Under the pieces are notes generated by a model. The model saw only the letters and a list, made by a program, of their open reading frames with translations. It was not told where the DNA came from and did no database searches. A DNA stretch of 64,000 nt from Parabacteroides distasonis ATCC 8503 (GTDB lineage: Bacteria > Bacteroidota > Bacteroidia > Bacteroidales > Tannerellaceae). Positions 1 through 64,000 of the stretch are shown one piece after another. Each line of letters opens with the position of its first letter. The stretch's first letter is position 1. The DNA is taken from assembly GCF_000012845.1 (NCBI RefSeq), contig NC_009615.1, forward strand, positions 4,404,501-4,468,500, in the 5' to 3' direction. The position numbers and the translations under genes are program-made.

Positions 1-80
1 ACCATAAGGGTACGATCGCTATCGAGTCGGAGAAAGATAAATATACGGAAGTTACGATTACGTTGCCTATTTATAGTTAG
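1..80 (+). CDS. C-terminal end of a sensor histidine kinase (partial)
   Basis: Only the last 25 codons are in the window, reading from base 3 to a TAG at 78-80. The visible residues (HKGTIAIES, then a beta strand ending ITLPIYS) match the final strands of a GHKL ATPase domain and closely resemble the ends of the next two kinases (HRGTIEVES, HDGKIEVES). The gene ends 15 bp before the next start, with a strong GGAGG-type ribosome site between them, so the three kinase-like genes and the regulator probably form one operon. Nothing can be said of its sensor region. Confidence 0.75.
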   Translation, partial: HKGTIAIESEKDKYTEVTITLPIYS

Positions 81-95
81 GAAAGGAGGTTCATC

Positions 96-1226
96 ATGAT
101 ACAGGATTTACATACCGAGATCGATCGGTTAAAAAGGCGGATTAAACTTTGCGAGCGGGTTACGCTGGGTAGCTTGGTCGGTATTTGTGTATCTGTGAAG
201 TTCGGTCATCAAGAATGGATCGGATTGCTTTTCTTGATTCTGTTTTGCCAGATCTCTAAGTTGGTTTTCAAGCGGAAACTCAAACAAAAAGAGTATTTGG
301 TAAAAGAGGTAGAGGAGCGTACGCAGGAGATCCGTTCGGAGAAAGACGCGATCCAAGAGGAATCCGAGAAATTGGCGGCCGCTTTGAAAGCCTTGGGTGA
401 GGCGCAGGACGAGCTGGTCCGTAAGGAACGGATGGCTACCGTAGGACAATTGACTCAAGGTTTGGTGGACCGCATTTTGAACCCTCTGAATTATATCAAT
501 AACTTTGCGAATTTGACATCGGGGCTGGCCAAGGATCTCCGGGAAAATCTGGATAGTCAGAAAGAGCATCTGAAACCGGATGTGTATGATGACTCGGTAG
601 ATTTGCTGAATATGATGACCAGTAATTTGGAGAAGATCTCCGAGCATGGTTTCAATACGGTCCGTATCGTTAAGGCGATGGAGGAATTGCTGAAAGACCG
701 AAGAGGTAATCTTACGCTTACCAACATAAACGGATTATGCCGGATTGCCTTGGATAAATTGAAGAAAACGTATGAGCAGGATATTCAAGAGAAGAATATC
801 CGGATTGTTTTCGATAATTTGACGCTGTCTTTGATGATGGAGGTAAACGTGGAGCAGTTCAGTAAGGTTCTGGCCGGGATATTGAAAAATTCCATGTATG
901 CCCTGTTGAAGAAATCGGAGACTGTGACTTTTAGTCCGGAGATATTCCTTGGATTGAAAGTCAATAAGGATATGCTGGAAATAACGATCCGGGATAATGG
1001 GTCCGGTATCGACGAGAATATAAAAGATAAGATATTCGCTCCTTTCTTCACGACAAAGACAACGGGGGAAGCGGCCGGCGTAGGGCTTTACCTATGTCGT
1101 GAGATCGTGCAAAACCATCGGGGAACCATCGAGGTGGAGAGTAAGAAAGGAGAATATACCCAGTTTCTAATTACGATCCCTGTATATCAACCGAAAACAA
1201 TTACACCGCCTAAAGAGGAGGAATAG
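96..1226 (+). CDS. Membrane-anchored histidine-kinase-like protein with a degenerate H-box
   Basis: 376 residues. Residues about 22-58 hold one or two membrane segments, 62-110 are a charged likely coiled coil, followed by a dimerisation/H-box-like region and a GHKL ATPase domain (N-box near KNSMYAL, G1 DNGSGI, F-box FAPFFTTK, G2 GVGLYL). Aligned with the neighbouring kinase, its H-box reads GLVDRILNPLN where the neighbour reads GIAHEIQNPLN, so the phospho-accepting His is Asp125 and the following Glu is Arg126. The ATP-binding motifs look intact. It may be a regulatory pseudokinase that heterodimerises with the next kinase; that is inference. It lies in the same operon, 2 bp before the next start. 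Confidence 0.85.
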   Translation: MIQDLHTEIDRLKRRIKLCERVTLGSLVGICVSVKFGHQEWIGLLFLILFCQISKLVFKRKLKQKEYLVKEVEERTQEIRSEKDAIQEESEKLAAALKALGEAQDELVRKERMATVGQLTQGLVDRILNPLNYINNFANLTSGLAKDLRENLDSQKEHLKPDVYDDSVDLLNMMTSNLEKISEHGFNTVRIVKAMEELLKDRRGNLTLTNINGLCRIALDKLKKTYEQDIQEKNIRIVFDNLTLSLMMEVNVEQFSKVLAGILKNSMYALLKKSETVTFSPEIFLGLKVNKDMLEITIRDNGSGIDENIKDKIFAPFFTTKTTGEAAGVGLYLCREIVQNHRGTIEVESKKGEYTQFLITIPVYQPKTITPPKEEE

Positions 1227-1228
1227 AT

Positions 1229-2080
1229 ATGGAAGACCAGAGTAAGGAAATAGAACGGCTACGTTTGCAAGTGAAGAACTTAGAGAAATTATCTTCTTTA
1301 GGTATGTTGAGTGCCGGGATCGCGCATGAGATCCAGAATCCGCTCAACTTTGTCATCAATTTCAGTAAGCTGTCCTCTAAGTTAGTGGATGACTTGGAAG
1401 ATATATTAGAAGAAGAGAAAGATGTCTTGCCTCCGGAATCTTGGGAGAAGCTGACCGCCTTGCATGAGGAGTTTAGCGAGATCGTTAACGATTTGCATGG
1501 TAACTTGAAGAAGATCGAGGAACATGGAAACCGGGCGACAAGTATCATCCGGGGTATCTTGCTTTATTCCAGAGGGAAGGATGACGAGTACATCCCTACG
1601 GATATCAAGAATCTGGTGAAGGAATATGTTTGGCTGGCTTATCATTCGATGCGAGCGAACTATAAAGGTTTCAATATTGCGATCCGGGAGCATTACGAGG
1701 AGGGGCTTCCGATGCTGAAAGTGATCCCGCAGGATTTGAGCCGTGCGGTATTGAATGTCATGAATAACGCTTGCTATGCGGTCTATAGTAAATCCAAGCT
1801 CTCGCCGATCGGGTATGAGCCGGTTATATCCGTGGATCTACGGAAGGAGGGAGATTCTTTAAGATTAAGTATCGAGGATAATGGTATCGGTATGCCGGAG
1901 AATATCCGGGAGCAGATATTCTCCGCGTTTTTTACCACGAAACCGGTGGGAGAGGGAACTGGCTTGGGGCTATCTATCACTCGATCCATTATAGAGGAGA
2001 AGCATGACGGGAAGATAGAGGTGGAATCGAAAGAGGGTGAGTTTACCCGTTTCATATTCCTTATTCCATTAACGAAATAA
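1229..2080 (+). CDS. Soluble sensor histidine kinase
   Basis: 283 residues with no membrane segment and only a short N-terminal coiled coil (1-25). The H-box GIAHEIQNPLN places the phosphorylated histidine at residue 33, and the GHKL ATPase domain has N-box NNACYA, G1 DNGIGM, F-box FSAFFTTK and G2 GTGLGLS. It should autophosphorylate and pass phosphate to a response regulator, most simply the one encoded 11 bp downstream. Without its own sensor it probably takes input from a partner, and the membrane-anchored kinase-like protein just upstream is the natural candidate. Family assignment is firm; partner and signal are inferred. Confidence 0.92.
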   Translation: MEDQSKEIERLRLQVKNLEKLSSLGMLSAGIAHEIQNPLNFVINFSKLSSKLVDDLEDILEEEKDVLPPESWEKLTALHEEFSEIVNDLHGNLKKIEEHGNRATSIIRGILLYSRGKDDEYIPTDIKNLVKEYVWLAYHSMRANYKGFNIAIREHYEEGLPMLKVIPQDLSRAVLNVMNNACYAVYSKSKLSPIGYEPVISVDLRKEGDSLRLSIEDNGIGMPENIREQIFSAFFTTKPVGEGTGLGLSITRSIIEEKHDGKIEVESKEGEFTRFIFLIPLTK

Positions 2081-2091
2081 ACAGAAGAATT

Positions 2092-3255
2092 ATGGCGATC
2101 AAGATATTAAGCGTAGACGACGAACAGGATCTGGAAGCGTTGCTAACCCAATATTTCCGTCGGAAGATCCGTAAGGGAGAGTATGAGTTCTCCTTTGCCC
2201 ATAATGGTTTGGAGGCGTTGAGGATGATGTTGGACCATCCGGACTTTGATATCATATTGAGCGATATCAATATGCCGGAGATGGATGGCTTGACATTGCT
2301 GACGAAGATTAACGAGATGCGTAACCCGGCCTTGAAATGTATCATCGTATCGGCTTATGGGGATATGGAGAATATTCGTACCGCCATGAACCATGGTGCT
2401 TTCGACTTCGCTACCAAGCCGATCGATATGGAGGATCTGGAACGTACGATCGAGAAGGCGGTCGAGCAGATTTCTTTTATCAAGGAGGCCCAAAAGGAAC
2501 ATCATCAGCTAGAGGAGATACAATACGACTTGAACGTGGCACGTGAGATACAGCAATCGATCTTGCCGAAGCAGTTCCCTCCGTTCCCGCAATATAAGCA
2601 ATTCGATCTCTACGCGACCATGAGCGCGGCGAAGGCCGTGGGGGGTGATTTCTATGATTTCTTCTTGGTGGACGATAATCATCTGGGTTTTACGATCGCT
2701 GACGTGTCGGATAAGGGGATTCCCGCCGCTATTTTCATGGCGATCAGCCGTACGGTGATCCGTGCTACGGCGCTTAGGCAGCTTTCCCCGGCGGTCTGCA
2801 TGAAGGAATCGAATGATCTATTGTGCCGTGAGAGTGTCAATGGGATGTTTGTCACTACTTTTTATGCGATCTTGAATATCCATACGGGCGACGTGGTTTA
2901 TTGCAATGGGGGGCATAATCGTCCGGTTTGGATTCGTAAGAACGATAAGGTATCTCTTTTGCCGATGACTGGTGGGATGGCCTTGGGAGTCGTGCCGGGA
3001 TTAGCTTATAAAGAACAATCCTTGAAACTGGAAGCGGGAGACAGCTTGTTCCTCTATACGGATGGAATCAGTGAGGCGATGAACCTGCGGAATGAGCAAT
3101 ATGGAGATATCCGTTTGGTAGAGGCTTGTAGCTCCGTGAAGAACCAATCCCCCAAATCCATGATCGAAGGTATATCCGAATCCGTCCAATCATTCGTGAA
3201 CGGCGCTACGCAGAGCGATGATATTACGATGTTGGCGCTGACTTATAAAGGATAA
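2092..3255 (+). CDS. Response regulator with SpoIIE/PP2C-type serine phosphatase output
   Basis: 387 residues. Residues 1-125 form a receiver domain with the acidic pair D9/D10, phospho-acceptor D58 (LSDINMPEMDG) and conserved Lys109. A short helical linker leads to a PP2C/SpoIIE-family phosphatase domain from about residue 170 (metal-binding GGDFYDF, IADVSDKG, LYTDGISEA, SDDITMLAL). This RsbU/RssB-like architecture usually controls partner-switching by dephosphorylating an anti-sigma-factor antagonist; no such antagonist gene is visible here. It is the last gene of the kinase operon and the probable target of the kinase at 1229. Confidence 0.92.
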   Translation: MAIKILSVDDEQDLEALLTQYFRRKIRKGEYEFSFAHNGLEALRMMLDHPDFDIILSDINMPEMDGLTLLTKINEMRNPALKCIIVSAYGDMENIRTAMNHGAFDFATKPIDMEDLERTIEKAVEQISFIKEAQKEHHQLEEIQYDLNVAREIQQSILPKQFPPFPQYKQFDLYATMSAAKAVGGDFYDFFLVDDNHLGFTIADVSDKGIPAAIFMAISRTVIRATALRQLSPAVCMKESNDLLCRESVNGMFVTTFYAILNIHTGDVVYCNGGHNRPVWIRKNDKVSLLPMTGGMALGVVPGLAYKEQSLKLEAGDSLFLYTDGISEAMNLRNEQYGDIRLVEACSSVKNQSPKSMIEGISESVQSFVNGATQSDDITMLALTYKG

Positions 3256-3292
3256 TCATCTGGATAAAGGTAATTTCTTAAAGTTTACTTAT

Positions 3293-3670
3293 ATGAAAAA
3301 AGCATTTTCTGTATTTTTATCATTTTGCCTGTGTACTATTACCATGCTAGGCTTTACCGCTTGCGGTGATGATGAGCATGAGCATGAGGATAAGCATGAG
3401 CATGGGCGAAGGACGGATCTAGTTGATGAGTTTGGTCGTATTCGTTGGGACGATCGGGTGAATCTATGGGCCATCGTTTGCTCCAAGCCGATCGATTTTG
3501 TGGGTAATTACTATGTGGAAGATATGCCGAAGGCTTATCAGCAAGAGGGATTGGAGGTTCGGTTCAGTGGAGAGGCATACTCCTTGGAAGACGGGAAGAT
3601 CCCTCCGGCTATACTGACCGAGGAGTTCTTCTGTCTGCATAACTATACGATTACTCCGGTGGAAGATTGA
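3293..3670 (+). CDS. Small His-rich lipoprotein, unknown function
   Basis: 125 residues. The N-terminus is a lipoprotein signal (MKK, hydrophobic core, lipobox GFTAC with Cys at about 24). The mature part begins with GDDEHEHEDKHEHG, a His/Asp/Glu cluster that could bind divalent metal. The rest is a short soluble domain I do not recognise (WAIVCSKPIDFVGNYYVED). It starts 37 bp after the phosphatase regulator, so co-transcription is possible. A metal-sensing or metal-trapping role is suggested only by composition. Confidence 0.7.
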   Translation: MKKAFSVFLSFCLCTITMLGFTACGDDEHEHEDKHEHGRRTDLVDEFGRIRWDDRVNLWAIVCSKPIDFVGNYYVEDMPKAYQQEGLEVRFSGEAYSLEDGKIPPAILTEEFFCLHNYTITPVED

Positions 3671-3702
3671 TAGCCAAAGAAACATAAATTCATTGTATAT
3701 CT

Positions 3703-3732
3703 TGTAGAGACGGGGCATGCCCCGTCTCTACA
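3703..3732. repeat. 30-bp perfect palindrome
   Basis: Two 15-base arms with no spacer, each starting TGTAGAGACGGGG. It lies 32 bp after the lipoprotein stop and could act as a hairpin at the 3' end of that transcript, but no T-run follows. The same TGTAGAGACGG...CCGTCTCTACA motif bounds a larger element at 18720-18811, so this is a dispersed repeat and not just a local terminator. Confidence 0.8.
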
Positions 3733-3739
3733 AATTACG

Positions 3740-3831
3740 ATGGGCAATGTTAGGTGCTAAGAATGCCCATTATAAGCACTTTATAATGCCCATTGTAAGC
3801 CTTTAACGATGCCTATTATGACGAGCTTACG
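3740..3831. repeat. Four tandem 23-bp repeat units
   Basis: Units start at 3740, 3763, 3786 and 3809, exactly 23 bp apart; the core is ATGCCCATT followed by a looser GTAAGC-CTTAACG part, and a more diverged fifth unit may follow from 3832. The same unit with the same 23-bp period recurs at 62860-62928. The intergenic stretch 3671-3954 holds this repeat, the palindrome before it, and nothing else I can identify. Confidence 0.8.
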
Positions 3832-3954
3832 TTATAGGTTGTAAATGAGCATTATACGAATAAACGCTATATCAATAACAACTAACTTCATAAATGCATA
3901 AAGTCGAGTTACTTGTACTTCTAGAATTTATTTGGGTGCGGGTGCTCTGTCTTC

Positions 3955-4218
3955 TTAATGGTTGTACATATCCTTATTATAAAAATCCAGCACCTTGATC
4001 GCCATATCGTAGGCCGCTTGTGCCGGGCTTTCCGGATTGATCTCTATCGCTTGCAGGTAGCTGTTGAGGGCTAGGCGTACGTTGCCTAGTTTATAATGAG
4101 CTTTTCCGAGGAGAAACCAAGCCTCGTCGGATCTCGGTTGCTCCGTGAGGTAAGCGTCCAAGAGCCGGATCGCTTCTTCTAGTTTATTCTCTGAAATAAG
4201 TCGCTTTATCTCTTCCAT
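3955..4218 (-). CDS. Small TPR-repeat protein
   Basis: 87 residues from the ATG at 4218 (MEEIKRLISE); a longer reading to 4269 has no supporting feature. It consists of about two tetratricopeptide repeats (KLEEAIRLLDAYLTEQP, DEAWFLLGKAHYKLGN, ALNSYLQAIEINP), a helical scaffold for protein-protein contacts. It has no signal peptide and is divergent from topA. The partner cannot be told from the sequence. Confidence 0.8.
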   Translation of the reverse strand: MEEIKRLISENKLEEAIRLLDAYLTEQPRSDEAWFLLGKAHYKLGNVRLALNSYLQAIEINPESPAQAAYDMAIKVLDFYNKDMYNH

Positions 4219-4341
4219 ATTTTTGAATAGCTTTTTGATTTTGTCCCGCGAAGGTAAATAGAAACGCATGACTATATATATAATGTATAGGAAAAAACGC
4301 TTTTTTAGTGACCGATATACTGCGTACGTTAATTATTTGTG

Positions 4342-4349
4342 TAAGTTTG
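4342..4349 (+). promoter_or_regulatory. Likely -7 promoter element of topA
   Basis: TAAGTTTG fits the Bacteroidetes sigma-ABfr -7 consensus TAnnTTTG and sits 30 bp before the topA start. No clear -33 TTTG partner is visible. Confidence 0.5.
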
Positions 4350-4379
4350 CACCCGATTTCTAACCAGCAAAAAATAGAT

Positions 4380-6728
4380 ATGCAAAAGAATTTGGTAATA
4401 GTGGAGTCACCCGCCAAGGCAAAAACCATCGAGAAGTTCCTCGGAAAGGACTATAAGGTTATGTCTAGCTATGGTCATATCCGCGACTTGAAAACGAAAG
4501 ATTTCAGTATAGACCTCGAACACAATTATGCCCCGGAATACGTGATTCCCTCTGATAAGAAGAAACTCGTGACCGAATTGAAGAACGAAGCCAAGAAAGC
4601 CGAGCAGGTTTGGTTGGCTTCCGATGAGGACCGGGAGGGAGAGGCCATCTCTTGGCATTTATATGAGGTATTAGGATTGAAACCTGAGAATACGAAACGT
4701 ATCGTTTTTCATGAAATTACCAAGAACGCTATATTACATGCGATCGAGACGCCGAGAGATATCAATATCGATTTGGTGAACGCGCAGCAAGCCCGTCGTA
4801 TCTTAGACCGTATCGTGGGTTTCGAGCTATCCCCCATTCTTTGGCGTAAGGTGAAGCCGGCTTTATCCGCGGGGCGCGTGCAATCGGTTGCCGTACGTCT
4901 GATCGTAGAGCGGGAGCGAGAGATCAACGAGTTTGTCTCGGAGGCCGCCTACCGTGTGATCGCTAGCTTTATCTTGCCGGATGGTACGACAATCCTCAAG
5001 GCGGAGCTGAACCGTCGTTTGAAAGATAAGGAAGAGGTGGAGGCATTCCTTGAATCTTGCAAGGACGCTTCTTTCACGATCGATGATATCTCGAAAAAGC
5101 CGGTGCGTAAAACACCAGCCCCTCCTTTTACGACATCTACCTTGCAGCAGGAGGCCGCCCGTAAGTTGGGTTATTCGGTCTCGCAGACCATGATGATCGC
5201 CCAACGCCTGTATGAGTCCGGATTGATCACGTATATGCGTACTGACTCCGTGAACTTAAGTGATTTGGCTTTGGGGACGGCAAAAGAGGCTATCTTGGAT
5301 ACCTACGGTGAGAAATATTATAAATTCCGTCAATATCATACCAAGAGCAAGGGAGCGCAAGAAGCGCACGAGGCGATTCGTCCGACCTATATCAGCAATG
5401 ATGAGATAAGCGGGACCGCTCAGGAAAAGAGATTATACGAATTGATCCGCAAACGTACGATCGCTTGCCAGATGGCGGACGCCGAGTTGGAGCGTACGAC
5501 GATCTCCGTAGGCATCGGCGGCAAGAAAGAGAAGTTCGTGGCTACCGGTGAGGTCATTACTTTTGACGGTTTCCTTCAGGTGTACCGCGAGAGTTTTGAT
5601 GACGAGAATGAGAAGGAACAGGAAAACGGCCTTCTTCCTCCGGTTACCTTGAACGAGGTATTGAGTATGAAGGATATCGTCGCTACCGAACGTTTCACGC
5701 AACGTCCTCCCCGCTATACGGAAGCAAGTTTGGTTCGCCGTTTGGAGGAATTGGGAATCGGTCGTCCTTCTACCTATGCTCCTACGATCCAGACGATCCA
5801 GAATCGAGAGTATGTTGTGAAAGGGGATAAGGAAGGAACGGAGCGTACTTATAATATCATAACCTTGGACCGGCATACGATCAAGGAAGTCCAAAAGACG
5901 GAGATCGTAGGAGCGGACCGGAATAAGTTGATGCCAACCGATATCGGTACGGTCGTGAATGATTTCTTGATGGAGTATTTCCCGGGCGTTATGGATTATA
6001 ACTTCACGGCGAGCGTAGAGAAGGAATTCGATGCCGTAGCGGAAGGCGAGATGGTATGGACGGACGCTATCGATAAATTCTATAAACTATTCCATCCGAT
6101 CGTGGAAGAGGCAGCCTCTGTCCGTACGGAGCATAAAGTGGGTGAGCGTGAATTGGGTATCGATCCGAAGAGCGGCAAACCTGTTTTCGTGAAGATCGGT
6201 CGTTATGGCCCAGTCGTACAGATCGGGCAGGCGCACCCAGAGGATAAAGAGGCTCCTAAACCTCAGTTCGCAACCTTGATGAAGGGGCAATCTATCGAGA
6301 CGATTACTTTGGAAGAAGCCTTGAAATTGTTTGATCTACCCCGTACGATTGGTGAATATGAAGGTAAGGTCATGGTTGCCGCTGTCGGACGTTTTGGCCC
6401 GTTTATCCGTCATGACGGAAAGTTCGTATCCATACCGAAGGGCTTGAATCCTTTGTCGATAACAGCCGAGGAAGCTATCGAGTTGATCGAGGCAAAAAAA
6501 CAAAAAGATGAGCAACGATTTATCAAGAAGTTCGATGAGGATCCGGAAATGGAGATCTTGAATGGTCGCTTCGGCCCTTATATCTCTTATAAGAAAAAGA
6601 ATTACAGAATCCCTAAGACGATAGAGAAACCAGAGAACTTGACCTTGGAGGAATGCCAGAAGATAATCGCCGAGGCGGGAGAAAAACCTGCTGCGACGAA
6701 GAAACGTACGACACGGAAAAAGGCTTGA
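4380..6728 (+). CDS. topA: DNA topoisomerase I
   Basis: 782 residues from the ATG at 4380 (MQKNLVIVESPAKAKTIEKF), the usual start for type IA topoisomerases; an upstream in-frame ATG at 4308 would run through the probable promoter. The Toprim domain shows VESPAKAKT and SDEDREGEAISWH, and the nicking tyrosine lies in GLITYMRTDS. Several Toprim-C repeats (GRFGPFI, GRFGPYIS) replace the Zn fingers of the E. coli enzyme, and a basic Lys/Arg tail ends the protein. It relaxes negative supercoils via a 5'-phosphotyrosine intermediate. Confidence 0.97.
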   Translation: MQKNLVIVESPAKAKTIEKFLGKDYKVMSSYGHIRDLKTKDFSIDLEHNYAPEYVIPSDKKKLVTELKNEAKKAEQVWLASDEDREGEAISWHLYEVLGLKPENTKRIVFHEITKNAILHAIETPRDINIDLVNAQQARRILDRIVGFELSPILWRKVKPALSAGRVQSVAVRLIVEREREINEFVSEAAYRVIASFILPDGTTILKAELNRRLKDKEEVEAFLESCKDASFTIDDISKKPVRKTPAPPFTTSTLQQEAARKLGYSVSQTMMIAQRLYESGLITYMRTDSVNLSDLALGTAKEAILDTYGEKYYKFRQYHTKSKGAQEAHEAIRPTYISNDEISGTAQEKRLYELIRKRTIACQMADAELERTTISVGIGGKKEKFVATGEVITFDGFLQVYRESFDDENEKEQENGLLPPVTLNEVLSMKDIVATERFTQRPPRYTEASLVRRLEELGIGRPSTYAPTIQTIQNREYVVKGDKEGTERTYNIITLDRHTIKEVQKTEIVGADRNKLMPTDIGTVVNDFLMEYFPGVMDYNFTASVEKEFDAVAEGEMVWTDAIDKFYKLFHPIVEEAASVRTEHKVGERELGIDPKSGKPVFVKIGRYGPVVQIGQAHPEDKEAPKPQFATLMKGQSIETITLEEALKLFDLPRTIGEYEGKVMVAAVGRFGPFIRHDGKFVSIPKGLNPLSITAEEAIELIEAKKQKDEQRFIKKFDEDPEMEILNGRFGPYISYKKKNYRIPKTIEKPENLTLEECQKIIAEAGEKPAATKKRTTRKKA

Positions 6729-6738
6729 TTATAGCTCT

Positions 6739-6784
6739 AAAAATTCATAGTTATGATTTACTAAACTCATAACTATGAATTTTT
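6739..6784. terminator. Bidirectional hairpin terminator between topA and the VIT1-type gene
   Basis: An 18-bp near-perfect stem (AAAAATTCATAGTTATGA and its complement) with a 10-base loop, A-rich on the left and T-rich on the right, lies between two convergent genes. A further copy of the right arm (CATAACTATGATTTTTT) follows at 6790-6806. Confidence 0.8.
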
Positions 6785-6804
6785 CAAAACATAACTATGA
6801 TTTT

Positions 6805-7683
6805 TTAGACATCGATGCCCGTAAATTCTTTTAACGCATATCCGATCAAGAAGCTTAATGCGGCCACGCTAAAACTAAGTACTGCCATCTCGGTAAAACG
6901 CTTCCGGAAACTCTCGCTTCTCGCTATGGAATAATAATAGTTGAAAAGGGCGATGATACTCAACGCTATGATGAGCATAAGCCCTAAAGCCATTAATACG
7001 TTTGATATAAAGATAAATGGAGCGACCAAGGCGACTACCGTAAAGATATAAGCTATTCCCGTATAGATCGATGCCTTAACAGGATGTTTCCCGTTTTCAT
7101 TTCCATTCTCGGACTTGGTAGATAGATATTCGGAGGAAGCCATGGATAATGCGGCGGCTATTCCAGTGATGCTTCCGGTCAACGCTATTAATCTAGAGTC
7201 GCTCAAGGCAAGGGTAAAGCCTGCTAAAGCACCTGTAAATTCTACCAAAGCGTCATTTAGCCCCAGTACGACAGAACCCATATATTCCAACCGTTCCTCA
7301 TTGATCAAGGCGATCAACCTCTGCTCATGCTCATCCTCGTCACGTGCGATTTGTTGCAAATCCGGATACTCATCATAAGAGGCGTAATCATTCTTGGCGC
7401 TTTCCTCGCTACCTTCCATTAGCTTAATGGCGAAAGTAATCCCCAAGATACGTGCCAACCAGTAGTATTTGGTGACACGTAATTTATTCGGGGAGATCTC
7501 TTGCCCCGTATACTTTTTCAGGATCGTATAATGTCCTTTCTCGTCATTCGCTATCTGTAGTAATACTTCCTTGTTGCTTGGATCTTTCTCGATAGCGGCG
7601 AGTTGCGTATAGAGAAGGCTCTCCGTGATTTCATTTTGTTGAAATCGAAGGAGAGCCTTTCTTGTTTTCTCGTTTATGTTCAT
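6805..7683 (-). CDS. Ferritin-like/VIT1 fusion, probable iron or manganese exporter
   Basis: 292 residues. Residues 1-130 form a four-helix rubrerythrin/ferritin-like domain with spaced Glu/His ligands (NEITESLLY, NDEKGHY, EGSEESA, DEDEHEQR). Residues about 140-292 are a VIT1/CCC1-type membrane domain (LNDALVEFTGALAGFTLAL, SMASSEYLSTKSE, then three further hydrophobic spans). The same architecture occurs in MbfA-type proteins that export iron. The gene starts 9 bp after argS, so it is probably read through from argS. The metal is inferred from family. Confidence 0.88.
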   Translation of the reverse strand: MNINEKTRKALLRFQQNEITESLLYTQLAAIEKDPSNKEVLLQIANDEKGHYTILKKYTGQEISPNKLRVTKYYWLARILGITFAIKLMEGSEESAKNDYASYDEYPDLQQIARDEDEHEQRLIALINEERLEYMGSVVLGLNDALVEFTGALAGFTLALSDSRLIALTGSITGIAAALSMASSEYLSTKSENGNENGKHPVKASIYTGIAYIFTVVALVAPFIFISNVLMALGLMLIIALSIIALFNYYYSIARSESFRKRFTEMAVLSFSVAALSFLIGYALKEFTGIDV

Positions 7684-7692
7684 CTTCTATCG

Positions 7693-9486
7693 TTACATTC
7701 TTTCCGGAACCTCGATGCCTAATAAATCCATACCGGATTTCACGATCTTAGCTACATTGGCGGATAAGACTAAACGGAAGTTCTTCAATTCCGGATTCTC
7801 TTCGCGAAGGATGGAGAAATCGTGATAGAATTGATTGTATTCCTTTACCAGATCATAAATATAGTTGGCGACACAGGCCGGGCTGTATAGCTTACCTGCC
7901 TCTTTCACGATCTCCGCATAATCGGCGATCATTTGGATCAGGTTCTCTTCTTTCTCGGAAATGGCGAAAGTAAGCGGTAACTGCTCCGGTAATACGATGC
8001 CCTGTTCCGCCGCTTTGCGCAATACGGAACGGATACGGGCGTAGGTATATTGGATGAATGGTCCCGTATTCCCATTGAAGTCGATAGACTCTTTCGGGTT
8101 GAACGTCATATTCTTGCGAGGGTCTACCTTTAATATGAAATATTTCAAGGAGCCAAGACCTACGATTCGGGCGATATTCTCAGCCTCTTCCGGAGTCATC
8201 TCGTCCAATTTCCCTAATTCTTGGGAAATCTCACGTGCGGTACTGATCATCTCGGCCATCAAATCATCGGCATCTACGACCGTTCCCTCACGGCTCTTCA
8301 TCTTACCTTCCGGTAGCTCTACCATTCCGTAGGAGAAGTGGACCAATCCTTTGCCGAACTCGAAGCCTAACTTATCCAATAAGATCGATAATACTTGGAA
8401 GTGATAATTCTGCTCGTTCCCTACCACATAGATCATCTTATTGATCGGGTAATCGTCGAAGCGCAGCTTGGCGGTACCGATATCCTGCGTCATATAGACG
8501 GAAGTTCCATCCGCACGAAGCAATAATTTTTCATCCAGCCCGTCTTTCGTCAAATCAGCCCATACGGAGCCGTCTTCACGGCGATAGAAAATCCCTTTCT
8601 CTAGGCCTTCCATCACCTTGCCTTTTCCTTCCAGATACGTTTGAGACTCGTAATAAATCTTATCGAAATCTACGCCCATCATCTTATAAGTCTCGTTGAA
8701 CCCGGCGTATACCCAATTATTCATCATTTCCCAAAGCGCACGCACCTCTTTGTCTCCGGCTTCCCATTTACGAAGCATCTCACGGGCTTCCGCCATCAAG
8801 GTGGATTGAGCCTCGGCTTCTTCCTTGGTAAGGCCTTTCGCTTCTAACGCATGGGTCTCCTCTTTTAATTTGTTGCTGAATAATACGTAAAAGTCACCGA
8901 TCAGATGGTCGCCCTTTTTTCCGGTAGACTCTGGGGTAGCTCCATTTCCCCATTTCTGCCAAGCCAACATGGATTTACAGATATGGATACCACGATCGTT
9001 TACGATATTCGTCTTTACGATCTGGTTACCGTTCGCTTTTATGATCTTCGATAAGCTGTATCCTAATAAGTTATTACGGACATGGCCCAAGTGAAGCGGC
9101 TTATTTGTATTGGGAGAGGAATATTCGATCATAACCAAAGGTGACTGCTCGGTAACCGGAATGATACCGTAAGCGGGCTGCTCATTGATCGAGTTCAGTA
9201 AATCGATCCAGCAAGAGCAAGCGACCGTCAGGTTAAGGAATCCTTTGATTACATTGAATTCAGCTACCGCTGGCTCGTTTCTCAACAAGTACTCACCGAT
9301 TTCCTGAGCGGTCTGCTCCGGAGATTTCTTCGACATGCGAAGGAATGGGAATACGACTAGGGTCAAGTGCCCCTTGAATTCTTTTTTCGTTTTTTGTAAC
9401 TGCACTTGGCTAGCGGTGACATCCGCTCCGTACAGCTCTTTGATGCCGGCTATGATAGCCCCGGTAATCTGTTGTTCGATAACCAT
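7693..9486 (-). CDS. argS: Arginyl-tRNA synthetase
   Basis: 597 residues, normal length for a bacterial class I ArgRS. An N-terminal additional domain (1-110) is followed by the catalytic fold with a HIGH-type motif PLHLGHVRNN. The region KMKSREGTVVDADDL corresponds to the KMSK-type loop, and a DALR anticodon-binding domain (YTYARIRSVLRKA) forms the C-terminus. It charges tRNA-Arg in the cytoplasm. The ferritin-like/VIT1 gene follows closely on the same strand. Confidence 0.97.
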   Translation of the reverse strand: MVIEQQITGAIIAGIKELYGADVTASQVQLQKTKKEFKGHLTLVVFPFLRMSKKSPEQTAQEIGEYLLRNEPAVAEFNVIKGFLNLTVACSCWIDLLNSINEQPAYGIIPVTEQSPLVMIEYSSPNTNKPLHLGHVRNNLLGYSLSKIIKANGNQIVKTNIVNDRGIHICKSMLAWQKWGNGATPESTGKKGDHLIGDFYVLFSNKLKEETHALEAKGLTKEEAEAQSTLMAEAREMLRKWEAGDKEVRALWEMMNNWVYAGFNETYKMMGVDFDKIYYESQTYLEGKGKVMEGLEKGIFYRREDGSVWADLTKDGLDEKLLLRADGTSVYMTQDIGTAKLRFDDYPINKMIYVVGNEQNYHFQVLSILLDKLGFEFGKGLVHFSYGMVELPEGKMKSREGTVVDADDLMAEMISTAREISQELGKLDEMTPEEAENIARIVGLGSLKYFILKVDPRKNMTFNPKESIDFNGNTGPFIQYTYARIRSVLRKAAEQGIVLPEQLPLTFAISEKEENLIQMIADYAEIVKEAGKLYSPACVANYIYDLVKEYNQFYHDFSILREENPELKNFRLVLSANVAKIVKSGMDLLGIEVPERM

Positions 9487-9532
9487 ATTCGTCTAACTAT
9501 AATTCGGATTTTATTTGTACGCGAAGGTACAC

Positions 9533-9563
9533 AAAAAAAGGATACAATTTGCATCGTATCCTT
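9533..9563 (-). terminator. Rho-independent terminator of the HU gene
   Basis: On the minus strand the stem AAGGATAC / GTATCCTT with a 10-base loop is followed by a run of seven T. It lies 26 bp after the HU stop and before argS. Confidence 0.8.
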
Positions 9564-9588
9564 CTTCTATAGAGAATAATGGTGTTTC

Positions 9589-9861
9589 TTATTTGATTAG
9601 CTCGTTCAATTCAGCACCAGCCTTGAACTTCACGGCCTTGCGAGCTGCGATTTCAATGGTTTCTTTAGTTTTCGGGTTAACACCTTTACGAGCGGCCTTC
9701 TCTGACACAGAGAATGAACCGAAGCCAAGTAGAGCGACTTTACCGCCTTCTTTTAATTCGTTAGAAACTGTGTCAACAAAAGCTTCTACTGCCTTTTTAG
9801 CATCCACTTTGCTGAGACCTGATTTTTCAGCGACTGCACTAATAAATTCTGATTTGTTCAT
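9589..9861 (-). CDS. HU-family nucleoid protein
   Basis: 90 residues, the standard HU length. It has the N-terminal helices (MNKSEFISAVAEKSGLSKVDAKKAVEAF), GFGSFSV and the DNA-binding beta-arm with NPKTKETIEIAARKAVKFKAG. It binds and bends DNA as a dimer in the nucleoid. A good promoter lies upstream and a strong terminator follows, so it is monocistronic. Confidence 0.96.
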   Translation of the reverse strand: MNKSEFISAVAEKSGLSKVDAKKAVEAFVDTVSNELKEGGKVALLGFGSFSVSEKAARKGVNPKTKETIEIAARKAVKFKAGAELNELIK

Positions 9862-9887
9862 GATGGTTTGACTGTTAATATATTAAA

Positions 9888-9919
9888 CAAAACTATGATA
9901 ACCGATAGACGGCTCCAAA
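9888..9919 (-). promoter_or_regulatory. Promoter of the HU gene
   Basis: On the minus strand a -33 box TTTG (9916-9919) is separated by 20 bp from a -7 box TAGTTTTG (9888-9895), matching the Bacteroidetes TTTG / TAnnTTTG pattern. The -7 box is 26 bp upstream of the start codon. It is the best-formed promoter I found in the window. Confidence 0.7.
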
Positions 9920-10019
9920 TGTAGTTTTATTTTGAAATATCACAAAAGAAAAACCTACTTTTTTTACCGATTTACATATGTTTTAGTATTATTATGGGCA
10001 AAAACGGCTAAAATATATT

Positions 10020-10027
10020 TACCTTTG
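10020..10027 (+). promoter_or_regulatory. Likely -7 element for the rhomboid operon
   Basis: TACCTTTG fits TAnnTTTG and lies 20 bp before the first rhomboid start. No clear -33 box is seen. Confidence 0.5.
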
Positions 10028-10047
10028 CCGCTAAATTAACGTAGTAT

Positions 10048-10770
10048 ATGATGAATCAGACAAATTCGGGATTCTTGAATAGTATCCCGCCGGTAACGAA
10101 AAATCTTATCATTATAAACTTGCTATTTTGGGTAGCCAGCCTTGCACTGCCGAAAGTCGGCATCGATTTGGTGGATTTATTAGGGCTTCACTTCCCGGGT
10201 GCTACCGACTTCAAGGCTTATCAGATCGTTTCTTATATGTTCATGCACGATACCCATTCGTTTGCGCATGTGTTTTTTAATATGTTCGCCGTTTATATGT
10301 TCGGCCGGGTATTGGAGAACGTATGGGGCCCCAAACGTTTCTTGATTTTTTACTTCGTGACGGGTATAGGCGCCGGTTTGGTACAAGAAGTGGTATGGTT
10401 CTTTAATTTGCGGGATGTGATCTTCGCTAGCCAAGACATGATAAACTTGAATGGAGCCCAGATTATCAGCAAAAGCGAGTTCTTGAATTATTTCGTGACC
10501 ATTGGCGCTTCGGGTGCCGTATTCGGAATCTTGTTGGCATTCGCGATGATCTTCCCGAATGTTCCTTTGTACTTGATGTTCATACCGATCCCGATTAAAG
10601 CCAAATATTTCGTAATATTTTATGGTCTTGCCGAACTATTTATGGGTGTGGCTAGTTTTGGTGGCGATACGGTAGCGCATTTCGCTCATTTGGGGGGTAT
10701 GTTATTCGGTTATTTCCTAATTCGTTATTGGAAAAAGAAAGATGCAGACAATGGACGGTATTTTTACTAA
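10048..10770 (+). CDS. Rhomboid-family intramembrane serine protease
   Basis: 240 residues with about six membrane segments. It has the HVFFNMFAVYMFG helix, the catalytic serine in GASGAVFG, and the partner histidine in HFAHLGGMLFGY. Rhomboids cleave membrane-spanning helices within the bilayer; the substrate is not apparent. The second rhomboid gene overlaps its 3' end by 29 bp, so the two are translated from one transcript. Confidence 0.93.
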   Translation: MMNQTNSGFLNSIPPVTKNLIIINLLFWVASLALPKVGIDLVDLLGLHFPGATDFKAYQIVSYMFMHDTHSFAHVFFNMFAVYMFGRVLENVWGPKRFLIFYFVTGIGAGLVQEVVWFFNLRDVIFASQDMINLNGAQIISKSEFLNYFVTIGASGAVFGILLAFAMIFPNVPLYLMFIPIPIKAKYFVIFYGLAELFMGVASFGGDTVAHFAHLGGMLFGYFLIRYWKKKDADNGRYFY

Positions 10771-11629
10771 TTTGAAGCGTATGTTTCAGTCGGGCAATAT
10801 CCTGTCGAAACTGATATATATAAATGTAGGCTTGTTTATCTTGATACGTTTGGCCAGCGTATTGTTTATGCTCTTTAATGTGCAAGGGGTACCTTTTTTG
10901 CAGTATTTGCAGTTACCGGCTTCTCCGGAACTTTTGCTCTTCCGTCCGTGGACGTTGTTTACTTATATGTTCACTCATTTTGACTTCTTGCATATCTTGT
11001 TCAATATGCTTTGGTTGTATTGGTTCGGGGGATTGTTCTTGAATTTCTTCAATGAGCGGCAGTTGGGAGGCTTGTATATATTGGGAGGTCTTGCGGGTGC
11101 GATATTGTTTGTCCTTGCTTATAATATTTTCCCTTATTTCCAGAACGTGGCTTCTTTTAGCTATTTGATGGGGGCTTCGGCATCTGTTATGGCGATCGTT
11201 TTCGCCGTGTCGTTTTACCGGAAGGATTTGGAGATTAATTTATTCTTGATCGGAAGGATCAAATTAATTTATTTGGCTATCTTTACGCTGGTGATCGATT
11301 TGTTGGCGATGACTTCTGATAATGCGGGAGGACATATCGCCCATATCGGCGGGGCTTTGTTTGGTATGTGGTTCGCTTCCCGTATTCGTAATGGAAAGGA
11401 CTTGACCGCTCCAATGAATCGGTTGATCGACTGGTTCGTGAATTTGGGCAAACGGAAACCGAAGATGCGTGTGACTTATAAACGTAACGAAACGGATTAT
11501 GAGTATAACGCACGCAAACATCAGGAGTCGGTGGATCTAGATACTATACTGGATAAATTGAAACGTTCCGGTTATGAGAGCCTTTCCGCTGAAGAGAAAA
11601 AGCGACTTTTCGACGCCAGTAAGAAATAA
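10742..11629 (+). CDS. Second rhomboid-family protease
   Basis: 295 residues with six hydrophobic segments and a C-terminal cytoplasmic tail of about 70 residues. The serine motif reads GASASVMA (second Ser-flanking Gly replaced by Ala) and the histidine lies in GGHIAHIGGALFGM, so the dyad is present. An alternative start at 10751 (MDGIF) would shorten the overlap with the first rhomboid. The tail resembles the DUF6576-like ends of Bacteroidales rhomboids (LDKLKRSGYESLSAEEKKRLFDAS). It may work with or beside its neighbour. Confidence 0.9.
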   Translation: MQTMDGIFTNLKRMFQSGNILSKLIYINVGLFILIRLASVLFMLFNVQGVPFLQYLQLPASPELLLFRPWTLFTYMFTHFDFLHILFNMLWLYWFGGLFLNFFNERQLGGLYILGGLAGAILFVLAYNIFPYFQNVASFSYLMGASASVMAIVFAVSFYRKDLEINLFLIGRIKLIYLAIFTLVIDLLAMTSDNAGGHIAHIGGALFGMWFASRIRNGKDLTAPMNRLIDWFVNLGKRKPKMRVTYKRNETDYEYNARKHQESVDLDTILDKLKRSGYESLSAEEKKRLFDASKK

Positions 11630-11638
11630 CAGATACTT

Positions 11639-12736
11639 ATGAAAACTCTACGGATTTTTCTTCAATTCTTATTTGTCGTAGCGAATGTGGTGGCTGTCGT
11701 GTTGTTGATAGTCTCGGCTTACTCGGATCGGGTGTCTCCTGAGACGAGTATGACGTTATCTTATCTGGGATTAGCCTTTCCAGTCTTATGTGTAGTCAAT
11801 CTTTGCTTTATTATCTATTGGCTGTTCTTATGGGAATGGAAGTTCTTATTGATCGGCATATTCTCCTTCTTGTTATGTTGGGGTCCCGTGAAACGCTATT
11901 TTCCGTTTCACTCGCATAAGGATGTCCCTCGGGAAGAGGTACTGAAGGTGCTGACTTATAATGTGATGGCTTTTGGGTACAAGAATCATACGAAGATAGC
12001 TCCGAACAAGATTATCCAATATATCGCTAACTCGGACGCAGATATTGTTTGTTTGCAGGAATATGCCACGGCTAAATCAGAGAAGAGCCTTACTGCCTCT
12101 AAGATCTATGATGCGTTGAGCATGTATCCTTATCGTTCCGTATTTTATCAAAGCTCCACGAAATTCCAGAGTTTCGGCATCGCTGTGTTCTCCAAATATC
12201 CGCTGTCGAATTCCCGGATGGTGAAATACGATTCGGATTATAACGGCTCTTCCGTACATGAAGTGAACATCAAGGGAAAGAAGTTGACCTTGATTAATAA
12301 CCATTTGGAATCCTTTAAGCTGACGATGGAGGATCGGACCCGTTATTCATCCCTTATAAAGAGCTTTAGCTCGGATGGGTTGGACGATTTGAAAGGAGCG
12401 TTCGAGCAAAAGCTAGGACCTGCTTTCCGGATTCGGGCTAAGCAAGCGGAAGCGGTATCAAAAGAGATTAAGAACGCGAAAGGAGATTATGTCTTAGTAT
12501 GCGGTGACTTTAATGATACGCCTATTTCTTATGCGCACCGTACGATCCAAGGGGATTTGACGGATGCCTTTGCCGAGTCTGGCCGGGGAATGGGCATTAC
12601 CTATAATCAAAATTTCTTCTGGTTCCGTATCGATAATATCCTGCATTCCCCGAACATGACCTCTATGAATTGTTCCGTGGATAAGGTCGCTTATTCAGAC
12701 CACTACCCGTTATGGTGTTATCTGAAACTTGAATAA
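11639..12736 (+). CDS. Membrane-anchored endonuclease/exonuclease/phosphatase-family protein
   Basis: 365 residues. Three hydrophobic segments (about 5-95) precede an EEP domain with the expected motifs: LTYNVMAFG, IVCLQEYA, NNHLESFK, CGDFNDTP and YSDHYPLW. This fold hydrolyses phosphodiester or phosphomonoester bonds in nucleic acids, lipids or inositol phosphates; the substrate cannot be read from sequence. It starts 9 bp after the second rhomboid and is very probably in the same operon. Confidence 0.88.
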   Translation: MKTLRIFLQFLFVVANVVAVVLLIVSAYSDRVSPETSMTLSYLGLAFPVLCVVNLCFIIYWLFLWEWKFLLIGIFSFLLCWGPVKRYFPFHSHKDVPREEVLKVLTYNVMAFGYKNHTKIAPNKIIQYIANSDADIVCLQEYATAKSEKSLTASKIYDALSMYPYRSVFYQSSTKFQSFGIAVFSKYPLSNSRMVKYDSDYNGSSVHEVNIKGKKLTLINNHLESFKLTMEDRTRYSSLIKSFSSDGLDDLKGAFEQKLGPAFRIRAKQAEAVSKEIKNAKGDYVLVCGDFNDTPISYAHRTIQGDLTDAFAESGRGMGITYNQNFFWFRIDNILHSPNMTSMNCSVDKVAYSDHYPLWCYLKLE

Positions 12737-12746
12737 AAGGGTTTCA

Positions 12747-13301
12747 TCACTCGGATTCTGCGTTCTGCGCAGCGTCAAATACGTCGGCGAACAAGTTCTC
12801 GACAAAGAAGAAGGTAGCGTTACAGAATAGCTTAGGATCTTTGATCAGCGCTATCGTATTGCTATCCCCATTATTGGCGATTACATCTTCCGCTTTATAG
12901 GTCTTGTACTTTTTATCGTTTAGCGGATCATATTGATATACGATATCGCTCGCCTCGATCGTGTACCGGTTGTCGAAGCAGGTGATACGCATTTTATATT
13001 TAATGATAGTCTTGTCTGTATCATTCAACAATAATTCAACCTTAGAGCTTACGAAGATGGTCCCTTTGTTCTTGTTCGAGTTTACGTTGGATAAGAAGAC
13101 ATCTTTTCCATAAGATTTCTTAGCCCATGCGTTAATAGCGTTGAATATTTCTAGTTTAGAGGTATTCTCGATCTCTACATCATCGCTATAGCATACCTTC
13201 CCGTTTTTCATGGGGGCGCATTCGTCTACCTCGCCTTTATGCCCCTGCGCCATGACTAGCACAGGGAACATCATATATATTAATAATAGAATCTTTTTCA
13301 T
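12747..13301 (-). CDS. Exported DUF4468-like protein (downstream paralogue)
   Basis: 184 residues from the ATG at 13301 (MKKILLLIYMMFPVLVMAQ), which gives a proper signal peptide; an upstream reading to 13334 would bury it. The domain pattern (NGKVCYSDDVEIENTSKLEIFNAINAWA...IKYKMRITCFDNRYTIEASDIVYQYDP) matches the DUF4468 family of TBP-like fold found in Bacteroidetes periplasmic proteins. It follows its paralogue by 20 bp. Function is unknown. Confidence 0.75.
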   Translation of the reverse strand: MKKILLLIYMMFPVLVMAQGHKGEVDECAPMKNGKVCYSDDVEIENTSKLEIFNAINAWAKKSYGKDVFLSNVNSNKNKGTIFVSSKVELLLNDTDKTIIKYKMRITCFDNRYTIEASDIVYQYDPLNDKKYKTYKAEDVIANNGDSNTIALIKDPKLFCNATFFFVENLFADVFDAAQNAESE

Positions 13302-13321
13302 AAATGCAACTCTCTTTTTCG

Positions 13322-14296
13322 TTATTTGATCCATACATTCGTAATCTCGCCGATTAACATCGTTTGCTGTCCTTCGGAGGTCTCGCCTTGTTTACGGCAC
13401 TCGATAATAATCCATGGCGCATCGGCAGATGTGCCGGGCTTGGAGAAGGATAATCGATATACATCGTTATTGCCAATCGCTTTATAAGCAGGACTATCTT
13501 TGGATATGGAGATTGTACTGATCGTTTTACCGAACATATTGCCTATGCCTTTCCATTCAACGTTTGCGTCGGTCGTATTTCCTTTTACGGCTTTGATTTG
13601 TAAAGCGTTGTCCGGTAACATTTGGAGGATCGTGCTAGGTATTTTGTCAGCTTGGAACGCTACGAAACCTTCCATCGGTGCCACAGCTCGTGTTTCCCGT
13701 TGCGGAGCGGATACTGGTTCTATCGGTGCGGTTGTCAGCAACTGTGCGCCTAATGTGTTGGTTGCGCTATCGAACGTCTTGTCCGCGAAGTCAATCGTGG
13801 CCTTACGGAACTTACCGCTGATACGGTTCAATTTCGTCTTGCTCTTATTCAAGGCATACTCGTCCGTGATCCATTCCTCGGCTAGGTATTTCTCCGGCTC
13901 GTTCTGGTAAGACACGTTATATTCATATCGGATGCCCGCAAGTTGCAGGGTACAAGCATGTTCCTTACATTCAATGATAATACGGTATTTCATCATCGCC
14001 CGATCGAGGGATAAGGCTGTGCTGGAGAATACTATATATTCTTCTCCGATAATGGCGATCTCGCCTTTTGCCTCATTTTGATAAGCTACTCTACTTTCCT
14101 TTGTGTTAAAATTTTCTTGTCCCCATTTTAATAGTTGTTGGTAGATTTGTGCCTTGCTTAAAGAGGGGGCATTAATCTCTCGGGTAAAAACGACTTTACC
14201 GTCTGCAACCGGAACGGCCCCTGCCAGATAGTGTTGATCCTCTTGTGCGAATAGCAGGGCGGGGATAAATAACAGAGCGAATAATAACTGTTTCAT
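13322..14296 (-). CDS. Exported DUF4468-like protein, two-domain
   Basis: 324 residues with a signal peptide (MKQLLFALLFIPALLFAQ). Residues about 25-170 are DUF4468-like and align with the downstream protein (DGKVVFTREINAPSLSKAQIYQQLLKWG, MMKYRIIIECKEHACTLQLAGIRYEY). A Pro/Thr-rich linker leads to a second small domain (210-324) with no visible counterpart next door. First gene of a two-gene unit. Function unknown; probably periplasmic. Confidence 0.75.
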   Translation of the reverse strand: MKQLLFALLFIPALLFAQEDQHYLAGAVPVADGKVVFTREINAPSLSKAQIYQQLLKWGQENFNTKESRVAYQNEAKGEIAIIGEEYIVFSSTALSLDRAMMKYRIIIECKEHACTLQLAGIRYEYNVSYQNEPEKYLAEEWITDEYALNKSKTKLNRISGKFRKATIDFADKTFDSATNTLGAQLLTTAPIEPVSAPQRETRAVAPMEGFVAFQADKIPSTILQMLPDNALQIKAVKGNTTDANVEWKGIGNMFGKTISTISISKDSPAYKAIGNNDVYRLSFSKPGTSADAPWIIIECRKQGETSEGQQTMLIGEITNVWIK

Positions 14297-14406
14297 GGTA
14301 TATTTTCCTTATTATTTTAGCCCCAAAGATATACATTTGCGTTTGAAATAAACTATGAGCGTGACAAATAATTATACTAATTGCTCTTTATCAAAGAAAA
14401 AAAGTC

Positions 14407-14414
14407 TATATTTG
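14407..14414 (+). promoter_or_regulatory. Likely -7 element of secDF
   Basis: TATATTTG matches TAnnTTTG and lies 54 bp upstream of the secDF start. Confidence 0.5.
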
Positions 14415-14468
14415 CACCCTGTGAAAAAACGAATATAAATAATGTAATAACATAAACCTAAGATTCAG

Positions 14469-17468
14469 ATGCAAAACAAAGGATTTGTAAAGGTCTTCGC
14501 GGTGTTACTTACGCTTGTCTGTTTGTTCTATTTGTCGTTCTCGTTCGTGACGCAACATTACAACAGTAAAGCCGCTGAGTATGCGGGTGGAGATCCTGCG
14601 AAAGAGAGTGCTTATTTAGACTCACTATCTACTCAGAAGGTATGGTTAGGCTATACGCTTAAGCAATGCCGTGAAATGGAAATTAGTTTAGGTCTTGACT
14701 TAAAGGGCGGTATGAACGTTGTCCTTGAGTTGAACGTGGCGGATGTAATCCGTTCGTTGTCTAACAACAACCAAGACGAGAATTTCAACAAGGCGTTGGA
14801 TTTAGCTTACGCGCATCAAGCGACTAGCCAAAAAGATTTCATCGACCTTTTCGCTGAGGAGTATAAGAAGTTGGATAGCGGCGCACGTCTTTCCGCTATT
14901 TTCAGTACATTCGAGTTAAAAGATAAAATCACGCCCCAGAGCTCTGACGCTCAGGTTGTTTCTGTTTTGAAACAAGAGTTGCAGAGTGCGATTGATAACT
15001 CATTCAACGTATTGCGTACTCGTATCGACCGTTTCGGTGTGGTTTCTCCGAACATCCAACGTTTGGAGACAGCGGGTCGTATCTTGGTTGAGTTGCCGGG
15101 TGTGAAAGAACCGGAACGTGTTCGTAAGTTGCTTCAAGGTAGCGCTAACTTGGAATTCTGGGAAACTTATAAGTTGCCGGAAATCTATCAACAATTGGTT
15201 GCCGCTGATAATGTATTGGCTACTATCCTAAGTAAGGAGACTTCCGCTGATTCTGTAGCTACCGATAATGTTGAGAAAATCGCTGATGCCGCTGATGCGA
15301 ATGTAAGTGAGGCCGATTCTTTGTTGGCTGAGCTTGGTCAAGATAAAAAAGATACGGAAGCTAATCAAAGCATGGAAGAGTTCGCTAAGCAACATCCATT
15401 ATTTGCTTTATTGCAGATTAGCCAGTACAACGGTCAGTTGTCTCCGGGTTCGACGGTAGGTATCGCTCAAGCAAAAGATATGGAGAAGATCAGCGAATAC
15501 CTGAACATGAAACAAGTGAAAGAGGTATTGCCTCGTAACTTGGCTTTAAAATGGGGTGTAAAGGCGATCGATGATAAAGAGCAGTTCTTTGAGTTATATG
15601 CCTTGAAGGTAACGAACCGTGACGGAAGTCCCGCTTTAGGTGGTGACGTAGTAACAGATGCTAACGCTGACTTTATGCAACAAGCCGGTCGTTCAGAGCA
15701 AATGGTTAACATGGTTATGAATGCCGAAGGCTCTAAGGCTTGGGCTCGTTTGACGAAAGAGAATATCGGTCGCCAGATCGCTATCGTTTTGGATGAGATG
15801 GTTTATTCCGCTCCGAACGTAAACGATGAGATCACGGGAGGTCGTTCACAAATCACCGGTCACTTTACACCGGAAGAGGCGAAGGACTTAGCGAACGTAT
15901 TGAAATCGGGTAAGATGGCTGCTTCCGTACATATCGTTCAAGAAGACGTCGTTGGTCCGTCTTTGGGACAAGAGGCTATCAATGCCGGTGTGATTTCTTT
16001 CGTTTTGGCATTGGTGCTGTTGATGGTTTATATGTGCGCATTCTACGGATTGGTACCGGGATTGATCGCCGATGGTGCTTTGGTATTGAACATTTTCTTC
16101 ACGATGGGTATCCTTGCTTCTTTCCAAGCGGTTCTTACCTTGCCGGGTATTGCCGGTATGGTGTTGACGCTAGGTATGGCAGTCGATGCTAACGTATTGA
16201 TATATGAGCGTACGAAAGAGGAACTTCGTGCCGGTAAGTCTTTAGGAAAGGCTATCGCCGACGGTTACAGCAATGCGTTCTCCGCTATCTTCGACTCAAA
16301 CTTGACATCTATCATTACCGGTATCGTATTGTTCTATTTCGGTACGGGTCCTATCCGTGGTTTCGCTACGACGATGATCATCGGTTTGTTCGCTTCATTC
16401 CTTACAGCCGTGTTCTTGACTCGTATCGTTTATGAGGCATTGTTAGCGAAAGATAAATTGAAGAACGTGACATTCACGACTTCTCTGACGAAAGACTTGC
16501 TGACAAACCCGAAGATCAATTTCTTGGGTGCTCGCAAGGTCGGTTATTTGATTCCGGCCGCTATTATCGTATTGGGTGCTATTTCCATGATGACGATCGG
16601 TTTGAATAACGGTATCGATTTCACGGGTGGACGTAACTACGTGATTCGTTTTAATCAAGAGGTGAAGACTGACGATGTTCGTAATATGCTGGACGCTCAG
16701 TTAGACGGTTCTGTTAGTGTTATCCAGATCGGTACAGCGGATCAAGTACGTGTGTCTACCAACTATAAGATCAATGATAACGATCCTACGGTAGATCAAG
16801 AGATCGAGAATAAATTGTTTGAGGGCGTGAAATCCTTACTTCCGGAAGGAACTACATTAGATGAGTTCACGACTACTTTCATACAGAGTTCGCAGAAGGT
16901 GGGTCCTAGCATGGCAGACGATATCAAGAATAGCGCTATCTTAGCGGTAATTTTCGCCATGATCTGTATGGCCGCTTATATCCTGCTTCGTTTCCGTGAT
17001 GTGTCATTCTCTGTTGGTGCGTTCGCCTCTGTTGCTACGACTACATTGTGTATCATTTCTTTCTATACCTTGTTATGGAAGGTTCTTCCGTTCTCAATGG
17101 AGGTAGACCAGACGTTTATCGCAGCTATCTTGACGATTATCGGTTACTCTATCAATGATACCGTGGTTGTATTCGACCGTATCCGTGAGACAATCGCTTT
17201 GTATCCGAAGCGTGATCGTTATCAAGTGATCAATGATGCGTTGAACTCTACCTTGTGTCGTACATTTAATACATCATTGACTACGTTGGTGGTTGTATTG
17301 TGTATCTTCATCTTGGGCGGTAGCACGATCCGAAGCTTTACGTTCGCTATCTTATTAGGTATCATTATCGGTACATACTCTACTTTGTTCGTCGCTACTC
17401 CGATCGCTTACGAGTTGCAGAAGAAGAAGATCAATAAGAAAGCTGCTGCTGAGAAAGCCGGAAAATAA
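14469..17468 (+). CDS. secDF: Protein translocase SecDF (fused)
   Basis: 999 residues joining SecD and SecF, the usual Bacteroidetes arrangement. The SecD half has an N-terminal span, a large periplasmic region with GLDLKGGMNVVLE and FGVVSPNIQRL-type motifs, and six C-terminal spans including GMAVDANVLIYERTKEEL. The SecF half from about residue 690 has GIDFTGGRNYVIRF and GYSINDTVVVFDRIRE. An Ala/Asp-rich insert at about 255-300 is low-complexity. SecDF uses the proton gradient to help pull secreted proteins out of SecYEG. It is flanked by its own promoter and terminator. Confidence 0.97.
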   Translation: MQNKGFVKVFAVLLTLVCLFYLSFSFVTQHYNSKAAEYAGGDPAKESAYLDSLSTQKVWLGYTLKQCREMEISLGLDLKGGMNVVLELNVADVIRSLSNNNQDENFNKALDLAYAHQATSQKDFIDLFAEEYKKLDSGARLSAIFSTFELKDKITPQSSDAQVVSVLKQELQSAIDNSFNVLRTRIDRFGVVSPNIQRLETAGRILVELPGVKEPERVRKLLQGSANLEFWETYKLPEIYQQLVAADNVLATILSKETSADSVATDNVEKIADAADANVSEADSLLAELGQDKKDTEANQSMEEFAKQHPLFALLQISQYNGQLSPGSTVGIAQAKDMEKISEYLNMKQVKEVLPRNLALKWGVKAIDDKEQFFELYALKVTNRDGSPALGGDVVTDANADFMQQAGRSEQMVNMVMNAEGSKAWARLTKENIGRQIAIVLDEMVYSAPNVNDEITGGRSQITGHFTPEEAKDLANVLKSGKMAASVHIVQEDVVGPSLGQEAINAGVISFVLALVLLMVYMCAFYGLVPGLIADGALVLNIFFTMGILASFQAVLTLPGIAGMVLTLGMAVDANVLIYERTKEELRAGKSLGKAIADGYSNAFSAIFDSNLTSIITGIVLFYFGTGPIRGFATTMIIGLFASFLTAVFLTRIVYEALLAKDKLKNVTFTTSLTKDLLTNPKINFLGARKVGYLIPAAIIVLGAISMMTIGLNNGIDFTGGRNYVIRFNQEVKTDDVRNMLDAQLDGSVSVIQIGTADQVRVSTNYKINDNDPTVDQEIENKLFEGVKSLLPEGTTLDEFTTTFIQSSQKVGPSMADDIKNSAILAVIFAMICMAAYILLRFRDVSFSVGAFASVATTTLCIISFYTLLWKVLPFSMEVDQTFIAAILTIIGYSINDTVVVFDRIRETIALYPKRDRYQVINDALNSTLCRTFNTSLTTLVVVLCIFILGGSTIRSFTFAILLGIIIGTYSTLFVATPIAYELQKKKINKKAAAEKAGK

Positions 17469-17494
17469 TATATTTCTTTAAGGATTTTATGAAG

Positions 17495-17538
17495 ATCCTC
17501 TATCTTTCCTGTGTAAACGGAGAGATAGAGGATTTTTT
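17495..17538 (+). terminator. Rho-independent terminator after secDF
   Basis: Stem ATCCTCTATCTTTCC pairs with GGAGAGATAGAGGAT (one mismatch/wobble), loop of about 8 bases, then six T. It separates secDF from the capsule recombinase. Confidence 0.85.
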
Positions 17539-17566
17539 TATGTATTAATTCTTAAGGAGATAAAGT

Positions 17567-18499
17567 ATGAATGAGAATGATTTTGTGGTGGGTGTACTTA
17601 CGTATATCACCTGCCTGCGTGAGAAAAAGCGTTATTCCACGGCGAAGAGTTATCAAGATGCGTTGAGGTCGTTTAAATGTTTTTGTGGCCGGAAAGAGAT
17701 TCCTTATGCGTATATTAATCGGGATACACTTTTGCGTTATCAATCTTGGCTGTTGGCCAAGGGATGTGCTCGTAACACGGTATCTACTTATATGCGCCGG
17801 ATTCGTCACATCTATAATTTAGCGGTAGAGGTGGGTGAGGCTGCCTATATCCCTCATTTGTTTAAGAATGTGTTTACGGGGGTTGAGAGTAAACGTAAAA
17901 AGGCGTTGCCTTCGGAAAGCCTGCGCTTGCTGATGACAAGCCCAGTGACAGATCCGCAACAGAAGAGGACTCAATCAGCCTTTTGCCTGATGTTTTTGTT
18001 TTGCGGGATGGCTTTCGTAGATTTGGCGCATTTGCGAAAGGAGGATATCAAGGAAGGGATCTTGTCTTATTATCGGCAGAAAAGCGGATCCCTTATACAG
18101 GTGGAGATCCCAGCGGAGGCACAAGGGCTGCTGAATGAGTTGGCAGCCGATACAACCGAGGATTCGCCCTATCTGTTTCCATTTTTAGAGGGAATGAAGA
18201 CCGGTGAGGATGCCTACAAGGAATATAATACCGTATTAGGAGGTTTTAACCGCAGATTGAAAACACTGTCGGAATCCATCGGTATTCGTACTCGGGTTAC
18301 CTCATACACGATTCGTCACTCTTTCGCCACGACCTTGAAGGAGCAAAACGTACCGATTGAGATGATCAGTGAACTGTTAGGGCATAAATCTATCAAGACT
18401 ACGCAAATATACTTGAAGAGTTTCTCTTTAGAAAAGCTCTCGACCGTAAACAAACTTTGTTTCGAGAGTGTGTATAATTATGCGCCGAAAGTAGGGTGA
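17567..18499 (+). CDS. Tyrosine site-specific recombinase (capsule-linked)
   Basis: 310 residues. A SAM-like N-terminal core-binding domain (1-100) precedes the catalytic domain with the second Arg and His in TIRHSFATTLKEQ, His in LLGHKSIKTTQIYL and the nucleophile Tyr in that same stretch. At the first-Arg site, where many Bacteroidetes integrases read RGM, this one reads CGM (FCGMAFVDLAHLRKEDI), so the first Arg is missing or displaced. It ends 11 bp before the first 17-bp inverted-repeat site at 18510. That placement makes it the likely enzyme for inverting the segment upstream of the capsule operon. Confidence 0.9.
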   Translation: MNENDFVVGVLTYITCLREKKRYSTAKSYQDALRSFKCFCGRKEIPYAYINRDTLLRYQSWLLAKGCARNTVSTYMRRIRHIYNLAVEVGEAAYIPHLFKNVFTGVESKRKKALPSESLRLLMTSPVTDPQQKRTQSAFCLMFLFCGMAFVDLAHLRKEDIKEGILSYYRQKSGSLIQVEIPAEAQGLLNELAADTTEDSPYLFPFLEGMKTGEDAYKEYNTVLGGFNRRLKTLSESIGIRTRVTSYTIRHSFATTLKEQNVPIEMISELLGHKSIKTTQIYLKSFSLEKLSTVNKLCFESVYNYAPKVG

Positions 18500-18509
18500 A
18501 GAAAAGTAC

Positions 18510-18526
18510 GCTACTTGGCGAGTAGC
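18510..18526. repeat. Left inverted-repeat site of the putative invertible segment
   Basis: GCTACTTGGCGAGTAGC, itself two 6-bp arms (GCTACT/AGTAGC) around a 5-bp asymmetric core. It is the exact reverse complement of the copies at 18845 and 18872. The arm-core-arm form is typical of a tyrosine recombinase crossover site. Confidence 0.85.
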
Positions 18527-18571
18527 GCTCATTTCATGCCGCAAATGTAGTAAAAAATAACATAACACAAG

Positions 18572-18600
18572 CAAATATTAGGCTTTGTTTGTGTTTCAAC
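18572..18600 (-). promoter_or_regulatory. Weak leftward promoter candidate inside the invertible segment
   Basis: On the minus strand TTG (18597-18599) is followed after 17 bp by AATATTTG (18572-18579), one base from TAnnTTTG. Spacing is slightly short, so this is tentative. Inversion of the segment would turn it toward the UpxY-like gene. Confidence 0.35.
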
Positions 18601-18719
18601 CTTAATTCTCTTTAAATCTTCGTTCTTATTTCTGATGTATAGACATGGCAATAGAAACGAAATGGCCTCGTTATTCCCGAAATCATCACGTTATCCAAAG
18701 TAAACTCCATATAACATCA

Positions 18720-18811
18720 TGTAGAGATGGAGCGTGCTCCGTCTCCCACCGCCTGATAGTAACTAAAATACCATTGTAAGGGGATGAAACGGGACACGCT
18801 CCGTCTCTACA
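18720..18811. repeat. Palindrome-bounded element, second member of the TGTAGAGA family
   Basis: 92 bp with 17-bp terminal inverted repeats (TGTAGAGATGGAGCGTG and its complement, one mismatch). Its left end is also locally palindromic. The ends match the arms of the 30-bp palindrome at 3703-3732. It could be a small non-autonomous or REP-like element; no ORF of its own is convincing. Confidence 0.65.
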
Positions 18812-18844
18812 ACTAAGGAATATCCTTTCACTCCTCTTGTTAAG

Positions 18845-18861
18845 GCTACTCGCCAAGTAGC
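18845..18861. repeat. Right inverted-repeat site, copy 1
   Basis: GCTACTCGCCAAGTAGC, exact reverse complement of the site at 18510 and a direct repeat of the one at 18872. Recombination with 18510 would invert about 350 bp. Confidence 0.85.
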
Positions 18862-18871
18862 AGTCAGTTTG

Positions 18872-18888
18872 GCTACTCGCCAAGTAGC
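18872..18888. repeat. Right inverted-repeat site, copy 2
   Basis: Second direct copy of GCTACTCGCCAAGTAGC, 27 bp from copy 1; the match extends to GGCTACTCGCCAAGTAGCA. Having two right-hand sites allows two nested inversion lengths or a 27-bp deletion. Confidence 0.85.
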
Positions 18889-19001
18889 ATGAGTATTGAA
18901 GGGATGCAAATTTTCAGTAATTCCTTTTTATTTTCACATAAGTGTTTATTTATCAGGGTATTACAAGAATATCTTGGTAAGGCTCTGAATTATCTTCCTC
19001 A

Positions 19002-20099
19002 ATGAATATCATGACAAGTAATAGCTCTGATAGAGCTATGGTGCATATACGCAATCGCCGTAGTCAGGAGGCTGTACGCTGGTACGCACTGACGCTTCCT
19101 ACCGCCATAGGGGGACGTGATAATATCTATTCGTCAAAAGGATTAGATGCCGAGCTTTCCCGTCGTAAACGTTGTGGGGAACCCTTGTTCGAGTACTTTG
19201 CCCCCTCGTATGTCGAGGCTCGCAAGGTGGGAGGCAAGATGGTCAATACGAGGAAGCCTCTTTTATACAACTATGTGTTTATCCATGCTTCGGAGAATGA
19301 GATTTTCCGTTTGAAACGTATCATGCCCTTATATAATCTTCTTCCTCGGGTATCCGTGGGCGAACACTCTTATTTCCCTTACCTGTCAGATCATGAGATG
19401 GAGACCTTACGCTGGATGGCAGAATCTTATTCCAATGAGCTTCCGGTGTACGTACCGGATAGCGGTCGCTTGCTGAAAGGTGACCGTGTACGTATCACCT
19501 CGGGTTCTTTCATGGGGATGGAAGCTGAGGTGGTGGTGCAACCGGGTGGAGGTCATAAGGATGTCATGGTACGTATCCTTGACTGTATGTGGGTTCCTCT
19601 ATTTGAGGTAAGGCAAGGCGAGTATGAGCTGATTGAGTTGAATACGAAAGGCAAGCATGTTTATACCCATTTGGATAACGATCGTTTATCGGAAGGTATG
19701 CACAAGGCGTTGGGGCGTTATTATCTCTCGGGCAAATTGGGAAAGGAAGACGAACTTTTGGTTCGTGAGGTGCTGAAGGGCTATGCTTCCCTTCGTGTGG
19801 AGACCGACGTGATGCGTTGCAAGGTCTACTCATTACTCCTTCCGGCCTATAAGCTGTTGGCTCAGGAAGAGGAGTTTGAACGCTTGCATTCCACCCTACG
19901 CAATATGCTTCCATTGGTTAAGGCAGTGAATTCTCGTGCCTTGCTGCTCGTCACGCTTTACGGCTGCACGAATAGCAACCTGTATTACCGTATGGCGCAT
20001 GAGCTGGTAGATCCCTGGCGGGATGACCCTTCGCCTAAGAGAAGCAAGGCCTTGTTGATACAGCGTTTACACGATTACGATATTTGGCTAAAACATTAA
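19002..20099 (+). CDS. UpxY-like NusG-family transcription antiterminator with long C-terminal extension
   Basis: 365 residues. The NGN domain occupies about 25-130 (VRWYALTLPTA, FAPSYVEAR, KPLLYNYVFIHA) and a KOW motif lies at about 155-185 (LLKGDRVRITSGSFMGMEAEVVV). UpxY proteins let RNA polymerase read through the 5' end of their own capsule operon. Typical Bacteroides UpxY proteins are only about 170-180 residues, so the helical C-terminal half (about 200-365) is an addition. It is the first gene after the invertible segment, and the 113-bp leader between them would be its site of action. Confidence 0.85.
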   Translation: MNIMTSNSSDRAMVHIRNRRSQEAVRWYALTLPTAIGGRDNIYSSKGLDAELSRRKRCGEPLFEYFAPSYVEARKVGGKMVNTRKPLLYNYVFIHASENEIFRLKRIMPLYNLLPRVSVGEHSYFPYLSDHEMETLRWMAESYSNELPVYVPDSGRLLKGDRVRITSGSFMGMEAEVVVQPGGGHKDVMVRILDCMWVPLFEVRQGEYELIELNTKGKHVYTHLDNDRLSEGMHKALGRYYLSGKLGKEDELLVREVLKGYASLRVETDVMRCKVYSLLLPAYKLLAQEEEFERLHSTLRNMLPLVKAVNSRALLLVTLYGCTNSNLYYRMAHELVDPWRDDPSPKRSKALLIQRLHDYDIWLKH

Positions 20100-20112
20100 A
20101 TAGTAGACTGTC

Positions 20113-20502
20113 ATGAGAAAGGAAAGCGAAACTCCCTCCGGTATCCGTTTGATGCTATTGCTGAAAGGGCATTTGAGAGAGATCATGAATCGTGAGTGTG
20201 CGAATCAGACCTCGATCCATTTATATTGTACGGGATCTTATTGGGTCGCGTTCGAACGTTCCGCTTATCAATTGCGTCGTGCCTTTCCGGATAGTGAGAT
20301 CACGCCGATGCGCCTGTACGCTTATCCTTTTCCGGTTGTCATGGTTTCCGTAACGGATCGTTCCCTTCGTTTGTATGAACGAAAACATATAGCTAAGCAG
20401 AACGGGGCGGATTACAAGTTATTGACTGTACCTGAACTCTCCGCTCCCGCCTACCAAGCGTGGCATACGAGGGAGGTGAAGGGACTCCCTGCGTTAAACT
20501 AA
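20113..20502 (+). CDS. Conserved small protein of the capsule leader module, unknown function
   Basis: 129 residues, no signal peptide or membrane segment. I do not recognise a domain; the visible pattern (LLLKGHLREIMNRE, YCTGSYWVAFERSAYQLRRAFP, PVVMVSVTDRSLRLYERK) suggests a compact alpha/beta protein. It starts 13 bp after the UpxY-like gene, so it is co-transcribed with it. Its position is where Bacteroides loci carry UpxZ, an inhibitor of competing UpxY proteins, but I see no sequence basis for calling it UpxZ. It overlaps the end of the convergent amidase by 4 bp. Confidence 0.65.
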   Translation: MRKESETPSGIRLMLLLKGHLREIMNRECANQTSIHLYCTGSYWVAFERSAYQLRRAFPDSEITPMRLYAYPFPVVMVSVTDRSLRLYERKHIAKQNGADYKLLTVPELSAPAYQAWHTREVKGLPALN

Positions 20503-20909
20503 TCGGAAAACTCGTTCACGACATTAAAACAGGGACAGGATTTCGACGGGTCCAAGTCTTGATGTCCCACGATTAGGGCTTTGGGGAATCGCTGATGCAA
20601 TTCACGAAGCAAACCCTGTAGGGCTTCTCGTTGGGCTTCCGTTCGGGTATCCATGGGAGTCTTTCCATCGTTGGCGAGTCCTCCGATATAGCAAACCCCG
20701 ATACTGTACCGATTGTGGTTCTTACAGTGAGCGCCCACTTGTTCAAGGGGCCTACCGGTCTCGATCGTACCATCGGTCGGGATGACAAAGTGATATCCGC
20801 AGCCTTTCCAGCCGAGAGAGCGATGCAGATGGTCGATGTCCATCATCCGTAAAGTGCTGCCCTGCCTATTGGCAGAGCAATGCACGATAATCAGCGTGAT
20901 GGTTCTCAT
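20499..20909 (-). CDS. N-acetylmuramoyl-L-alanine amidase (Amidase_2 type)
   Basis: 136 residues from the ATG at 20909 (MRTITLIIVHCSANR), which overlaps the stop of the upstream small gene as ATGA; an in-frame ATG at 20918 is also possible. Zinc ligands and core motifs are clear: IIVHCSA, GYHFVIPTDGTIETGRP, SIGVCYIGG, and GHQDLDPSKSCPCF. There is no signal peptide. The fold cleaves the muramoyl-alanine bond of peptidoglycan. Such amidase genes on the strand opposite to capsule operons are frequent in Bacteroidales and may be prophage-derived. Confidence 0.9.
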   Translation of the reverse strand: MRTITLIIVHCSANRQGSTLRMMDIDHLHRSLGWKGCGYHFVIPTDGTIETGRPLEQVGAHCKNHNRYSIGVCYIGGLANDGKTPMDTRTEAQREALQGLLRELHQRFPKALIVGHQDLDPSKSCPCFNVVNEFSD

Positions 20910-21010
20910 CCGATCCAACCGCTAGTGGCTCCACCGGCGGCACCGGTGATGACCAGTTCGACAATGCGGATGATGTAGAGCAAGACGCTCTTCCAATTTG
21001 TTTTTTTCAT
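20906..21010 (-). CDS. 34-residue smalltalk-like peptide
   Basis: Starts MKKTNWKSVLLYIIRIVELVITGAA and ends with a Gly/Ala/Ser-rich tail. The pattern (MKKxNW, one hydrophobic helix, small-residue tail) matches the very short 'smalltalk' proteins that accompany HU-like and amidase genes in Bacteroides. Its stop overlaps the amidase start (ATGA), so the two are translationally coupled. A membrane or holin-like role is only a guess from the single hydrophobic helix. Confidence 0.7.
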   Translation of the reverse strand: MKKTNWKSVLLYIIRIVELVITGAAGGATSGWIG

Positions 21011-21080
21011 ACTTGTAGTCTTTAAATAAATGAATAAAATAAGCTTCATGGTTAAGAGCCGTATTTCTCAATGGCAGGAT

Positions 21081-21569
21081 TTAGATCTCATCGGGAGATT
21101 CTGAGTCTCCTTTCTTCAACGCAGCCAAGTCTACCGTGTCTTTATTCTCCTTTACCGCCTTCAGCGAGGCGGCTTGGATCGCACGGCTGGTTACTAGGTT
21201 GAATTCAGCCTTAGAACGTAGGTTCTCGAAGTCTATACCCGGATTGAATAGAATGTTCACCGCCTTGATATTATCGCTGGAGAAGTCCTTGAGTGTAGCG
21301 GCCGGCTCGCAGGTGATGGAGATACTAAAGATTCCTAGTTCGCCGAATTGTACCTTGTAGCCGTTCAGCAATTGTTCCACTAGACATGAGCAGGTGTCGC
21401 TTACCACGCCTTTTACCGTGCCGCGTGTGAAAACACCGTTGTGATCTGAGATGTGCTTCACGAAATCATCGAAACTCATCACTTTCGTCACTTGGTTCTT
21501 GGCGTACGCCTGTTCCTTTGCGGTCTCATCCAGTGGACTTTTCCACATGTAAGTTGAATAATTAATCAT
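21081..21569 (-). CDS. HU/IHF-like DNA-binding protein of the capsule leader module
   Basis: 162 residues from the ATG at 21569 (MINYSTYMWKS), preceded by an AAGAAG ribosome site; the longer reading to 21662 crosses an A-rich leader and is less likely. The N-terminal two-thirds has the HU-like pattern (FDDFVKHISDHNGVFTRGTVKGVVSDTCSCLVEQLLNGYKVQFGELGIFSISI). Its C-terminal tail is acidic, unlike true HU. It sits upstream of the smalltalk-like peptide and amidase on the same strand, a recurrent trio beside capsule loci. Role in capsule control or DNA architecture is inferred. Confidence 0.75.
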   Translation of the reverse strand: MINYSTYMWKSPLDETAKEQAYAKNQVTKVMSFDDFVKHISDHNGVFTRGTVKGVVSDTCSCLVEQLLNGYKVQFGELGIFSISITCEPAATLKDFSSDNIKAVNILFNPGIDFENLRSKAEFNLVTSRAIQAASLKAVKENKDTVDLAALKKGDSESPDEI

Positions 21570-21702
21570 ACTTCTTTTTTTTAAAAGATTAAACTTATTG
21601 TTGACAATGCGAAAGTACAACCCCCGGATAGCGAAATCAAATCCGTTGATAACCGTTGACAAACTGTTTACTTTTCATTGACAAACGATTCATATATACC
21701 TT

Positions 21703-22134
21703 ATGTCTGATATAACGATTACCATACACGGCGGCAATAACCAGATACTCCCCAACGCTACGGAAGCCATCCAGAACTTCTATGTGGGAGAATATTGCGG
21801 GGAGACCTCCCAAGAAGAGGGGGACGGTAGATCCGGTCTCATGCCTGAAACGATCCGTTTTCGTGCCTATATAAATAAAGAAGAGGATCTGGAACGCTAT
21901 CTTGCGCAGATCGTCGAGTGCCGGACGGTTACCGAGTTGGCCCAAGTCATTCTGGTCATGCAAGAGAACGAGCTGAAAATAACCCCCGAGGAGATGGTCA
22001 AAGAGCGTTTCATCCGCCTCTTTCTACCCATCACCCCCCGAATCACGAAGGGTAAAAGCGTCAGCAACATCCGTGCCCGTATCAACGATGCGTGGAGCAG
22101 TCGTCTCAGACACCGCTCAACTGGCCGTTTTTGA
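21703..22134 (+). CDS. Conserved small protein, paralogue A
   Basis: 143 residues, no signal peptide. The N-terminal strand-turn motif ITIHGGNNQILPNATEAIQ is repeated in the next small protein (FHIYGCNVQIVPNATHAIQ), marking the two as related. Residues 60-143 are helical and basic toward the end. Function unknown. Both genes share an upstream ATTCATATATACCT motif, suggesting common control or duplication of the whole unit. Confidence 0.7.
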   Translation: MSDITITIHGGNNQILPNATEAIQNFYVGEYCGETSQEEGDGRSGLMPETIRFRAYINKEEDLERYLAQIVECRTVTELAQVILVMQENELKITPEEMVKERFIRLFLPITPRITKGKSVSNIRARINDAWSSRLRHRSTGRF

Positions 22135-22265
22135 GAAGATATACTGCATGTGCCCGAGGATATATACTGTGTTAGGCAATTGATATATACTTCACAGGGC
22201 AATTCATATATACCTCGTTTTCCAAGGGAAACGAAAAGTGATAACCTTACTGAAAAAATTACGAT

Positions 22266-22502
22266 ATGACAGAAAACCATGAGCGGGCGGAACAAGCACG
22301 TTTCGTCTTCCATATCTACGGTTGCAATGTGCAGATCGTGCCCAATGCAACCCATGCGATCCAAATCATCCACCAAGGTGATGGTACGATCTTGCGGACG
22401 GAAAGCTGTATTACGCCCGCCGCTTCGGGACGCCACGAGTCACAGGCACCGCCGTTGGGAAAAGTTAGGGCACTGAATATAAAACAAACAAAATACAAAT
22501 GA
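22266..22502 (+). CDS. Conserved small protein, paralogue B (short)
   Basis: 78 residues. The N-terminal half aligns with the preceding gene's product (G-N-QI-PNAT-AIQ), while the helical second half is missing. Its stop overlaps the start of the 4,6-dehydratase gene by 4 bp (ATGA), which supports translation and ties it to the biosynthetic operon. Competing ORFs in the other frames lack this homology. Function unknown. Confidence 0.6.
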   Translation: MTENHERAEQARFVFHIYGCNVQIVPNATHAIQIIHQGDGTILRTESCITPAASGRHESQAPPLGKVRALNIKQTKYK

Positions 22503-24433
22503 TGGATTTTCATAAGGGCAGATGGCGATTGGCCTTAGGCCGTCTGGTGAATTTGCGGTATATCAACCGTTGGATCATTTTTAGTGCGGACCTTTTCGTC
22601 TCGCTCTCCGTATCGTTGCTGGGCGTACTAGGAATGTTCTCCATTCTGCATATACGTATTGGAGAGTCTGATGTGCTGAAAGTGGGCCTCTCCTCATTTG
22701 TGAGCAGTATCGTTTCGTTCTTGCTGTTCAAAGCATATCATGGGGTTATTCGCCATTCCACGCTGCGTGGCTTGTGGCGGATCGGTGGTGCTGCGATCGG
22801 CAAGTCGCTCTTGATGTTCCTGCTGCTTTGGCTGTTGAAAGCCCGTTTCAGCCCTTCTATCTATTGGTTGGGTGGAATCATGGACAGTACGTTGACGATC
22901 GTGATGTTGGTCACGTTGCGTGTCTTCGTGATCAATGTCTATAACAGCGTCCTCCTGCAACTCGGTAAGAAACGCAAGCGGGTACTGGTCTTTGGCACGG
23001 AGGAGGAGAGCGTGATGATCGCCACATCGGCGAACCGTCAGGTATTCATGCAGAATTATAGCATCATGGGCTTCCTTTCCTTTGGTAATTCCAAGAAAAG
23101 CATCCGGATTGCGGAGTTGCCGGTCTACCAGATCGAGAACGTGGAGGATCTGTATCGCTTGATCCCTCGCAACAGCTTGGATGGCGTTCTCTTCCCCAAT
23201 ATAAAGGTTGCCCATCAGGAGCGTGACCGTTTGATCCGTTATTGCGAGCAGGCCTCTTTGAAGACATTGGTAGTCCCGGAGATGGAGGAGCTACGTGGAG
23301 GTGAGGCGAAACGTTCCGTCCGAGAGATCCGTATCGAGGATTTGCTGGGTCGTGAGGAGATCCATATTAATCTGGACGAAATCGGCAATCTGTTGGAAGG
23401 GAAGACCGTGCTTGTCACGGGAGCCGCCGGCAGTATCGGTAGCGAGATCTGTCGCCAGCTGGCTCATTTCCCGATTAAGAAGTTGGTTTGCTTCGACTCC
23501 GCCGAGACTCCGATGCATAATCTCCGTCTGGAATTGGAAGAAAAATATAAGGGACTAAACTTTGTCCCGGTGATCGGCGATGTCCGTAGCCCGGACCGTG
23601 TGGATTATGTGTTCCGCAACTGGCACCCCCAAGTAGTGTTCCATGCGGCGGCCTACAAGCATGTCCCTTTAATGGAGGAGAATCCCTGCGAGGCGATCCG
23701 AACAAACGTGTTCGGTACTCGTGTGATGGCGGATGCCGCTGTAAGCTATGGTGTGGAGAAATTTGTGATGATCAGTACGGATAAGGCGGTGAACCCCACG
23801 AACATCATGGGCTGTAGCAAGCGCTTGGCTGAGATCTATGTACAGAGTCTGAGCCTTGCGATCGAGCGAGGAGAGGTGAAAGGCGAGACGCGTTTCATTA
23901 CGACCCGCTTTGGAAACGTATTGGGTAGCAACGGTTCGGTTATCCCCCGTTTCCGGGAACAAATCGCTCAGGGAGGTCCAGTGACGGTCACCCATCCCGA
24001 TATCATCCGTTACTTTATGACTATCCCGGAGGCTTGTCGCCTGGTGTTAGAGGCCGGTACAATGGGCAAGGGTGGTGAGATCTTTATCTTCGATATGGGA
24101 GAGCCGGTGAAGATAGCGGATTTGGCGAAGCGCATGATCGAGCTGTCCGGATTACAGGTAGACAAAGACATCGAGATCAAGTACACTGGTCTCCGCCCCG
24201 GTGAGAAATTGTATGAAGAGCTACTGAACAACAAGGAGAACACGAAAGAGACCCCTCACGAGAAGATTCGAGTGGCGGCGGTTCGTGAGTATGACTATAA
24301 GGATGTGGTAGAACATATCAATGTGTTAACGGAATTGTCCCTCCGTGTTCAGATCCTCTCGATGGTAAAGGAGATGAAAGCCTTTGTCCCCGAGTTTAAG
24401 AGTCAGAATTCTCAGTTTGAGGAGTTGGATTGA
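22499..24433 (+). CDS. Membrane UDP-HexNAc 4,6-dehydratase (PglF/WbpM/CapD type)
   Basis: 644 residues. Four membrane segments (about 20-125) are followed by a CoA-binding-like Rossmann region and the catalytic SDR domain: NAD motif VTGAAGSIGSEI and the SMK-type active site (MISTDKAVNPTNIMG). Members of this group convert UDP-GlcNAc to UDP-2-acetamido-2,6-dideoxy-4-ketohexose. With the aminotransferase at 45241, the PglD-like acetyltransferase at 41271 and the PglC-like transferase at 40647, it would supply the first sugar of the repeat unit. First biosynthetic gene of the operon. Confidence 0.92.
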   Translation: MMDFHKGRWRLALGRLVNLRYINRWIIFSADLFVSLSVSLLGVLGMFSILHIRIGESDVLKVGLSSFVSSIVSFLLFKAYHGVIRHSTLRGLWRIGGAAIGKSLLMFLLLWLLKARFSPSIYWLGGIMDSTLTIVMLVTLRVFVINVYNSVLLQLGKKRKRVLVFGTEEESVMIATSANRQVFMQNYSIMGFLSFGNSKKSIRIAELPVYQIENVEDLYRLIPRNSLDGVLFPNIKVAHQERDRLIRYCEQASLKTLVVPEMEELRGGEAKRSVREIRIEDLLGREEIHINLDEIGNLLEGKTVLVTGAAGSIGSEICRQLAHFPIKKLVCFDSAETPMHNLRLELEEKYKGLNFVPVIGDVRSPDRVDYVFRNWHPQVVFHAAAYKHVPLMEENPCEAIRTNVFGTRVMADAAVSYGVEKFVMISTDKAVNPTNIMGCSKRLAEIYVQSLSLAIERGEVKGETRFITTRFGNVLGSNGSVIPRFREQIAQGGPVTVTHPDIIRYFMTIPEACRLVLEAGTMGKGGEIFIFDMGEPVKIADLAKRMIELSGLQVDKDIEIKYTGLRPGEKLYEELLNNKENTKETPHEKIRVAAVREYDYKDVVEHINVLTELSLRVQILSMVKEMKAFVPEFKSQNSQFEELD

Positions 24434-24472
24434 ATACTTACAAACGTAAAAATAATTGACTAAAAATAACGA

Positions 24473-25618
24473 ATGATGGAATTTAAGCGGAATATACTTA
24501 TAACAGGAGGAGCCGGATTTATTGGTAGCCATGTGGTGCGCCTGTTTGTGAACAAGTATATTGATTGTCATATCATTAACTTGGATAAATTGACATATGC
24601 TGGGAATTTGGCAAATCTTAAGGACATAGAGAACAGGCAAAATTACACTTTTGTAAAGGCTGATATTTGCGATTTTATAAAGATTCAAGAGTTAATGGTG
24701 CAATATGAAGTGGACGGTGTGATTCATTTAGCAGCAGAAAGCCATGTGGATCGGAGTATCAAGGATCCGTTCACTTTCGCTCGAACGAATGTGATGGGAA
24801 CCCTATCCTTATTACAAGCGGCCAAATTGTATTGGGAATCGCTACCTGAAAAATATGAAGGTAAGATGTTTTACCATATCTCAACGGATGAGGTTTATGG
24901 TGCGTTAACCATGAGTCATCCGGAGGGAATAGAACCGCCATTTATCACTACCGCTTCCTCGGGTGGGCATCACCATGCCTACGGAAAGGATTTCTTTTAT
25001 GAGAATACCAAGTATAACCCACATAGTCCATACTCCGCAAGTAAGGCGAGCAGTGACCATTTTGTTCGTGCATTCCACGATACCTACGGGATGCCGACTA
25101 TTGTGACTAATTGTAGTAATAATTATGGCCCTTACCAGTTCCCAGAGAAGCTGATTCCCTTATTCATTAATAATATTCGTCATCGCAAACCCCTGCCTGT
25201 TTACGGAAGAGGCGAGAATGTGCGGGATTGGTTGTTCGTTGAAGATCATGCCCGTGCCATTGATTTGATATTTCATCAGGGTAAGGTTGCGGATACCTAT
25301 AATATAGGGGGCTTCAATGAATGGAAGAATATTGATATCATCAAGGTGATCATTCGTACCGTAGACCGTTTGTTGGGACGTAGGGAAGGAGAGGATATGG
25401 ATCTCATCACTTATGTAACCGACCGTTTGGGACATGATGCTCGGTATGCCATTGATTCTACCAAATTGCAGAAAGAACTAGGTTGGGAACCTTTATATCA
25501 ATTTGAAGAAGGTATTGAAAAGACCGTAAAATGGTATTTGGAGAATCAGGAATGGATGGATAACATCACGAGTGGGGAGTGTGAGAGGTATTATGATTCT
25601 ATGTACAACGGTAGGTGA
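24473..25618 (+). CDS. rfbB: dTDP-glucose 4,6-dehydratase
   Basis: 381 residues. NAD-binding GGAGFIGSHVV, the HLAAESHVDRSI segment, catalytic Thr/Asp/Glu in HISTDEVYG, and Tyr-Lys in YSASKASSDHFVR are all present. It makes dTDP-4-keto-6-deoxyglucose, the substrate of the two ketoisomerase-like genes that follow. No rfbA (thymidylyltransferase) is in the window, so that step must come from elsewhere. An insertion near 150-175 (HPEGIEPPF...GGHHHAYGKDF) is typical of Bacteroidetes RfbB. Confidence 0.95.
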   Translation: MMEFKRNILITGGAGFIGSHVVRLFVNKYIDCHIINLDKLTYAGNLANLKDIENRQNYTFVKADICDFIKIQELMVQYEVDGVIHLAAESHVDRSIKDPFTFARTNVMGTLSLLQAAKLYWESLPEKYEGKMFYHISTDEVYGALTMSHPEGIEPPFITTASSGGHHHAYGKDFFYENTKYNPHSPYSASKASSDHFVRAFHDTYGMPTIVTNCSNNYGPYQFPEKLIPLFINNIRHRKPLPVYGRGENVRDWLFVEDHARAIDLIFHQGKVADTYNIGGFNEWKNIDIIKVIIRTVDRLLGRREGEDMDLITYVTDRLGHDARYAIDSTKLQKELGWEPLYQFEEGIEKTVKWYLENQEWMDNITSGECERYYDSMYNGR

Positions 25619-26046
25619 GAAAATATATGGATAACAAGCCGGTAATAATAGAGCTACCCAAGTTTTTAGATAAGCGGGGTAATCTTTCCTTTGTAGAGGA
25701 ATTCCAGCATGTTCCATTCAAAATCGCACGTAGTTATTGGATATACGATGTGCCGGGAGGGGAAGTGCGTGGAGGTCATGCCTATAAGAAGAATGAAGAG
25801 TTTATCATCGCATTGTCGGGAAGTTTTGAGGTTCATATTGATGATGGGATACGACAACAGACATTCCTGTTGAATCGATCCTATTACGGACTTTATGTGC
25901 CCAAAGGGGCTTGGAGGGAAATGGTCAATTTTTCAACAAACTCATTGGCCTTAGTTTTAGCGTCTATCCCTTATAGTGTGGATGATTATATATACGATTA
26001 TCAAGAATTTAAAAATTATACTCATGCGAACATCCAGTGTTTATGA
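25615..26046 (+). CDS. FdtA-like dTDP-4-keto-6-deoxyhexose 3,4-ketoisomerase, copy 1
   Basis: 143 residues from a GTG at 25615 that overlaps the rfbB stop; the ATG at 25627 (MDNKPVIIEL) is an equally good start. A single cupin of the WxcM/FdtA family with RGNLSFVEE, YDVPGGEVRGGHAYK (metal/substrate His) and GLYVPKGAWREM. FdtA or QdtA moves the keto group from C4 to C3 so an aminotransferase can make a 3-amino sugar. A near-identical second copy follows directly. Confidence 0.88.
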   Translation: MRKYMDNKPVIIELPKFLDKRGNLSFVEEFQHVPFKIARSYWIYDVPGGEVRGGHAYKKNEEFIIALSGSFEVHIDDGIRQQTFLLNRSYYGLYVPKGAWREMVNFSTNSLALVLASIPYSVDDYIYDYQEFKNYTHANIQCL

Positions 26047-26443
26047 TTGTACAATGATAGAGCTTGATAAACATCATAGCGACCGAAAAGGAAACTTAAC
26101 AGTAGTAGAGAACCTAAAGACTGTCCCTTTTGATGTGAAACGCGCTTATTATTTGTATGATGTCCCTGGTGGTGAGAGTCGTGGTGGCCATGCGCATAAG
26201 GAGCTAAGCCAATTGATTATTGCTGCAAGTGGTAGTTTTACGGTTACATTGGATGACGGAAATGTAAAACGAACTTTCCATTTGAACCGTCCTTATCAAG
26301 GGCTTTATATCGTTCCGGGTATATGGCGTACATTGGATGATTTTTCTTCGGGTTCTGTATGCTTGGTTTTGGCTTCGAATGGGTATGATGAGGGGGATTA
26401 TATAAGGGATTATGATAAATTTTTAGAATTTAGGAGAGATTAG
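26024..26443 (+). CDS. FdtA-like 3,4-ketoisomerase, copy 2
   Basis: 139 residues from the ATG at 26024 (MRTSSVYDC), overlapping copy 1 by 23 bp. The cupin motifs RKGNLTVVEN, YDVPGGESRGGHAHK and GLYIVPGIWRTLDDFSSGSVCLVLAS are more canonical than in copy 1 (HAHK against HAYK). The two copies may have opposite stereochemistry (Fuc3N or Qui3N route) or act as a heteromer. The aminotransferase at 27488 is the expected next enzyme. Confidence 0.88.
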   Translation: MRTSSVYDCTMIELDKHHSDRKGNLTVVENLKTVPFDVKRAYYLYDVPGGESRGGHAHKELSQLIIAASGSFTVTLDDGNVKRTFHLNRPYQGLYIVPGIWRTLDDFSSGSVCLVLASNGYDEGDYIRDYDKFLEFRRD

Positions 26444-26485
26444 TATTTTGTTTTTCATTGTGATAAATCTGCTAATTTTAATATA

Positions 26486-27454
26486 ATGAATAATAATCAA
26501 ACAAGAGTCTTGATTACTGCAATAGGTACAATGAATTGTACAACTATAATAAGTGAATTAAAGAAGGCTGAAGAGGTTTTTTATGTGATTGGAGCTGATA
26601 TAAATGGAAAATATAGTATTGCAAATTCCAATGAAGTTGATGAATTTTTTCAATTTCCCTCTGTATTACATGATAGGGAAGGTTATGTTCAATATCTACT
26701 GAATTTTTGTAAGGAACATAATGTAGAGGTGTTTTTTTGTGTGGTAGATGAAGAAGTTGAGGTTGTTGCAAAACATAAAGAAGATTTTAATGCTATTGGT
26801 ATTACATTGTGTCTCGCAAATATAGATGCTATAATTACTTGTCATAATAAGAATTTATTTGCAGAATGGTCGGAAAAAAATATCGCAAAATATTGTATAA
26901 AGAGATATGAAAATATAACGGATGTTAATAATGATAATTTTCCAATATTTATCAAACCTGTTGAGGGAAGAGCTAGTATAGGATGCAGAAAAATTGAAAA
27001 TATGGAAGAGCTGTGGAAGTATGCTAGTGTTTGGGATAATTATATTGCTCAAGAATATGTGACAGGTGAAATTGTTTCTGTTGACATAGTCCGTAATAGA
27101 AAAACAGAGCAATTTGAGGTTGTTCAAAAATTAGAATTACTCCGCAATAGTAATGGGTGTGGTATTGCGGTGGAAATTGTAGATATTCCTGAAATACGAC
27201 AACTCTGTTGTATAATTGCAGATATCTTTAATTTGAATGGTGTGATAAATGCAGAATTTTTCATAACCAATAAAGGCCTAAAAATCATAGAAATTAACCC
27301 TAGGCTTCCGGCTGGTATTGAATATTCATGTATGGCTGGTTTGGATGTTGTGCTTAATGCTTTGCGTATAGCTCGTGGAGAAGCTTGTATTTTTAAGGAT
27401 ATTAAAATAGGAGCTCATTATGCAAAAAGATATGAAACGTATGAGATAAAATAA
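26486..27454 (+). CDS. ATP-grasp ligase of the capsule locus
   Basis: 322 residues. A Rossmann-like N-terminal domain (VLITAIGT) precedes an ATP-grasp fold with FPIFIKPVEGRASIGCRKI (P-loop-like Lys region), YIAQEYVTGEIVSVDIV and the metal-binding GLKIIEINPRLP. Members ligate a carboxylate to an amine using ATP, like CarB or PylC. In a capsule locus it may couple an amino acid or other acid to an amino sugar. The gene is markedly more AT-rich than those before it, so the imported cassette may begin about here. Confidence 0.85.
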   Translation: MNNNQTRVLITAIGTMNCTTIISELKKAEEVFYVIGADINGKYSIANSNEVDEFFQFPSVLHDREGYVQYLLNFCKEHNVEVFFCVVDEEVEVVAKHKEDFNAIGITLCLANIDAIITCHNKNLFAEWSEKNIAKYCIKRYENITDVNNDNFPIFIKPVEGRASIGCRKIENMEELWKYASVWDNYIAQEYVTGEIVSVDIVRNRKTEQFEVVQKLELLRNSNGCGIAVEIVDIPEIRQLCCIIADIFNLNGVINAEFFITNKGLKIIEINPRLPAGIEYSCMAGLDVVLNALRIARGEACIFKDIKIGAHYAKRYETYEIK

Positions 27455-27487
27455 TGAATCATAAGAACAACTTAAAGTATAAATAAT

Positions 27488-28591
27488 ATGATTCCATTTC
27501 TTTCATTAAAAGATTTGACTGCTCTTCACGCAGAGGAGATTCACGAAGTTGTGTGTCGTGTGGTTGATAGCGGTTGGTATTTACAAGGTAAGGAAAATGA
27601 TACTTTCGAGACTAACTATGCCAAATATATAGGAACAGGGTATTGTATTGGTTGTGCAAATGGTCTTGACGCACTTATATGGATATTCCGAGCGTACATT
27701 GAATTGGGCGTGATGAAACCTGGTGATGAGGTGATTGTTCCTGCTAATACCTATATAGCTACGATTTTGGCAATAACAGAAAATGGTTTGAAGCCGATTT
27801 TAGTAGAGCCGAAACTCAATACGCTTGAGATTGATGAAGACTTGATAGAAGAGGTCATTACGCCTAGAACGAAAGCTATTGCCATTGTCCATTTGTATGG
27901 ACGTATAGCTTATACGGAGAAAATCGGAACGTTATGCAAAAAGTACGATCTGAAATTGGTGGAGGATTGTGCACAAAGTCATGGTTGTTTCTATCAAGAT
28001 GGACGTATGACTGGCAACTTGGGGGATGCGGCAGGCCATAGCTTTTATCCGGGTAAGAATTTAGGGGCATTGGGTGATGGCGGTGCGGTGACGACGAATG
28101 ATAAGGAATTAGCTGTAGCCATCCGAGCGTTGGCCAATTATGGAAGCCAAAAGAAATACGTATTTAAATATACGGGACGTAATAGTCGTTTGGATGAAAT
28201 CCAAGCAGCCGTGTTGGACGTGAAGCTAAAATATTTAAAGGAAGACAACGCCCACAGAAAGATGATCGGAAAATATTATATAGATCATATAAACAATCCG
28301 CATATCAATTTTCCGGATACGCTTCCTGAAGAGCAAAATGTATTTCATCTTTTTCCGGTATTTTGCGAAAGGCGGGATGAGCTCCAAGCTTATTTAACCA
28401 AGAATGGAGTAGGTACGGTTATACATTATCCGATTCCTCCTCATAAACAGGAGTGTTATAAGCAATGGAATGAACTAGCATTCCCGATAACAGAACAAAT
28501 AGCCTCACAAGAATTGAGCTTGCCTATAAGTCCTGTATTGACAATAGAGGAGGCAACTTATGTGGTAAATGTATTGAATAAATGGGAATAG
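27488..28591 (+). CDS. FdtB-like sugar aminotransferase (DegT/DnrJ/EryC1 family)
   Basis: 367 residues of the PLP-dependent aspartate-aminotransferase fold. The PLP lysine lies in [16 protein letters not shown], with VEDCAQSHG and the DGLDALIW-like N-terminal motif. Close kin (FdtB, QdtB) transaminate dTDP-3-keto-6-deoxyhexoses. Directly after the ketoisomerases, this gives dTDP-3-amino-3,6-dideoxy-galactose or -glucose. Its stop overlaps the flippase start by 10 bp. Confidence 0.93.
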
Positions 28592-29880
28592 TTCATAAAA
28601 TTCTCTCTTTCAGCCAACGGACATTAAAGGCGGACATCGTAAAAGTCTTTTCCTTTACAGCCATGTCTACCGTGGTAAAGATGCTTACGGGGCTGATTAG
28701 CGTTAAAGTGGTAGCCTCAATAATTGGTCCTTCTGGAGTGGCTTTAGTGGGACAATTGAATAATTTCGCTACAATTGCGATGTCTTTAGCCAGTGGAGGT
28801 ATCAATAACGGTATCACCAAATACGTGGCTGAATATAAAGAGGATAAAGAGAGAATCAAGGACTGCTTATCGACTGCGTTGCAGATCACGGCTGTCTGTT
28901 CATTACTTGTTGGTACTTTTTTGATTCTCTTCAACTCTTATTTAAGCAAGGTCATCTTATTATCACCGGATTATAATTACGTTTTTATCATATTTGGTTT
29001 TACAATCTTATTGTATGCTTTAAATCTAATGTTAATCTCGATTCTTAACGGGTTTAAGGAATTTAAGAGATATGTAAGGATTAATATTGCCAATAGCGTA
29101 ATAGGCTTGATTTTCACATTGTCATTTGTTTCTGTTTTAAGATTGCCCGGTGCTTTGATCAGTGCCGTGACCTATCAAAGCATTATGTTCTTTATTACGC
29201 TTTGGATGATGCGGAAATTACCTTGGTTTACATGGGGTAATTTTAAGCGGAAGATAAACGGTACCTTGTCGAGGAAATATATGCACTATACCTTGATGGC
29301 GCTTACTACAGCGGCTACGGTACCTGTTTCCCAAATGTTGTTGAGAGGATATGTGATTTCAGAGATATCGCCTGTAGAAGCAGGTTGGTGGGAAGGCATG
29401 AACCGGATCTCTCACATGTATCTGATGGTGATTACAAGTTCGTTTTCTGTTTATTATTTGCCACGCCTTTCGGAATTGAAGGATTCTGTTGAGATCAAGC
29501 GGGAAATAGTGAAGGCTTACAAAGTGATTGTTCCGATGTTGTTGGTCGCTTTTACTTTGGTTTACCTGTTGCGTACTGTCATGATCCGTATTCTTTTCAC
29601 ACCGGAGTTCTTGCCGATGGAGAATCTGTTCTTTTGGCAATTGGCTGGAGATTTTTTTAAGATATGTAGTTGGCTGTTATCTTTCTTACTGGTCGCTAAA
29701 TCTATGACAAAAGCATTTGTATCAACAGAAGTGTTGTTTTCTTTGAATTTTGTGATATTGGGTTTCTTGTTTATGCGTATGAATGGTGTAGTAGGAATCA
29801 ATCAGGCGTACTTGGTGAATTATGTGGTGTATTTGATTTGTATGGTTTTTATTTTTAGAAGAATATTGTATGTAAAATAG
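28582..29880 (+). CDS. O-antigen/capsule flippase (Wzx type)
   Basis: 432 residues with about 12 hydrophobic segments in the MATE/PST arrangement and the N-terminal pattern [20 protein letters not shown]. It should move the undecaprenyl-linked repeat unit to the periplasmic face of the inner membrane. It belongs to the WzxE-like branch with intact FAT and [14 protein letters not shown] motifs. With the Wzy-like gene at 31431 it marks a Wzx/Wzy-dependent pathway. Confidence 0.92.
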
Positions 29881-29911
29881 TCTTTTGGTAGAGTTAATTG
29901 TAATTGAAGTG

Positions 29912-31417
29912 ATGAAACATAGGGTAGATTGGAATAATATTTGTTTGACAGCAAAGAAAAATATACATCAAGATGTTGAGGCTGGAAATTTAAACTTGGC
30001 ACTAAAAAAGATTCGGTCGGTTCTTAATATAGAAATAAACAGTTCGATTTATAGAGATGATGAGCTGGAGTCTATATTGTTAAAAATATCTGATATATTA
30101 TTTCCAGAAGAATGTTTATTTCACCCCATACAAGGTAATTATGTGTTCTGTGATTCTATGATGTGGGATGATCATGGTTTGACTCAACAATATCTTAGTG
30201 CAATAATGAATATGGGCGTTAATATATTATATATAAAAACAGAGCTTTCGGATCACCCTAGTGAAGAAATACAATCTATGTTGGATAAATATGAGAAAGC
30301 TTCAGTTATAAAGATTAGTAAGGATACTGATTTCGTAAAATCTATACAATTGATATATAATAGTATAGTTGAATATAGACCTGAGAAGATTTTTATTCAT
30401 TCTTTTTCTTGCCTTGACGTTGTTGTTTTAAATAAGATTGCATCTTCTATTAGATATAGAATAAATTTAGGTAGTCATTTGACTTGGGTTGGTATCAATT
30501 GTACGGATATTATGCTGGAGTTTGATGATTTTGGCTATACTGTATCTTTGGAAAAACGTTGTTTTCCTAAGAATAAAATGTTTAAACTACCTTTTTATCC
30601 GGTTCTTGATAGTCATTGTTTTGAAGGATTTGATTTTCCTCTACAGGAGGGAGCAGTTCTAATGTTTACAGGAGGAGCTTCATATAAAATCAAAGATAAG
30701 AACGATACTTTTTTGAATATTATTAAAAAACTAATTGAGAATAATAATTCATTGATTGTTCTTATTGCTTTGCGAGACAATAATGAGTATGTGAGTAAAT
30801 TTATATTAAAAAATAATTTGTATGGTAGATTGATAAATCTTAGTTATAGAAAAGATATAAATCAAGTATTTAAACATATTGATATTTTTCTTCAAACTTA
30901 TCCTACTGTTGGTGGCTTAATGTTAAAGTATGCAATGTTAAATAGAAAACCTGTTCTATCCTTTGTTTTAAAGGAAAGTTTTGAATCTTACTCTAAGATT
31001 GATGATAAACCAGTTGATTTTGGCGATCGAACATATAGACTTGCATATACAAATTTGGAAGAATTTCATGAAGAAGCGAAAAAATTAATAGAAGATAGGG
31101 TGTATAGGGAGTCTATAGGAAATGTGCTGGGTGATTGTGCGTTGGATGAACTTAAATTCAATGATGAATTTAAGAGGATAATTTTAGGTGATTCAGAGTT
31201 GAATTTTAAGTTTTCTAAATTGTCATTGGATTATGATGTGTTGGATAAAAGATTTTCTGACTCGGAAGAAACTAGAGAGAGTATTTATTTTGCAACATTG
31301 TTACGAAGTTATGGGCTGAATTTTTTATTTTTGTTTTATCCGTTGTTTTTATTTAGATTTAATGATGTGTTGAATACTATTTGGAGGTATTTAAAAAATA
31401 AATATGTGTTAGGCTGA
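29912..31417 (+). CDS. Glycosyltransferase-like protein (GT4-type fold)
   Basis: 501 residues from the ATG at 29912 (MKHRVDWNN); a TTG at 29885 is a weaker alternative. The C-terminal half resembles a GT-B fold: VLMFTGGASYKIKDKNDTFLNIIKKLIEN, INLSYRKDINQVFKHIDIFLQTYPTVGGLMLKYAML. The last 40 residues are hydrophobic (LNFLFLFYPLFLFRF) and may dock it to the membrane. No confident donor or acceptor. AT-rich, in line with the Wzy-like gene that follows 13 bp later. Confidence 0.65.
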   Translation: MKHRVDWNNICLTAKKNIHQDVEAGNLNLALKKIRSVLNIEINSSIYRDDELESILLKISDILFPEECLFHPIQGNYVFCDSMMWDDHGLTQQYLSAIMNMGVNILYIKTELSDHPSEEIQSMLDKYEKASVIKISKDTDFVKSIQLIYNSIVEYRPEKIFIHSFSCLDVVVLNKIASSIRYRINLGSHLTWVGINCTDIMLEFDDFGYTVSLEKRCFPKNKMFKLPFYPVLDSHCFEGFDFPLQEGAVLMFTGGASYKIKDKNDTFLNIIKKLIENNNSLIVLIALRDNNEYVSKFILKNNLYGRLINLSYRKDINQVFKHIDIFLQTYPTVGGLMLKYAMLNRKPVLSFVLKESFESYSKIDDKPVDFGDRTYRLAYTNLEEFHEEAKKLIEDRVYRESIGNVLGDCALDELKFNDEFKRIILGDSELNFKFSKLSLDYDVLDKRFSDSEETRESIYFATLLRSYGLNFLFLFYPLFLFRFNDVLNTIWRYLKNKYVLG

Positions 31418-31430
31418 TTGATTTAGTTGG

Positions 31431-32597
31431 ATGTGCAATGTGTTTCCTAAGTATGATGATACTTTATATACAGAATTATTTGGTATGCAAATACGAAAAT
31501 ATGTTCTATTCATATTTCTGATAGGTTTGATATTATCCTCTGAGTTGTATTTCTTTTGGGGATTAAAAGTTGGCAATTGTGGACAGTTACTATGTGGAAT
31601 ATCGGTTTTGATTCTATCCGGTATGAAGGTTGAAGAAAAGAGTTTTACTTCTAGCTTCTTGTTTCTTGTTTTTTATTTGTATGCTTCTTTATATGTATTA
31701 GATCTTAATTTATTAGGCAGATTATTTTCTTTTTTGCCATTTTTTGTCTTTTTCTTGAAGAAGAGAGATGTACAGATAGTTTATACTCTGTACCGGGATT
31801 TTTTTGTATATACGATAACGATTTCATTGGTTGTCTATTTTTTAGTGGTATGGATTGAATATGATTTACCTCATTCTATAATAGAACCTTTGAATAATTT
31901 AAAATCATACAATTATTTAGCTTATCCTTTTTGTGTAATACCAGATGAAAACTATTTTTCTTATTTTCGTTTTTGTGGTTGTTATGATGAGCCGGGTGTA
32001 GTAGGTACTATTGCAGGGGTTATGCTCATTACAAACCGATGGAATATGAGGGATTGGAAGAATGTGGTTTTGTTGCTGAGTGGGGTTTTTAGTTTCTCTT
32101 TGTATTTTTATCTACTTCAATTTTTATATTTCCTGCTTTATGCAAAGGTGCAGTATAAGATTCTCGTTTTATTGCTTTTGACAGACCTGTTTCTGTATTT
32201 GCAAAATGATGAGTTAGTGAACAAGTTTATTTTAACTCGTTTGGATTTTTCAGGAGGCGAGTTTTCTGGAGATAATCGTACAACAGCTTCCTTTGATAGT
32301 TGGTATAAGAATTTTTTGTTCACAGCGAATTTTTGGATAGGATGTGGAAAAGGTATGGCAGAAATAGTCGATTCGGGTGGTGCCTCCTATAAACATCTAA
32401 TAGTGGATCATGGTTTTATCATGTTTACTATTTATATGTTCTCATTTCTTTATCTTATTTGGAGGAGCCATTCAATGTCTAAAAATTTCTTGATTATGTC
32501 TATTGTACTTTTTTCTTTGATTTATCAACGACCATTTATTTTTAGTTATTTGTATTTGTTTTTGTTGATATCTCCTATATATGTTTTAAAGAGATAA
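31431..32597 (+). CDS. Polysaccharide polymerase (Wzy-like)
   Basis: 388 residues with 10-11 hydrophobic segments and one large loop (about 150-195 and 270-310) rich in charged residues, including FCGCYDEPGVVGTIAG. This topology, the low sequence conservation and the location beside wzx fit a Wzy polymerase joining repeat units in the periplasm. Phenylalanine and leucine content is very high and the DNA is AT-rich. Call is by topology and context. Confidence 0.75.
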   Translation: MCNVFPKYDDTLYTELFGMQIRKYVLFIFLIGLILSSELYFFWGLKVGNCGQLLCGISVLILSGMKVEEKSFTSSFLFLVFYLYASLYVLDLNLLGRLFSFLPFFVFFLKKRDVQIVYTLYRDFFVYTITISLVVYFLVVWIEYDLPHSIIEPLNNLKSYNYLAYPFCVIPDENYFSYFRFCGCYDEPGVVGTIAGVMLITNRWNMRDWKNVVLLLSGVFSFSLYFYLLQFLYFLLYAKVQYKILVLLLLTDLFLYLQNDELVNKFILTRLDFSGGEFSGDNRTTASFDSWYKNFLFTANFWIGCGKGMAEIVDSGGASYKHLIVDHGFIMFTIYMFSFLYLIWRSHSMSKNFLIMSIVLFSLIYQRPFIFSYLYLFLLISPIYVLKR

Positions 32598-32617
32598 TAT
32601 TTTAATTTTTATTCGTA

Positions 32618-33730
32618 ATGTCTAGTAAAGTAAAAGTAATAGCTTTTTATTTACCTCAATTTCATCCTATACCAGAAAATGATGAATGGTGGGGGAAAGG
32701 ATTCACAGAATGGACCAGTGTAGGGCGTGCTAAAAAATATTATAGAGGACATTATCAACCTCGAGTTCCGGCTGATTTGGGGTATTATGATCTACGTTTA
32801 CCGCAGGTGCGTCAACAACAAGCTGATTTGGCAAAAGAGGCTGGTATTTCAGCTTTTTGTTATTGGCATTATTGGTTTGGTAATGGAAAACAGCTGTTGG
32901 AAAATCCGTTACAGGAAGTTGTTAAGTTAGGGGAACCAGATTTTCCTTTTTGTTTAGGATGGGCAAACCATACTTGGCTAAATAAATCGTGGAACAGAGA
33001 GAAACAGACGGTTATACCTAAGCCTTTGATATTGCAAGAGTATCCTGGGAAAAAAGATGTTGATTGTCATTTCTATACTATGCTGCCAATGTTTAGAGAT
33101 CAGCGTTATTTTCGAATTCATGGAAAGCTCTTGTTTTTAATATATGCGCCATTGGATATACCGAATTTCAAATATTTTAAAATGAGATGGAACGAATTAG
33201 CGAGTCAAAATGATTTACCAGGATTTTATTTTATTGCAAATTCAGAAGATATATCCAATATAAAGAATCCCATTATTCGAGAGTTTGAAGCTGTTTCTCT
33301 GTGTCGGTTATATTCGGCTTGGAATATAGAAGGGAAAAAAGTGAATAATATTGTTATACGTATTACACGTAATATATCTCGTATTTTAGGGTATTCTTTG
33401 AATAAAATTTCATATAAAAAGGCTATAGAAAAAATTGATACTCCATATTATGAGGAAGATAGAGTGTATCCTAATATTATACCGGGTTGGGATAACTCTC
33501 CTCGTCGTGGGCCCGGAGCATTTATCTTTCATAAAGCTACACCTGCATTATTTAAGAAACATGTAAAGATGATATTGAATAGGATAAAAGATAAACCGGA
33601 TGAGGATAAGGTTATTTTCCTTAAGTCATGGAATGAGTGGGCTGAGGGTAATTATATGGAACCTGATTTGAAGTGGGGAAAAGGATATATTAGGGCTTTG
33701 AGAGAAGCCTTGGAAGAGGATGCTAAATGA
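32618..33730 (+). CDS. WbsX-like glycosyltransferase / GH99-like domain protein
   Basis: 370 residues. Signature motifs of the WbsX family are clear: AFYLPQFHPIPENDEWWGKGFTEWT, GISAFCYWHYWF, FCLGWANHTW and FLKSWNEWAEGNYMEPD. The fold is that of GH99 (endo-alpha-mannosidase-like), but the family occurs in O-antigen and capsule loci and is thought to build glycans. Exact activity is unproven. Cytoplasmic, no signal. Confidence 0.88.
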   Translation: MSSKVKVIAFYLPQFHPIPENDEWWGKGFTEWTSVGRAKKYYRGHYQPRVPADLGYYDLRLPQVRQQQADLAKEAGISAFCYWHYWFGNGKQLLENPLQEVVKLGEPDFPFCLGWANHTWLNKSWNREKQTVIPKPLILQEYPGKKDVDCHFYTMLPMFRDQRYFRIHGKLLFLIYAPLDIPNFKYFKMRWNELASQNDLPGFYFIANSEDISNIKNPIIREFEAVSLCRLYSAWNIEGKKVNNIVIRITRNISRILGYSLNKISYKKAIEKIDTPYYEEDRVYPNIIPGWDNSPRRGPGAFIFHKATPALFKKHVKMILNRIKDKPDEDKVIFLKSWNEWAEGNYMEPDLKWGKGYIRALREALEEDAK

Positions 33731-33747
33731 TTTAAAATTAATACATT

Positions 33748-34458
33748 ATGAATATCGCATTATTAACCGCCGGAGGAACCGGCACTCGTATGCATCAAGA
33801 TATACCCAAGCAATTTCTTCATGTTAAGAATAAACCTATTTTAATTTATACATTGGAGGCTTTTGAGCGGCATCCTAGTATAGATGCTATTATTGTAGTA
33901 GGGTTGGAACGTTGGATTGATATTATATGGGCATATGCGAAGCAATTTAATATAACTAAATTGAAATGGGTGGTATCAGGTGGAAACACTGGTCATGAAT
34001 CGATTCGCAATGGCTTATTAGAATTGGAGAAACATTGTGACATTTCTGATGTTGTAATGATACATGATGGGAATCGACCGATGATAAGTCCGGATATTAT
34101 ATCGGATAGTTTGGCCAAACAAAAAGAGTTTGGAAGTGCCGTTGCAGTAATTCCTTGTGTGGAGGTGGTCTTTAAAAGTAAAGATGGTCAATCATCCACT
34201 ATAAATATACCTAGAGATGAACTACTTCGTACACAAACTCCTCATACTTATGAGCTAGGAAAATTATTGTGGGCACATAGGGAAAGTGATCGATTGGGCA
34301 TTTCAAATACGGTTGCTTCTTGTGATTTGATGTGTAGACTGGGGGAGACTGTATATTTTTCGAAAGGATCAGAGCGGAATTTAAAGATAACGACAGTGGA
34401 AGATATAGAGATTTTTACTTCGTTGTTAGATTATAGGAAAGAGGAGGGATTGAAGTGA
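33748..34458 (+). CDS. IspD/TarI-like cytidylyltransferase (probable CDP-polyol synthase)
   Basis: 236 residues. The nucleotide-binding loop LTAGGTGTRMHQDIPKQFLHVKNKPI and the IHDGNRPMIS and TPHTYE motifs define the IspD/TarI family. TarI-type members join CTP and D-ribitol 5-phosphate; IspD proper makes CDP-methylerythritol and would not be expected in a capsule locus. The LicD-type transferase two genes on supports a CDP-activated polyol phosphate. Which polyol is not decided by sequence. Its stop overlaps the next start. Confidence 0.85.
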   Translation: MNIALLTAGGTGTRMHQDIPKQFLHVKNKPILIYTLEAFERHPSIDAIIVVGLERWIDIIWAYAKQFNITKLKWVVSGGNTGHESIRNGLLELEKHCDISDVVMIHDGNRPMISPDIISDSLAKQKEFGSAVAVIPCVEVVFKSKDGQSSTINIPRDELLRTQTPHTYELGKLLWAHRESDRLGISNTVASCDLMCRLGETVYFSKGSERNLKITTVEDIEIFTSLLDYRKEEGLK

Positions 34459-35450
34459 ATGTTGGAACGTTGATAGGTGATTTAAAAAGCAAGTCTATTT
34501 TGATAACTGGAGCATCTGGTTTGATATGTTCAGCTTTTATAGATCAATTAATGGGCGATAATGAACGAGAAAATTTAGGTATAAAGATCTATGCAATAAG
34601 TAGGAATAAGGATTACGCTCAAAAAAGGTTTCAACAGTATTGGAATAATCCGTTATTTACATTTATGCAACATGACATTATAAAGCCTCTTTCATTGGAT
34701 GTTCCGCTAGATTATATTATCCATGGAGCGAGTAACGCCTCTCCGAAACGTTACGCTACAGATCCGGTCGGAACTATGAAAGCCAATCTTTGGGGCGTGG
34801 CGAATACGTTGGATTTGGCCAAGGAGAAACAAGCTCGCCTTTTGTATATTTCATCTGGTGAAGTCTATGGAGAAGGAGATGGAACGGATTTTACGGAAAC
34901 TTATAGTGGCTATGTGGATTGTTTAAATCTCAGAGCTTGTTACCCTTCTGGTAAGCGAGCTTCTGAGACGTTGTGTATTGCTTATAAAGAGCAATACGGT
35001 GTAGATATTGTAATTGCTCGTCCATGTCATATTTATGGTTCAGATATTGGACGTGACGATCGAGCATTCGCTCAGTTTTTGCGAAAGGCCCAAGTGGGTG
35101 AAGATATTATATTGAAGAGCGAGGGACAGCAGATTCGTTCTTATTGCCATGTAATGGATTGTGCTTCGGCGTTGTTCTATATCTTATTACGAGGAAAGGA
35201 TGGAGAGGCTTATAATATTGCCAATCGAGAATCGATATTATCCATTAAAGAGTTGGCGGAAATGATAGCGAATATGGCTGGGGTAAAGATAGTATATGAT
35301 ATTCCTTCCGAGCAAGAAGTAAAGGGGTATTCTAAAGTGCAACGAGCGGTCTTGGATTCTTCCAAATTAGAGTCTTTGGGTTGGAAGCCGTTTATCTTTT
35401 TAGAGGATGGATTGAATAGAGTTTTAAATAGTATGATGTGTCATAAATGA
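34455..35450 (+). CDS. NAD-dependent epimerase/dehydratase (extended SDR)
   Basis: 331 residues from a GTG that overlaps the preceding stop. It has the NAD motif ITGASGLICSAF (third Gly replaced by Cys), YISSGEVYGEGDG and Tyr-Lys in ACYPSGKRASE. It resembles UDP-glucuronate decarboxylase/dTDP-sugar epimerases. Translationally coupled on both sides, between the cytidylyltransferase and LicD genes, it may make or modify the polyol or its sugar acceptor. It is not a TarJ-type reductase. Confidence 0.82.
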   Translation: MNVGTLIGDLKSKSILITGASGLICSAFIDQLMGDNERENLGIKIYAISRNKDYAQKRFQQYWNNPLFTFMQHDIIKPLSLDVPLDYIIHGASNASPKRYATDPVGTMKANLWGVANTLDLAKEKQARLLYISSGEVYGEGDGTDFTETYSGYVDCLNLRACYPSGKRASETLCIAYKEQYGVDIVIARPCHIYGSDIGRDDRAFAQFLRKAQVGEDIILKSEGQQIRSYCHVMDCASALFYILLRGKDGEAYNIANRESILSIKELAEMIANMAGVKIVYDIPSEQEVKGYSKVQRAVLDSSKLESLGWKPFIFLEDGLNRVLNSMMCHK

Positions 35451-36361
35451 AACGAGTCGGAGATTATATAAATGCTAATTTGTCACAAATAAGTGTTCTT
35501 CGGGAACTTACTGATAAAGAAAGGGAACGATTGAGGAAGTGCTTGTTCTCCATATATAAGGATATAGCGTTAGTTTGTAGTAAATATGGGCTTTGTTTTA
35601 TGTTAGGAGGGGGATCTGTTTTAGGTGCGGTAAGACACAAGGGCTTTATTCCTTGGGATGATGATATCGATTTGATGATGCCTCGCGAAGATTATATGAA
35701 ATTTATTTCTGTTTTTAATAAAGAATTAGGAAATAAATATGATTTGTTTTATCCTTTCTCTAATGAAGGAAACTTTCAATATTTTGTTCAGGTATCAAGA
35801 AAAGATACAATTCTTACGAAGGTGAATGAGTTGAAAAAAATGGGAGTATTAATAGATATAACACCAATTGATTATGCTCCTAATTCTAGGTACTTGTCTA
35901 GATTGATTCATTTCTTAGTACAGATATTGAGGTCTATAATGTATGCGGTAAAATCTTATAAATCGAATGATGTCAATTATAAAGCTGTGATGTTTTGTTC
36001 TTTGAGGACAAAAATTATTTATTGTATCGCAAAATGTATGGGTTTTATATTTTCTATTTTTCCTTTGAAATCTTATTATCGATTATATGATAAATTGATA
36101 TCGAAAATACATTTAAGCAGATTTATGACTATTGCTATGGGTAGGAAGTCTTATTGGGGAGAAAGACTACCTTGTGATGTTTTTTTACCGGTATCTAAGG
36201 GGATGTTTGAAGGTGTTGAGGTGAATTTGCCCTGTGATCCTGATACTTATTTGAGAAATTTGTATGGAGATTATATGCAAATCCCACCAGTAGAAAAACG
36301 TGAGCGCCACTTTTATACGGAGTTTGACTTGGGTGTTGAGTCCTCAAATGTTGGACAATAA
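35447..36361 (+). CDS. LicD-family phosphotransferase
   Basis: 304 residues. The LicD core LGGGSVLGAVRHKGFIPWDDDIDLMMPREDY gives the catalytic Asp cluster. LicD moves phosphocholine from CDP-choline, while relatives (fukutin, FKRP) move ribitol 5-phosphate from CDP-ribitol. With a TarI-like cytidylyltransferase two genes upstream and no choline kinase, transfer of a polyol phosphate is the better guess. Starts in ATGA overlap with the upstream gene. Confidence 0.9.
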   Translation: MKRVGDYINANLSQISVLRELTDKERERLRKCLFSIYKDIALVCSKYGLCFMLGGGSVLGAVRHKGFIPWDDDIDLMMPREDYMKFISVFNKELGNKYDLFYPFSNEGNFQYFVQVSRKDTILTKVNELKKMGVLIDITPIDYAPNSRYLSRLIHFLVQILRSIMYAVKSYKSNDVNYKAVMFCSLRTKIIYCIAKCMGFIFSIFPLKSYYRLYDKLISKIHLSRFMTIAMGRKSYWGERLPCDVFLPVSKGMFEGVEVNLPCDPDTYLRNLYGDYMQIPPVEKRERHFYTEFDLGVESSNVGQ

Positions 36362-36372
36362 ATTATGTGTTT

Positions 36373-36777
36373 ATGTTGATTAATAAAATTCGAAAATTTT
36401 TATTTGGAAAATTAGTCCATTTCTATCCATGGTATTTACGTAATATATATAAGATGGATATTGGTCATAATGTCCGTATCTCTTGGCGAGCTAATTTGGA
36501 TCTTACGATAAATCCAAGAGGAATACATGTTGGAGATAATACTTTGATTACTAGGGGGGTATATATTATGGCACATGATGCTGCTCGTGGTATAAAAGGT
36601 GATGTCTATATAGGTGCCAATTGTTTTATAGGGATTGCGTCTATTATATTACCGGGGGTACATATTGGAAATAATTGCATTGTTGGAACTGGGGCGGTTG
36701 TTACCAAAGATTTTCCAGACAATAGTATTATCGCTGGTAATCCTGCGAAAAGGATCAAAGAGAATACATATATATAA
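36373..36777 (+). CDS. Hexapeptide-repeat acyltransferase (WcaF-like)
   Basis: 134 residues from the ATG at 36373 (MLINKIRKF), or 136 from a GTG at 36367. Left-handed beta-helix repeats (VGDNTLITRGVYIMAHD, VYIGANCFIGIASIILPGVHIGNNCIVGTGAVVTKD, AGNPAKRI) define the family; the catalytic His is in MAHDAA. It should O- or N-acylate a sugar. Lying just before an acyl carrier protein, it could use an acyl-ACP donor and not only acetyl-CoA. Confidence 0.88.
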   Translation: MLINKIRKFLFGKLVHFYPWYLRNIYKMDIGHNVRISWRANLDLTINPRGIHVGDNTLITRGVYIMAHDAARGIKGDVYIGANCFIGIASIILPGVHIGNNCIVGTGAVVTKDFPDNSIIAGNPAKRIKENTYI

Positions 36778-36799
36778 TGAAAGATTTAATAGTTTGAAT

Positions 36800-37030
36800 A
36801 TGGAAATAAAAGATTTTGTACAAAATTTTGCGGATCAATTTGATGACACAGAGGCTGACCTGTTTACGGCCGGGACAAAGTTCCGAGAATTGGAAGAGTG
36901 GAGTTCATTGATAACCCTCTCCATAATCGCCATGGTTGATGAGATATATGGTGTGGAGATCAAGGCTGATGACCTAAGGAAAGCTGAAACGATAGGTGAT
37001 TTGTTTGAGATCGTGTGTGCTAAAGGATGA
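36800..37030 (+). CDS. Acyl carrier protein, copy 1
   Basis: 76 residues from the ATG at 36800 (MEIKDFVQNFADQF). Acidic four-helix ACP pattern; the phosphopantetheine site is EEWSSLITLSIIAMVDE, where the usual DSL is SSL. Its stop overlaps the SDR start (ATGA). This is not the housekeeping AcpP, whose site is DSLDTVELVM-like. It would carry the acyl chain made by the KAS III and SDR genes that follow. Confidence 0.8.
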   Translation: MEIKDFVQNFADQFDDTEADLFTAGTKFRELEEWSSLITLSIIAMVDEIYGVEIKADDLRKAETIGDLFEIVCAKG

Positions 37031-37791
37031 ATAGGCTGAGTTATAATCCTTTTTCTTTGGAGAATAAAACGTTTCTGGTGACAGGGGCCTCTTCCGGTAT
37101 TGGACGTTCTATTGCGGTGGAATGCTCTCGACTAGGAGCTAGCGTGTATATTACTGCTCGCAATGAGGAACGTCTATGTAAAACCTTATCACAGATGGAA
37201 GGTGAAGGACATCAAATGATCCTGTCCGATTTATCCGAGGAAGGAGATATTGATCTTTTAGTGAATAAGCTACCTCCGTTGGATGGAGTCGTGCATTGTG
37301 CGGGAATACAGGAACGAATGTTGTGTAAGATGCTTAAATCTTCGGATATAGAAAACATAATGGCTATTAATTTCAATGCACCGATTTTATTGCAACGTAC
37401 ATTGTTGCGAAAGAAAAAAATATCCAAAGGAGCTTCTATTGTTTTTATAGCTTCCCGTGCGGCTTTTGCTCCAACCGTAGGTAATGCGCTTTATGCCGCT
37501 TCAAAAGGTGCGATTTTATCTTATGCCAAGGTACTAGGTTTGGAGTTGGCGTCACGTCAGATTCGTGTGAATAGTATTTGTCCGGCTATGGTTTGGACGG
37601 ACTTGACTCGAAAAGATGAAACTAAGACGGGGGCTGATTATAATGAAGTTCAAAAATCGTATCCTTTACAGCGGTACGGAAAACCGGAAGATATCGCTTA
37701 TTTGGCGGTTTATCTACTTTCGGATACTTCCGTTTGGATGACGGGGTCGGCTATAGATATAACAGGTGGAGGTGAATTAACTTTGGTATAA
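37027..37791 (+). CDS. SDR reductase (FabG-like)
   Basis: 254 residues. Cofactor motif VTGASSGIGRSIA, catalytic Ser in FIASRAAFAP, and Tyr-Lys in NALYAASKGA mark a classical SDR. Between an ACP and a KAS III it most simply reduces a 3-oxoacyl-ACP to 3-hydroxyacyl-ACP. The ending TGSAIDITGGGELTLV is the usual FabG-type C-terminus. Housekeeping fabG would sit among fatty-acid genes, so this is a dedicated copy. Confidence 0.9.
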   Translation: MNRLSYNPFSLENKTFLVTGASSGIGRSIAVECSRLGASVYITARNEERLCKTLSQMEGEGHQMILSDLSEEGDIDLLVNKLPPLDGVVHCAGIQERMLCKMLKSSDIENIMAINFNAPILLQRTLLRKKKISKGASIVFIASRAAFAPTVGNALYAASKGAILSYAKVLGLELASRQIRVNSICPAMVWTDLTRKDETKTGADYNEVQKSYPLQRYGKPEDIAYLAVYLLSDTSVWMTGSAIDITGGGELTLV

Positions 37792-37800
37792 TCATAAGAT

Positions 37801-38799
37801 ATGAAGGCATATATAAAACGAATATCATATTATTTGCCCCCAAAGATTCTTTCCAATGAAAAGTTGGTAGAGGAGTTTCCTGAATGGACAGTTGATAAGA
37901 TTGCTTCGAAGGTGGGGGTGAACAATCGACATGTGGCAGGTGAGCAGGAGACTGCTTTGGATATGGCGGTGGCCGCTGCCAATAATTTGTTTGCTATAAA
38001 TTCGGACATAAAACGAGAGGATGTTGATTTTGTGCTTTTTTGTACACAAAGTCCGGATTATTTCCTGCCTACTTCTGCTTGTTTGATTCAAGAACAGTTG
38101 GGGTTACGTACCAATATTGGGGCGATAGACTATAGCTTGGGTTGTTCGGGCTATGTGTATGGATTGGCTATCGCTAAGGGATTGATAATAGGGAGAATTG
38201 CGAAGAATGTGCTGCTGTTGACGGCAGAGACTTATTCGAAGTTTTTACATCCGAGAGACAAGGGGAACCGTACCATATTCGGAGATGCGGCTAGTGCGTC
38301 GATTATCTCGACCGAAGGATTTGCGGAAATAGGAGAATTCGCATTGGGAACGGATGGGAAAGGTGCTAATAATCTCATAGTCCGTACAGGAGCGTCTAGG
38401 GAAAAGAAGACTAAAAATGATTTGTCTTTTGATGAGAATGGCAATCCCGTTTCATCTGATTACCTATATATGAATGGTGCGGAAATATTCACTTTCACTC
38501 AAAAGAATGTTCCTGTAGTGGTGAAAGATACATTGTTGAAAAATAATCTGGAACAGCCTGAAATTAATTTGTTTGTTTTACATCAGGCCAATAAATATAT
38601 GTTGAACTTTCTTCGGAAGAAGATGAAAATCGAAGAAGAAAAATTCTATTATTTCCTGTCAGAGGTGGGAAACACGGTCTCGAGCAGTATTCCGTTGGCG
38701 CTTTGTGAGGCAAAACGAGAAAATAGATTAAACGGAAATGTTCTTCTTGCCGGCTTTGGGGTTGGTTATTCTTGGGCTGGAGTGGTGCTTAAAGCGTGA
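37801..38799 (+). CDS. 3-oxoacyl-ACP synthase III-like (FabH family)
   Basis: 332 residues. The Cys-His-Asn triad is intact: Cys in DYSLGCSGYVYG, His in LFVLHQANKYM, Asn in VGNTVSSSIPLAL. KAS III condenses acyl-CoA with malonyl-ACP. Together with the local ACP and SDR it could build a short 3-hydroxyacyl group for the capsule. I recall similar KAS III/SDR/ACP sets in modified viosamine loci of Pseudomonas. Confidence 0.9.
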   Translation: MKAYIKRISYYLPPKILSNEKLVEEFPEWTVDKIASKVGVNNRHVAGEQETALDMAVAAANNLFAINSDIKREDVDFVLFCTQSPDYFLPTSACLIQEQLGLRTNIGAIDYSLGCSGYVYGLAIAKGLIIGRIAKNVLLLTAETYSKFLHPRDKGNRTIFGDAASASIISTEGFAEIGEFALGTDGKGANNLIVRTGASREKKTKNDLSFDENGNPVSSDYLYMNGAEIFTFTQKNVPVVVKDTLLKNNLEQPEINLFVLHQANKYMLNFLRKKMKIEEEKFYYFLSEVGNTVSSSIPLALCEAKRENRLNGNVLLAGFGVGYSWAGVVLKA

Positions 38800-38806
38800 G
38801 TTGGGT

Positions 38807-39760
38807 ATGCGTATTGTTTGTAAAAGGACGGATGAATTGTCTTCTAGCGAATGGAGGCAAATTGTGGCGTTGTTTGAGTCCGTATTCGAACGGGAAAACT
38901 CGATTGAACGTTTAAAGGAGGCATATACCCAAAATGTTTTAGGCTATTCTTTTCATGCTATCATAGAAGATGATGATCAAATAGTAGGCCTTAATTCTTA
39001 TGTACCGGCCTACTATTTGTTTAAAGGGGAAAAGATGTTGTTTGCGAATAGCGTGACTTCTATGGTCGCAAAGAAATACAGAGATTTTTTCAGCTTTTTT
39101 GATATGGTAAAAGCCGCATATAGCTATATGGCTAAGAATGGAGTCTCTTTTGTTTTTGGTTATCCTAATGATAACTCCTATCCGGTCTTGCTGAAGTCGA
39201 AATTGATGAGAGAGATCGGAAAAATGAGTATTCATTGTTTACCCTACCGGATTGGGGGGATAAAATCTGCTTTATCATTCTTGAATTTATTTTCCGTATG
39301 TATCAGCCGATTGTGGGTTGGATTTTTAGGCTTATTTGCGAATCCTGATATTTATGATTATCAGATACATAAAGAGGAGGAGAGTTATAATCGGATGCGT
39401 TACAGTCGCCAGGATGGGGATTATCGTAAAATAAACGAAAGAGGGTGTGAGTTTGTGTATAAAATAATGAGATACGATCATATTTGGACGGCCTTCTTGA
39501 TAGACGTGTCTCCTAAATCTTCAAGGAATTTCAATAAGGCCCTTCAATATCTGATAAAACATCAAGGGAAAGAGTTTGACTTGATTTTATATATAGGGAG
39601 TATACCTTCTCTATATACAGGTCTTATTCGTATACCTGAAAGGCTTGAGCCTAAACGATTTAATTTTATGGGGCGTATATTGGATTCTAAAAGTATTGAT
39701 AACGCTATTTGGGATTTACATCTTTGGGATACTAATCTGTCAAATTACGATTTATTATGA
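38807..39760 (+). CDS. GNAT-type acyltransferase
   Basis: 317 residues from the ATG at 38807 (MRIVCKRTDEL), 8 bp after the KAS III stop; an in-frame ATG at 38738 lies inside that gene. The first 150 residues have GNAT features (SSEWRQIVALFESVF, IVGLNSYVPAYYLFKGEKMLFANSVTSMVAKKYR) and a second, divergent half follows. It is a candidate for moving the acyl group from ACP to the amino sugar. Substrate not determinable. Confidence 0.7.
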   Translation: MRIVCKRTDELSSSEWRQIVALFESVFERENSIERLKEAYTQNVLGYSFHAIIEDDDQIVGLNSYVPAYYLFKGEKMLFANSVTSMVAKKYRDFFSFFDMVKAAYSYMAKNGVSFVFGYPNDNSYPVLLKSKLMREIGKMSIHCLPYRIGGIKSALSFLNLFSVCISRLWVGFLGLFANPDIYDYQIHKEEESYNRMRYSRQDGDYRKINERGCEFVYKIMRYDHIWTAFLIDVSPKSSRNFNKALQYLIKHQGKEFDLILYIGSIPSLYTGLIRIPERLEPKRFNFMGRILDSKSIDNAIWDLHLWDTNLSNYDLL

Positions 39761-40608
39761 AAATTCTGACGTTTGATATAGAGGATTGGTGGGGGTACGA
39801 TTATTATAAGTTAGGGGATAGGTCGGATTGGGAACCACGTTTGGATAAATACCTTCGGGTAGTATTGGATTTATTGGATGGAAGAGGAATCAAAGCGACT
39901 TTCTTTATTTTGGGAGAAGTGGCTGTCTCAAATCCGGCTGTCGTTAAAGGTATAGCGGAACGAGGACACCATATAGGATGTCATTCGTTTTCCCATACTT
40001 TTTGGAAACAACCAACGGAAAAAGAAATTAAGGAGGATACCTATAAAGCGTTGAATGCGATAGAAGATTGTATCGGCCAGAAGGTAACTGCTTATCGTGC
40101 GCCTGCGTTTTCTATTACGAGAGAAAATTGTTGGATTTTGTCTGTTCTTGCGGAGGCTGGTATTTTATATGATTGTTCGATTTTTCCTACCAGTCGTAGT
40201 TTTGGTGGTTTCCCGGAGTATAAAAGTAAGTTCCCTAGTAAAATAGAGATAGATGGGGTATCTATCAAAGAGTTTCCGATAGCTCCATCTACAATATGGG
40301 GACGTGAAATTGTATATTCTGGAGGGGGATACTTCCGCATATTTCCGTATTTTAAGATAAAGGCTTTGACGGTTGATTCTGATTATGTTATGACTTATTT
40401 CCATATTAGGGATTTTGATAAAGAGCAGGCCCGTACGTTTGCGACTCTAGAAGGCGAATCTGTTCTTACAAGGTATTTTAAGAATTATATAGGCCTAAAT
40501 TCCTGTTTTAAGAAGTTTACGAGATATGTTTCCGATTTTGACTTTTGTAGTGTAAAAGAAGCGGATGCGGAAATTAATTGGGAAGAGTTACCTGCGATTC
40601 GTTTGTAA
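39757..40608 (+). CDS. Polysaccharide deacetylase (NodB/CE4 family)
   Basis: 283 residues. NodB motifs: TFDIEDWWG (catalytic/metal Asp), GHHIGCHSFSH (metal His pair), and YRAPAFSIT. A C-terminal DUF3473-like stretch (YFHIRDFDKEQ) follows. No signal peptide, so it probably acts on a lipid-linked or nucleotide-linked intermediate in the cytoplasm. It overlaps the upstream stop (ATGA). Confidence 0.9.
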   Translation: MKILTFDIEDWWGYDYYKLGDRSDWEPRLDKYLRVVLDLLDGRGIKATFFILGEVAVSNPAVVKGIAERGHHIGCHSFSHTFWKQPTEKEIKEDTYKALNAIEDCIGQKVTAYRAPAFSITRENCWILSVLAEAGILYDCSIFPTSRSFGGFPEYKSKFPSKIEIDGVSIKEFPIAPSTIWGREIVYSGGGYFRIFPYFKIKALTVDSDYVMTYFHIRDFDKEQARTFATLEGESVLTRYFKNYIGLNSCFKKFTRYVSDFDFCSVKEADAEINWEELPAIRL

Positions 40609-40646
40609 CTCGGTAGGTAGTGAGTCCTTGTAATTATTCAGTTATT

Positions 40647-41261
40647 ATGTATAAAAACTTCTTTAAGAGGATGATTGATTTCATCCTTGTGTTCTGTGCA
40701 TTGGCTATGATCTGGCCGATATTATTGCTGATTACCGTATGGTTACATTTTGCCAACAAGGGTGCCGGCGCATTTTTCTTACAGGAGCGTCCGGGTAAGA
40801 ATGGTAAGATATTCAAGGTCATCAAATTCAAGACAATGACGGATGAGCGAGGTGCTGATGGGAATTTATTACCTGACGCTGACCGGCTAACGAAAGTCGG
40901 TAAGTTTGTCCGTTCCACCTCAATCGACGAGTTGCCCCAATTGATTAATGTTTTGAAAGGAGATATGGCCTTGATTGGCCCGAGGCCGTTATTGGTACAG
41001 TATCTTCCTTTATATAGTAAAGAGCAAGCTCGCCGGCACGAGGTACGACCGGGAATAACGGGTTGGGCACAAATTAATGGAAGAAATAATATTTCTTGGG
41101 CAAAAAAATTTGAATTAGACGTTTGGTATGTAGATCATTGTTCTTTGTCTATTGATATAATGATTGTTTTTAAAACCATAAAAAAAGTTTTATACAGGGA
41201 AGACATTAATCAAGTAGGTGGAGAGTGGGCAACGATGGATCCTTTTACTGGAAATAATTGA
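40647..41261 (+). CDS. Initiating sugar-1-phosphate transferase (PglC/WcfS-like)
   Basis: 204 residues from the ATG at 40647 (MYKNFFKRMIDF); a GTG at 40620 would add 9 residues ahead of the membrane helix. One N-terminal hydrophobic re-entrant helix precedes the catalytic domain with FKVIKFKTMTD, TSIDELPQLINVLKGDMALIGPRPLL and RPGITGWAQINGRN. It is the small monotopic type that puts a phospho-sugar onto undecaprenyl phosphate. The 4-amino-sugar genes around it suggest diacetylbacillosamine or AATGal as substrate. Confidence 0.93.
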   Translation: MYKNFFKRMIDFILVFCALAMIWPILLLITVWLHFANKGAGAFFLQERPGKNGKIFKVIKFKTMTDERGADGNLLPDADRLTKVGKFVRSTSIDELPQLINVLKGDMALIGPRPLLVQYLPLYSKEQARRHEVRPGITGWAQINGRNNISWAKKFELDVWYVDHCSLSIDIMIVFKTIKKVLYREDINQVGGEWATMDPFTGNN

Positions 41262-41270
41262 TATAATAAA

Positions 41271-41918
41271 ATGAGAGATATTGCGGTATATGGTGCTGGT
41301 GGTTTTGGATGTGAAATCGCTTGCTTAATTAAATTAGTTAATGAAAGTCTTCGAAAGGCTAGATGGAATTTTATAGGTTTTTTTGATGATAATGAAAAGT
41401 TAAGAGGAGCTAGTAATAAATATGGAAAAATTCTTGGGGGCAAATCCGAATTGAATGTTTGGGATATGCCTTTGGATATAGCTGTGGCAATAGGATCTCC
41501 TAAGATATTGAAGTGCGTAGTCGAAAAAATTATAAATCCTAATATTACATTTCCTAATATTATTGCCCCCAGTGTTGATTTTCTGGATGAATCAAGTGTT
41601 CAATTCGGAATAGGCAATATTATATGTAATAAATCTGTTTTGAGCTATAATACTTCGTTAGGGAATTTTAATTTACTTAATGTTTTTACGCAATTAGGCC
41701 ATGATAGTAAAATTGGAAATTATAACATAATTATGCCTTCAGTGAATATTTCGGGAGGAGTTGTTGTGGGCGATTGTAATTTATTTGGAGTTAAATCGAC
41801 AGTTCTTCAATATAAGAAAATAGGTAATAATGTTAATATAACTCCAGGCTCTGTAATGATGAGAAACGGGAAGGATGAAAGAACTTATTTAGGAAATCCT
41901 GCAAAGGTGTTTATGTAA
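41271..41918 (+). CDS. PglD/NeuD-family sugar acetyltransferase
   Basis: 215 residues. An N-terminal Rossmann-like sugar-binding domain (AVYGAGGFGCEIACLI, IGFFDDN) joins a left-handed beta-helix with the catalytic His in QLGHDSKIGN and coenzyme-A-binding NPAKVF. PglD acetylates the 4-amino group of UDP-4-amino-sugars. Directly after the PglC-like gene it mirrors the pglC-pglD order of Campylobacter. It is distinctly AT-rich. Confidence 0.88.
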   Translation: MRDIAVYGAGGFGCEIACLIKLVNESLRKARWNFIGFFDDNEKLRGASNKYGKILGGKSELNVWDMPLDIAVAIGSPKILKCVVEKIINPNITFPNIIAPSVDFLDESSVQFGIGNIICNKSVLSYNTSLGNFNLLNVFTQLGHDSKIGNYNIIMPSVNISGGVVVGDCNLFGVKSTVLQYKKIGNNVNITPGSVMMRNGKDERTYLGNPAKVFM

Positions 41919-41923
41919 TAATT

Positions 41924-42343
41924 ATGCTGGATTCAATGACTTTTCATCACATAGGGTTGGCTGTAAGATCTATTGATCTTACAGCTGCTATTTATGTGAA
42001 TGCGGGGTATAAACAATCTGTAACGATTTTTGACCCTGTTCAGAATGTGAATATTTGTTGGTTGATAAAGGAAAATATGCCAACAGTGGAACTTTTAGCA
42101 CCAGTTGATGAGACATCTCCTGTTTGTAAAAGCTTGGAGAAAAATGGAGTTTCGCCTTATCATACTTGCTATGTGGTAAATGATATTGAGGGTGCAGTAG
42201 CGGATTTACGTAAGATGAAATATATAGTGGTGTCTAAGCCGGTGGAAGCTCCTGCTATTCATAATTCTAAAGTAGCATTTTTATATAATAAGAATATTGG
42301 TTTAATAGAGCTGGTTGAAGAACCGGCAGAAGTAACTTTTTAA
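41924..42343 (+). CDS. VOC-superfamily protein (glyoxalase/methylmalonyl-CoA epimerase-like)
   Basis: 139 residues. Metal ligands are visible: His in FHHIGLAVRSID, Glu in TVELLAPVDE, His in YHTCYVVNDIEGAV and Glu in IGLIELVEE. Relatives epimerise or isomerise acyl-CoA or acyl-ACP. It lies 2 bp before the FkbH-like gene, so it may act on the ACP-bound acyl group made there. The exact reaction is unknown. Confidence 0.85.
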   Translation: MLDSMTFHHIGLAVRSIDLTAAIYVNAGYKQSVTIFDPVQNVNICWLIKENMPTVELLAPVDETSPVCKSLEKNGVSPYHTCYVVNDIEGAVADLRKMKYIVVSKPVEAPAIHNSKVAFLYNKNIGLIELVEEPAEVTF

Positions 42344-42345
42344 CC

Positions 42346-43920
42346 ATGAGGTACGTTTTTAGAAATAATACAGTAGAGCGCTTTTTCTCAAAAGGATATG
42401 TCTTTTCAGGTTATGATGACATTAGTGTGATCCCTACAGGCTTTGAGTATTATGTGTGGTGGTATCAGGTGCCTATAAAGTTTGAACGGCAGGTTTTGGC
42501 TGAGGAAGTTAATGGTTATATTCAAAAATTCAATTTCGTGCTTCAACAGATAGATCCTGATAAGATGTTTGTAGCTTTGACTATGGAGGCCTTTTATGAT
42601 GCTCCGTTTACGGATGACGATAGTTTGTTGACTAAAGCTGTGTCTGATTATAATACTGCTTTATTTGAAACTGAACGTTCACACACAAATTTAAAAGTTG
42701 TTGATTTGGGAGATTTTGTTCGTCAATATCCTGTCTCTGAATTGATGGACTGGAAGTTTTATTTTATTTCTCAAATGGGTATGAATCCTAAGCTAAACAA
42801 ACCTTTTCAGGCATGGTGGAGTCGTAAATTGGATAGTATAGCATTGAAACGAAAAAAATGTCTTGTCCTTGATTTGGATAATACCCTTTGGGGTGGAGTG
42901 CTAGGAGAGGATGGGGCTGACGGAATCCAGATAGGTGGAGATTATCCTGGCAAGGCTTTTTTATATTGGCAAGAAGCTTTGATCCAGTTAGCTAAGACAG
43001 GTGTGATCTTGACAATTTGTTCTAAAAATAATGAACAGGATGTTCTGGAGGCTTGGGATAAAAATCCATTTATTCTATTGAAGAAAGATGATTTTAGTGC
43101 TTATCGTATCAACTGGACAGATAAGGTAACAAATATTAGAGAGTTAGCAGACGAATTGAATATAGGGTTGGATAGTATGGTGTTTGTTGACGATAATCCG
43201 ACAGAGCGAGAATTGGTAAAACAAATGTTGCCGATGGTAAGTGTCCCGGATTTTCCGGAGCATCCTTATATGTTACTTGAGTTCTTCAAACAATTAGTGA
43301 ATGATTATTTTAAGGTTTACAGTATAACTGAAGAAGATCGCAAGAAAGCAGAACAATATAAGGCTGCGGCTAGTCGTTTAAGAATGCAAAAAAAATTTGC
43401 CGATTTTGACGAATTCTTAGAGAGTTTAGATATCCAGATCATAATAGAGGCTGTTAATGAATTTAATATCCAACGCATTGCTCAAATGACTCAGAAAACC
43501 AATCAGTTTAATCTTACAACAAAACGTTATACGGATGCTGATATACGGAACTTTATGACAAATGGTTGGAAAATTTGGTGTATCAGTGTTGCTGATAAGT
43601 TTGGTAATAGTGGTATTACAGGATGTGCGATGGTTAATGGCAATAAAATAGATACATTTTTGTTAAGTTGCCGTATTTTGGGAAAAGGTATAGAGATTGC
43701 TTTTGCTAAAACACTATTTAAAATATTGGTGTCTGAAGGAATGCTGGAATTAAAAGCTCAATATATACCTACAACTAAAAATATGCAAGTAAAGGACTTT
43801 TATGATAAGCTGGGATTTTCTTGCATAATGGAAAAAGAAAATGGGAATAAAGAGTATGCATTGAATTTATCATCGATGGATTTTTCAGTAAAAAAGTATT
43901 ATCATATCACAGTGAAATAA
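42346..43920 (+). CDS. FkbH-like HAD-family protein
   Basis: 524 residues. An N-terminal SGNH-like region (1-160) precedes the HAD-IIIC domain with DxDxT in LVLDLDNTLWGGVLGEDG and FVDDNPTERE. A C-terminal GNAT-like domain (KFGNSGITGCAMV, LSCRILGKGIEIAF) follows. FkbH-type proteins take 1,3-bisphosphoglycerate, remove phosphate and load glyceryl onto an ACP. An ACP gene follows 13 bp later, which fits exactly. Confidence 0.9.
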   Translation: MRYVFRNNTVERFFSKGYVFSGYDDISVIPTGFEYYVWWYQVPIKFERQVLAEEVNGYIQKFNFVLQQIDPDKMFVALTMEAFYDAPFTDDDSLLTKAVSDYNTALFETERSHTNLKVVDLGDFVRQYPVSELMDWKFYFISQMGMNPKLNKPFQAWWSRKLDSIALKRKKCLVLDLDNTLWGGVLGEDGADGIQIGGDYPGKAFLYWQEALIQLAKTGVILTICSKNNEQDVLEAWDKNPFILLKKDDFSAYRINWTDKVTNIRELADELNIGLDSMVFVDDNPTERELVKQMLPMVSVPDFPEHPYMLLEFFKQLVNDYFKVYSITEEDRKKAEQYKAAASRLRMQKKFADFDEFLESLDIQIIIEAVNEFNIQRIAQMTQKTNQFNLTTKRYTDADIRNFMTNGWKIWCISVADKFGNSGITGCAMVNGNKIDTFLLSCRILGKGIEIAFAKTLFKILVSEGMLELKAQYIPTTKNMQVKDFYDKLGFSCIMEKENGNKEYALNLSSMDFSVKKYYHITVK

Positions 43921-43933
43921 AATATAATTGGTT

Positions 43934-44158
43934 ATGGAGACGAAGGTATTGGATATATTAAAAGATGTTTTTGAACTAGACGTAGTTGATGAAAGTTGTT
44001 CTCAGGAAAATTGTGCGGCATGGGACTCAATGGGGCAGTTGAACCTAGTGGCAGAATTAGAGGATATTTTTGATGTTTCATTGGAACCTGAAGAAATTGG
44101 CTCAATGAAATCTTATGAGGATATTGTGAGAATATTGAAAAGTAAAGGTGTAGAATAG
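43934..44158 (+). CDS. Acyl carrier protein, copy 2
   Basis: 74 residues from the ATG at 43934 (METKVLDILKDVF), with a TTG six bases earlier as a poorer choice. Phosphopantetheine site AAWDSMGQLNLVAELED has a standard DSM serine. Strongly acidic. Its place right behind the FkbH-like gene makes it the likely glyceryl (or other three-carbon) carrier. It is the last gene of the AT-rich cassette. Confidence 0.88.
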   Translation: METKVLDILKDVFELDVVDESCSQENCAAWDSMGQLNLVAELEDIFDVSLEPEEIGSMKSYEDIVRILKSKGVE

Positions 44159-44244
44159 TAACACTAAAATTCTTTGGTAAGTATTCAATTTAGGACTCAC
44201 AGATAGAAGTAGTACATTCGTTATGAACAAAAAATTATAGATTT

Positions 44245-44469
44245 ATGTATAGTAACGAAGATTTAGAGAGGTTTTATTTTCAGTATCAAACAGAATCGTT
44301 ACCAAGTAGAGAGTCTGTTCTGTCTTTTTGTAAAAGAAATAAGGTTCCTTATAATATCTTCCAAAAGTAGTATAAGGATACACGTAATAAAATAGTCGAG
44401 GTACAGGTTGATGGAATACCTAAGAATCAACCATTCGATTATGTTTCTTCCTCTCTTAGATGCTTTTAA
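44245..44469 (+). pseudogene. Remnant of an IS66-type accessory (helix-turn-helix) ORF
   Basis: Starts MYSNEDLERFYFQYQTE and reads 41 codons to a TAG at 44368-44370, then continues in the same frame as YKDTRNKIVEVQVDG to a stop at 44469. The TAG sits where kin have Trp (FQKWYKDTR), a TGG-to-TAG change. The pattern matches the short ORF that precedes transposase genes in IS66-family elements of Bacteroidales. No transposase follows. It marks the right boundary of the acyl cassette. Confidence 0.65.
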
Positions 44470-44488
44470 ATGGAAAAACTTGTGTTAT

Positions 44489-44800
44489 ATGAATTCTATT
44501 TTGCAAGATCGGCTGGATGCAATAAAGGAGCTATACAAGCGCTACAAGGTACGGAGCTTGTATTCTTTTGGTTCTGTGAATACTCCGAGATTTACGGAGC
44601 ACAGCGATATTGATCTCTTGATAGAATTCGATCCGTCCATCTCCTTGGAGGAATATGCGGATAATTGTTTTTCCTTACGAGCCCGATTGGTTAAGTTATT
44701 CAAGAGAAAGATCGACTTGGTGACCAATCGTTCCTTATCCAATCCCTATTTCATCGCAGATATCGAACAAGGCAAGCAATTACTCTATGGGGCATTGTAG
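44489..44800 (+). CDS. MNT-type minimal nucleotidyltransferase (antitoxin-like)
   Basis: 103 residues from the ATG at 44489 (MNSILQDRLDAI). The nucleotidyltransferase signature is complete: YSFGSVNTPRFTEHSDIDLLIEF (GSx10DxD). MNT proteins pair with HEPN toxins and neutralise them by AMPylation. The expected HEPN partner follows but is interrupted by stops (44826-45137). The antitoxin is thus an orphan unless the shortened toxin still works. Confidence 0.85.
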   Translation: MNSILQDRLDAIKELYKRYKVRSLYSFGSVNTPRFTEHSDIDLLIEFDPSISLEEYADNCFSLRARLVKLFKRKIDLVTNRSLSNPYFIADIEQGKQLLYGAL

Positions 44801-44801
44801 T

Positions 44802-45137
44802 ATTCAGAAATATCTCTGTGATATCCAGTAATCCATTTTATCCATTGAGGAATATTTGGGTGAGAAAAGGGATTTTATAGCTTACGAGTGAAACAAGTTG
44901 TTGCGTCGGGCAGTGGAGCGTGAACTGAAGATTATAGGGGAAGCCACCAATCATCTCTTGGATATAGACTCGGGTATACAAATAGAAAATGGGAGAAGGA
45001 TCTTTGATCTGAGAAACTTTGTCATACATGGTTATGATAAGGTGGACAATGCGATTATCTGGGGTGTTATCAGTAAGGACTTACCAAAACTTAAACAACA
45101 AGTAGACTATCTTCTTGGACAGATGACAATATTGTAG
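44802..45137 (+). pseudogene. Decayed HEPN-domain toxin (DUF86/HepT-like)
   Basis: Reading one frame through two stops gives DIQ-stop-SILSIEEYLGEKRDFIAYE-stop-NKLLRRAVERELKIIGEATNHLL and on to RNFVIHGYDKVDN, which carries the HEPN RNase motif R-x4-H-x-Y. The stops are a TAA at 44829-44831 and a TGA at 44889-44891. A TTG at 44898 could restart a 79-residue fragment with the catalytic motif. The upstream start is not identifiable. It follows the MNT gene as in normal MntA-HepT pairs. Confidence 0.7.
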
Positions 45138-45240
45138 AAATGGCTCTCTGACCATACATGAATTATGAATTTTTATATATAAAGCGGTCTTGCGTTTTCA
45201 CGTGAGGTTGGTTTTTATACCTACTACATTAATAAAAGTG

Positions 45241-46485
45241 ATGAATAAACGAATCTATCTTTGCCTTGCTCACATGAGCGGCAAAGAACAAATGTATATC
45301 AAAGAAGCCTTTGATACGAACTGGGTCGTGCCTTTAGGTCCGAACGTGAATGGATTTGAGAAAGATCTGGAGGAATTCGTGGGTGAAGGTAAACATGTGG
45401 TGGCTCTGTCTGCCGGTACTGCCGCAGTGCATTTGGCGTTGCTTGCCTGTGGCGTGAAGCCGGGGGATGAGGTGCTGGTACAGAGCTTTACCTTCTGTGC
45501 TTCCTCGCATCCGATCATGTATTTGGGGGCTACGCCTGTATTCGTGGATTCGGAGGTGGATACTTGGAATATGGATCCTGTGTTGTTGGAAGAGGCTATT
45601 AAAGATCGTATCGAGAAGACGGGGAAAACACCGAAAGCGATTGTTCCCGTTGCCTTATATGGGATGCCTTATAAGGTGGATGAGATTATGGCTGTCGCTG
45701 ATCGGTATGGGATTCCGGTCATAGAGGATGCGGCGGAGGGTTTTGGCTCTCGTTATGATGGACGTATGTTGGGTACGTTTGGAAAATATGGGGTGCTGTC
45801 GTTCAATGGGAATAAGATGATTACGACCAGTGGCGGGGGTGCGTTGATTTGTCCGGACGGGGAGGCTAAGCAGGAGATCATGTTCTACGCTACGCAGGCT
45901 CGGGAGGCTTATCCGTATTACCAGCATGAGCGGATCGGGTATAATTACCGGATGTCGAATATTTGTGCGGGTATCGGGCGTGGTCAGATGATGGTGGCTG
46001 ATGCTCATGTGGCTCATCATAAGCATACGTGTGATTTATACCGGGAACTGTTGAAGGATGTGAAAGGGATCACCTTGCATGAGAATCCTTCCGGTCGTTT
46101 TGATAGTAATTATTGGTTGAATACGATTGTCTTGGATCCTTTATTGAGGGTGAAAGGGCAGGAGAATGCTTATCAAGCAACGGTACAAGGTGCTGTTGGT
46201 GGTGCGGGTGGCGTGACTCACGTAGCGGTTAACGCACATACGGATTGCGAGCCGAATGCCAATGTCGAGGCGATGCGTGTGGGACTTGACGCGATGGGTA
46301 TAGAATCCCGCCCTTTGTGGAAACCGATGCATAAGCAACCTGTCTATAAAGATTGCCCGGCTTACGTGAATGGGGTGAGCGAATCTTTGTTTAAGGTCGG
46401 GTTGTGCCTGCCTTCCGGCCCGTATGTAACGGATCGGGATATTGAGTATATCGTTGGAGGTATAAGGGGCTTGATTGAGCGTTGA
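45241..46485 (+). CDS. DegT-family 4-amino-sugar aminotransferase (PglE/WcfR-like)
   Basis: 414 residues from the ATG at 45241 (MNKRIYLCLAHMSG), which matches family length; the reading from 45190 adds unsupported residues. PLP lysine in VLSFNGNKMITTSGGG, with IEDAAEGFGSRY. PglE and WcfR transaminate UDP-4-keto-6-deoxy-HexNAc. It completes the set dehydratase (22499), acetyltransferase (41271) and initiating transferase (40647). Its base composition is that of the core genome, unlike the AT-rich cassette it follows, so it belongs to the locus backbone. Confidence 0.93.
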   Translation: MNKRIYLCLAHMSGKEQMYIKEAFDTNWVVPLGPNVNGFEKDLEEFVGEGKHVVALSAGTAAVHLALLACGVKPGDEVLVQSFTFCASSHPIMYLGATPVFVDSEVDTWNMDPVLLEEAIKDRIEKTGKTPKAIVPVALYGMPYKVDEIMAVADRYGIPVIEDAAEGFGSRYDGRMLGTFGKYGVLSFNGNKMITTSGGGALICPDGEAKQEIMFYATQAREAYPYYQHERIGYNYRMSNICAGIGRGQMMVADAHVAHHKHTCDLYRELLKDVKGITLHENPSGRFDSNYWLNTIVLDPLLRVKGQENAYQATVQGAVGGAGGVTHVAVNAHTDCEPNANVEAMRVGLDAMGIESRPLWKPMHKQPVYKDCPAYVNGVSESLFKVGLCLPSGPYVTDRDIEYIVGGIRGLIER

Positions 46486-46589
46486 TTTTAACAGCTATTC
46501 CATGAGTTAAATTCGTTTTACTGTGTAGGCCTAAGTAGAGGCTAATCATAAAGATTTTATTTTTGTTACGAGGAGGGTGTGTCATTTTG

Positions 46590-46727
46590 ATGCACCTTTT
46601 TTTGTGTTTGGTAGAAAGTTGCAAGTTGAACAATGTGGACGCTTTGTTCTTGCCATGTGACTATGTTCGTCGTTATGGAGACGGCAAGGATGCTGAGATA
46701 ACAAAGCCGTCTCAAACAGCCGCTTAA
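46590..46727 (+). pseudogene. Possible remnant of an IS66 transposase C-terminus
   Basis: A 45-codon ORF (MHLFLCLVESCKLNNVDALF, then CDYVRRYGDGKDAE) resembles the C-terminal end of IS66 transposases (SCKL..V.P..YL.DVLRR), with decay. The gap 46486-46895 contains only this scrap and the VapBC promoter. Together with the remnant at 44245 it may bracket an old IS66 insertion around the aminotransferase. Weak call. Confidence 0.35.
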
Positions 46728-46850
46728 TTGTTAAAGAATAAGAAATCTGAATTTTGTTCAGAAAAACTGGTATGGTTAACCTGTTGATAAATACTGGGTA
46801 CGCTGTATTGGTGGTTCACGCTTGCAAAAAAAGTAGACTAAATACTGTAT

Positions 46851-46874
46851 TATAATCAATAATGATTATATTTG
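46851..46874 (+). promoter_or_regulatory. Operator and -7 element of the VapBC-like pair
   Basis: An inverted repeat TATAATCA-ATAA-TGATTATA (46851-46870) overlaps the -7 box TATATTTG (46867-46874), 22 bp before the antitoxin start. This layout fits autorepression by the antitoxin-toxin complex. Confidence 0.65.
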
Positions 46875-46895
46875 TTTCTGTAAAAGAAAAAGATT

Positions 46896-47138
46896 ATGGA
46901 TACAACGGTGAAAATAGCGGATAGTTATATAAATTTATTGTCTTCGTTTAGCGATGAGATAAAGTTGCGTGTCATTCGTAAGCTTTCAGAGAGCCTTTTG
47001 AGAGGTAAAAAGAAAGAGACATCCATACAAGATTCGTTTGGCGCTTGGGATGATGACAAAAGTGCAGAAGAGATTATTGCTGAAATTAATAAAGCACGTG
47101 TTTTGGGAACGCGATCTATTGAATCTTTTGACGAATGA
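46896..47138 (+). CDS. Antitoxin of a VapBC-like pair
   Basis: 80 residues, acidic, beginning MDTTVKIADSYINLLSSFSDEIKLRVIRKLSESL and ending in a disordered acidic tail (WDDDKSAEEIIAEINKARVLGTRSIESFDE). The N-terminal part probably dimerises and binds the palindrome upstream; the tail should wrap the PIN toxin. Its stop overlaps the toxin start (ATGA), the normal coupling for such pairs. Confidence 0.8.
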   Translation: MDTTVKIADSYINLLSSFSDEIKLRVIRKLSESLLRGKKKETSIQDSFGAWDDDKSAEEIIAEINKARVLGTRSIESFDE

Positions 47139-47545
47139 GGCGTTATCTTTTAGATACCAACATATGTATCTTCTATATGAAAGGGAAATTTCATTTAAAT
47201 GAGAAGATTGATGATAAAATGAAGCGATATTGCTTTATTTCTGAAATTACTATTGCCGAACTTCTATATGGAGCTACTTGCTCAAATCGAAAGGATAAAA
47301 TGTTGAAAGAGGTAGAATCTTTTATCTCGCAGTTTACAGTTTTACCAATTTACGGTTCTTTGCTTATGTTCGCTGAACTAAAAAGCACATTGCGATCTCA
47401 AGGACTTTTAATAGATGATTTTGATTTGTTGATTGGAGCTTCTGCCGTAGCAAATGATTTGATTTTAGTTACAGAAAATGTAAAGCACCTAGAACGTATT
47501 CCTCATCTTAAAATAGAGAATTGGATTGATAGAGCGAAGATTTAA
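47135..47545 (+). CDS. PIN-domain toxin (VapC-like)
   Basis: 136 residues. The acidic PIN residues are present: YLLDTNICIFYMK (Asp), ISEITIAELLYGA (Glu), LIDDFDLLIGASAVANDLILVTEN (Asp pair). Members are endoribonucleases that cut tRNA or rRNA when released from the antitoxin. The gene looks intact, unlike its decayed toxin neighbours on both sides. A role in stabilising the capsule region is a possibility. Confidence 0.9.
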   Translation: MRRYLLDTNICIFYMKGKFHLNEKIDDKMKRYCFISEITIAELLYGATCSNRKDKMLKEVESFISQFTVLPIYGSLLMFAELKSTLRSQGLLIDDFDLLIGASAVANDLILVTENVKHLERIPHLKIENWIDRAKI

Positions 47546-47595
47546 TTGATAATCTATTCATTTAATTAAAGTTACTTCATGATAGGAAAGATATA

Positions 47596-47715
47596 ATGGA
47601 GCAAGTAGCTATTGCCGCTCGAGAAAGTTCACTTAGAGCGGAGATGGAACTGAAACGAAGAATGCAGGAAGTGAGAGAAAAACTGAAGATATATAGATCG
47701 AACGAATCTAAATAG
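47596..47715 (+). CDS. 39-residue helical ORF, antitoxin-like partner of a lost zeta toxin
   Basis: Reads MEQVAIAARESSLRAEMELK and continues as a charged helix (RRMQEVREKLKIYRSNESK). It lies 9 bp before a stub of a zeta-toxin gene, so it may be the leftover (probably itself N-terminally shortened) antitoxin. It starts with a plausible GGAAAG ribosome site. Too small for a confident family call. Confidence 0.45.
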   Translation: MEQVAIAARESSLRAEMELKRRMQEVREKLKIYRSNESK

Positions 47716-47724
47716 TGATTTGTA

Positions 47725-47805
47725 ATGAAAGAGAAACGCCCTACACTTTGTATTGTTGCTGGTCCTAATGGATCAGGAAAAACTTCTACTACTGAACAAT
47801 TATAA
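47725..47805 (+). pseudogene. Truncated zeta-toxin-family gene (26 codons)
   Basis: Reads MKEKRPTLCIVAGPNGSGKT then STTEQL and a TAA. The Walker A sequence GPNGSGKTS is that of zeta-toxin-family kinases, which need about 190-250 residues. Everything after the P-loop is gone and replaced by the terminator at 47810. A clear deletion remnant. Confidence 0.75.
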
Positions 47806-47809
47806 TTAT

Positions 47810-47860
47810 GCCCCCGTCTTTCTTTCCCTTAGGGAGGATGAGAGAGACGGAGGCTTTTTT
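47810..47860 (+). terminator. Hairpin terminator before the hut operon
   Basis: Stem GCCCCCGTCTTTCT pairs imperfectly with AGAGAGACGGAGGC and six T follow. It closes the toxin zone and insulates hutU. Confidence 0.65.
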
Positions 47861-47974
47861 ATGCTTCTAAACATGGAATGATAATTGGCTGGGATTTGGA
47901 TAATCGCTAACTTGTCGGCGCTGAATCCGTGAAATTCCTTGCAGATTGTAAGCACCTACTAAATCATTCACGTT

Positions 47975-49978
47975 ATGGAAATACATCTTGATAACTATTT
48001 GCCGGAATATCCTTCCTTCGTTTCCGGTATTCGCCGTGCTCCCGATCGCGGCTATTCGCTTACGCCCGCTCAAACAGAAACGGCATTGATGAACGCGCTT
48101 CGTTACATCCCTGTTGAATTACATGAGAAGCTAGCTCCTGAGTTCATGGAGGAATTATTGACCCGGGGACGGATCTATGGTTATCGTTACCGTCCGCAGG
48201 GAGACCTGAAAGCGAAGCCTATCTCTGAATATAAAGGTAAATGTATCGAGGGAAAGGCCTTTCAAGTAATGATCGATAATAACCTTTGCTTTGATATCGC
48301 TTTGTATCCTTACGAGTTGGTTACGTATGGCGAGACTGGGCAGGTCTGCCAGAATTGGATGCAATATCGTTTGATTAAGAAGTATTTGGAGGAGCTGACC
48401 GAGGAGCAGACCTTGGTGATCGAATCCGGGCATCCTCTGGGATTGTTTCATTCCAAGCCGGATGCCCCACGGGTAATTATCACGAACTCCATGATGGTGG
48501 GAATGTTCGATAACCAAAAGGATTGGCATGTCGCCGCCCAGATGGGAGTCGCTAATTATGGACAGATGACGGCCGGAGGTTGGATGTATATCGGCCCGCA
48601 AGGTATCGTACACGGTACGTTTAATACATTATTGAATGCCGGACGTAAGAAATTAGGGATTCCACAAGATAAGGATTTGCGAGGCTATCTGTTTGTATCT
48701 TCCGGTTTAGGAGGAATGAGTGGGGCTCAACCTAAAGCCGCCGTGATTGCCGGTGCTGCCAGTATAATCGCCGAGGTAGACGCTTCCCGTATCGAGACAC
48801 GCCGATGCCAAGGATGGGTCCAGCATGTGACGGATGATATGGGGAAAGCTTTCTCCTTAGCCGACGAGGCGATTCGTAAGAAAGAACCGATCTCTATCGC
48901 TTTTCATGGCAATATCGTGGATTTATTGGAATATGCCGATAAACAGGGGCTTTCCATCGACCTTTTGAGTGATCAGACCTCGTGTCATGCGGTCTATGAA
49001 GGTGGTTATTGTCCGGTAGGCGTGACGTTTGAGGAACGTACGGAATTATTGGCTCATCACCGGGAAGACTTTTGTGCTTTGGTCGATAAAACGTTGAAGA
49101 GACATTTCGAGGTGATCAAACGTCTGGTTGCCCGGGGTACCTATTTCTTTGACTATGGGAACTCCTTCATGAAAGCGATCTATGATGCCGGTGTACATGA
49201 GATTTCCCGTAACGGTGTGGACGAGAAAGATGGTTTTATATGGCCTTCTTATGTGGAAGATATCATGGGGCCGGAATTATTTGATTATGGGTACGGTCCT
49301 TTCCGCTGGGTATGTTTAAGCGGTAAGCCGGAAGATTTGATTCGCACGGATCATGCGGCTATGGCGTGTATCGATCCGACTCGAAGAGGGCAGGATATGG
49401 ATAATTATAATTGGATACGTGACGCGGAGAAGAACCGTTTGGTGGTGGGTACGCAAGCCCGGATCTTATATCAAGACGCTGAGGGGCGCTTGAAGATCGC
49501 CCTTGAGTTTAACCGAATGGTACGTGATGGGGAGGTAGGCCCGATTATGTTGGGACGAGACCATCATGACGTGAGCGGTACGGATTCTCCATTCCGTGAG
49601 ACCTCTAATATACGGGACGGAAGCAATGTGATGGCTGATATGGCGGTGCAGTGCTTTGCTGGAAATGCCGCCCGGGGTATGAGCTTGGTCGCTCTTCATA
49701 ATGGTGGAGGGGTTGGTATCGGTAAGGCGATAAACGGAGGTTTTGGTATGGTTCTCGATGGTAGTGAGCGGGTGGATGAGATACTTCGTTCCGCTATGAT
49801 ATGGGACGTGATGGGGGGTGTCGCCCGTCGCTCATGGGCTCGTAACCCGAATGCGATGCGTACGAGCGCTACTTTCAATGAGAATCGTGGCGAACAGTAT
49901 CATATTACCCTCCCGTATATCCCGGAGAAAGCGTTTATTCATGAAATCGTACAAACATCATTAAATAAAAAGGTATGA
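47975..49978 (+). CDS. hutU: Urocanate hydratase
   Basis: 667 residues, about 100 longer than the Pseudomonas enzyme, as in other Bacteroidetes urocanases. The NAD-binding and core motifs are present (YGQMTAGGWMYIGPQGIVHGT, SSGLGGMSGAQPKA, GRDHHDVSGTDSPFRETSNI, ALHNGGGVGIGKAINGGFG). It turns urocanate into imidazolonepropionate, step two of histidine breakdown. Its stop overlaps the next start (ATGA). It heads an operon of five genes; no histidine-responsive regulator gene is visible. Confidence 0.95.
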   Translation: MEIHLDNYLPEYPSFVSGIRRAPDRGYSLTPAQTETALMNALRYIPVELHEKLAPEFMEELLTRGRIYGYRYRPQGDLKAKPISEYKGKCIEGKAFQVMIDNNLCFDIALYPYELVTYGETGQVCQNWMQYRLIKKYLEELTEEQTLVIESGHPLGLFHSKPDAPRVIITNSMMVGMFDNQKDWHVAAQMGVANYGQMTAGGWMYIGPQGIVHGTFNTLLNAGRKKLGIPQDKDLRGYLFVSSGLGGMSGAQPKAAVIAGAASIIAEVDASRIETRRCQGWVQHVTDDMGKAFSLADEAIRKKEPISIAFHGNIVDLLEYADKQGLSIDLLSDQTSCHAVYEGGYCPVGVTFEERTELLAHHREDFCALVDKTLKRHFEVIKRLVARGTYFFDYGNSFMKAIYDAGVHEISRNGVDEKDGFIWPSYVEDIMGPELFDYGYGPFRWVCLSGKPEDLIRTDHAAMACIDPTRRGQDMDNYNWIRDAEKNRLVVGTQARILYQDAEGRLKIALEFNRMVRDGEVGPIMLGRDHHDVSGTDSPFRETSNIRDGSNVMADMAVQCFAGNAARGMSLVALHNGGGVGIGKAINGGFGMVLDGSERVDEILRSAMIWDVMGGVARRSWARNPNAMRTSATFNENRGEQYHITLPYIPEKAFIHEIVQTSLNKKV

Positions 49979-50880
49979 GTACTTGGAATAAGATTATGGA
50001 ATGTGTCCCTAACTTCAGTGAAGGACGGGATTTGGAGAAGATAGATAAGATCGTAGCGCCTTTCCGGGCTAAGACGGGTGTTAAACTGTTGGACTATAGT
50101 AATGACGAGGATCACAATCGTTTGGTTGTTACCGTGGTAGGGGAGCCAGTCGCTTTAAAACAAGCCGTATTGGAGGCCATTGGAGTTGCTGTTGAGCTGA
50201 TCGATTTAAACAAGCATAGCGGTCAACATCCTCGAATGGGGGCCGTAGATGTTGTTCCTTTTATACCGATTCGCGGATGTACGATGGAAGAGGCGATCGC
50301 CTTGTCTAAGGAAGTAGGGGAGGAAGTGGGCACTCGTTATGCCGTACCTGTCTTCTTATATGAGAAATCAGCTTCCGCCCCTTATCGGGAGAATCTGGCG
50401 GCGATCCGTAAAGGAGAGTTTGAGGGGATGGCAGAGAAAATCCATCAACCGGAGTGGAAACCTGATTTTGGTCCGGCCGAAAGACATCCGACAGCCGGTA
50501 CGGTCGCCATAGGAGCCCGCATGCCTTTGGTCGCCTATAATGTGAACTTAGGAACGAATCAATTGCATATCGCTACGGATATAGCGAAGAAAATCCGTTT
50601 CATCGGCGGAGGTTTACGCTATTGTAAAGCGATGGGGGTTGAGTTGAAGGAACGTGGTATCGTACAGGTCTCTATTAATATGACCGATTATACCCGTACG
50701 GCCTTGTACCGGGCCTTCGAGTTAGTTCGTATCGAAGCTCGCAGATATGGTGTTCCGGTGGTGGGGAGCGAGATTATCGGCTTGGTTCCTATGGAGGCGT
50801 TGATCGATACGGCCTCTTACTATTTGGGATTAGAGGACTTTTCTATGAATCAAGTATTGGAAGCCCGTATTATGGAATAG
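49975..50880 (+). CDS. ftcD: Glutamate formimidoyltransferase
   Basis: 301 residues: only the transferase half of the mammalian bifunctional FTCD. It starts IMECVPNFSEGRD and has GQHPRMGAVDVVPF with the catalytic His, and HPTAGTVAIGAR. It moves the formimino group of N-formimino-glutamate to tetrahydrofolate, freeing glutamate. The cyclodeaminase half is a separate gene two places downstream. Overlaps hutU by 4 bp. Confidence 0.94.
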   Translation: MSTWNKIMECVPNFSEGRDLEKIDKIVAPFRAKTGVKLLDYSNDEDHNRLVVTVVGEPVALKQAVLEAIGVAVELIDLNKHSGQHPRMGAVDVVPFIPIRGCTMEEAIALSKEVGEEVGTRYAVPVFLYEKSASAPYRENLAAIRKGEFEGMAEKIHQPEWKPDFGPAERHPTAGTVAIGARMPLVAYNVNLGTNQLHIATDIAKKIRFIGGGLRYCKAMGVELKERGIVQVSINMTDYTRTALYRAFELVRIEARRYGVPVVGSEIIGLVPMEALIDTASYYLGLEDFSMNQVLEARIME

Positions 50881-50883
50881 CGT

Positions 50884-52134
50884 ATGGAGAATAGCAAGAT
50901 ATTAATCAGGAATGCTGCCCAGATCGTCACTTGCCATGGGGATAAGGCGCGACGGGGAGCGGAGATGTCTGATTTAGGCGTTATCGAGGATGGAGCCGTA
51001 GCGATGTCTGATGGGGTTATTACGCATGTAGGACCTACGGAGGAGGTACTTCGAAACATCCATGCGGAGGATTATTTGGAGATTCGGGCGGAGAACCAAG
51101 CGGTGTTACCCGGATTTGTAGATAGCCATACGCATTTTATCTTTGGCGGTTACCGGGAGGAGGAGTTCTCTTGGCGATTGCGGGGAGATAGTTATATGTC
51201 GATCATGGAGCGTGGTGGAGGTATCGTGAATACGATGAAAGCTACCCGTGAAAGTGATTTCGATACACTATGGGACAGAGGGGAAGAACGTTTGGATGAG
51301 TTATTCTCCATGGGTGTTACCACAGTGGAAGGGAAAAGTGGTTATGGTTTGGATTTGCAAACAGAATTAGTTCAGCTTCGTGTCATGTCGGACCTGAATG
51401 AGTCTCATCCGATGGATGTCGTATCGACCTTTTTGGGAGCTCATGCTGTTCCTCCTGAATTTGCCGGTCGTACGGACGATTATGTGGATTATATGATCGA
51501 GGAAGTTCTTCCTGCCATACGAGCCGAACATACGGTTACATTTTGTGATGTGTTTTGTGAGAAAGGCGTTTTCTCGTTAGAACAGAGTGAGCGCTTGCTT
51601 CGTGCCGCCCGTCATCATCGTTTTAAATTGAAGATGCATGCGGATGAGATCGTTCCTTTCGGAGGGGCGGAACTGGCGGCCTCCTTGAAGTGTGTAAGTG
51701 CTGATCATTTGTTACATATATCGGACACAGGCATCAAACGTCTGGCAAGAGCGGGTGTCGTAGCTACCTTACTTCCGCTGACTGCCTTTTCCTTGAATGA
51801 GCCGTATGCGCCTGCAAGGAAGATGATAGATGCCGGTTGCGCGGTGGCTTTAGCTTCCGATCTAAATCCAGGAAGTTGTTTCTCCGCCTCGATCCCGATG
51901 ATGATAGCCTTGGCCTGTATCTATATGAAGATGACCCCTGAAGAAGCGGTAACGGCATTGACCATTAATGGAGCCGCAGCTGTGGGACGTGCCTCCGAGA
52001 TTGGAAGTATCAGCGTGGGAAAACGTGCGGACGTGATCTTGCTGAAATACCCGTCTTATAAGTTCCTACCTTATCATGTGGGAATGAATCTCGTGGATAC
52101 CGTAATTAAGGACGGGGAACTTTATATGATGTAA
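50884..52134 (+). CDS. hutI: Imidazolonepropionase
   Basis: 416 residues of the amidohydrolase superfamily. Metal ligands appear in VDSHTHFIFGGYREEEF, KMHADEIVPFGGAELA, SADHLLHI and ALASDLNPGSCFSASIPM. It opens imidazolonepropionate to N-formimino-L-glutamate, the substrate of the preceding gene. Starts 3 bp after it. Confidence 0.96.
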   Translation: MENSKILIRNAAQIVTCHGDKARRGAEMSDLGVIEDGAVAMSDGVITHVGPTEEVLRNIHAEDYLEIRAENQAVLPGFVDSHTHFIFGGYREEEFSWRLRGDSYMSIMERGGGIVNTMKATRESDFDTLWDRGEERLDELFSMGVTTVEGKSGYGLDLQTELVQLRVMSDLNESHPMDVVSTFLGAHAVPPEFAGRTDDYVDYMIEEVLPAIRAEHTVTFCDVFCEKGVFSLEQSERLLRAARHHRFKLKMHADEIVPFGGAELAASLKCVSADHLLHISDTGIKRLARAGVVATLLPLTAFSLNEPYAPARKMIDAGCAVALASDLNPGSCFSASIPMMIALACIYMKMTPEEAVTALTINGAAAVGRASEIGSISVGKRADVILLKYPSYKFLPYHVGMNLVDTVIKDGELYMM

Positions 52135-52169
52135 GATAAGAATTGTTGAATCATTTAAATCAAAATACT

Positions 52170-52793
52170 ATGTTAGCAGACTTGACAATTAAAGATTTTT
52201 TGGCGGAAACGGCGGGTAGTGCTCCCGTTCCCGGTGGTGGAAGTATATCTGCCTTGAATGGTGCTATAGCGGCAGCTTTGACAGAGATGGTGGCCCATCT
52301 GACTGTTGGCAAAAAGAAATATGCGGAAGTGGAAGGACAAATGAAGACGATCGCTACCGAGGCGGCTATGATCCGTGAACGTCTTACTGAATATATCGAT
52401 AAGGACAGCGAGGCTTATGATCGTGTATTCTCCGCTTTTAAGTTGCCGAAAGAAACGCCTGACGAACAGGTGATCCGTACGAATGCGATACAGAGCGCAA
52501 CGAAGGAGGCGGCTATTGTTCCGATGAGGGTGGCGGAGGAGATCGGTTCCGTAATGGAGACGATTATCTATGTGGCTCACAAAGGTAATCAGAATGCCGT
52601 CACGGATGCTTGCGTGGCGATGATGGCTGCCCGTACTTGTGTATTGGGGGCTTTATTGAATGTCCGAATTAACTTAACGTCCATCCAAGACGAGGTGTTC
52701 GTCGGAATGATGCGGAAGAAAGCGGATGAACTGGAGGCGAACGCTATCCGTGTAGAGCAAAAGTTATTGGATTGGGTGAAGACTAAATTATAG
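52170..52793 (+). CDS. Formiminotetrahydrofolate cyclodeaminase
   Basis: 207 residues from the ATG at 52170 (MLADLTIKDFLAETA); a TTG at 52143 is possible but less likely. Family motifs: APVPGGGSISALNGAIAAALTEMVAHLTVGKKKY and the helical bundle with GNQNAVTDACVAM. It converts 5-formimino-THF to methenyl-THF with release of ammonia. It completes the split FTCD pair. Confidence 0.93.
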   Translation: MLADLTIKDFLAETAGSAPVPGGGSISALNGAIAAALTEMVAHLTVGKKKYAEVEGQMKTIATEAAMIRERLTEYIDKDSEAYDRVFSAFKLPKETPDEQVIRTNAIQSATKEAAIVPMRVAEEIGSVMETIIYVAHKGNQNAVTDACVAMMAARTCVLGALLNVRINLTSIQDEVFVGMMRKKADELEANAIRVEQKLLDWVKTKL

Positions 52794-52796
52794 CAT

Positions 52797-54293
52797 ATGA
52801 GTAATGTTTATTATGTGGGTTCCGAGCCTCTCTCTTTTGAGGGAATCGAACGGATACTTACTCAAAATATGAAGTTGGAGCTTTCACCCGAGGTGAAGGA
52901 GCGCATCCAGCGTTGCCGGGATTACTTGGATCATAAGATCGAGCAACAGGAGGGGCCTTTGTATGGGATTACTACCGGTTTCGGGTCCTTATGTAATAAG
53001 AATATCTCTCCGGACGAATTGAGCACCTTGCAAGAGAACTTGGTGAAAAGTCATGCCTGTAGCGTAGGGGATGAGGTAAGTCCGGTGATCGTTCGTTTGA
53101 TGATGTTATTGAAAGCGCATGCCCTTTCGTTGGGGCATAGTGGCGTACAGGTGATCACCGTACAACGTATTCTGGATTTTTTCAATAATGACGTGCTTCC
53201 GATCGTGTATGATCGTGGCTCTTTAGGCGCTTCCGGTGATTTGGCGCCTCTGGCGAATTTGTTCCTGCCTCTGATCGGCGTGGGTGACGTTTATTATAAG
53301 GGCCGCAAACGGGAAGCAATCAGCGTATTGGACGAGTTCGCTTGGAAGCCTGTGAAGCTGAAAAGCAAGGAGGGGTTAGCTTTATTGAACGGTACGCAAT
53401 TTATGAGCGCCAATGGCGTATTCGCCTTGATGCGTGCGTTTAGCCTGTCCAAGAAAGCGGATCTGATCGCCGCTTTATCCTTGGAGGCTTTCGATGGGCG
53501 TATCGATCCTTTCATGGATTGTATCCAGCAGATGCGTCCGCATCCCGGACAAATCGAGACCGGGGCCGCTTTTCGACGGTTATTGGAGGGAAGTGAGTTA
53601 ATCGCCCGGAAAAAGGAACATGTTCAGGACCCGTATTCATTCCGTTGTATCCCTCAAGTGCATGGGGCTACGAAAGACGCTATCAATTATGTGGCGAATG
53701 TCCTGCTTACCGAAGTAAATTCCGTGACGGATAACCCGACGATCTTCCCGAAGGAGGATAAGATTATTTCCGGCGGTAATTTCCACGGTCAGCCCTTGGC
53801 GATTTCTTATGATTTCTTGGCGATTGCCTTGGCTGAGTTAGGAAATATATCGGAACGTCGTGTCGCTCAATTGATCATGGGTTTGCGGGGATTGCCTGAG
53901 TTCTTGGTCGCTAATCCCGGCCTAAACTCCGGTTTCATGATCCCTCAATATGCGGCTGCTAGTATGGTAAGCCAGAATAAGATGTATTGCTATGCGGCGA
54001 GCAGCGATTCTATCGTGTCCAGTAATGGGCAAGAGGATCATGTGAGTATGGGGGCGAATGCGGCGACGAAGTTGTTTAAGATCATGGACAATTTGGATCA
54101 TATCTTGGCGATCGAGTTGATGAATGCGGCACAAGGAATTGAGTTCCGTCGTCCGGCTAGGACTTCTCCGGTATTAGAGAAGTTCTTGAAGGATTACCGG
54201 AAAGAGGTGCCATTTATCGATGAGGATATTATTATGTACACGGAAATACATCGTACGGTGGCGTTTATCCGTAGGAAAGACTTTGTATATTAA
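52797..54293 (+). CDS. hutH: Histidine ammonia-lyase
   Basis: 498 residues. The MIO cofactor forms from ASG in GSLGASGDLAPLANL; GITTGFGSLCNK and NPTIFPKEDKIISGGNFHGQPLA are also typical. It deaminates histidine to urocanate, the first step of the pathway although encoded last. It starts 3 bp after the cyclodeaminase gene. A hairpin terminator follows. Confidence 0.97.
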   Translation: MSNVYYVGSEPLSFEGIERILTQNMKLELSPEVKERIQRCRDYLDHKIEQQEGPLYGITTGFGSLCNKNISPDELSTLQENLVKSHACSVGDEVSPVIVRLMMLLKAHALSLGHSGVQVITVQRILDFFNNDVLPIVYDRGSLGASGDLAPLANLFLPLIGVGDVYYKGRKREAISVLDEFAWKPVKLKSKEGLALLNGTQFMSANGVFALMRAFSLSKKADLIAALSLEAFDGRIDPFMDCIQQMRPHPGQIETGAAFRRLLEGSELIARKKEHVQDPYSFRCIPQVHGATKDAINYVANVLLTEVNSVTDNPTIFPKEDKIISGGNFHGQPLAISYDFLAIALAELGNISERRVAQLIMGLRGLPEFLVANPGLNSGFMIPQYAAASMVSQNKMYCYAASSDSIVSSNGQEDHVSMGANAATKLFKIMDNLDHILAIELMNAAQGIEFRRPARTSPVLEKFLKDYRKEVPFIDEDIIMYTEIHRTVAFIRRKDFVY

Positions 54294-54317
54294 TGAATAT
54301 CGTTAATAGAGGTTAGA

Positions 54318-54353
54318 AATCCAGCTGAATTTCCTATTCGGCTGGATTATTTT
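54318..54353 (+). terminator. Hairpin terminator after hutH
   Basis: Stem AATCCAGCTGAA / TTCGGCTGGATT (one G-U pair), short loop, then ATTTTG. It ends the hut operon. Confidence 0.75.
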
Positions 54354-54392
54354 GTATTTTCGCCGTCAATCTAAACACAATCGATCTACTTT

Positions 54393-55547
54393 ATGCAAAA
54401 TGTAACAAATCCTACCGTGAAAACACACGTAGTTTGGCTGGATGTCGTACGCTTGATAGCCATGTTTACTGTTGTTTGCTGTCATTGTACAGACCCGTTT
54501 AATTTCTATCCCGGAGATTCTCCGATTATTGGAGATATTAAGTTTTGGGGAGCTGCCTATGGGGCTTTTCTTCGTCCTTGTGTACCTCTGTTCGTTATGA
54601 TTACGGGAGCCTTGTTGCTACCGGTCCGGGAAGAGACTTCTATCTTCTATAAGAAAAGGATCTTGCGGGTGTTCTGGCCTTTCTTGATTTGGTCTGTTAT
54701 CTATAATTTATTCCCTTGGTTTACGGGACTGCTTGGTTTGAGGCCGGAACTTATTCTTGATTTCTTCCCTTATTCGGGAGAAGAGGTGACTCGTCAATCG
54801 TTGAGTGTGTCTTTAGGCTATATCGCCCAGATACCGTTCAATTTCTCATTGTTGGATGTACATATGTGGTATATCTATTTACTGATAGGTTTATATCTTT
54901 ATTTGCCGATCTTCTCCGCTTGGGTCGAGAAAGTTTCGGATAAGGCGAAATTATGGTTTCTGGCAGGTTGGGGAGTGACTTTGTTTATTCCTTATTATCG
55001 GGAATTCGTATCTCCTTACATTTGGGGTGGATGCTCATGGAATGAATTCAGTATGCTTTATTATTTCGCCGGGTTTAACGGTTACTTGCTATTGGGGCAT
55101 TATCTGCGGAATCATGATTGGTCGTTAGGAAAGATCGTTGGGATAGGCATTCCTATGTTTGTCGTAGGCTATGCCATTACTTTCTTCGGTTTCCGCTATA
55201 CGACCGCTTTGCCTGCTTACACGGAGGAACAGTTAGAGTTATTCTTCTATTATTGTTCTCCCAATGTGGTGATGATGACGATTCCTATCTTCTTGCTGGC
55301 GAAGAAGGTAAATGTTAAGTCGGATACGATTAAGCGAATGTTGGCGAACTTAACCATATGCGGTTTCGGTATCTATATGGTACATTATTTCTTTACGGGA
55401 CCCAGCGTGCTGTTGGCGAGAGCCTTGAATATCCCTTTGGGTTTACAGATTCCTGCCGCTTCTGTGGTAGCATTCGCTGTATCTTGGCTGATTGTGTTGG
55501 GTATCAGAAAGATTTGCGGTAAGAAAGCCAAGTATATTGTGGGCTGA
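54393..55547 (+). CDS. Acyltransferase-3 family membrane protein
   Basis: 384 residues with about 10 membrane segments. The family hallmark His is in FTVVCCHCTDP near the N-terminus and Arg/Trp in KKRILRVFWPFLIW. Acyltransferase-3 proteins O-acetylate or acylate exported glycans and cell-wall sugars. It is a single gene with its own leader and is not coupled to capsule genes. Target unknown. Confidence 0.9.
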   Translation: MQNVTNPTVKTHVVWLDVVRLIAMFTVVCCHCTDPFNFYPGDSPIIGDIKFWGAAYGAFLRPCVPLFVMITGALLLPVREETSIFYKKRILRVFWPFLIWSVIYNLFPWFTGLLGLRPELILDFFPYSGEEVTRQSLSVSLGYIAQIPFNFSLLDVHMWYIYLLIGLYLYLPIFSAWVEKVSDKAKLWFLAGWGVTLFIPYYREFVSPYIWGGCSWNEFSMLYYFAGFNGYLLLGHYLRNHDWSLGKIVGIGIPMFVVGYAITFFGFRYTTALPAYTEEQLELFFYYCSPNVVMMTIPIFLLAKKVNVKSDTIKRMLANLTICGFGIYMVHYFFTGPSVLLARALNIPLGLQIPAASVVAFAVSWLIVLGIRKICGKKAKYIVG

Positions 55548-55659
55548 ATTTATACGTACGTTCGCATAAGCTGATACGTATATAGGCGTAGGCCCATGCG
55601 AGCGTACGTGTAGGACGATACGTATATACGTGCGAGGCCACACGTATATACGTATAAAT
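55548..55659. repeat. Palindrome-rich element between convergent genes
   Basis: The stretch is bounded by an 11-bp inverted repeat (ATTTATACGTA at 55548 and its complement at 55649-55659). Inside lies a 13-bp-arm hairpin ACGTATATACGTG / CACGTATATACGT (55620-55653) and repeated GATACGTATATA words. It can form large secondary structure in both transcripts and may serve as bidirectional terminator. Confidence 0.7.
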
Positions 55660-55664
55660 CATCT

Positions 55665-56774
55665 TTATTTCTTGGTTACAATCACTCGCTCTGTCGGAGC
55701 CAGATGCTCGTTGCGATAGTCTATCTGCTTGACTACATTCTCGGCCAATTCTTGGAATGCCTTACCTGTGATTGAGTCCGGGTTCAACGCTACCGGCTTT
55801 CCTTGATCTCCTCCTTCGCAGATACTTTGTACGATAGGAATCTGTCCCAGTAACGGCACGTTCAGTTCTTCAGCTAGGCGTTTACAACCTTCCTTTCCGA
55901 ATATATAATATTTGTTTTCCGGTAATTCCGCTGGGGTAAACCAAGCCATATTCTCGATTAACCCTAAAACAGGGACATTAACCTTGTCTCCGGTGAACAT
56001 GCTGATACCCTTACGAGCGTCCGCTAAAGCAACCTCTTGCGGCGTACTTACCACCACGGCTCCGGTTATCGCTAGTGTTTGTACCATTGTCAAATGGATA
56101 TCACTCGTTCCGGGAGGTAAATCGATTAAGAAATAATCAAGCTCACCCCAGTTGGCGTCGCCGATCAATTGCTTCAATGCGTTGCTAGCCATTGCTCCAC
56201 GCCATAGGACTGCGTCGTTTTTATTAACGAAGAAGCCGATGGATAACATCTTGACACCATAATTTTCGGCCGGCTTGATCAGTTCCCTGCCCTCTACCTC
56301 TTCCATATAAGGGCGAGCCTCTTCTAGGTTGAACATCTTGGGTTGGGACGGCCCGAATATATCGGCATCCAGCAACCCTACCTTATATCCTTGTAAAGCC
56401 AGTGCGACAGCCAGATTAGCGGCAACGGTACTTTTACCAACTCCTCCTTTACCGGAAGATACGGCGATAATATTTTTTACTTGCGGTAATAATTTATCCG
56501 GTTCCGGGCGAGCTAACTGACGGGCTTTTACCGTGATGTTCCCCTTGATATTCACCTCCGGGCTTACATAGGTTAAGATAGCTGTCTCTGCGGCTTTTAC
56601 TACGGAGCGGATAAACGGATCATTCGGCTTCTCGAATAATAACGAGAAGGTGACATTCATACCATCGATACGAATGTTGTCTTCTACGAGGCCCATGGAA
56701 ACGATGTCCTTTCCCGTACCCGGGTAACGAACGTTCTTCAACGCCTCAATAATCAGATTCGGATAGATTGTCAT
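55665..56774 (-). CDS. Mrp/ApbC-family Fe-S cluster carrier ATPase
   Basis: 369 residues. A short N-terminal MIP18/DUF59-like domain (1-95) precedes the P-loop ATPase with the deviant Walker A SSGKGGVGKSTVAANLA, LLDADIFGPSQPKMF and IDLPPGTSDIHLTM. The CxxC that many Mrp proteins carry near MxWF is absent (MAWFTPAELPENKYYIFG), a common state in Bacteroidetes. It delivers Fe-S clusters to target enzymes. Same strand as trmB, 27 bp downstream. Confidence 0.93.
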   Translation of the reverse strand: MTIYPNLIIEALKNVRYPGTGKDIVSMGLVEDNIRIDGMNVTFSLLFEKPNDPFIRSVVKAAETAILTYVSPEVNIKGNITVKARQLARPEPDKLLPQVKNIIAVSSGKGGVGKSTVAANLAVALALQGYKVGLLDADIFGPSQPKMFNLEEARPYMEEVEGRELIKPAENYGVKMLSIGFFVNKNDAVLWRGAMASNALKQLIGDANWGELDYFLIDLPPGTSDIHLTMVQTLAITGAVVVSTPQEVALADARKGISMFTGDKVNVPVLGLIENMAWFTPAELPENKYYIFGKEGCKRLAEELNVPLLGQIPIVQSICEGGDQGKPVALNPDSITGKAFQELAENVVKQIDYRNEHLAPTERVIVTKK

Positions 56775-56801
56775 ATCTGTTGATTTTTTTAAGTCATTCT
56801 T

Positions 56802-57560
56802 TTATTTACCAGAAGCCAAAGCGCTTCGTTTACTGCGATTAAAGCTACGATAAGGATCTAACTCTATTTCTACGTCAGGTTCCACCAATCGCTCTCTTTC
56901 CTCACAAACAAATTTGATGTATTTGATGTTTAAGCCACGATCCAGCCATTGTTGCTCGTAATAGGTCTTGATGGATAAGATCTCATCCGCCAGATTGGAA
57001 TGATATAGGTCGTCTGTACTGAACAATACGGGATAATGGTTCGTTTTTACCATCTCGCACGTATAGGTATACATGAAGTTACTGTCCGTTTTTAAATGGA
57101 TAATACCATCTCCAGAAAGGATTTCCCGATACATTTTCATAAAACGGGTTCCGGTCAGACGCTTGTTGACCTTTTTCATTTGAGGGTCTGGAAATGTGAT
57201 CCAGATCTCGGCAACTTCGCCCGGGGCGAAGAAATAGGAAATCAATTCGATACTCGTACGTAGGAAAGCCACGTTACTCATCCCGGCTTCCAGCGATTCT
57301 TTCGCTCCGGTCCACATACGTGCTCCCTTGATATCGACACCAATAAAATTCTTATTTGGGAAAAGCTTTCCCAAACCTACGGTATATTCTCCTTTTCCAC
57401 ATCCCAATTCCAAAACAATAGGATGGTCGTTCTTGAAAAAACGTTCATGCCACTGTCCTTTCATGTCAAACCCTTTTTCTTGTAGGGCGGCGAAAGGGTA
57501 TTGGAATACGTGCGGATAGCCCGCCATATCGTCAAACTTAGCTAATTTATTCTTTCCCAT
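56802..57560 (-). CDS. trmB: tRNA (guanine-N7-)-methyltransferase
   Basis: 252 residues. The AdoMet site [31 protein letters not shown] and the TrmB motif [16 protein letters not shown] / [12 protein letters not shown] are clear. It methylates G46 in the tRNA variable loop. First gene of a two-gene unit with mrp. Confidence 0.95.
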
Positions 57561-57705
57561 GTCGCGAAGATAATACTTAAAAAAATGCTTTTTACGTTTT
57601 TTCTACTGTTTTAGATAGGGGTTTTTATACGTTGGCGAGTCTTTTGAACATATAGGCTGTCAGAAGTTTTATTTGAAAGTGGAGTTGTAACGAATCAAAA
57701 AGGAT

Positions 57706-59604
57706 ATGTTGAGAGAATTTTTTAGACGCCCGATATTTAAGAATCCGAGGTTTGTCGGATTTGTTTGGTTTGCGACGGCCCTTGTCGCTTGCTTATTGAA
57801 ATTACCCGTGGGTAGGACTTATAATAACTTTATGATTTATAGGGCTTCCTTTTTCCATGCGTTAGAGTTGAAAGACCTTTATATATATTATCCGAATGAA
57901 TACCACGACCGGTTTTTATACGGGATCCCTTTTACGGCTATAATAGCGCCTTTCTCCCTCTTCTCTCCTTATATCGGGATGTTGCTATGGTGTCTCGCGA
58001 ATAGCTTGCTGCTTTATATGGCTATCCGTAAACTCGGATTGGCGGATTGGAAACAGGCGTTTGTCATTTGGGTATGCTTGAATGAGTTGTTTACGTGTGT
58101 TCTTATGCAGCAATTTAACATAGCCATAGCCGGCATGATTTTATTCTCGTTTATTTTTATTGAGCGGAAACAGGAGTTTTGGGCGGCGCTAATGATCGTC
58201 TTGGGTACGATGACTAAGATTTATGGCATTGTCGGTCTTGCTTTCCTGTTATTCTCAAAACGCCGGATCGCCTTTTTGAAAGGACTTATTTTCTGGGGCA
58301 TAGTCTTGTATGTTCTTCCGATGTTATATACGTCTCCTCAATATGTGGCAAGTCAATACGTGAAATGGTATGAGGTACTTCTCGATAAGAATGTAGAGAA
58401 TTTATTTACTCCTTATACAAATATCTCTTTGTTGGGGATGGTTCGTAAGATTTCGGGAGTCAATACGTATAGTGATCTCTGGTTGGTTATCCCCGGGCTA
58501 CTTTTATTTATTGCTCCTTATTTTAGGATAAATCAATATGATAACAGGCGGTTCCGCATGCATTTTCTTTGCTCTACTCTTTTGTTCATGGTCCTTTTTA
58601 GCTCCGGAACAGAGAATAGCGGATATTTGGGAGCCATGATAGCCGTCTGCCTTTGGTATATAGGTACGCCTACCCGTAAGACGACTCCTGGCTTGAATAC
58701 GGTACTATTCGTTTTCTGTTTTATTCTGACATCCCTTTCCCCTACAGATATATTTCCCTGTTATATCCGGAAAATGTATGTTATTCCTTATGCGTTGAAA
58801 GCACTTCCTTGTGTGTTGATCTGGTTTAAGATCGTATGGGAGCAATTGACATTGGATTTTTCAGAGCCGCTTCATCGGCCGAAGACTCTCCCGGGTAAAG
58901 AGGAGGCGATCGACCTTATCTTGCCTTGTTATAACCCACAAGAAGGCTGGGAACGTCTGATGATCGAGAAACATGCGGAATTGGTAAAGATGCTTAAAGG
59001 CCGCTCATTCCGTTTTATCGTCGTGAATGACGCTTCGAAGAGAGGATTTACGAAGGATGCGGTGGGACGTCTTCTGGAGGCTCTCCCTGATACGATGATC
59101 GTAAGTTATGATACGAATAAGGGAAAAGGAGCCGCTGTTAGGGCTGGCTTGTCTCATTCCACCTCATCTATTACTTTATATACGGACTATGATTTCCCGT
59201 ATGAGACGGATTCTATCTGCCGGATGGTAGAATGGTTGGAATCGGGATATGATGTCGTTATCGCCGTGCGGAATCATACTTATTATACCCATTTAAGTAC
59301 TCGAAGAAAGATTATGAGTTATGCTTCCCGTATATTGAATTTTACGCTTCTAGGATTAACGCATACGGATGCTCAAGGAGGTTTGAAAGGTTTTAACCAG
59401 CGGGGAAAATCGTTCTTGGCCTCAACTCAGGTGAATCGCTTTTTATTTGATACGGAGTTTATTTATAAGGCTTCGCAGGAGTCGGATGTACTTATTAAAG
59501 ACATGCCCGCTGATTTGCGGGATAACGTTCATCTTCCCAATATGCGTCGTGGAGTCCTTGCGGAAGAATTAAAGAACTTATTTTTAATCGCTTGGAGAGG
59601 GTAG
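57706..59604 (+). CDS. GT87-type membrane glycosyltransferase fused to a GT2 domain
   Basis: 632 residues. The first 390 carry 9-10 membrane segments with a DUF2029/GT87-type layout (AFVIWVCLNELFTCVLMQQFNIAIAGMILFSF). Residues about 400-632 are a soluble GT2 domain of the DPM1 type: IDLILPCYNPQEGWERL, FIVVNDASKRG, NKGKGAAVRAGL, YTDYDFPYE, LLGLTHTDAQGGLKGFN. One chain could make a polyprenyl-phosphate sugar and also use it. It is single and has a terminator downstream. Acceptor unknown. Confidence 0.85.
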   Translation: MLREFFRRPIFKNPRFVGFVWFATALVACLLKLPVGRTYNNFMIYRASFFHALELKDLYIYYPNEYHDRFLYGIPFTAIIAPFSLFSPYIGMLLWCLANSLLLYMAIRKLGLADWKQAFVIWVCLNELFTCVLMQQFNIAIAGMILFSFIFIERKQEFWAALMIVLGTMTKIYGIVGLAFLLFSKRRIAFLKGLIFWGIVLYVLPMLYTSPQYVASQYVKWYEVLLDKNVENLFTPYTNISLLGMVRKISGVNTYSDLWLVIPGLLLFIAPYFRINQYDNRRFRMHFLCSTLLFMVLFSSGTENSGYLGAMIAVCLWYIGTPTRKTTPGLNTVLFVFCFILTSLSPTDIFPCYIRKMYVIPYALKALPCVLIWFKIVWEQLTLDFSEPLHRPKTLPGKEEAIDLILPCYNPQEGWERLMIEKHAELVKMLKGRSFRFIVVNDASKRGFTKDAVGRLLEALPDTMIVSYDTNKGKGAAVRAGLSHSTSSITLYTDYDFPYETDSICRMVEWLESGYDVVIAVRNHTYYTHLSTRRKIMSYASRILNFTLLGLTHTDAQGGLKGFNQRGKSFLASTQVNRFLFDTEFIYKASQESDVLIKDMPADLRDNVHLPNMRRGVLAEELKNLFLIAWRG

Positions 59605-59673
59605 GAGGATTACAGGGTTGTTAATAACCCTGTTGAAAACCCTGTGAATAACGGAAAAAGAACAAAAGAAAAA

Positions 59674-59699
59674 AGAGATACCTATTAATAGGTATCTCT
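59674..59699. terminator. Bidirectional terminator between the GT gene and the tRNA-Asn cluster
   Basis: A 26-bp perfect palindrome (arms AGAGATACCTATT) with an A-rich left flank and CTTTTTG on the right; it fits termination of the minus-strand tRNA transcript and of the convergent plus-strand gene. Confidence 0.8.
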
Positions 59700-59706
59700 C
59701 TTTTTG

Positions 59707-59780
59707 CTCTTCCTCTTGGACTTGAACCAAGGACCCTCTGATTAACAGTCAGATGCTCTAACCAACTGAGCTAAGGAAGA
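59707..59780 (-). tRNA. tRNA-Asn (GTT), third in transcription order
   Basis: 74 nt. Acceptor TCTTCCT pairs with AGGAAGA, discriminator G; anticodon stem TCTGA/TCAGA with loop CTGTTAA gives anticodon GTT. The D-arm GCTCAGTTGGTTAGAGC and T-arm GGTTCAAGTCC are standard. CCA is not encoded. Confidence 0.95.
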
Positions 59781-59823
59781 ATCAGTTTTTAACTTTTTAA
59801 TCTCTATATGAAAACTCTTTTCG

Positions 59824-59897
59824 CTCTTCTTCTTGGACTTGAACCAAGGACCCTCTGATTAACAGTCAGATGCTCTAACCAACTGAGCTAAAGAAGA
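59824..59897 (-). tRNA. tRNA-Asn (GTT), second in transcription order
   Basis: 74 nt, identical to its neighbours except for a compensated acceptor pair: TCTTCTT pairs with AAGAAGA, so a C-G pair has become T-A. Anticodon GTT, no encoded CCA. Confidence 0.95.
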
Positions 59898-59928
59898 ATG
59901 TTTTTCAGTCTTTCCCAATGTCTTTTCG

Positions 59929-60002
59929 CTCTTCCTCTTGGACTTGAACCAAGGACCCTCTGATTAACAGTCAGATGCTCTAACCAACTGAGCTAAGGAA
60001 GA
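59929..60002 (-). tRNA. tRNA-Asn (GTT), first in transcription order
   Basis: 74 nt, identical in sequence to the copy at 59707. It is closest to the promoter side. Spacers between copies are 31-43 bp, so all three are probably cut from one transcript. Confidence 0.95.
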
Positions 60003-60085
60003 ATTTTTTGCTCTTTCAAAGGTTATTCCGTAACCCCTTTCTGAAATTGCACTGCAAAAGTACGGGGTATTTTCGAAATATGCAA

Positions 60086-60093
60086 TATCTTTG
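60086..60093 (+). promoter_or_regulatory. Likely -7 element of the PfkB-family kinase gene
   Basis: TATCTTTG matches TAnnTTTG and lies 19 bp before the ATG at 60113, giving a very short leader. It also argues against the longer reading from 60008. Confidence 0.55.
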
Positions 60094-60112
60094 CGAAAAA
60101 AATTACGAAAAA

Positions 60113-61090
60113 ATGAATACAATAGGTTTAGGAAACGCTTTGGTTGACGTTTTATTGAGGCTTGAAAATGATGATGTCCTATCGGAAATCGGTATACAGA
60201 AAGGAGCTATGGATATGATTAACAGGGAACAAATGATCGCTATCCGTACAACTTTAGCTGGCTTGCCACGTACGCAAACCCCGGGAGGATCTGTCTGCAA
60301 CACGATGCGTTCGATGTCTTCTTTAGGGGCGAATTCCGGTTTTATCGGTAAGATCGGGGATGATTCGATCGGCGGATTTTATGAGGATGCGTTGGAAAAA
60401 GCGGGTGTCACTTCCTATTTTATCAAGACGGATGGACTTACAGGTAGCTGTACGGTGATGATTTCTCCGGATGGGGAACGTACGATGGGAACTTTCCTTG
60501 GCCCGGCCCCGACAATAACCCCGGATGAGATCACCGAGGAGATGCTAAGTAAATATCAATGTATTTATATAGAAGGTTACTTGCTCGTAAACGAGCCGTT
60601 GGTTCGTTCTACGATGGAGAAGGCTAAAAAGTTGGGCTTGAAAGTAGCGCTGGATTTGTCGAACTTCAATATCGTGAATGCTTTTAAAGGAATGCTGGAG
60701 GATATCATTCCTAAATATGTGGATATTTTGTTCTCTAATGAGAGTGAGGCTGAGGCTTTTACCGGGCAAAAGGCTGCTGAGGCCGTACATACCTTGTCTG
60801 ACTTGGTAGAGGTCTCATTGGTCACTTTAGGAAAGGAAGGTGCCTTGATCGGTAGTCATGGTCAATTTTATTCTGTCCCGGCTGAGGGGGGTAAGCCTGT
60901 TGATACGACTGGAGCCGGTGATAACTTCGCTGCCGGATTCTTATACGGTCAATCCATAGGAGCGTCTTTGGTACAATCCGCACGCATCGGATCGATGCTG
61001 GCGGGCTATGTGATCGACGTGGTTGGCCCGGAGATTCCGTATGATAAATGGGAACAAATAAAGTTAAAAGTAAAAGGGATATTGGCTTAA
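60113..61090 (+). CDS. PfkB-family sugar/nucleoside kinase (adenosine-kinase-like)
   Basis: 325 residues from the ATG at 60113 (MNTIGLGNALVDVLLRL). PfkB motif 1 is TPGGSVCNTMRSMSSLGANSGFIGKIGDD, and motif 2 with the catalytic Asp is DTTGAGDNFAAGFLYG. The closest known types are adenosine kinase and ribokinase-like enzymes. Sequence alone does not fix the substrate. It lies 48 bp before the S41 protease gene, so co-transcription is possible. Confidence 0.9.
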   Translation: MNTIGLGNALVDVLLRLENDDVLSEIGIQKGAMDMINREQMIAIRTTLAGLPRTQTPGGSVCNTMRSMSSLGANSGFIGKIGDDSIGGFYEDALEKAGVTSYFIKTDGLTGSCTVMISPDGERTMGTFLGPAPTITPDEITEEMLSKYQCIYIEGYLLVNEPLVRSTMEKAKKLGLKVALDLSNFNIVNAFKGMLEDIIPKYVDILFSNESEAEAFTGQKAAEAVHTLSDLVEVSLVTLGKEGALIGSHGQFYSVPAEGGKPVDTTGAGDNFAAGFLYGQSIGASLVQSARIGSMLAGYVIDVVGPEIPYDKWEQIKLKVKGILA

Positions 61091-61138
61091 GCGGCATATT
61101 ATTCCTTACATTTATGCCATTAATTAACTAAATATTGT

Positions 61139-62845
61139 ATGTACAGATTGGTTCAACGAAGAGGAATTATAGGTTTATTTTGCTTGCTGTTCGTCGCAAG
61201 TAGCGTAGTGCCGGGATGGGCGCAAAAAGATAACCGCTTTGAGGTGAGTAAGAACCTAGACATTTTCAATTCTTTATTGAAAGAAGTAGAGATGTTCTAC
61301 GTGGATTCAGTGGATGTGGATAAAACCGTTCAGCGGGGAATCGAGGCAATGTTGGCTGGTTTAGATCCTTATACGGAATACTATCCTGAGCAAAAAACGG
61401 AGGAATTGAGTCTGATGACGACCGGCGAATACGGAGGTATCGGTTCCTTGATCCGTCAGCGTAACAACGAGGGAGGCGTGATGATTGCCGAGCCTACCGA
61501 GGGAATGCCGGCCGATTTAGCGGGTCTGAAGCCGGGCGATCTGATCTTGGCGATCGATACGATCGATGTTTCCAAGGCGACAAACTCCCGGGTCAGCGAG
61601 TTGTTGAAAGGTGTTCCGAATACGAAGATGGTTTTGACGATCCAACGTCCGGGCGAGAAGAAACCCCGGAAGTTCGAGATTACCCGTAAGCAGATCACGA
61701 CACCTCAAGTTACTTACTACGGGGTTAAGAATGACAGTATCGGTTATATTTATCTAAAGGCATTTACTATCAAGAGTGCTCAAGAGGTGAAAGAGGCGTT
61801 CTTGGACTTAAAGAAAAATCATAATATCAAGTCTTTGGTACTGGATTTGCGCGGTAACGGCGGCGGCGTGCTGGAAGGTGCCGTACAAATCGTAGGTATG
61901 TTCGTACCGAAAGGCAGCGAGGTGCTTTCAACGAAAGGAAAGATCAAGCAATGGGATCGTACGTACCGAACCTCTACGGAGCCTTTGGATACGGTAATGC
62001 CGTTGGCTATATTGATCAATGGAGGTACGGCTTCCGCCGCTGAGATCGTATCGGGATCTTTGCAGGATATGGATCGTGCCGTGTTGGTGGGACAACGTTC
62101 GTTTGGTAAGGGGTTGGTGCAAGCTCCTCGTGACCTGCCTTATAATGGAAAAGTGAAAATCACGATGAGTAAATACTATATCCCGAGTGGCCGTTGCATC
62201 CAGCAAATCGATTATTCGCACCGGAAAGAGGATGGTAGCGTGGCTGCTATTCCGGATAGCTTGACTTCCGTATTCTATACGTCCAAGAAGCGTCCGGTTC
62301 GTGATGGTGGTGGCGTACGTCCGGAGTTTGAGGTGAAGGAGCCGAAAGTGCCTACCATGATGTATTATTTGGCGGCGGATACGGTCTTGTTCGACTTCGT
62401 TACGGATTGGGCACAAAAGCATAAGACAATCGCTCCTATCGAGGAATTTACGGTTTCCGATGAGGATTTCGAAGCTTTGAAGCAATACGCCAAGTCCAAG
62501 AATTTCACGTATGACCGCCAAAGCGAGAAAGTATTGAGGAACTTAAAAGAAGTGGCTGAGTTCGAGGGGTATCTGGAGGAGGATTCTACTGCGTTCAAGG
62601 AATTAGAGGCTAAGCTGACTCCGAATCTGGAAAAAGATTTCGATCGTTTCAAGGATGAGGTGAAACGAGTAATGGCCGCCGAGATCGTAAAACGTTATTA
62701 TTACCAACGAGGAGAGTTGCAAGAAAGCTTGAAAGATGATCTTGTATTGGAGAAAGCGTTGGAGGTATTGGGCGATCCGGATTTATACAGGCGTACATTG
62801 AGCGTGCCGGTTGAGTTGGAAGCGGCCACCAAGGGTACCGAATAG
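61139..62845 (+). CDS. Periplasmic S41-family carboxy-terminal processing protease
   Basis: 568 residues with a signal peptide (LFCLLFVASSVVPGWAQ). A PDZ domain at about 90-175 (GGIGSLIRQ, PADLAGLKPGDLILAIDTIDV) precedes the S41 fold with LDLRGNGGGVLEGAV, catalytic Ser in GGTASAAEIVSGSLQD, and Lys in RSFGKGLVQ. A helical C-terminal extension (about 430-560) is added. CtpA-type enzymes trim periplasmic or wall-linked proteins. Confidence 0.94.
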   Translation: MYRLVQRRGIIGLFCLLFVASSVVPGWAQKDNRFEVSKNLDIFNSLLKEVEMFYVDSVDVDKTVQRGIEAMLAGLDPYTEYYPEQKTEELSLMTTGEYGGIGSLIRQRNNEGGVMIAEPTEGMPADLAGLKPGDLILAIDTIDVSKATNSRVSELLKGVPNTKMVLTIQRPGEKKPRKFEITRKQITTPQVTYYGVKNDSIGYIYLKAFTIKSAQEVKEAFLDLKKNHNIKSLVLDLRGNGGGVLEGAVQIVGMFVPKGSEVLSTKGKIKQWDRTYRTSTEPLDTVMPLAILINGGTASAAEIVSGSLQDMDRAVLVGQRSFGKGLVQAPRDLPYNGKVKITMSKYYIPSGRCIQQIDYSHRKEDGSVAAIPDSLTSVFYTSKKRPVRDGGGVRPEFEVKEPKVPTMMYYLAADTVLFDFVTDWAQKHKTIAPIEEFTVSDEDFEALKQYAKSKNFTYDRQSEKVLRNLKEVAEFEGYLEEDSTAFKELEAKLTPNLEKDFDRFKDEVKRVMAAEIVKRYYYQRGELQESLKDDLVLEKALEVLGDPDLYRRTLSVPVELEAATKGTE

Positions 62846-62859
62846 GCGGGTTTCTGCCG

Positions 62860-62928
62860 ATGCCCATTCAAAGGGCCTTACAATGCCCATTCAAGCGAGC
62901 TTACGATGCCCATTGTCAGCTCCCTTGA
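62860..62928. repeat. Three tandem 23-bp repeat units, second locus
   Basis: Units start at 62860, 62883 and 62906, same ATGCCCATT core and same period as at 3740-3831. The right end is inverted against the first unit (CCCTTGAATGGGCAT at 62922-62936), so a large hairpin can form. The array spans the gap between two convergent genes and runs into the last codons of the phosphoesterase (MPIQGS). Confidence 0.8.
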
Positions 62929-64000
62929 ATGGGCATCGTGCTTTTCCCTCTTTCGCCAGTCTGTTTGGGGGCTTTGAAGCGGATATGCAATACGACCAAT
63001 TCCGAGACGGTTCCCACCCGATAAGGAGGTCCTGCTATACCAATGCCGGAAGATACATAGAATTGCGTAGGTCCTTTCTTATAATATCCGTACGGGCATT
63101 CATACACAAGCTTCATCAGTAGGGGATAAGGCCATAACTGCCCGTTATGCGTATGTCCGTGCAGTCCCAAATCCACCCCATTCATATTCATCTCGGCGAA
63201 CGACCAAGGTTGATGATCCAAAACGATAATCGGTTTGCCGGTATCCACCCCTTCCATTAACGAATGAAGCGATTTTCGTTTCTTATGGATGAAATCATCC
63301 CTCCCTATCAAATAAAAAGTTGAGTCCGGTTGGACCACCGAGTCTATTAGTAGCGTACCTCCGGTCTTTTGCAGCCAACGATATTTCGCGTTCCGGTTTG
63401 CCCGGTATTCATGATTCCCGTAAATGATATATACTCCCAACGGAGCTTTTAATTGTTTTAAATCATCCTCTATGTGGGCGTTTTCCGCGAACCGGGATTC
63501 ATAATCCATAATATCCCCCGCTAATACCACCATATCCGGATGCTGTGCGTTGCTGAGCGCCACATATTTTTGTACCAAGTCCTTCCCGATAACCTCTCCG
63601 ATATGTAAGTCGCTCATCATGACAATAGTCAGGCTATCCCGATCCCCTGCGGCTTTGGGCAACGTGATATATACGTTCTTAACAATCGGATTCATTACCG
63701 TATGGTATGCGTGAATCATTAAACCGGTAACACCGAATACGATAAGAAAAAACAGGGTTAGCTTGGTTTGCTGCCAATGCCCTTTCATCCATTTGGGGAA
63801 CCATGGCTTGATACGTTGGGAGAGCCTGATCAACTCAAGTACCAAGAGAGATAAAGTGATATAAATGGACGCTATATACCAAGTGTTACAGATGTATTGG
63901 ATCGTGATTATCACGTTATCAGGTAGTTCATTCCTAAAAATAAATCCGAAAAAATAAAGCGATAGTTCGAGTACGAAAAACAAGATAAAAGGAATCCGGC
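62916..64000 (-). CDS. Membrane metallophosphoesterase (5' end beyond the window)
   Basis: At least 360 residues; the frame stays open to the window edge and the only start inside is a TTG at 63983, so the true start probably lies outside. Three membrane segments (N-terminal third) precede a calcineurin-like domain: VMMSDLHIGEVIG, LAGDIMDYES, YGNHEYRANRN, LDHQPWSF and LGLHGHTHNGQLWP. YkuE-type relatives hydrolyse phosphodiesters at the membrane. Its last six codons are formed by the 23-bp repeat, so the C-terminus may have been altered by it. Confidence 0.88.
   Translation of the reverse strand, partial: RIPFILFFVLELSLYFFGFIFRNELPDNVIITIQYICNTWYIASIYITLSLLVLELIRLSQRIKPWFPKWMKGHWQQTKLTLFFLIVFGVTGLMIHAYHTVMNPIVKNVYITLPKAAGDRDSLTIVMMSDLHIGEVIGKDLVQKYVALSNAQHPDMVVLAGDIMDYESRFAENAHIEDDLKQLKAPLGVYIIYGNHEYRANRNAKYRWLQKTGGTLLIDSVVQPDSTFYLIGRDDFIHKKRKSLHSLMEGVDTGKPIIVLDHQPWSFAEMNMNGVDLGLHGHTHNGQLWPYPLLMKLVYECPYGYYKKGPTQFYVSSGIGIAGPPYRVGTVSELVVLHIRFKAPKQTGERGKSTMPIQGS

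Follow-up and report, generated by a model that had tools for sequence, protein, structure and literature searches.

A predicted invertible-promoter phase switch, assembled OFF, upstream of a capsular polysaccharide locus in Parabacteroides distasonis ATCC 8503

The stretch analyzed here, 64,000 nucleotides of P. distasonis ATCC 8503 (NC_009615.1, positions 4,404,501 to 4,468,500; "the window"), very probably carries a phase switch that works by DNA inversion and serves a capsular polysaccharide locus, and the assembly captures that switch in what the predicted promoter's direction, away from the capsule genes, well supports as the OFF state. In the mechanism that we propose, a tyrosine recombinase would grip the common 6-bp arms at the left site and at one of two right sites, and strand exchange across the 5-bp core between them would flip the segment that carries the promoter. 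As assembled, the promoter would point at the recombinase gene's 3′ end; inversion would place it roughly 23 bp from the right site, where it would drive a UpxY-like gene, whose antitermination would then carry transcription into the capsule genes. That inversion occurs in ATCC 8503 itself, and that the predicted promoter is in use, is what we infer from comparison with related loci.

The switch is delimited by a 17-bp site, GCTACTTGGCGAGTAGC, at 18510-18526 (plus strand), whose reverse complement recurs at 18845-18861 and 18872-18888 (both minus strand), all three copies being exact. Each consists of a 6-bp arm (GCTACT), a 5-bp core (TGGCG) and a second 6-bp arm (AGTAGC), and sequence matching confirmed both the three positions and the arm-core-arm palindrome with an asymmetric, non-palindromic core that a sequence-only reading of this DNA had reported. 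No perfect 17-bp inverted pair arose in 3000 random sequences that a first-order Markov model generated from the surrounding 600 bp. Across the whole 4.81-Mb genome, GCTACTYGSCRAGTAGC matched only the three sites of the window, and its reversed control had 0 matches. A looser arm pattern, GCTACTNNNNNAGTAGC, matched 19 places in the same genome versus 1 for the reversed control, and these 19 places fall in nine loci, each with a recombinase of the family found in the window. Within the genus, an arm-pattern site is present in 5 of 38 genomes, one of which (G020) has a single site. Twelve stretches of viral contigs each held one isolated site without a partner and were taken as chance, and the GenBank phages searched with the invertible segment gave no match.

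Directly to the left of the sites lies the gene of a 310-amino-acid tyrosine recombinase (17567-18499, plus strand; PF00589, E 6.7e-19; PF13102, E 1.6e-16), the presumed invertase. R250, H273 and Y282, which we take to be the catalytic R-H-Y of the C-terminal domain, are invariant in an alignment of ten such sequences, as expected of a tyrosine recombinase. Where Arg I would be expected, this protein has Ala149; Ala or Ser occupies that position in every one of the ten aligned recombinases, and four of these come from ON loci. Recombinases 59-97% identical to it adjoin the other switches. None of 23 translated recombinase frames contains an internal stop codon, and among 20 frames examined (60 bases looked at) only that of locus C87 in NM39_I3 lacks a start codon. 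At this ON locus (L080), a TGA stands just before aligned residue 6 of the recombinase, and no start was seen.

Between sites 1 and 2 lie 318 bp (18527-18844), and the distance between sites 1 and 3 is 345 bp. The segment holds no ORF of at least 80 amino acids in our ORF list, which bears out the earlier claim of a non-coding segment between the tyrosine recombinase gene and the UpxY-like gene. A scan for E. coli-type promoters listed nothing inside it, so a Bacteroides promoter consensus was applied instead. A motif for Bacteroidota inverton promoters is mentioned in PMC11892184 (in part). With the Bacteroides consensus, a pair facing away from the capsule genes, as previously described, is indeed present as the Bacteroides-type CTTG-N18-TACATTTG; it occupies 18571-18542 of the minus strand, points left and is separated from the left site by 23 bp. 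The search expression was fixed after inspecting the loci, so this match is no independent test, and a match arises by chance in one such segment in 0.043 of Markov sequences, so it is not rare. The same expression has 17 matches across the whole window, so the one at 17996 (plus strand), which lies outside the sites within the recombinase gene and faces the capsule genes, may be a chance match; a transcription start there is a candidate too. No Bacteroides-type match was found in the conserved leader of 113 bp (18889-19001, plus strand; aligned with three relatives) that leads from the switch to the UpxY-like gene.

The segment also contains a dispersed palindromic repeat (18720-18812) predicted to fold into a long hairpin on either strand (fold z -7.0 on the plus and -7.5 on the minus strand), for which 39 genome matches were listed, a count in which both strands of a single place score separately. 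Since the hairpin sits behind the promoter, it separates the recombinase gene from the UpxY-like gene whichever way the segment faces, and it may halt recombinase transcripts before they reach the capsule genes. In each of the nine segments of this genome, it is the half farther from the promoter that folds most strongly; in some relatives the fold is weak.

We called a locus ON when its promoter pointed away from the recombinase and OFF when it pointed toward it. By this rule, 14 of the 21 two-site loci, which come from four genomes, were OFF and 7 ON, and the nine loci of ATCC 8503 itself divided into 7 OFF and 2 ON. In 20 of 20 two-site loci (13 OFF, 7 ON) the promoter is set in from one site by 22-24 bp, as it also is in a 21st, C70 of Parabacteroides sp. 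ZJ-118 (OFF), although these 21 loci are homologous and hence not independent of each other. Two of the 21 were admitted by a loosened arm expression: C52 of ZJ-118 (both sites) and C43 of G023 (one arm base, right site).

Evidence for inversion comes from that C52 locus (L053/L073), an ortholog whose recombinase is 94% and whose UpxY-like protein is 93% identical to those of the window: both of its flanks are colinear with the window while the homologous segment is reversed, and its sites differ from ours by one arm base, the change being identical in both. The flipped state that the sequence-only reading had proposed to seek in related genomes was thus found in relatives. Likewise, another ZJ-118 switch exists in two copies, at C36 and C44, whose segments are 98.6% identical over 350 bp and run in opposite directions; their downstream flank remains colinear (98.2% identical over 339 bp). 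The ortholog in NM39_I3 (C106, recombinase 97% identical) is OFF, as is the window. Both orientations therefore exist across species and paralogs, and an invertible promoter of the recombinase type, oriented OFF as first proposed, is well supported by the ZJ-118 ortholog together with the paralogs. The other loci have segments of 237 to 328 bp, apart from one that measures 2891 bp. This last segment, at 4644k in ATCC 8503 (L046, 3900-6700), contains an insertion element near the promoter, presumably of the IS21 type, with IstA/IstB-like ORFs; at 2.9 kb it keeps matching sites at both ends and is ON.

The same palindromes might instead be transcription terminators or regulator-binding sites with no role in recombination, which we regard as highly improbable. 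On the minus strand (18528-18508) the left site was listed as terminator-like with a T-rich tail, and visual inspection finds an A-rich stretch at the corresponding place of the orthologs L048 and L053. But shuffled sequences would be expected to give 2.1 terminator-like sites where three were found, the tail is not common to the paralogs (by eye), and the reversal of a segment that ends at the palindromes, between colinear flanks, would stay unexplained.

At the right end of the window's switch stand two sites in direct repeat, spaced by 27 bp. Compared with the NM39_I3 ortholog, the window is longer on the inner side by 27 bases, made up of an additional site and 10 bp, and because the outer site is colinear in the flank alignment with the single right site of that ortholog, the copy at 18845 reads as the extra one. 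The left site could pair with either right site. No three-site arrangement was found in the 22 other loci of the family, in 36 further loci (700 bases looked at) or at C70 of ZJ-118. One could argue from this that the repeats are a locked relic in ATCC 8503, with the doubled right site or a loss of activity blocking inversion and holding the locus OFF; the doubled site occurs only at the window among the loci examined, the close NM39_I3 ortholog is OFF as well, and the recombinase lacks Arg I. We consider this unlikely: all ten aligned recombinases have Ala or Ser at that position, the ON loci included, and the three exact sites, the open recombinase frame and the flipped ortholog all speak for a switch that can still turn. 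Moreover, the LC switch of Bacteroides fragilis has a duplicated repeat at one end, the effect of which is stated to be unknown (PMC3090145, in part).

Variation among the sites is concentrated in the core. Across 44 sites from 23 loci, the arms GCTACT/AGTAGC are close to invariant, the variable positions of the site being 7, 8, 10 and 11. The left core equals the right core in 20 of 20 two-site loci and in the 21st, core-pair counts from which the single-site loci C109 of NM39_I3 and a and b of G023 are left out. Permutation over the nine loci of ATCC 8503 gave p 1.3e-4 for core matching. These nine loci use five cores (TGGCG, TGGGG, TGGGA, CGGGA and TAGTG), and 6 of their 36 pairs, which fall within the groups 129k/648k/1873k and 1577k/1649k/4644k, have a core in common, so insulation between loci would be incomplete. 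Most orthologous pairs above 93% identity keep an identical core; on the other hand, recombinases that round to 100% identity at C44 and C50 of ZJ-118 stand at CGGGA and TGGGA, those of 485k in ATCC 8503 and C43 of G023 (95% identical) stand at TAGTG and TGGCG, and some recombinase pairs at only 53-69% identity share one core. The core thus does not simply follow recombinase identity. Because near-identical recombinases stand at different cores, we read the core as a probable homology check, tending to stop recombination between loci whose cores differ: the recombinase would read the arms, and the core would need only to match that of its partner. A variable core between constant arms is what this matching rule predicts, and under it the core would work as an address.

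Tentatively, we extend this to the view that the capsule switches of P. distasonis might form an addressed set, in which all recombinases grip common arms and the 5-bp crossover core alone picks the partner sites. Near-identical recombinases would then run separate switches, and loci that gained a common core could exchange promoters or rearrange. Drift under the matching rule would produce the same pattern as selection for separate addresses. A search of open-licence literature by title and the start of the abstract returned no paper on the core as an address. In ZJ-118, C44 and C50 (L077/L078) have different segments and antiterminator types as well as different cores, despite their near-identical recombinases; a long UpxY-like homolog (71%) is present at C44, and C50 has only a weak match of 28%. 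Within ATCC 8503, the capsule loci at 129k and 1873k (L169/L170) share a 6.2-kb match at 97.6%. Their recombinases are 64% identical, and it is within the invertible segment, at about the edge of the palindromic repeat (judged partly by eye), that windowed identity climbs from 76% to 97-100%, so that this pair appears to be a chimera of switch and operon.

The sequence-only reading had described a self-contained phase switch caught OFF. The switch and its OFF state are well supported, but self-containment does not follow, because this genome has nine paralogous recombinases at sites whose arms agree, and these enzymes might work in trans. It is quite possible, if short of probable, that one or several of these nine enzymes act in trans on all the sites, since the arms are common to all, in which case the adjacent gene would be one possible driver among others. 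The near-invariant arms over 44 sites favor such sharing, as do the 53-69% identical recombinases at the same core, the near-identical ones at different cores, and the ON state of C87 in NM39_I3, where the recombinase frame looks broken at its start. Against it, the 23 frames free of stops, with a start lacking in only one of 20, suggest that each locus keeps its own enzyme. We still take the adjacent recombinase as the presumptive flipping enzyme of the window's switch.

Beyond the right sites, the first gene of the putative operon encodes a putative NusG/RfaH-type antiterminator of 365 amino acids (19002-20099, plus strand), which matches the NCBIfam model antiterm_UpxY (NF033644) over residues 63-203. 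The match (E 1.5e-19) scores 70.6 bits, below the curated cutoff of 100, and so we call the protein UpxY-like only; it has no Pfam match. The same model matches all 13 aligned UpxY-side proteins, the window's included, at E up to 0.001, in an alignment that leaves out the proteins of L046, L040 and L044. These proteins, of about 365 amino acids, combine the RfaH/NusG-type part (63-203) with a conserved C-terminal extension of about 160 amino acids. A longer UpxY-like homolog adjoins 17 of the 21 loci, beyond the right site, and 8 of the nine in ATCC 8503. The four loci without a clear homolog are 485k, where none was found and a homolog of the UpxZ-position gene is present, C50 of ZJ-118, with its weak match, and C33 and C120 of NM39_I3, both at a contig edge. 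Antitermination by the UpxY-like protein would follow promoter activity.

Next comes a small gene of 129 amino acids (20113-20502, plus strand), named by its UpxZ position; its product has no Pfam or NCBIfam match, and homologs follow the UpxY-like gene in the paralogs. The regulators are separated from the capsule genes by an amidase gene and an HU-type gene, both encoded by the complementary strand (20499-21662), and amidase insertions are described in P. distasonis CPS loci (PMC9409006, in part). The first polysaccharide genes, which form the presumed controlled locus, follow at 22499-29880 (plus strand), where six ORFs have Pfam matches, to Polysacc_synt_2, GDP_Man_Dehyd, FdtA, ATP-grasp, DegT aminotransferase and Polysacc_synt.

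Switching of capsules is reported to be a principal means by which gut Bacteroidales coexist with phage (PMC12118408, in part). As orientation can be read from the sequence of these loci and variation falls in the core and not in the arms, the role of the core in keeping the switches of one genome apart can be put to the test, and the duplicated site makes its effect on switching rate or outcome testable too. The less ordinary features here are the constant arms with a locus-specific core and the doubled right site, seen only at the window among the loci examined.

As a kind, the switch is not new, since the system is in print for P. distasonis APCS2/PD, and the window's switch is a member of that published class of CPS invertible promoters. 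In that strain, the consensus GCTACTYRGNRAGTAGC flanks putative promoter regions of 314-345 bp and occurs at 10 of 12 CPS operons with an integrase upstream, and capsule expression shifts under phage (PMC12118408, in part). A search of the open-licence literature with the consensus string returned this paper alone. The window's GCTACTTGGCGAGTAGC fits GCTACTYRGNRAGTAGC in three copies; a site-specific integrase likewise lies upstream, with a NusG/UpxY-type first gene here, and our 318 bp (sites 1-2) and 345 bp (sites 1-3) compare with the published 314-345 bp, although that paper may count the repeats differently. Separate roles for core and arms and a doubled site, which we note here, are absent from the part of that account covered.

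Comparable systems exist in Bacteroides. The LC switch of B. fragilis, with Tsr19, also places a local tyrosine recombinase and an invertible promoter before a polysaccharide locus, and its repeat is duplicated at one end, as here, or at both ends in strain YCH46 (PMC3090145, in part); unlike the window's switch, it belongs to another genus and another gene cluster, and the two are likened by arrangement and not by site sequence. Bacteroides switches of the GTTAC...GTAAC kind share the arm-core-arm palindromes and core-matched pairs, with recombinases 45-49% identical to ours, but 7 of 8 multi-locus genomes use one core (over the part of each genome's switches covered), whereas five cores serve nine loci here. 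At surface-protein loci of B. thetaiotaomicron, the published consensus varies in the core too. The B. fragilis invertase Mpi is a serine recombinase, whereas a tyrosine recombinase adjoins each locus here, that of the window matching PF00589. Mpi acts as one global invertase for seven loci and, as we propose for the window's switch, flips capsule promoters between on and off (PMC12632263, in part).
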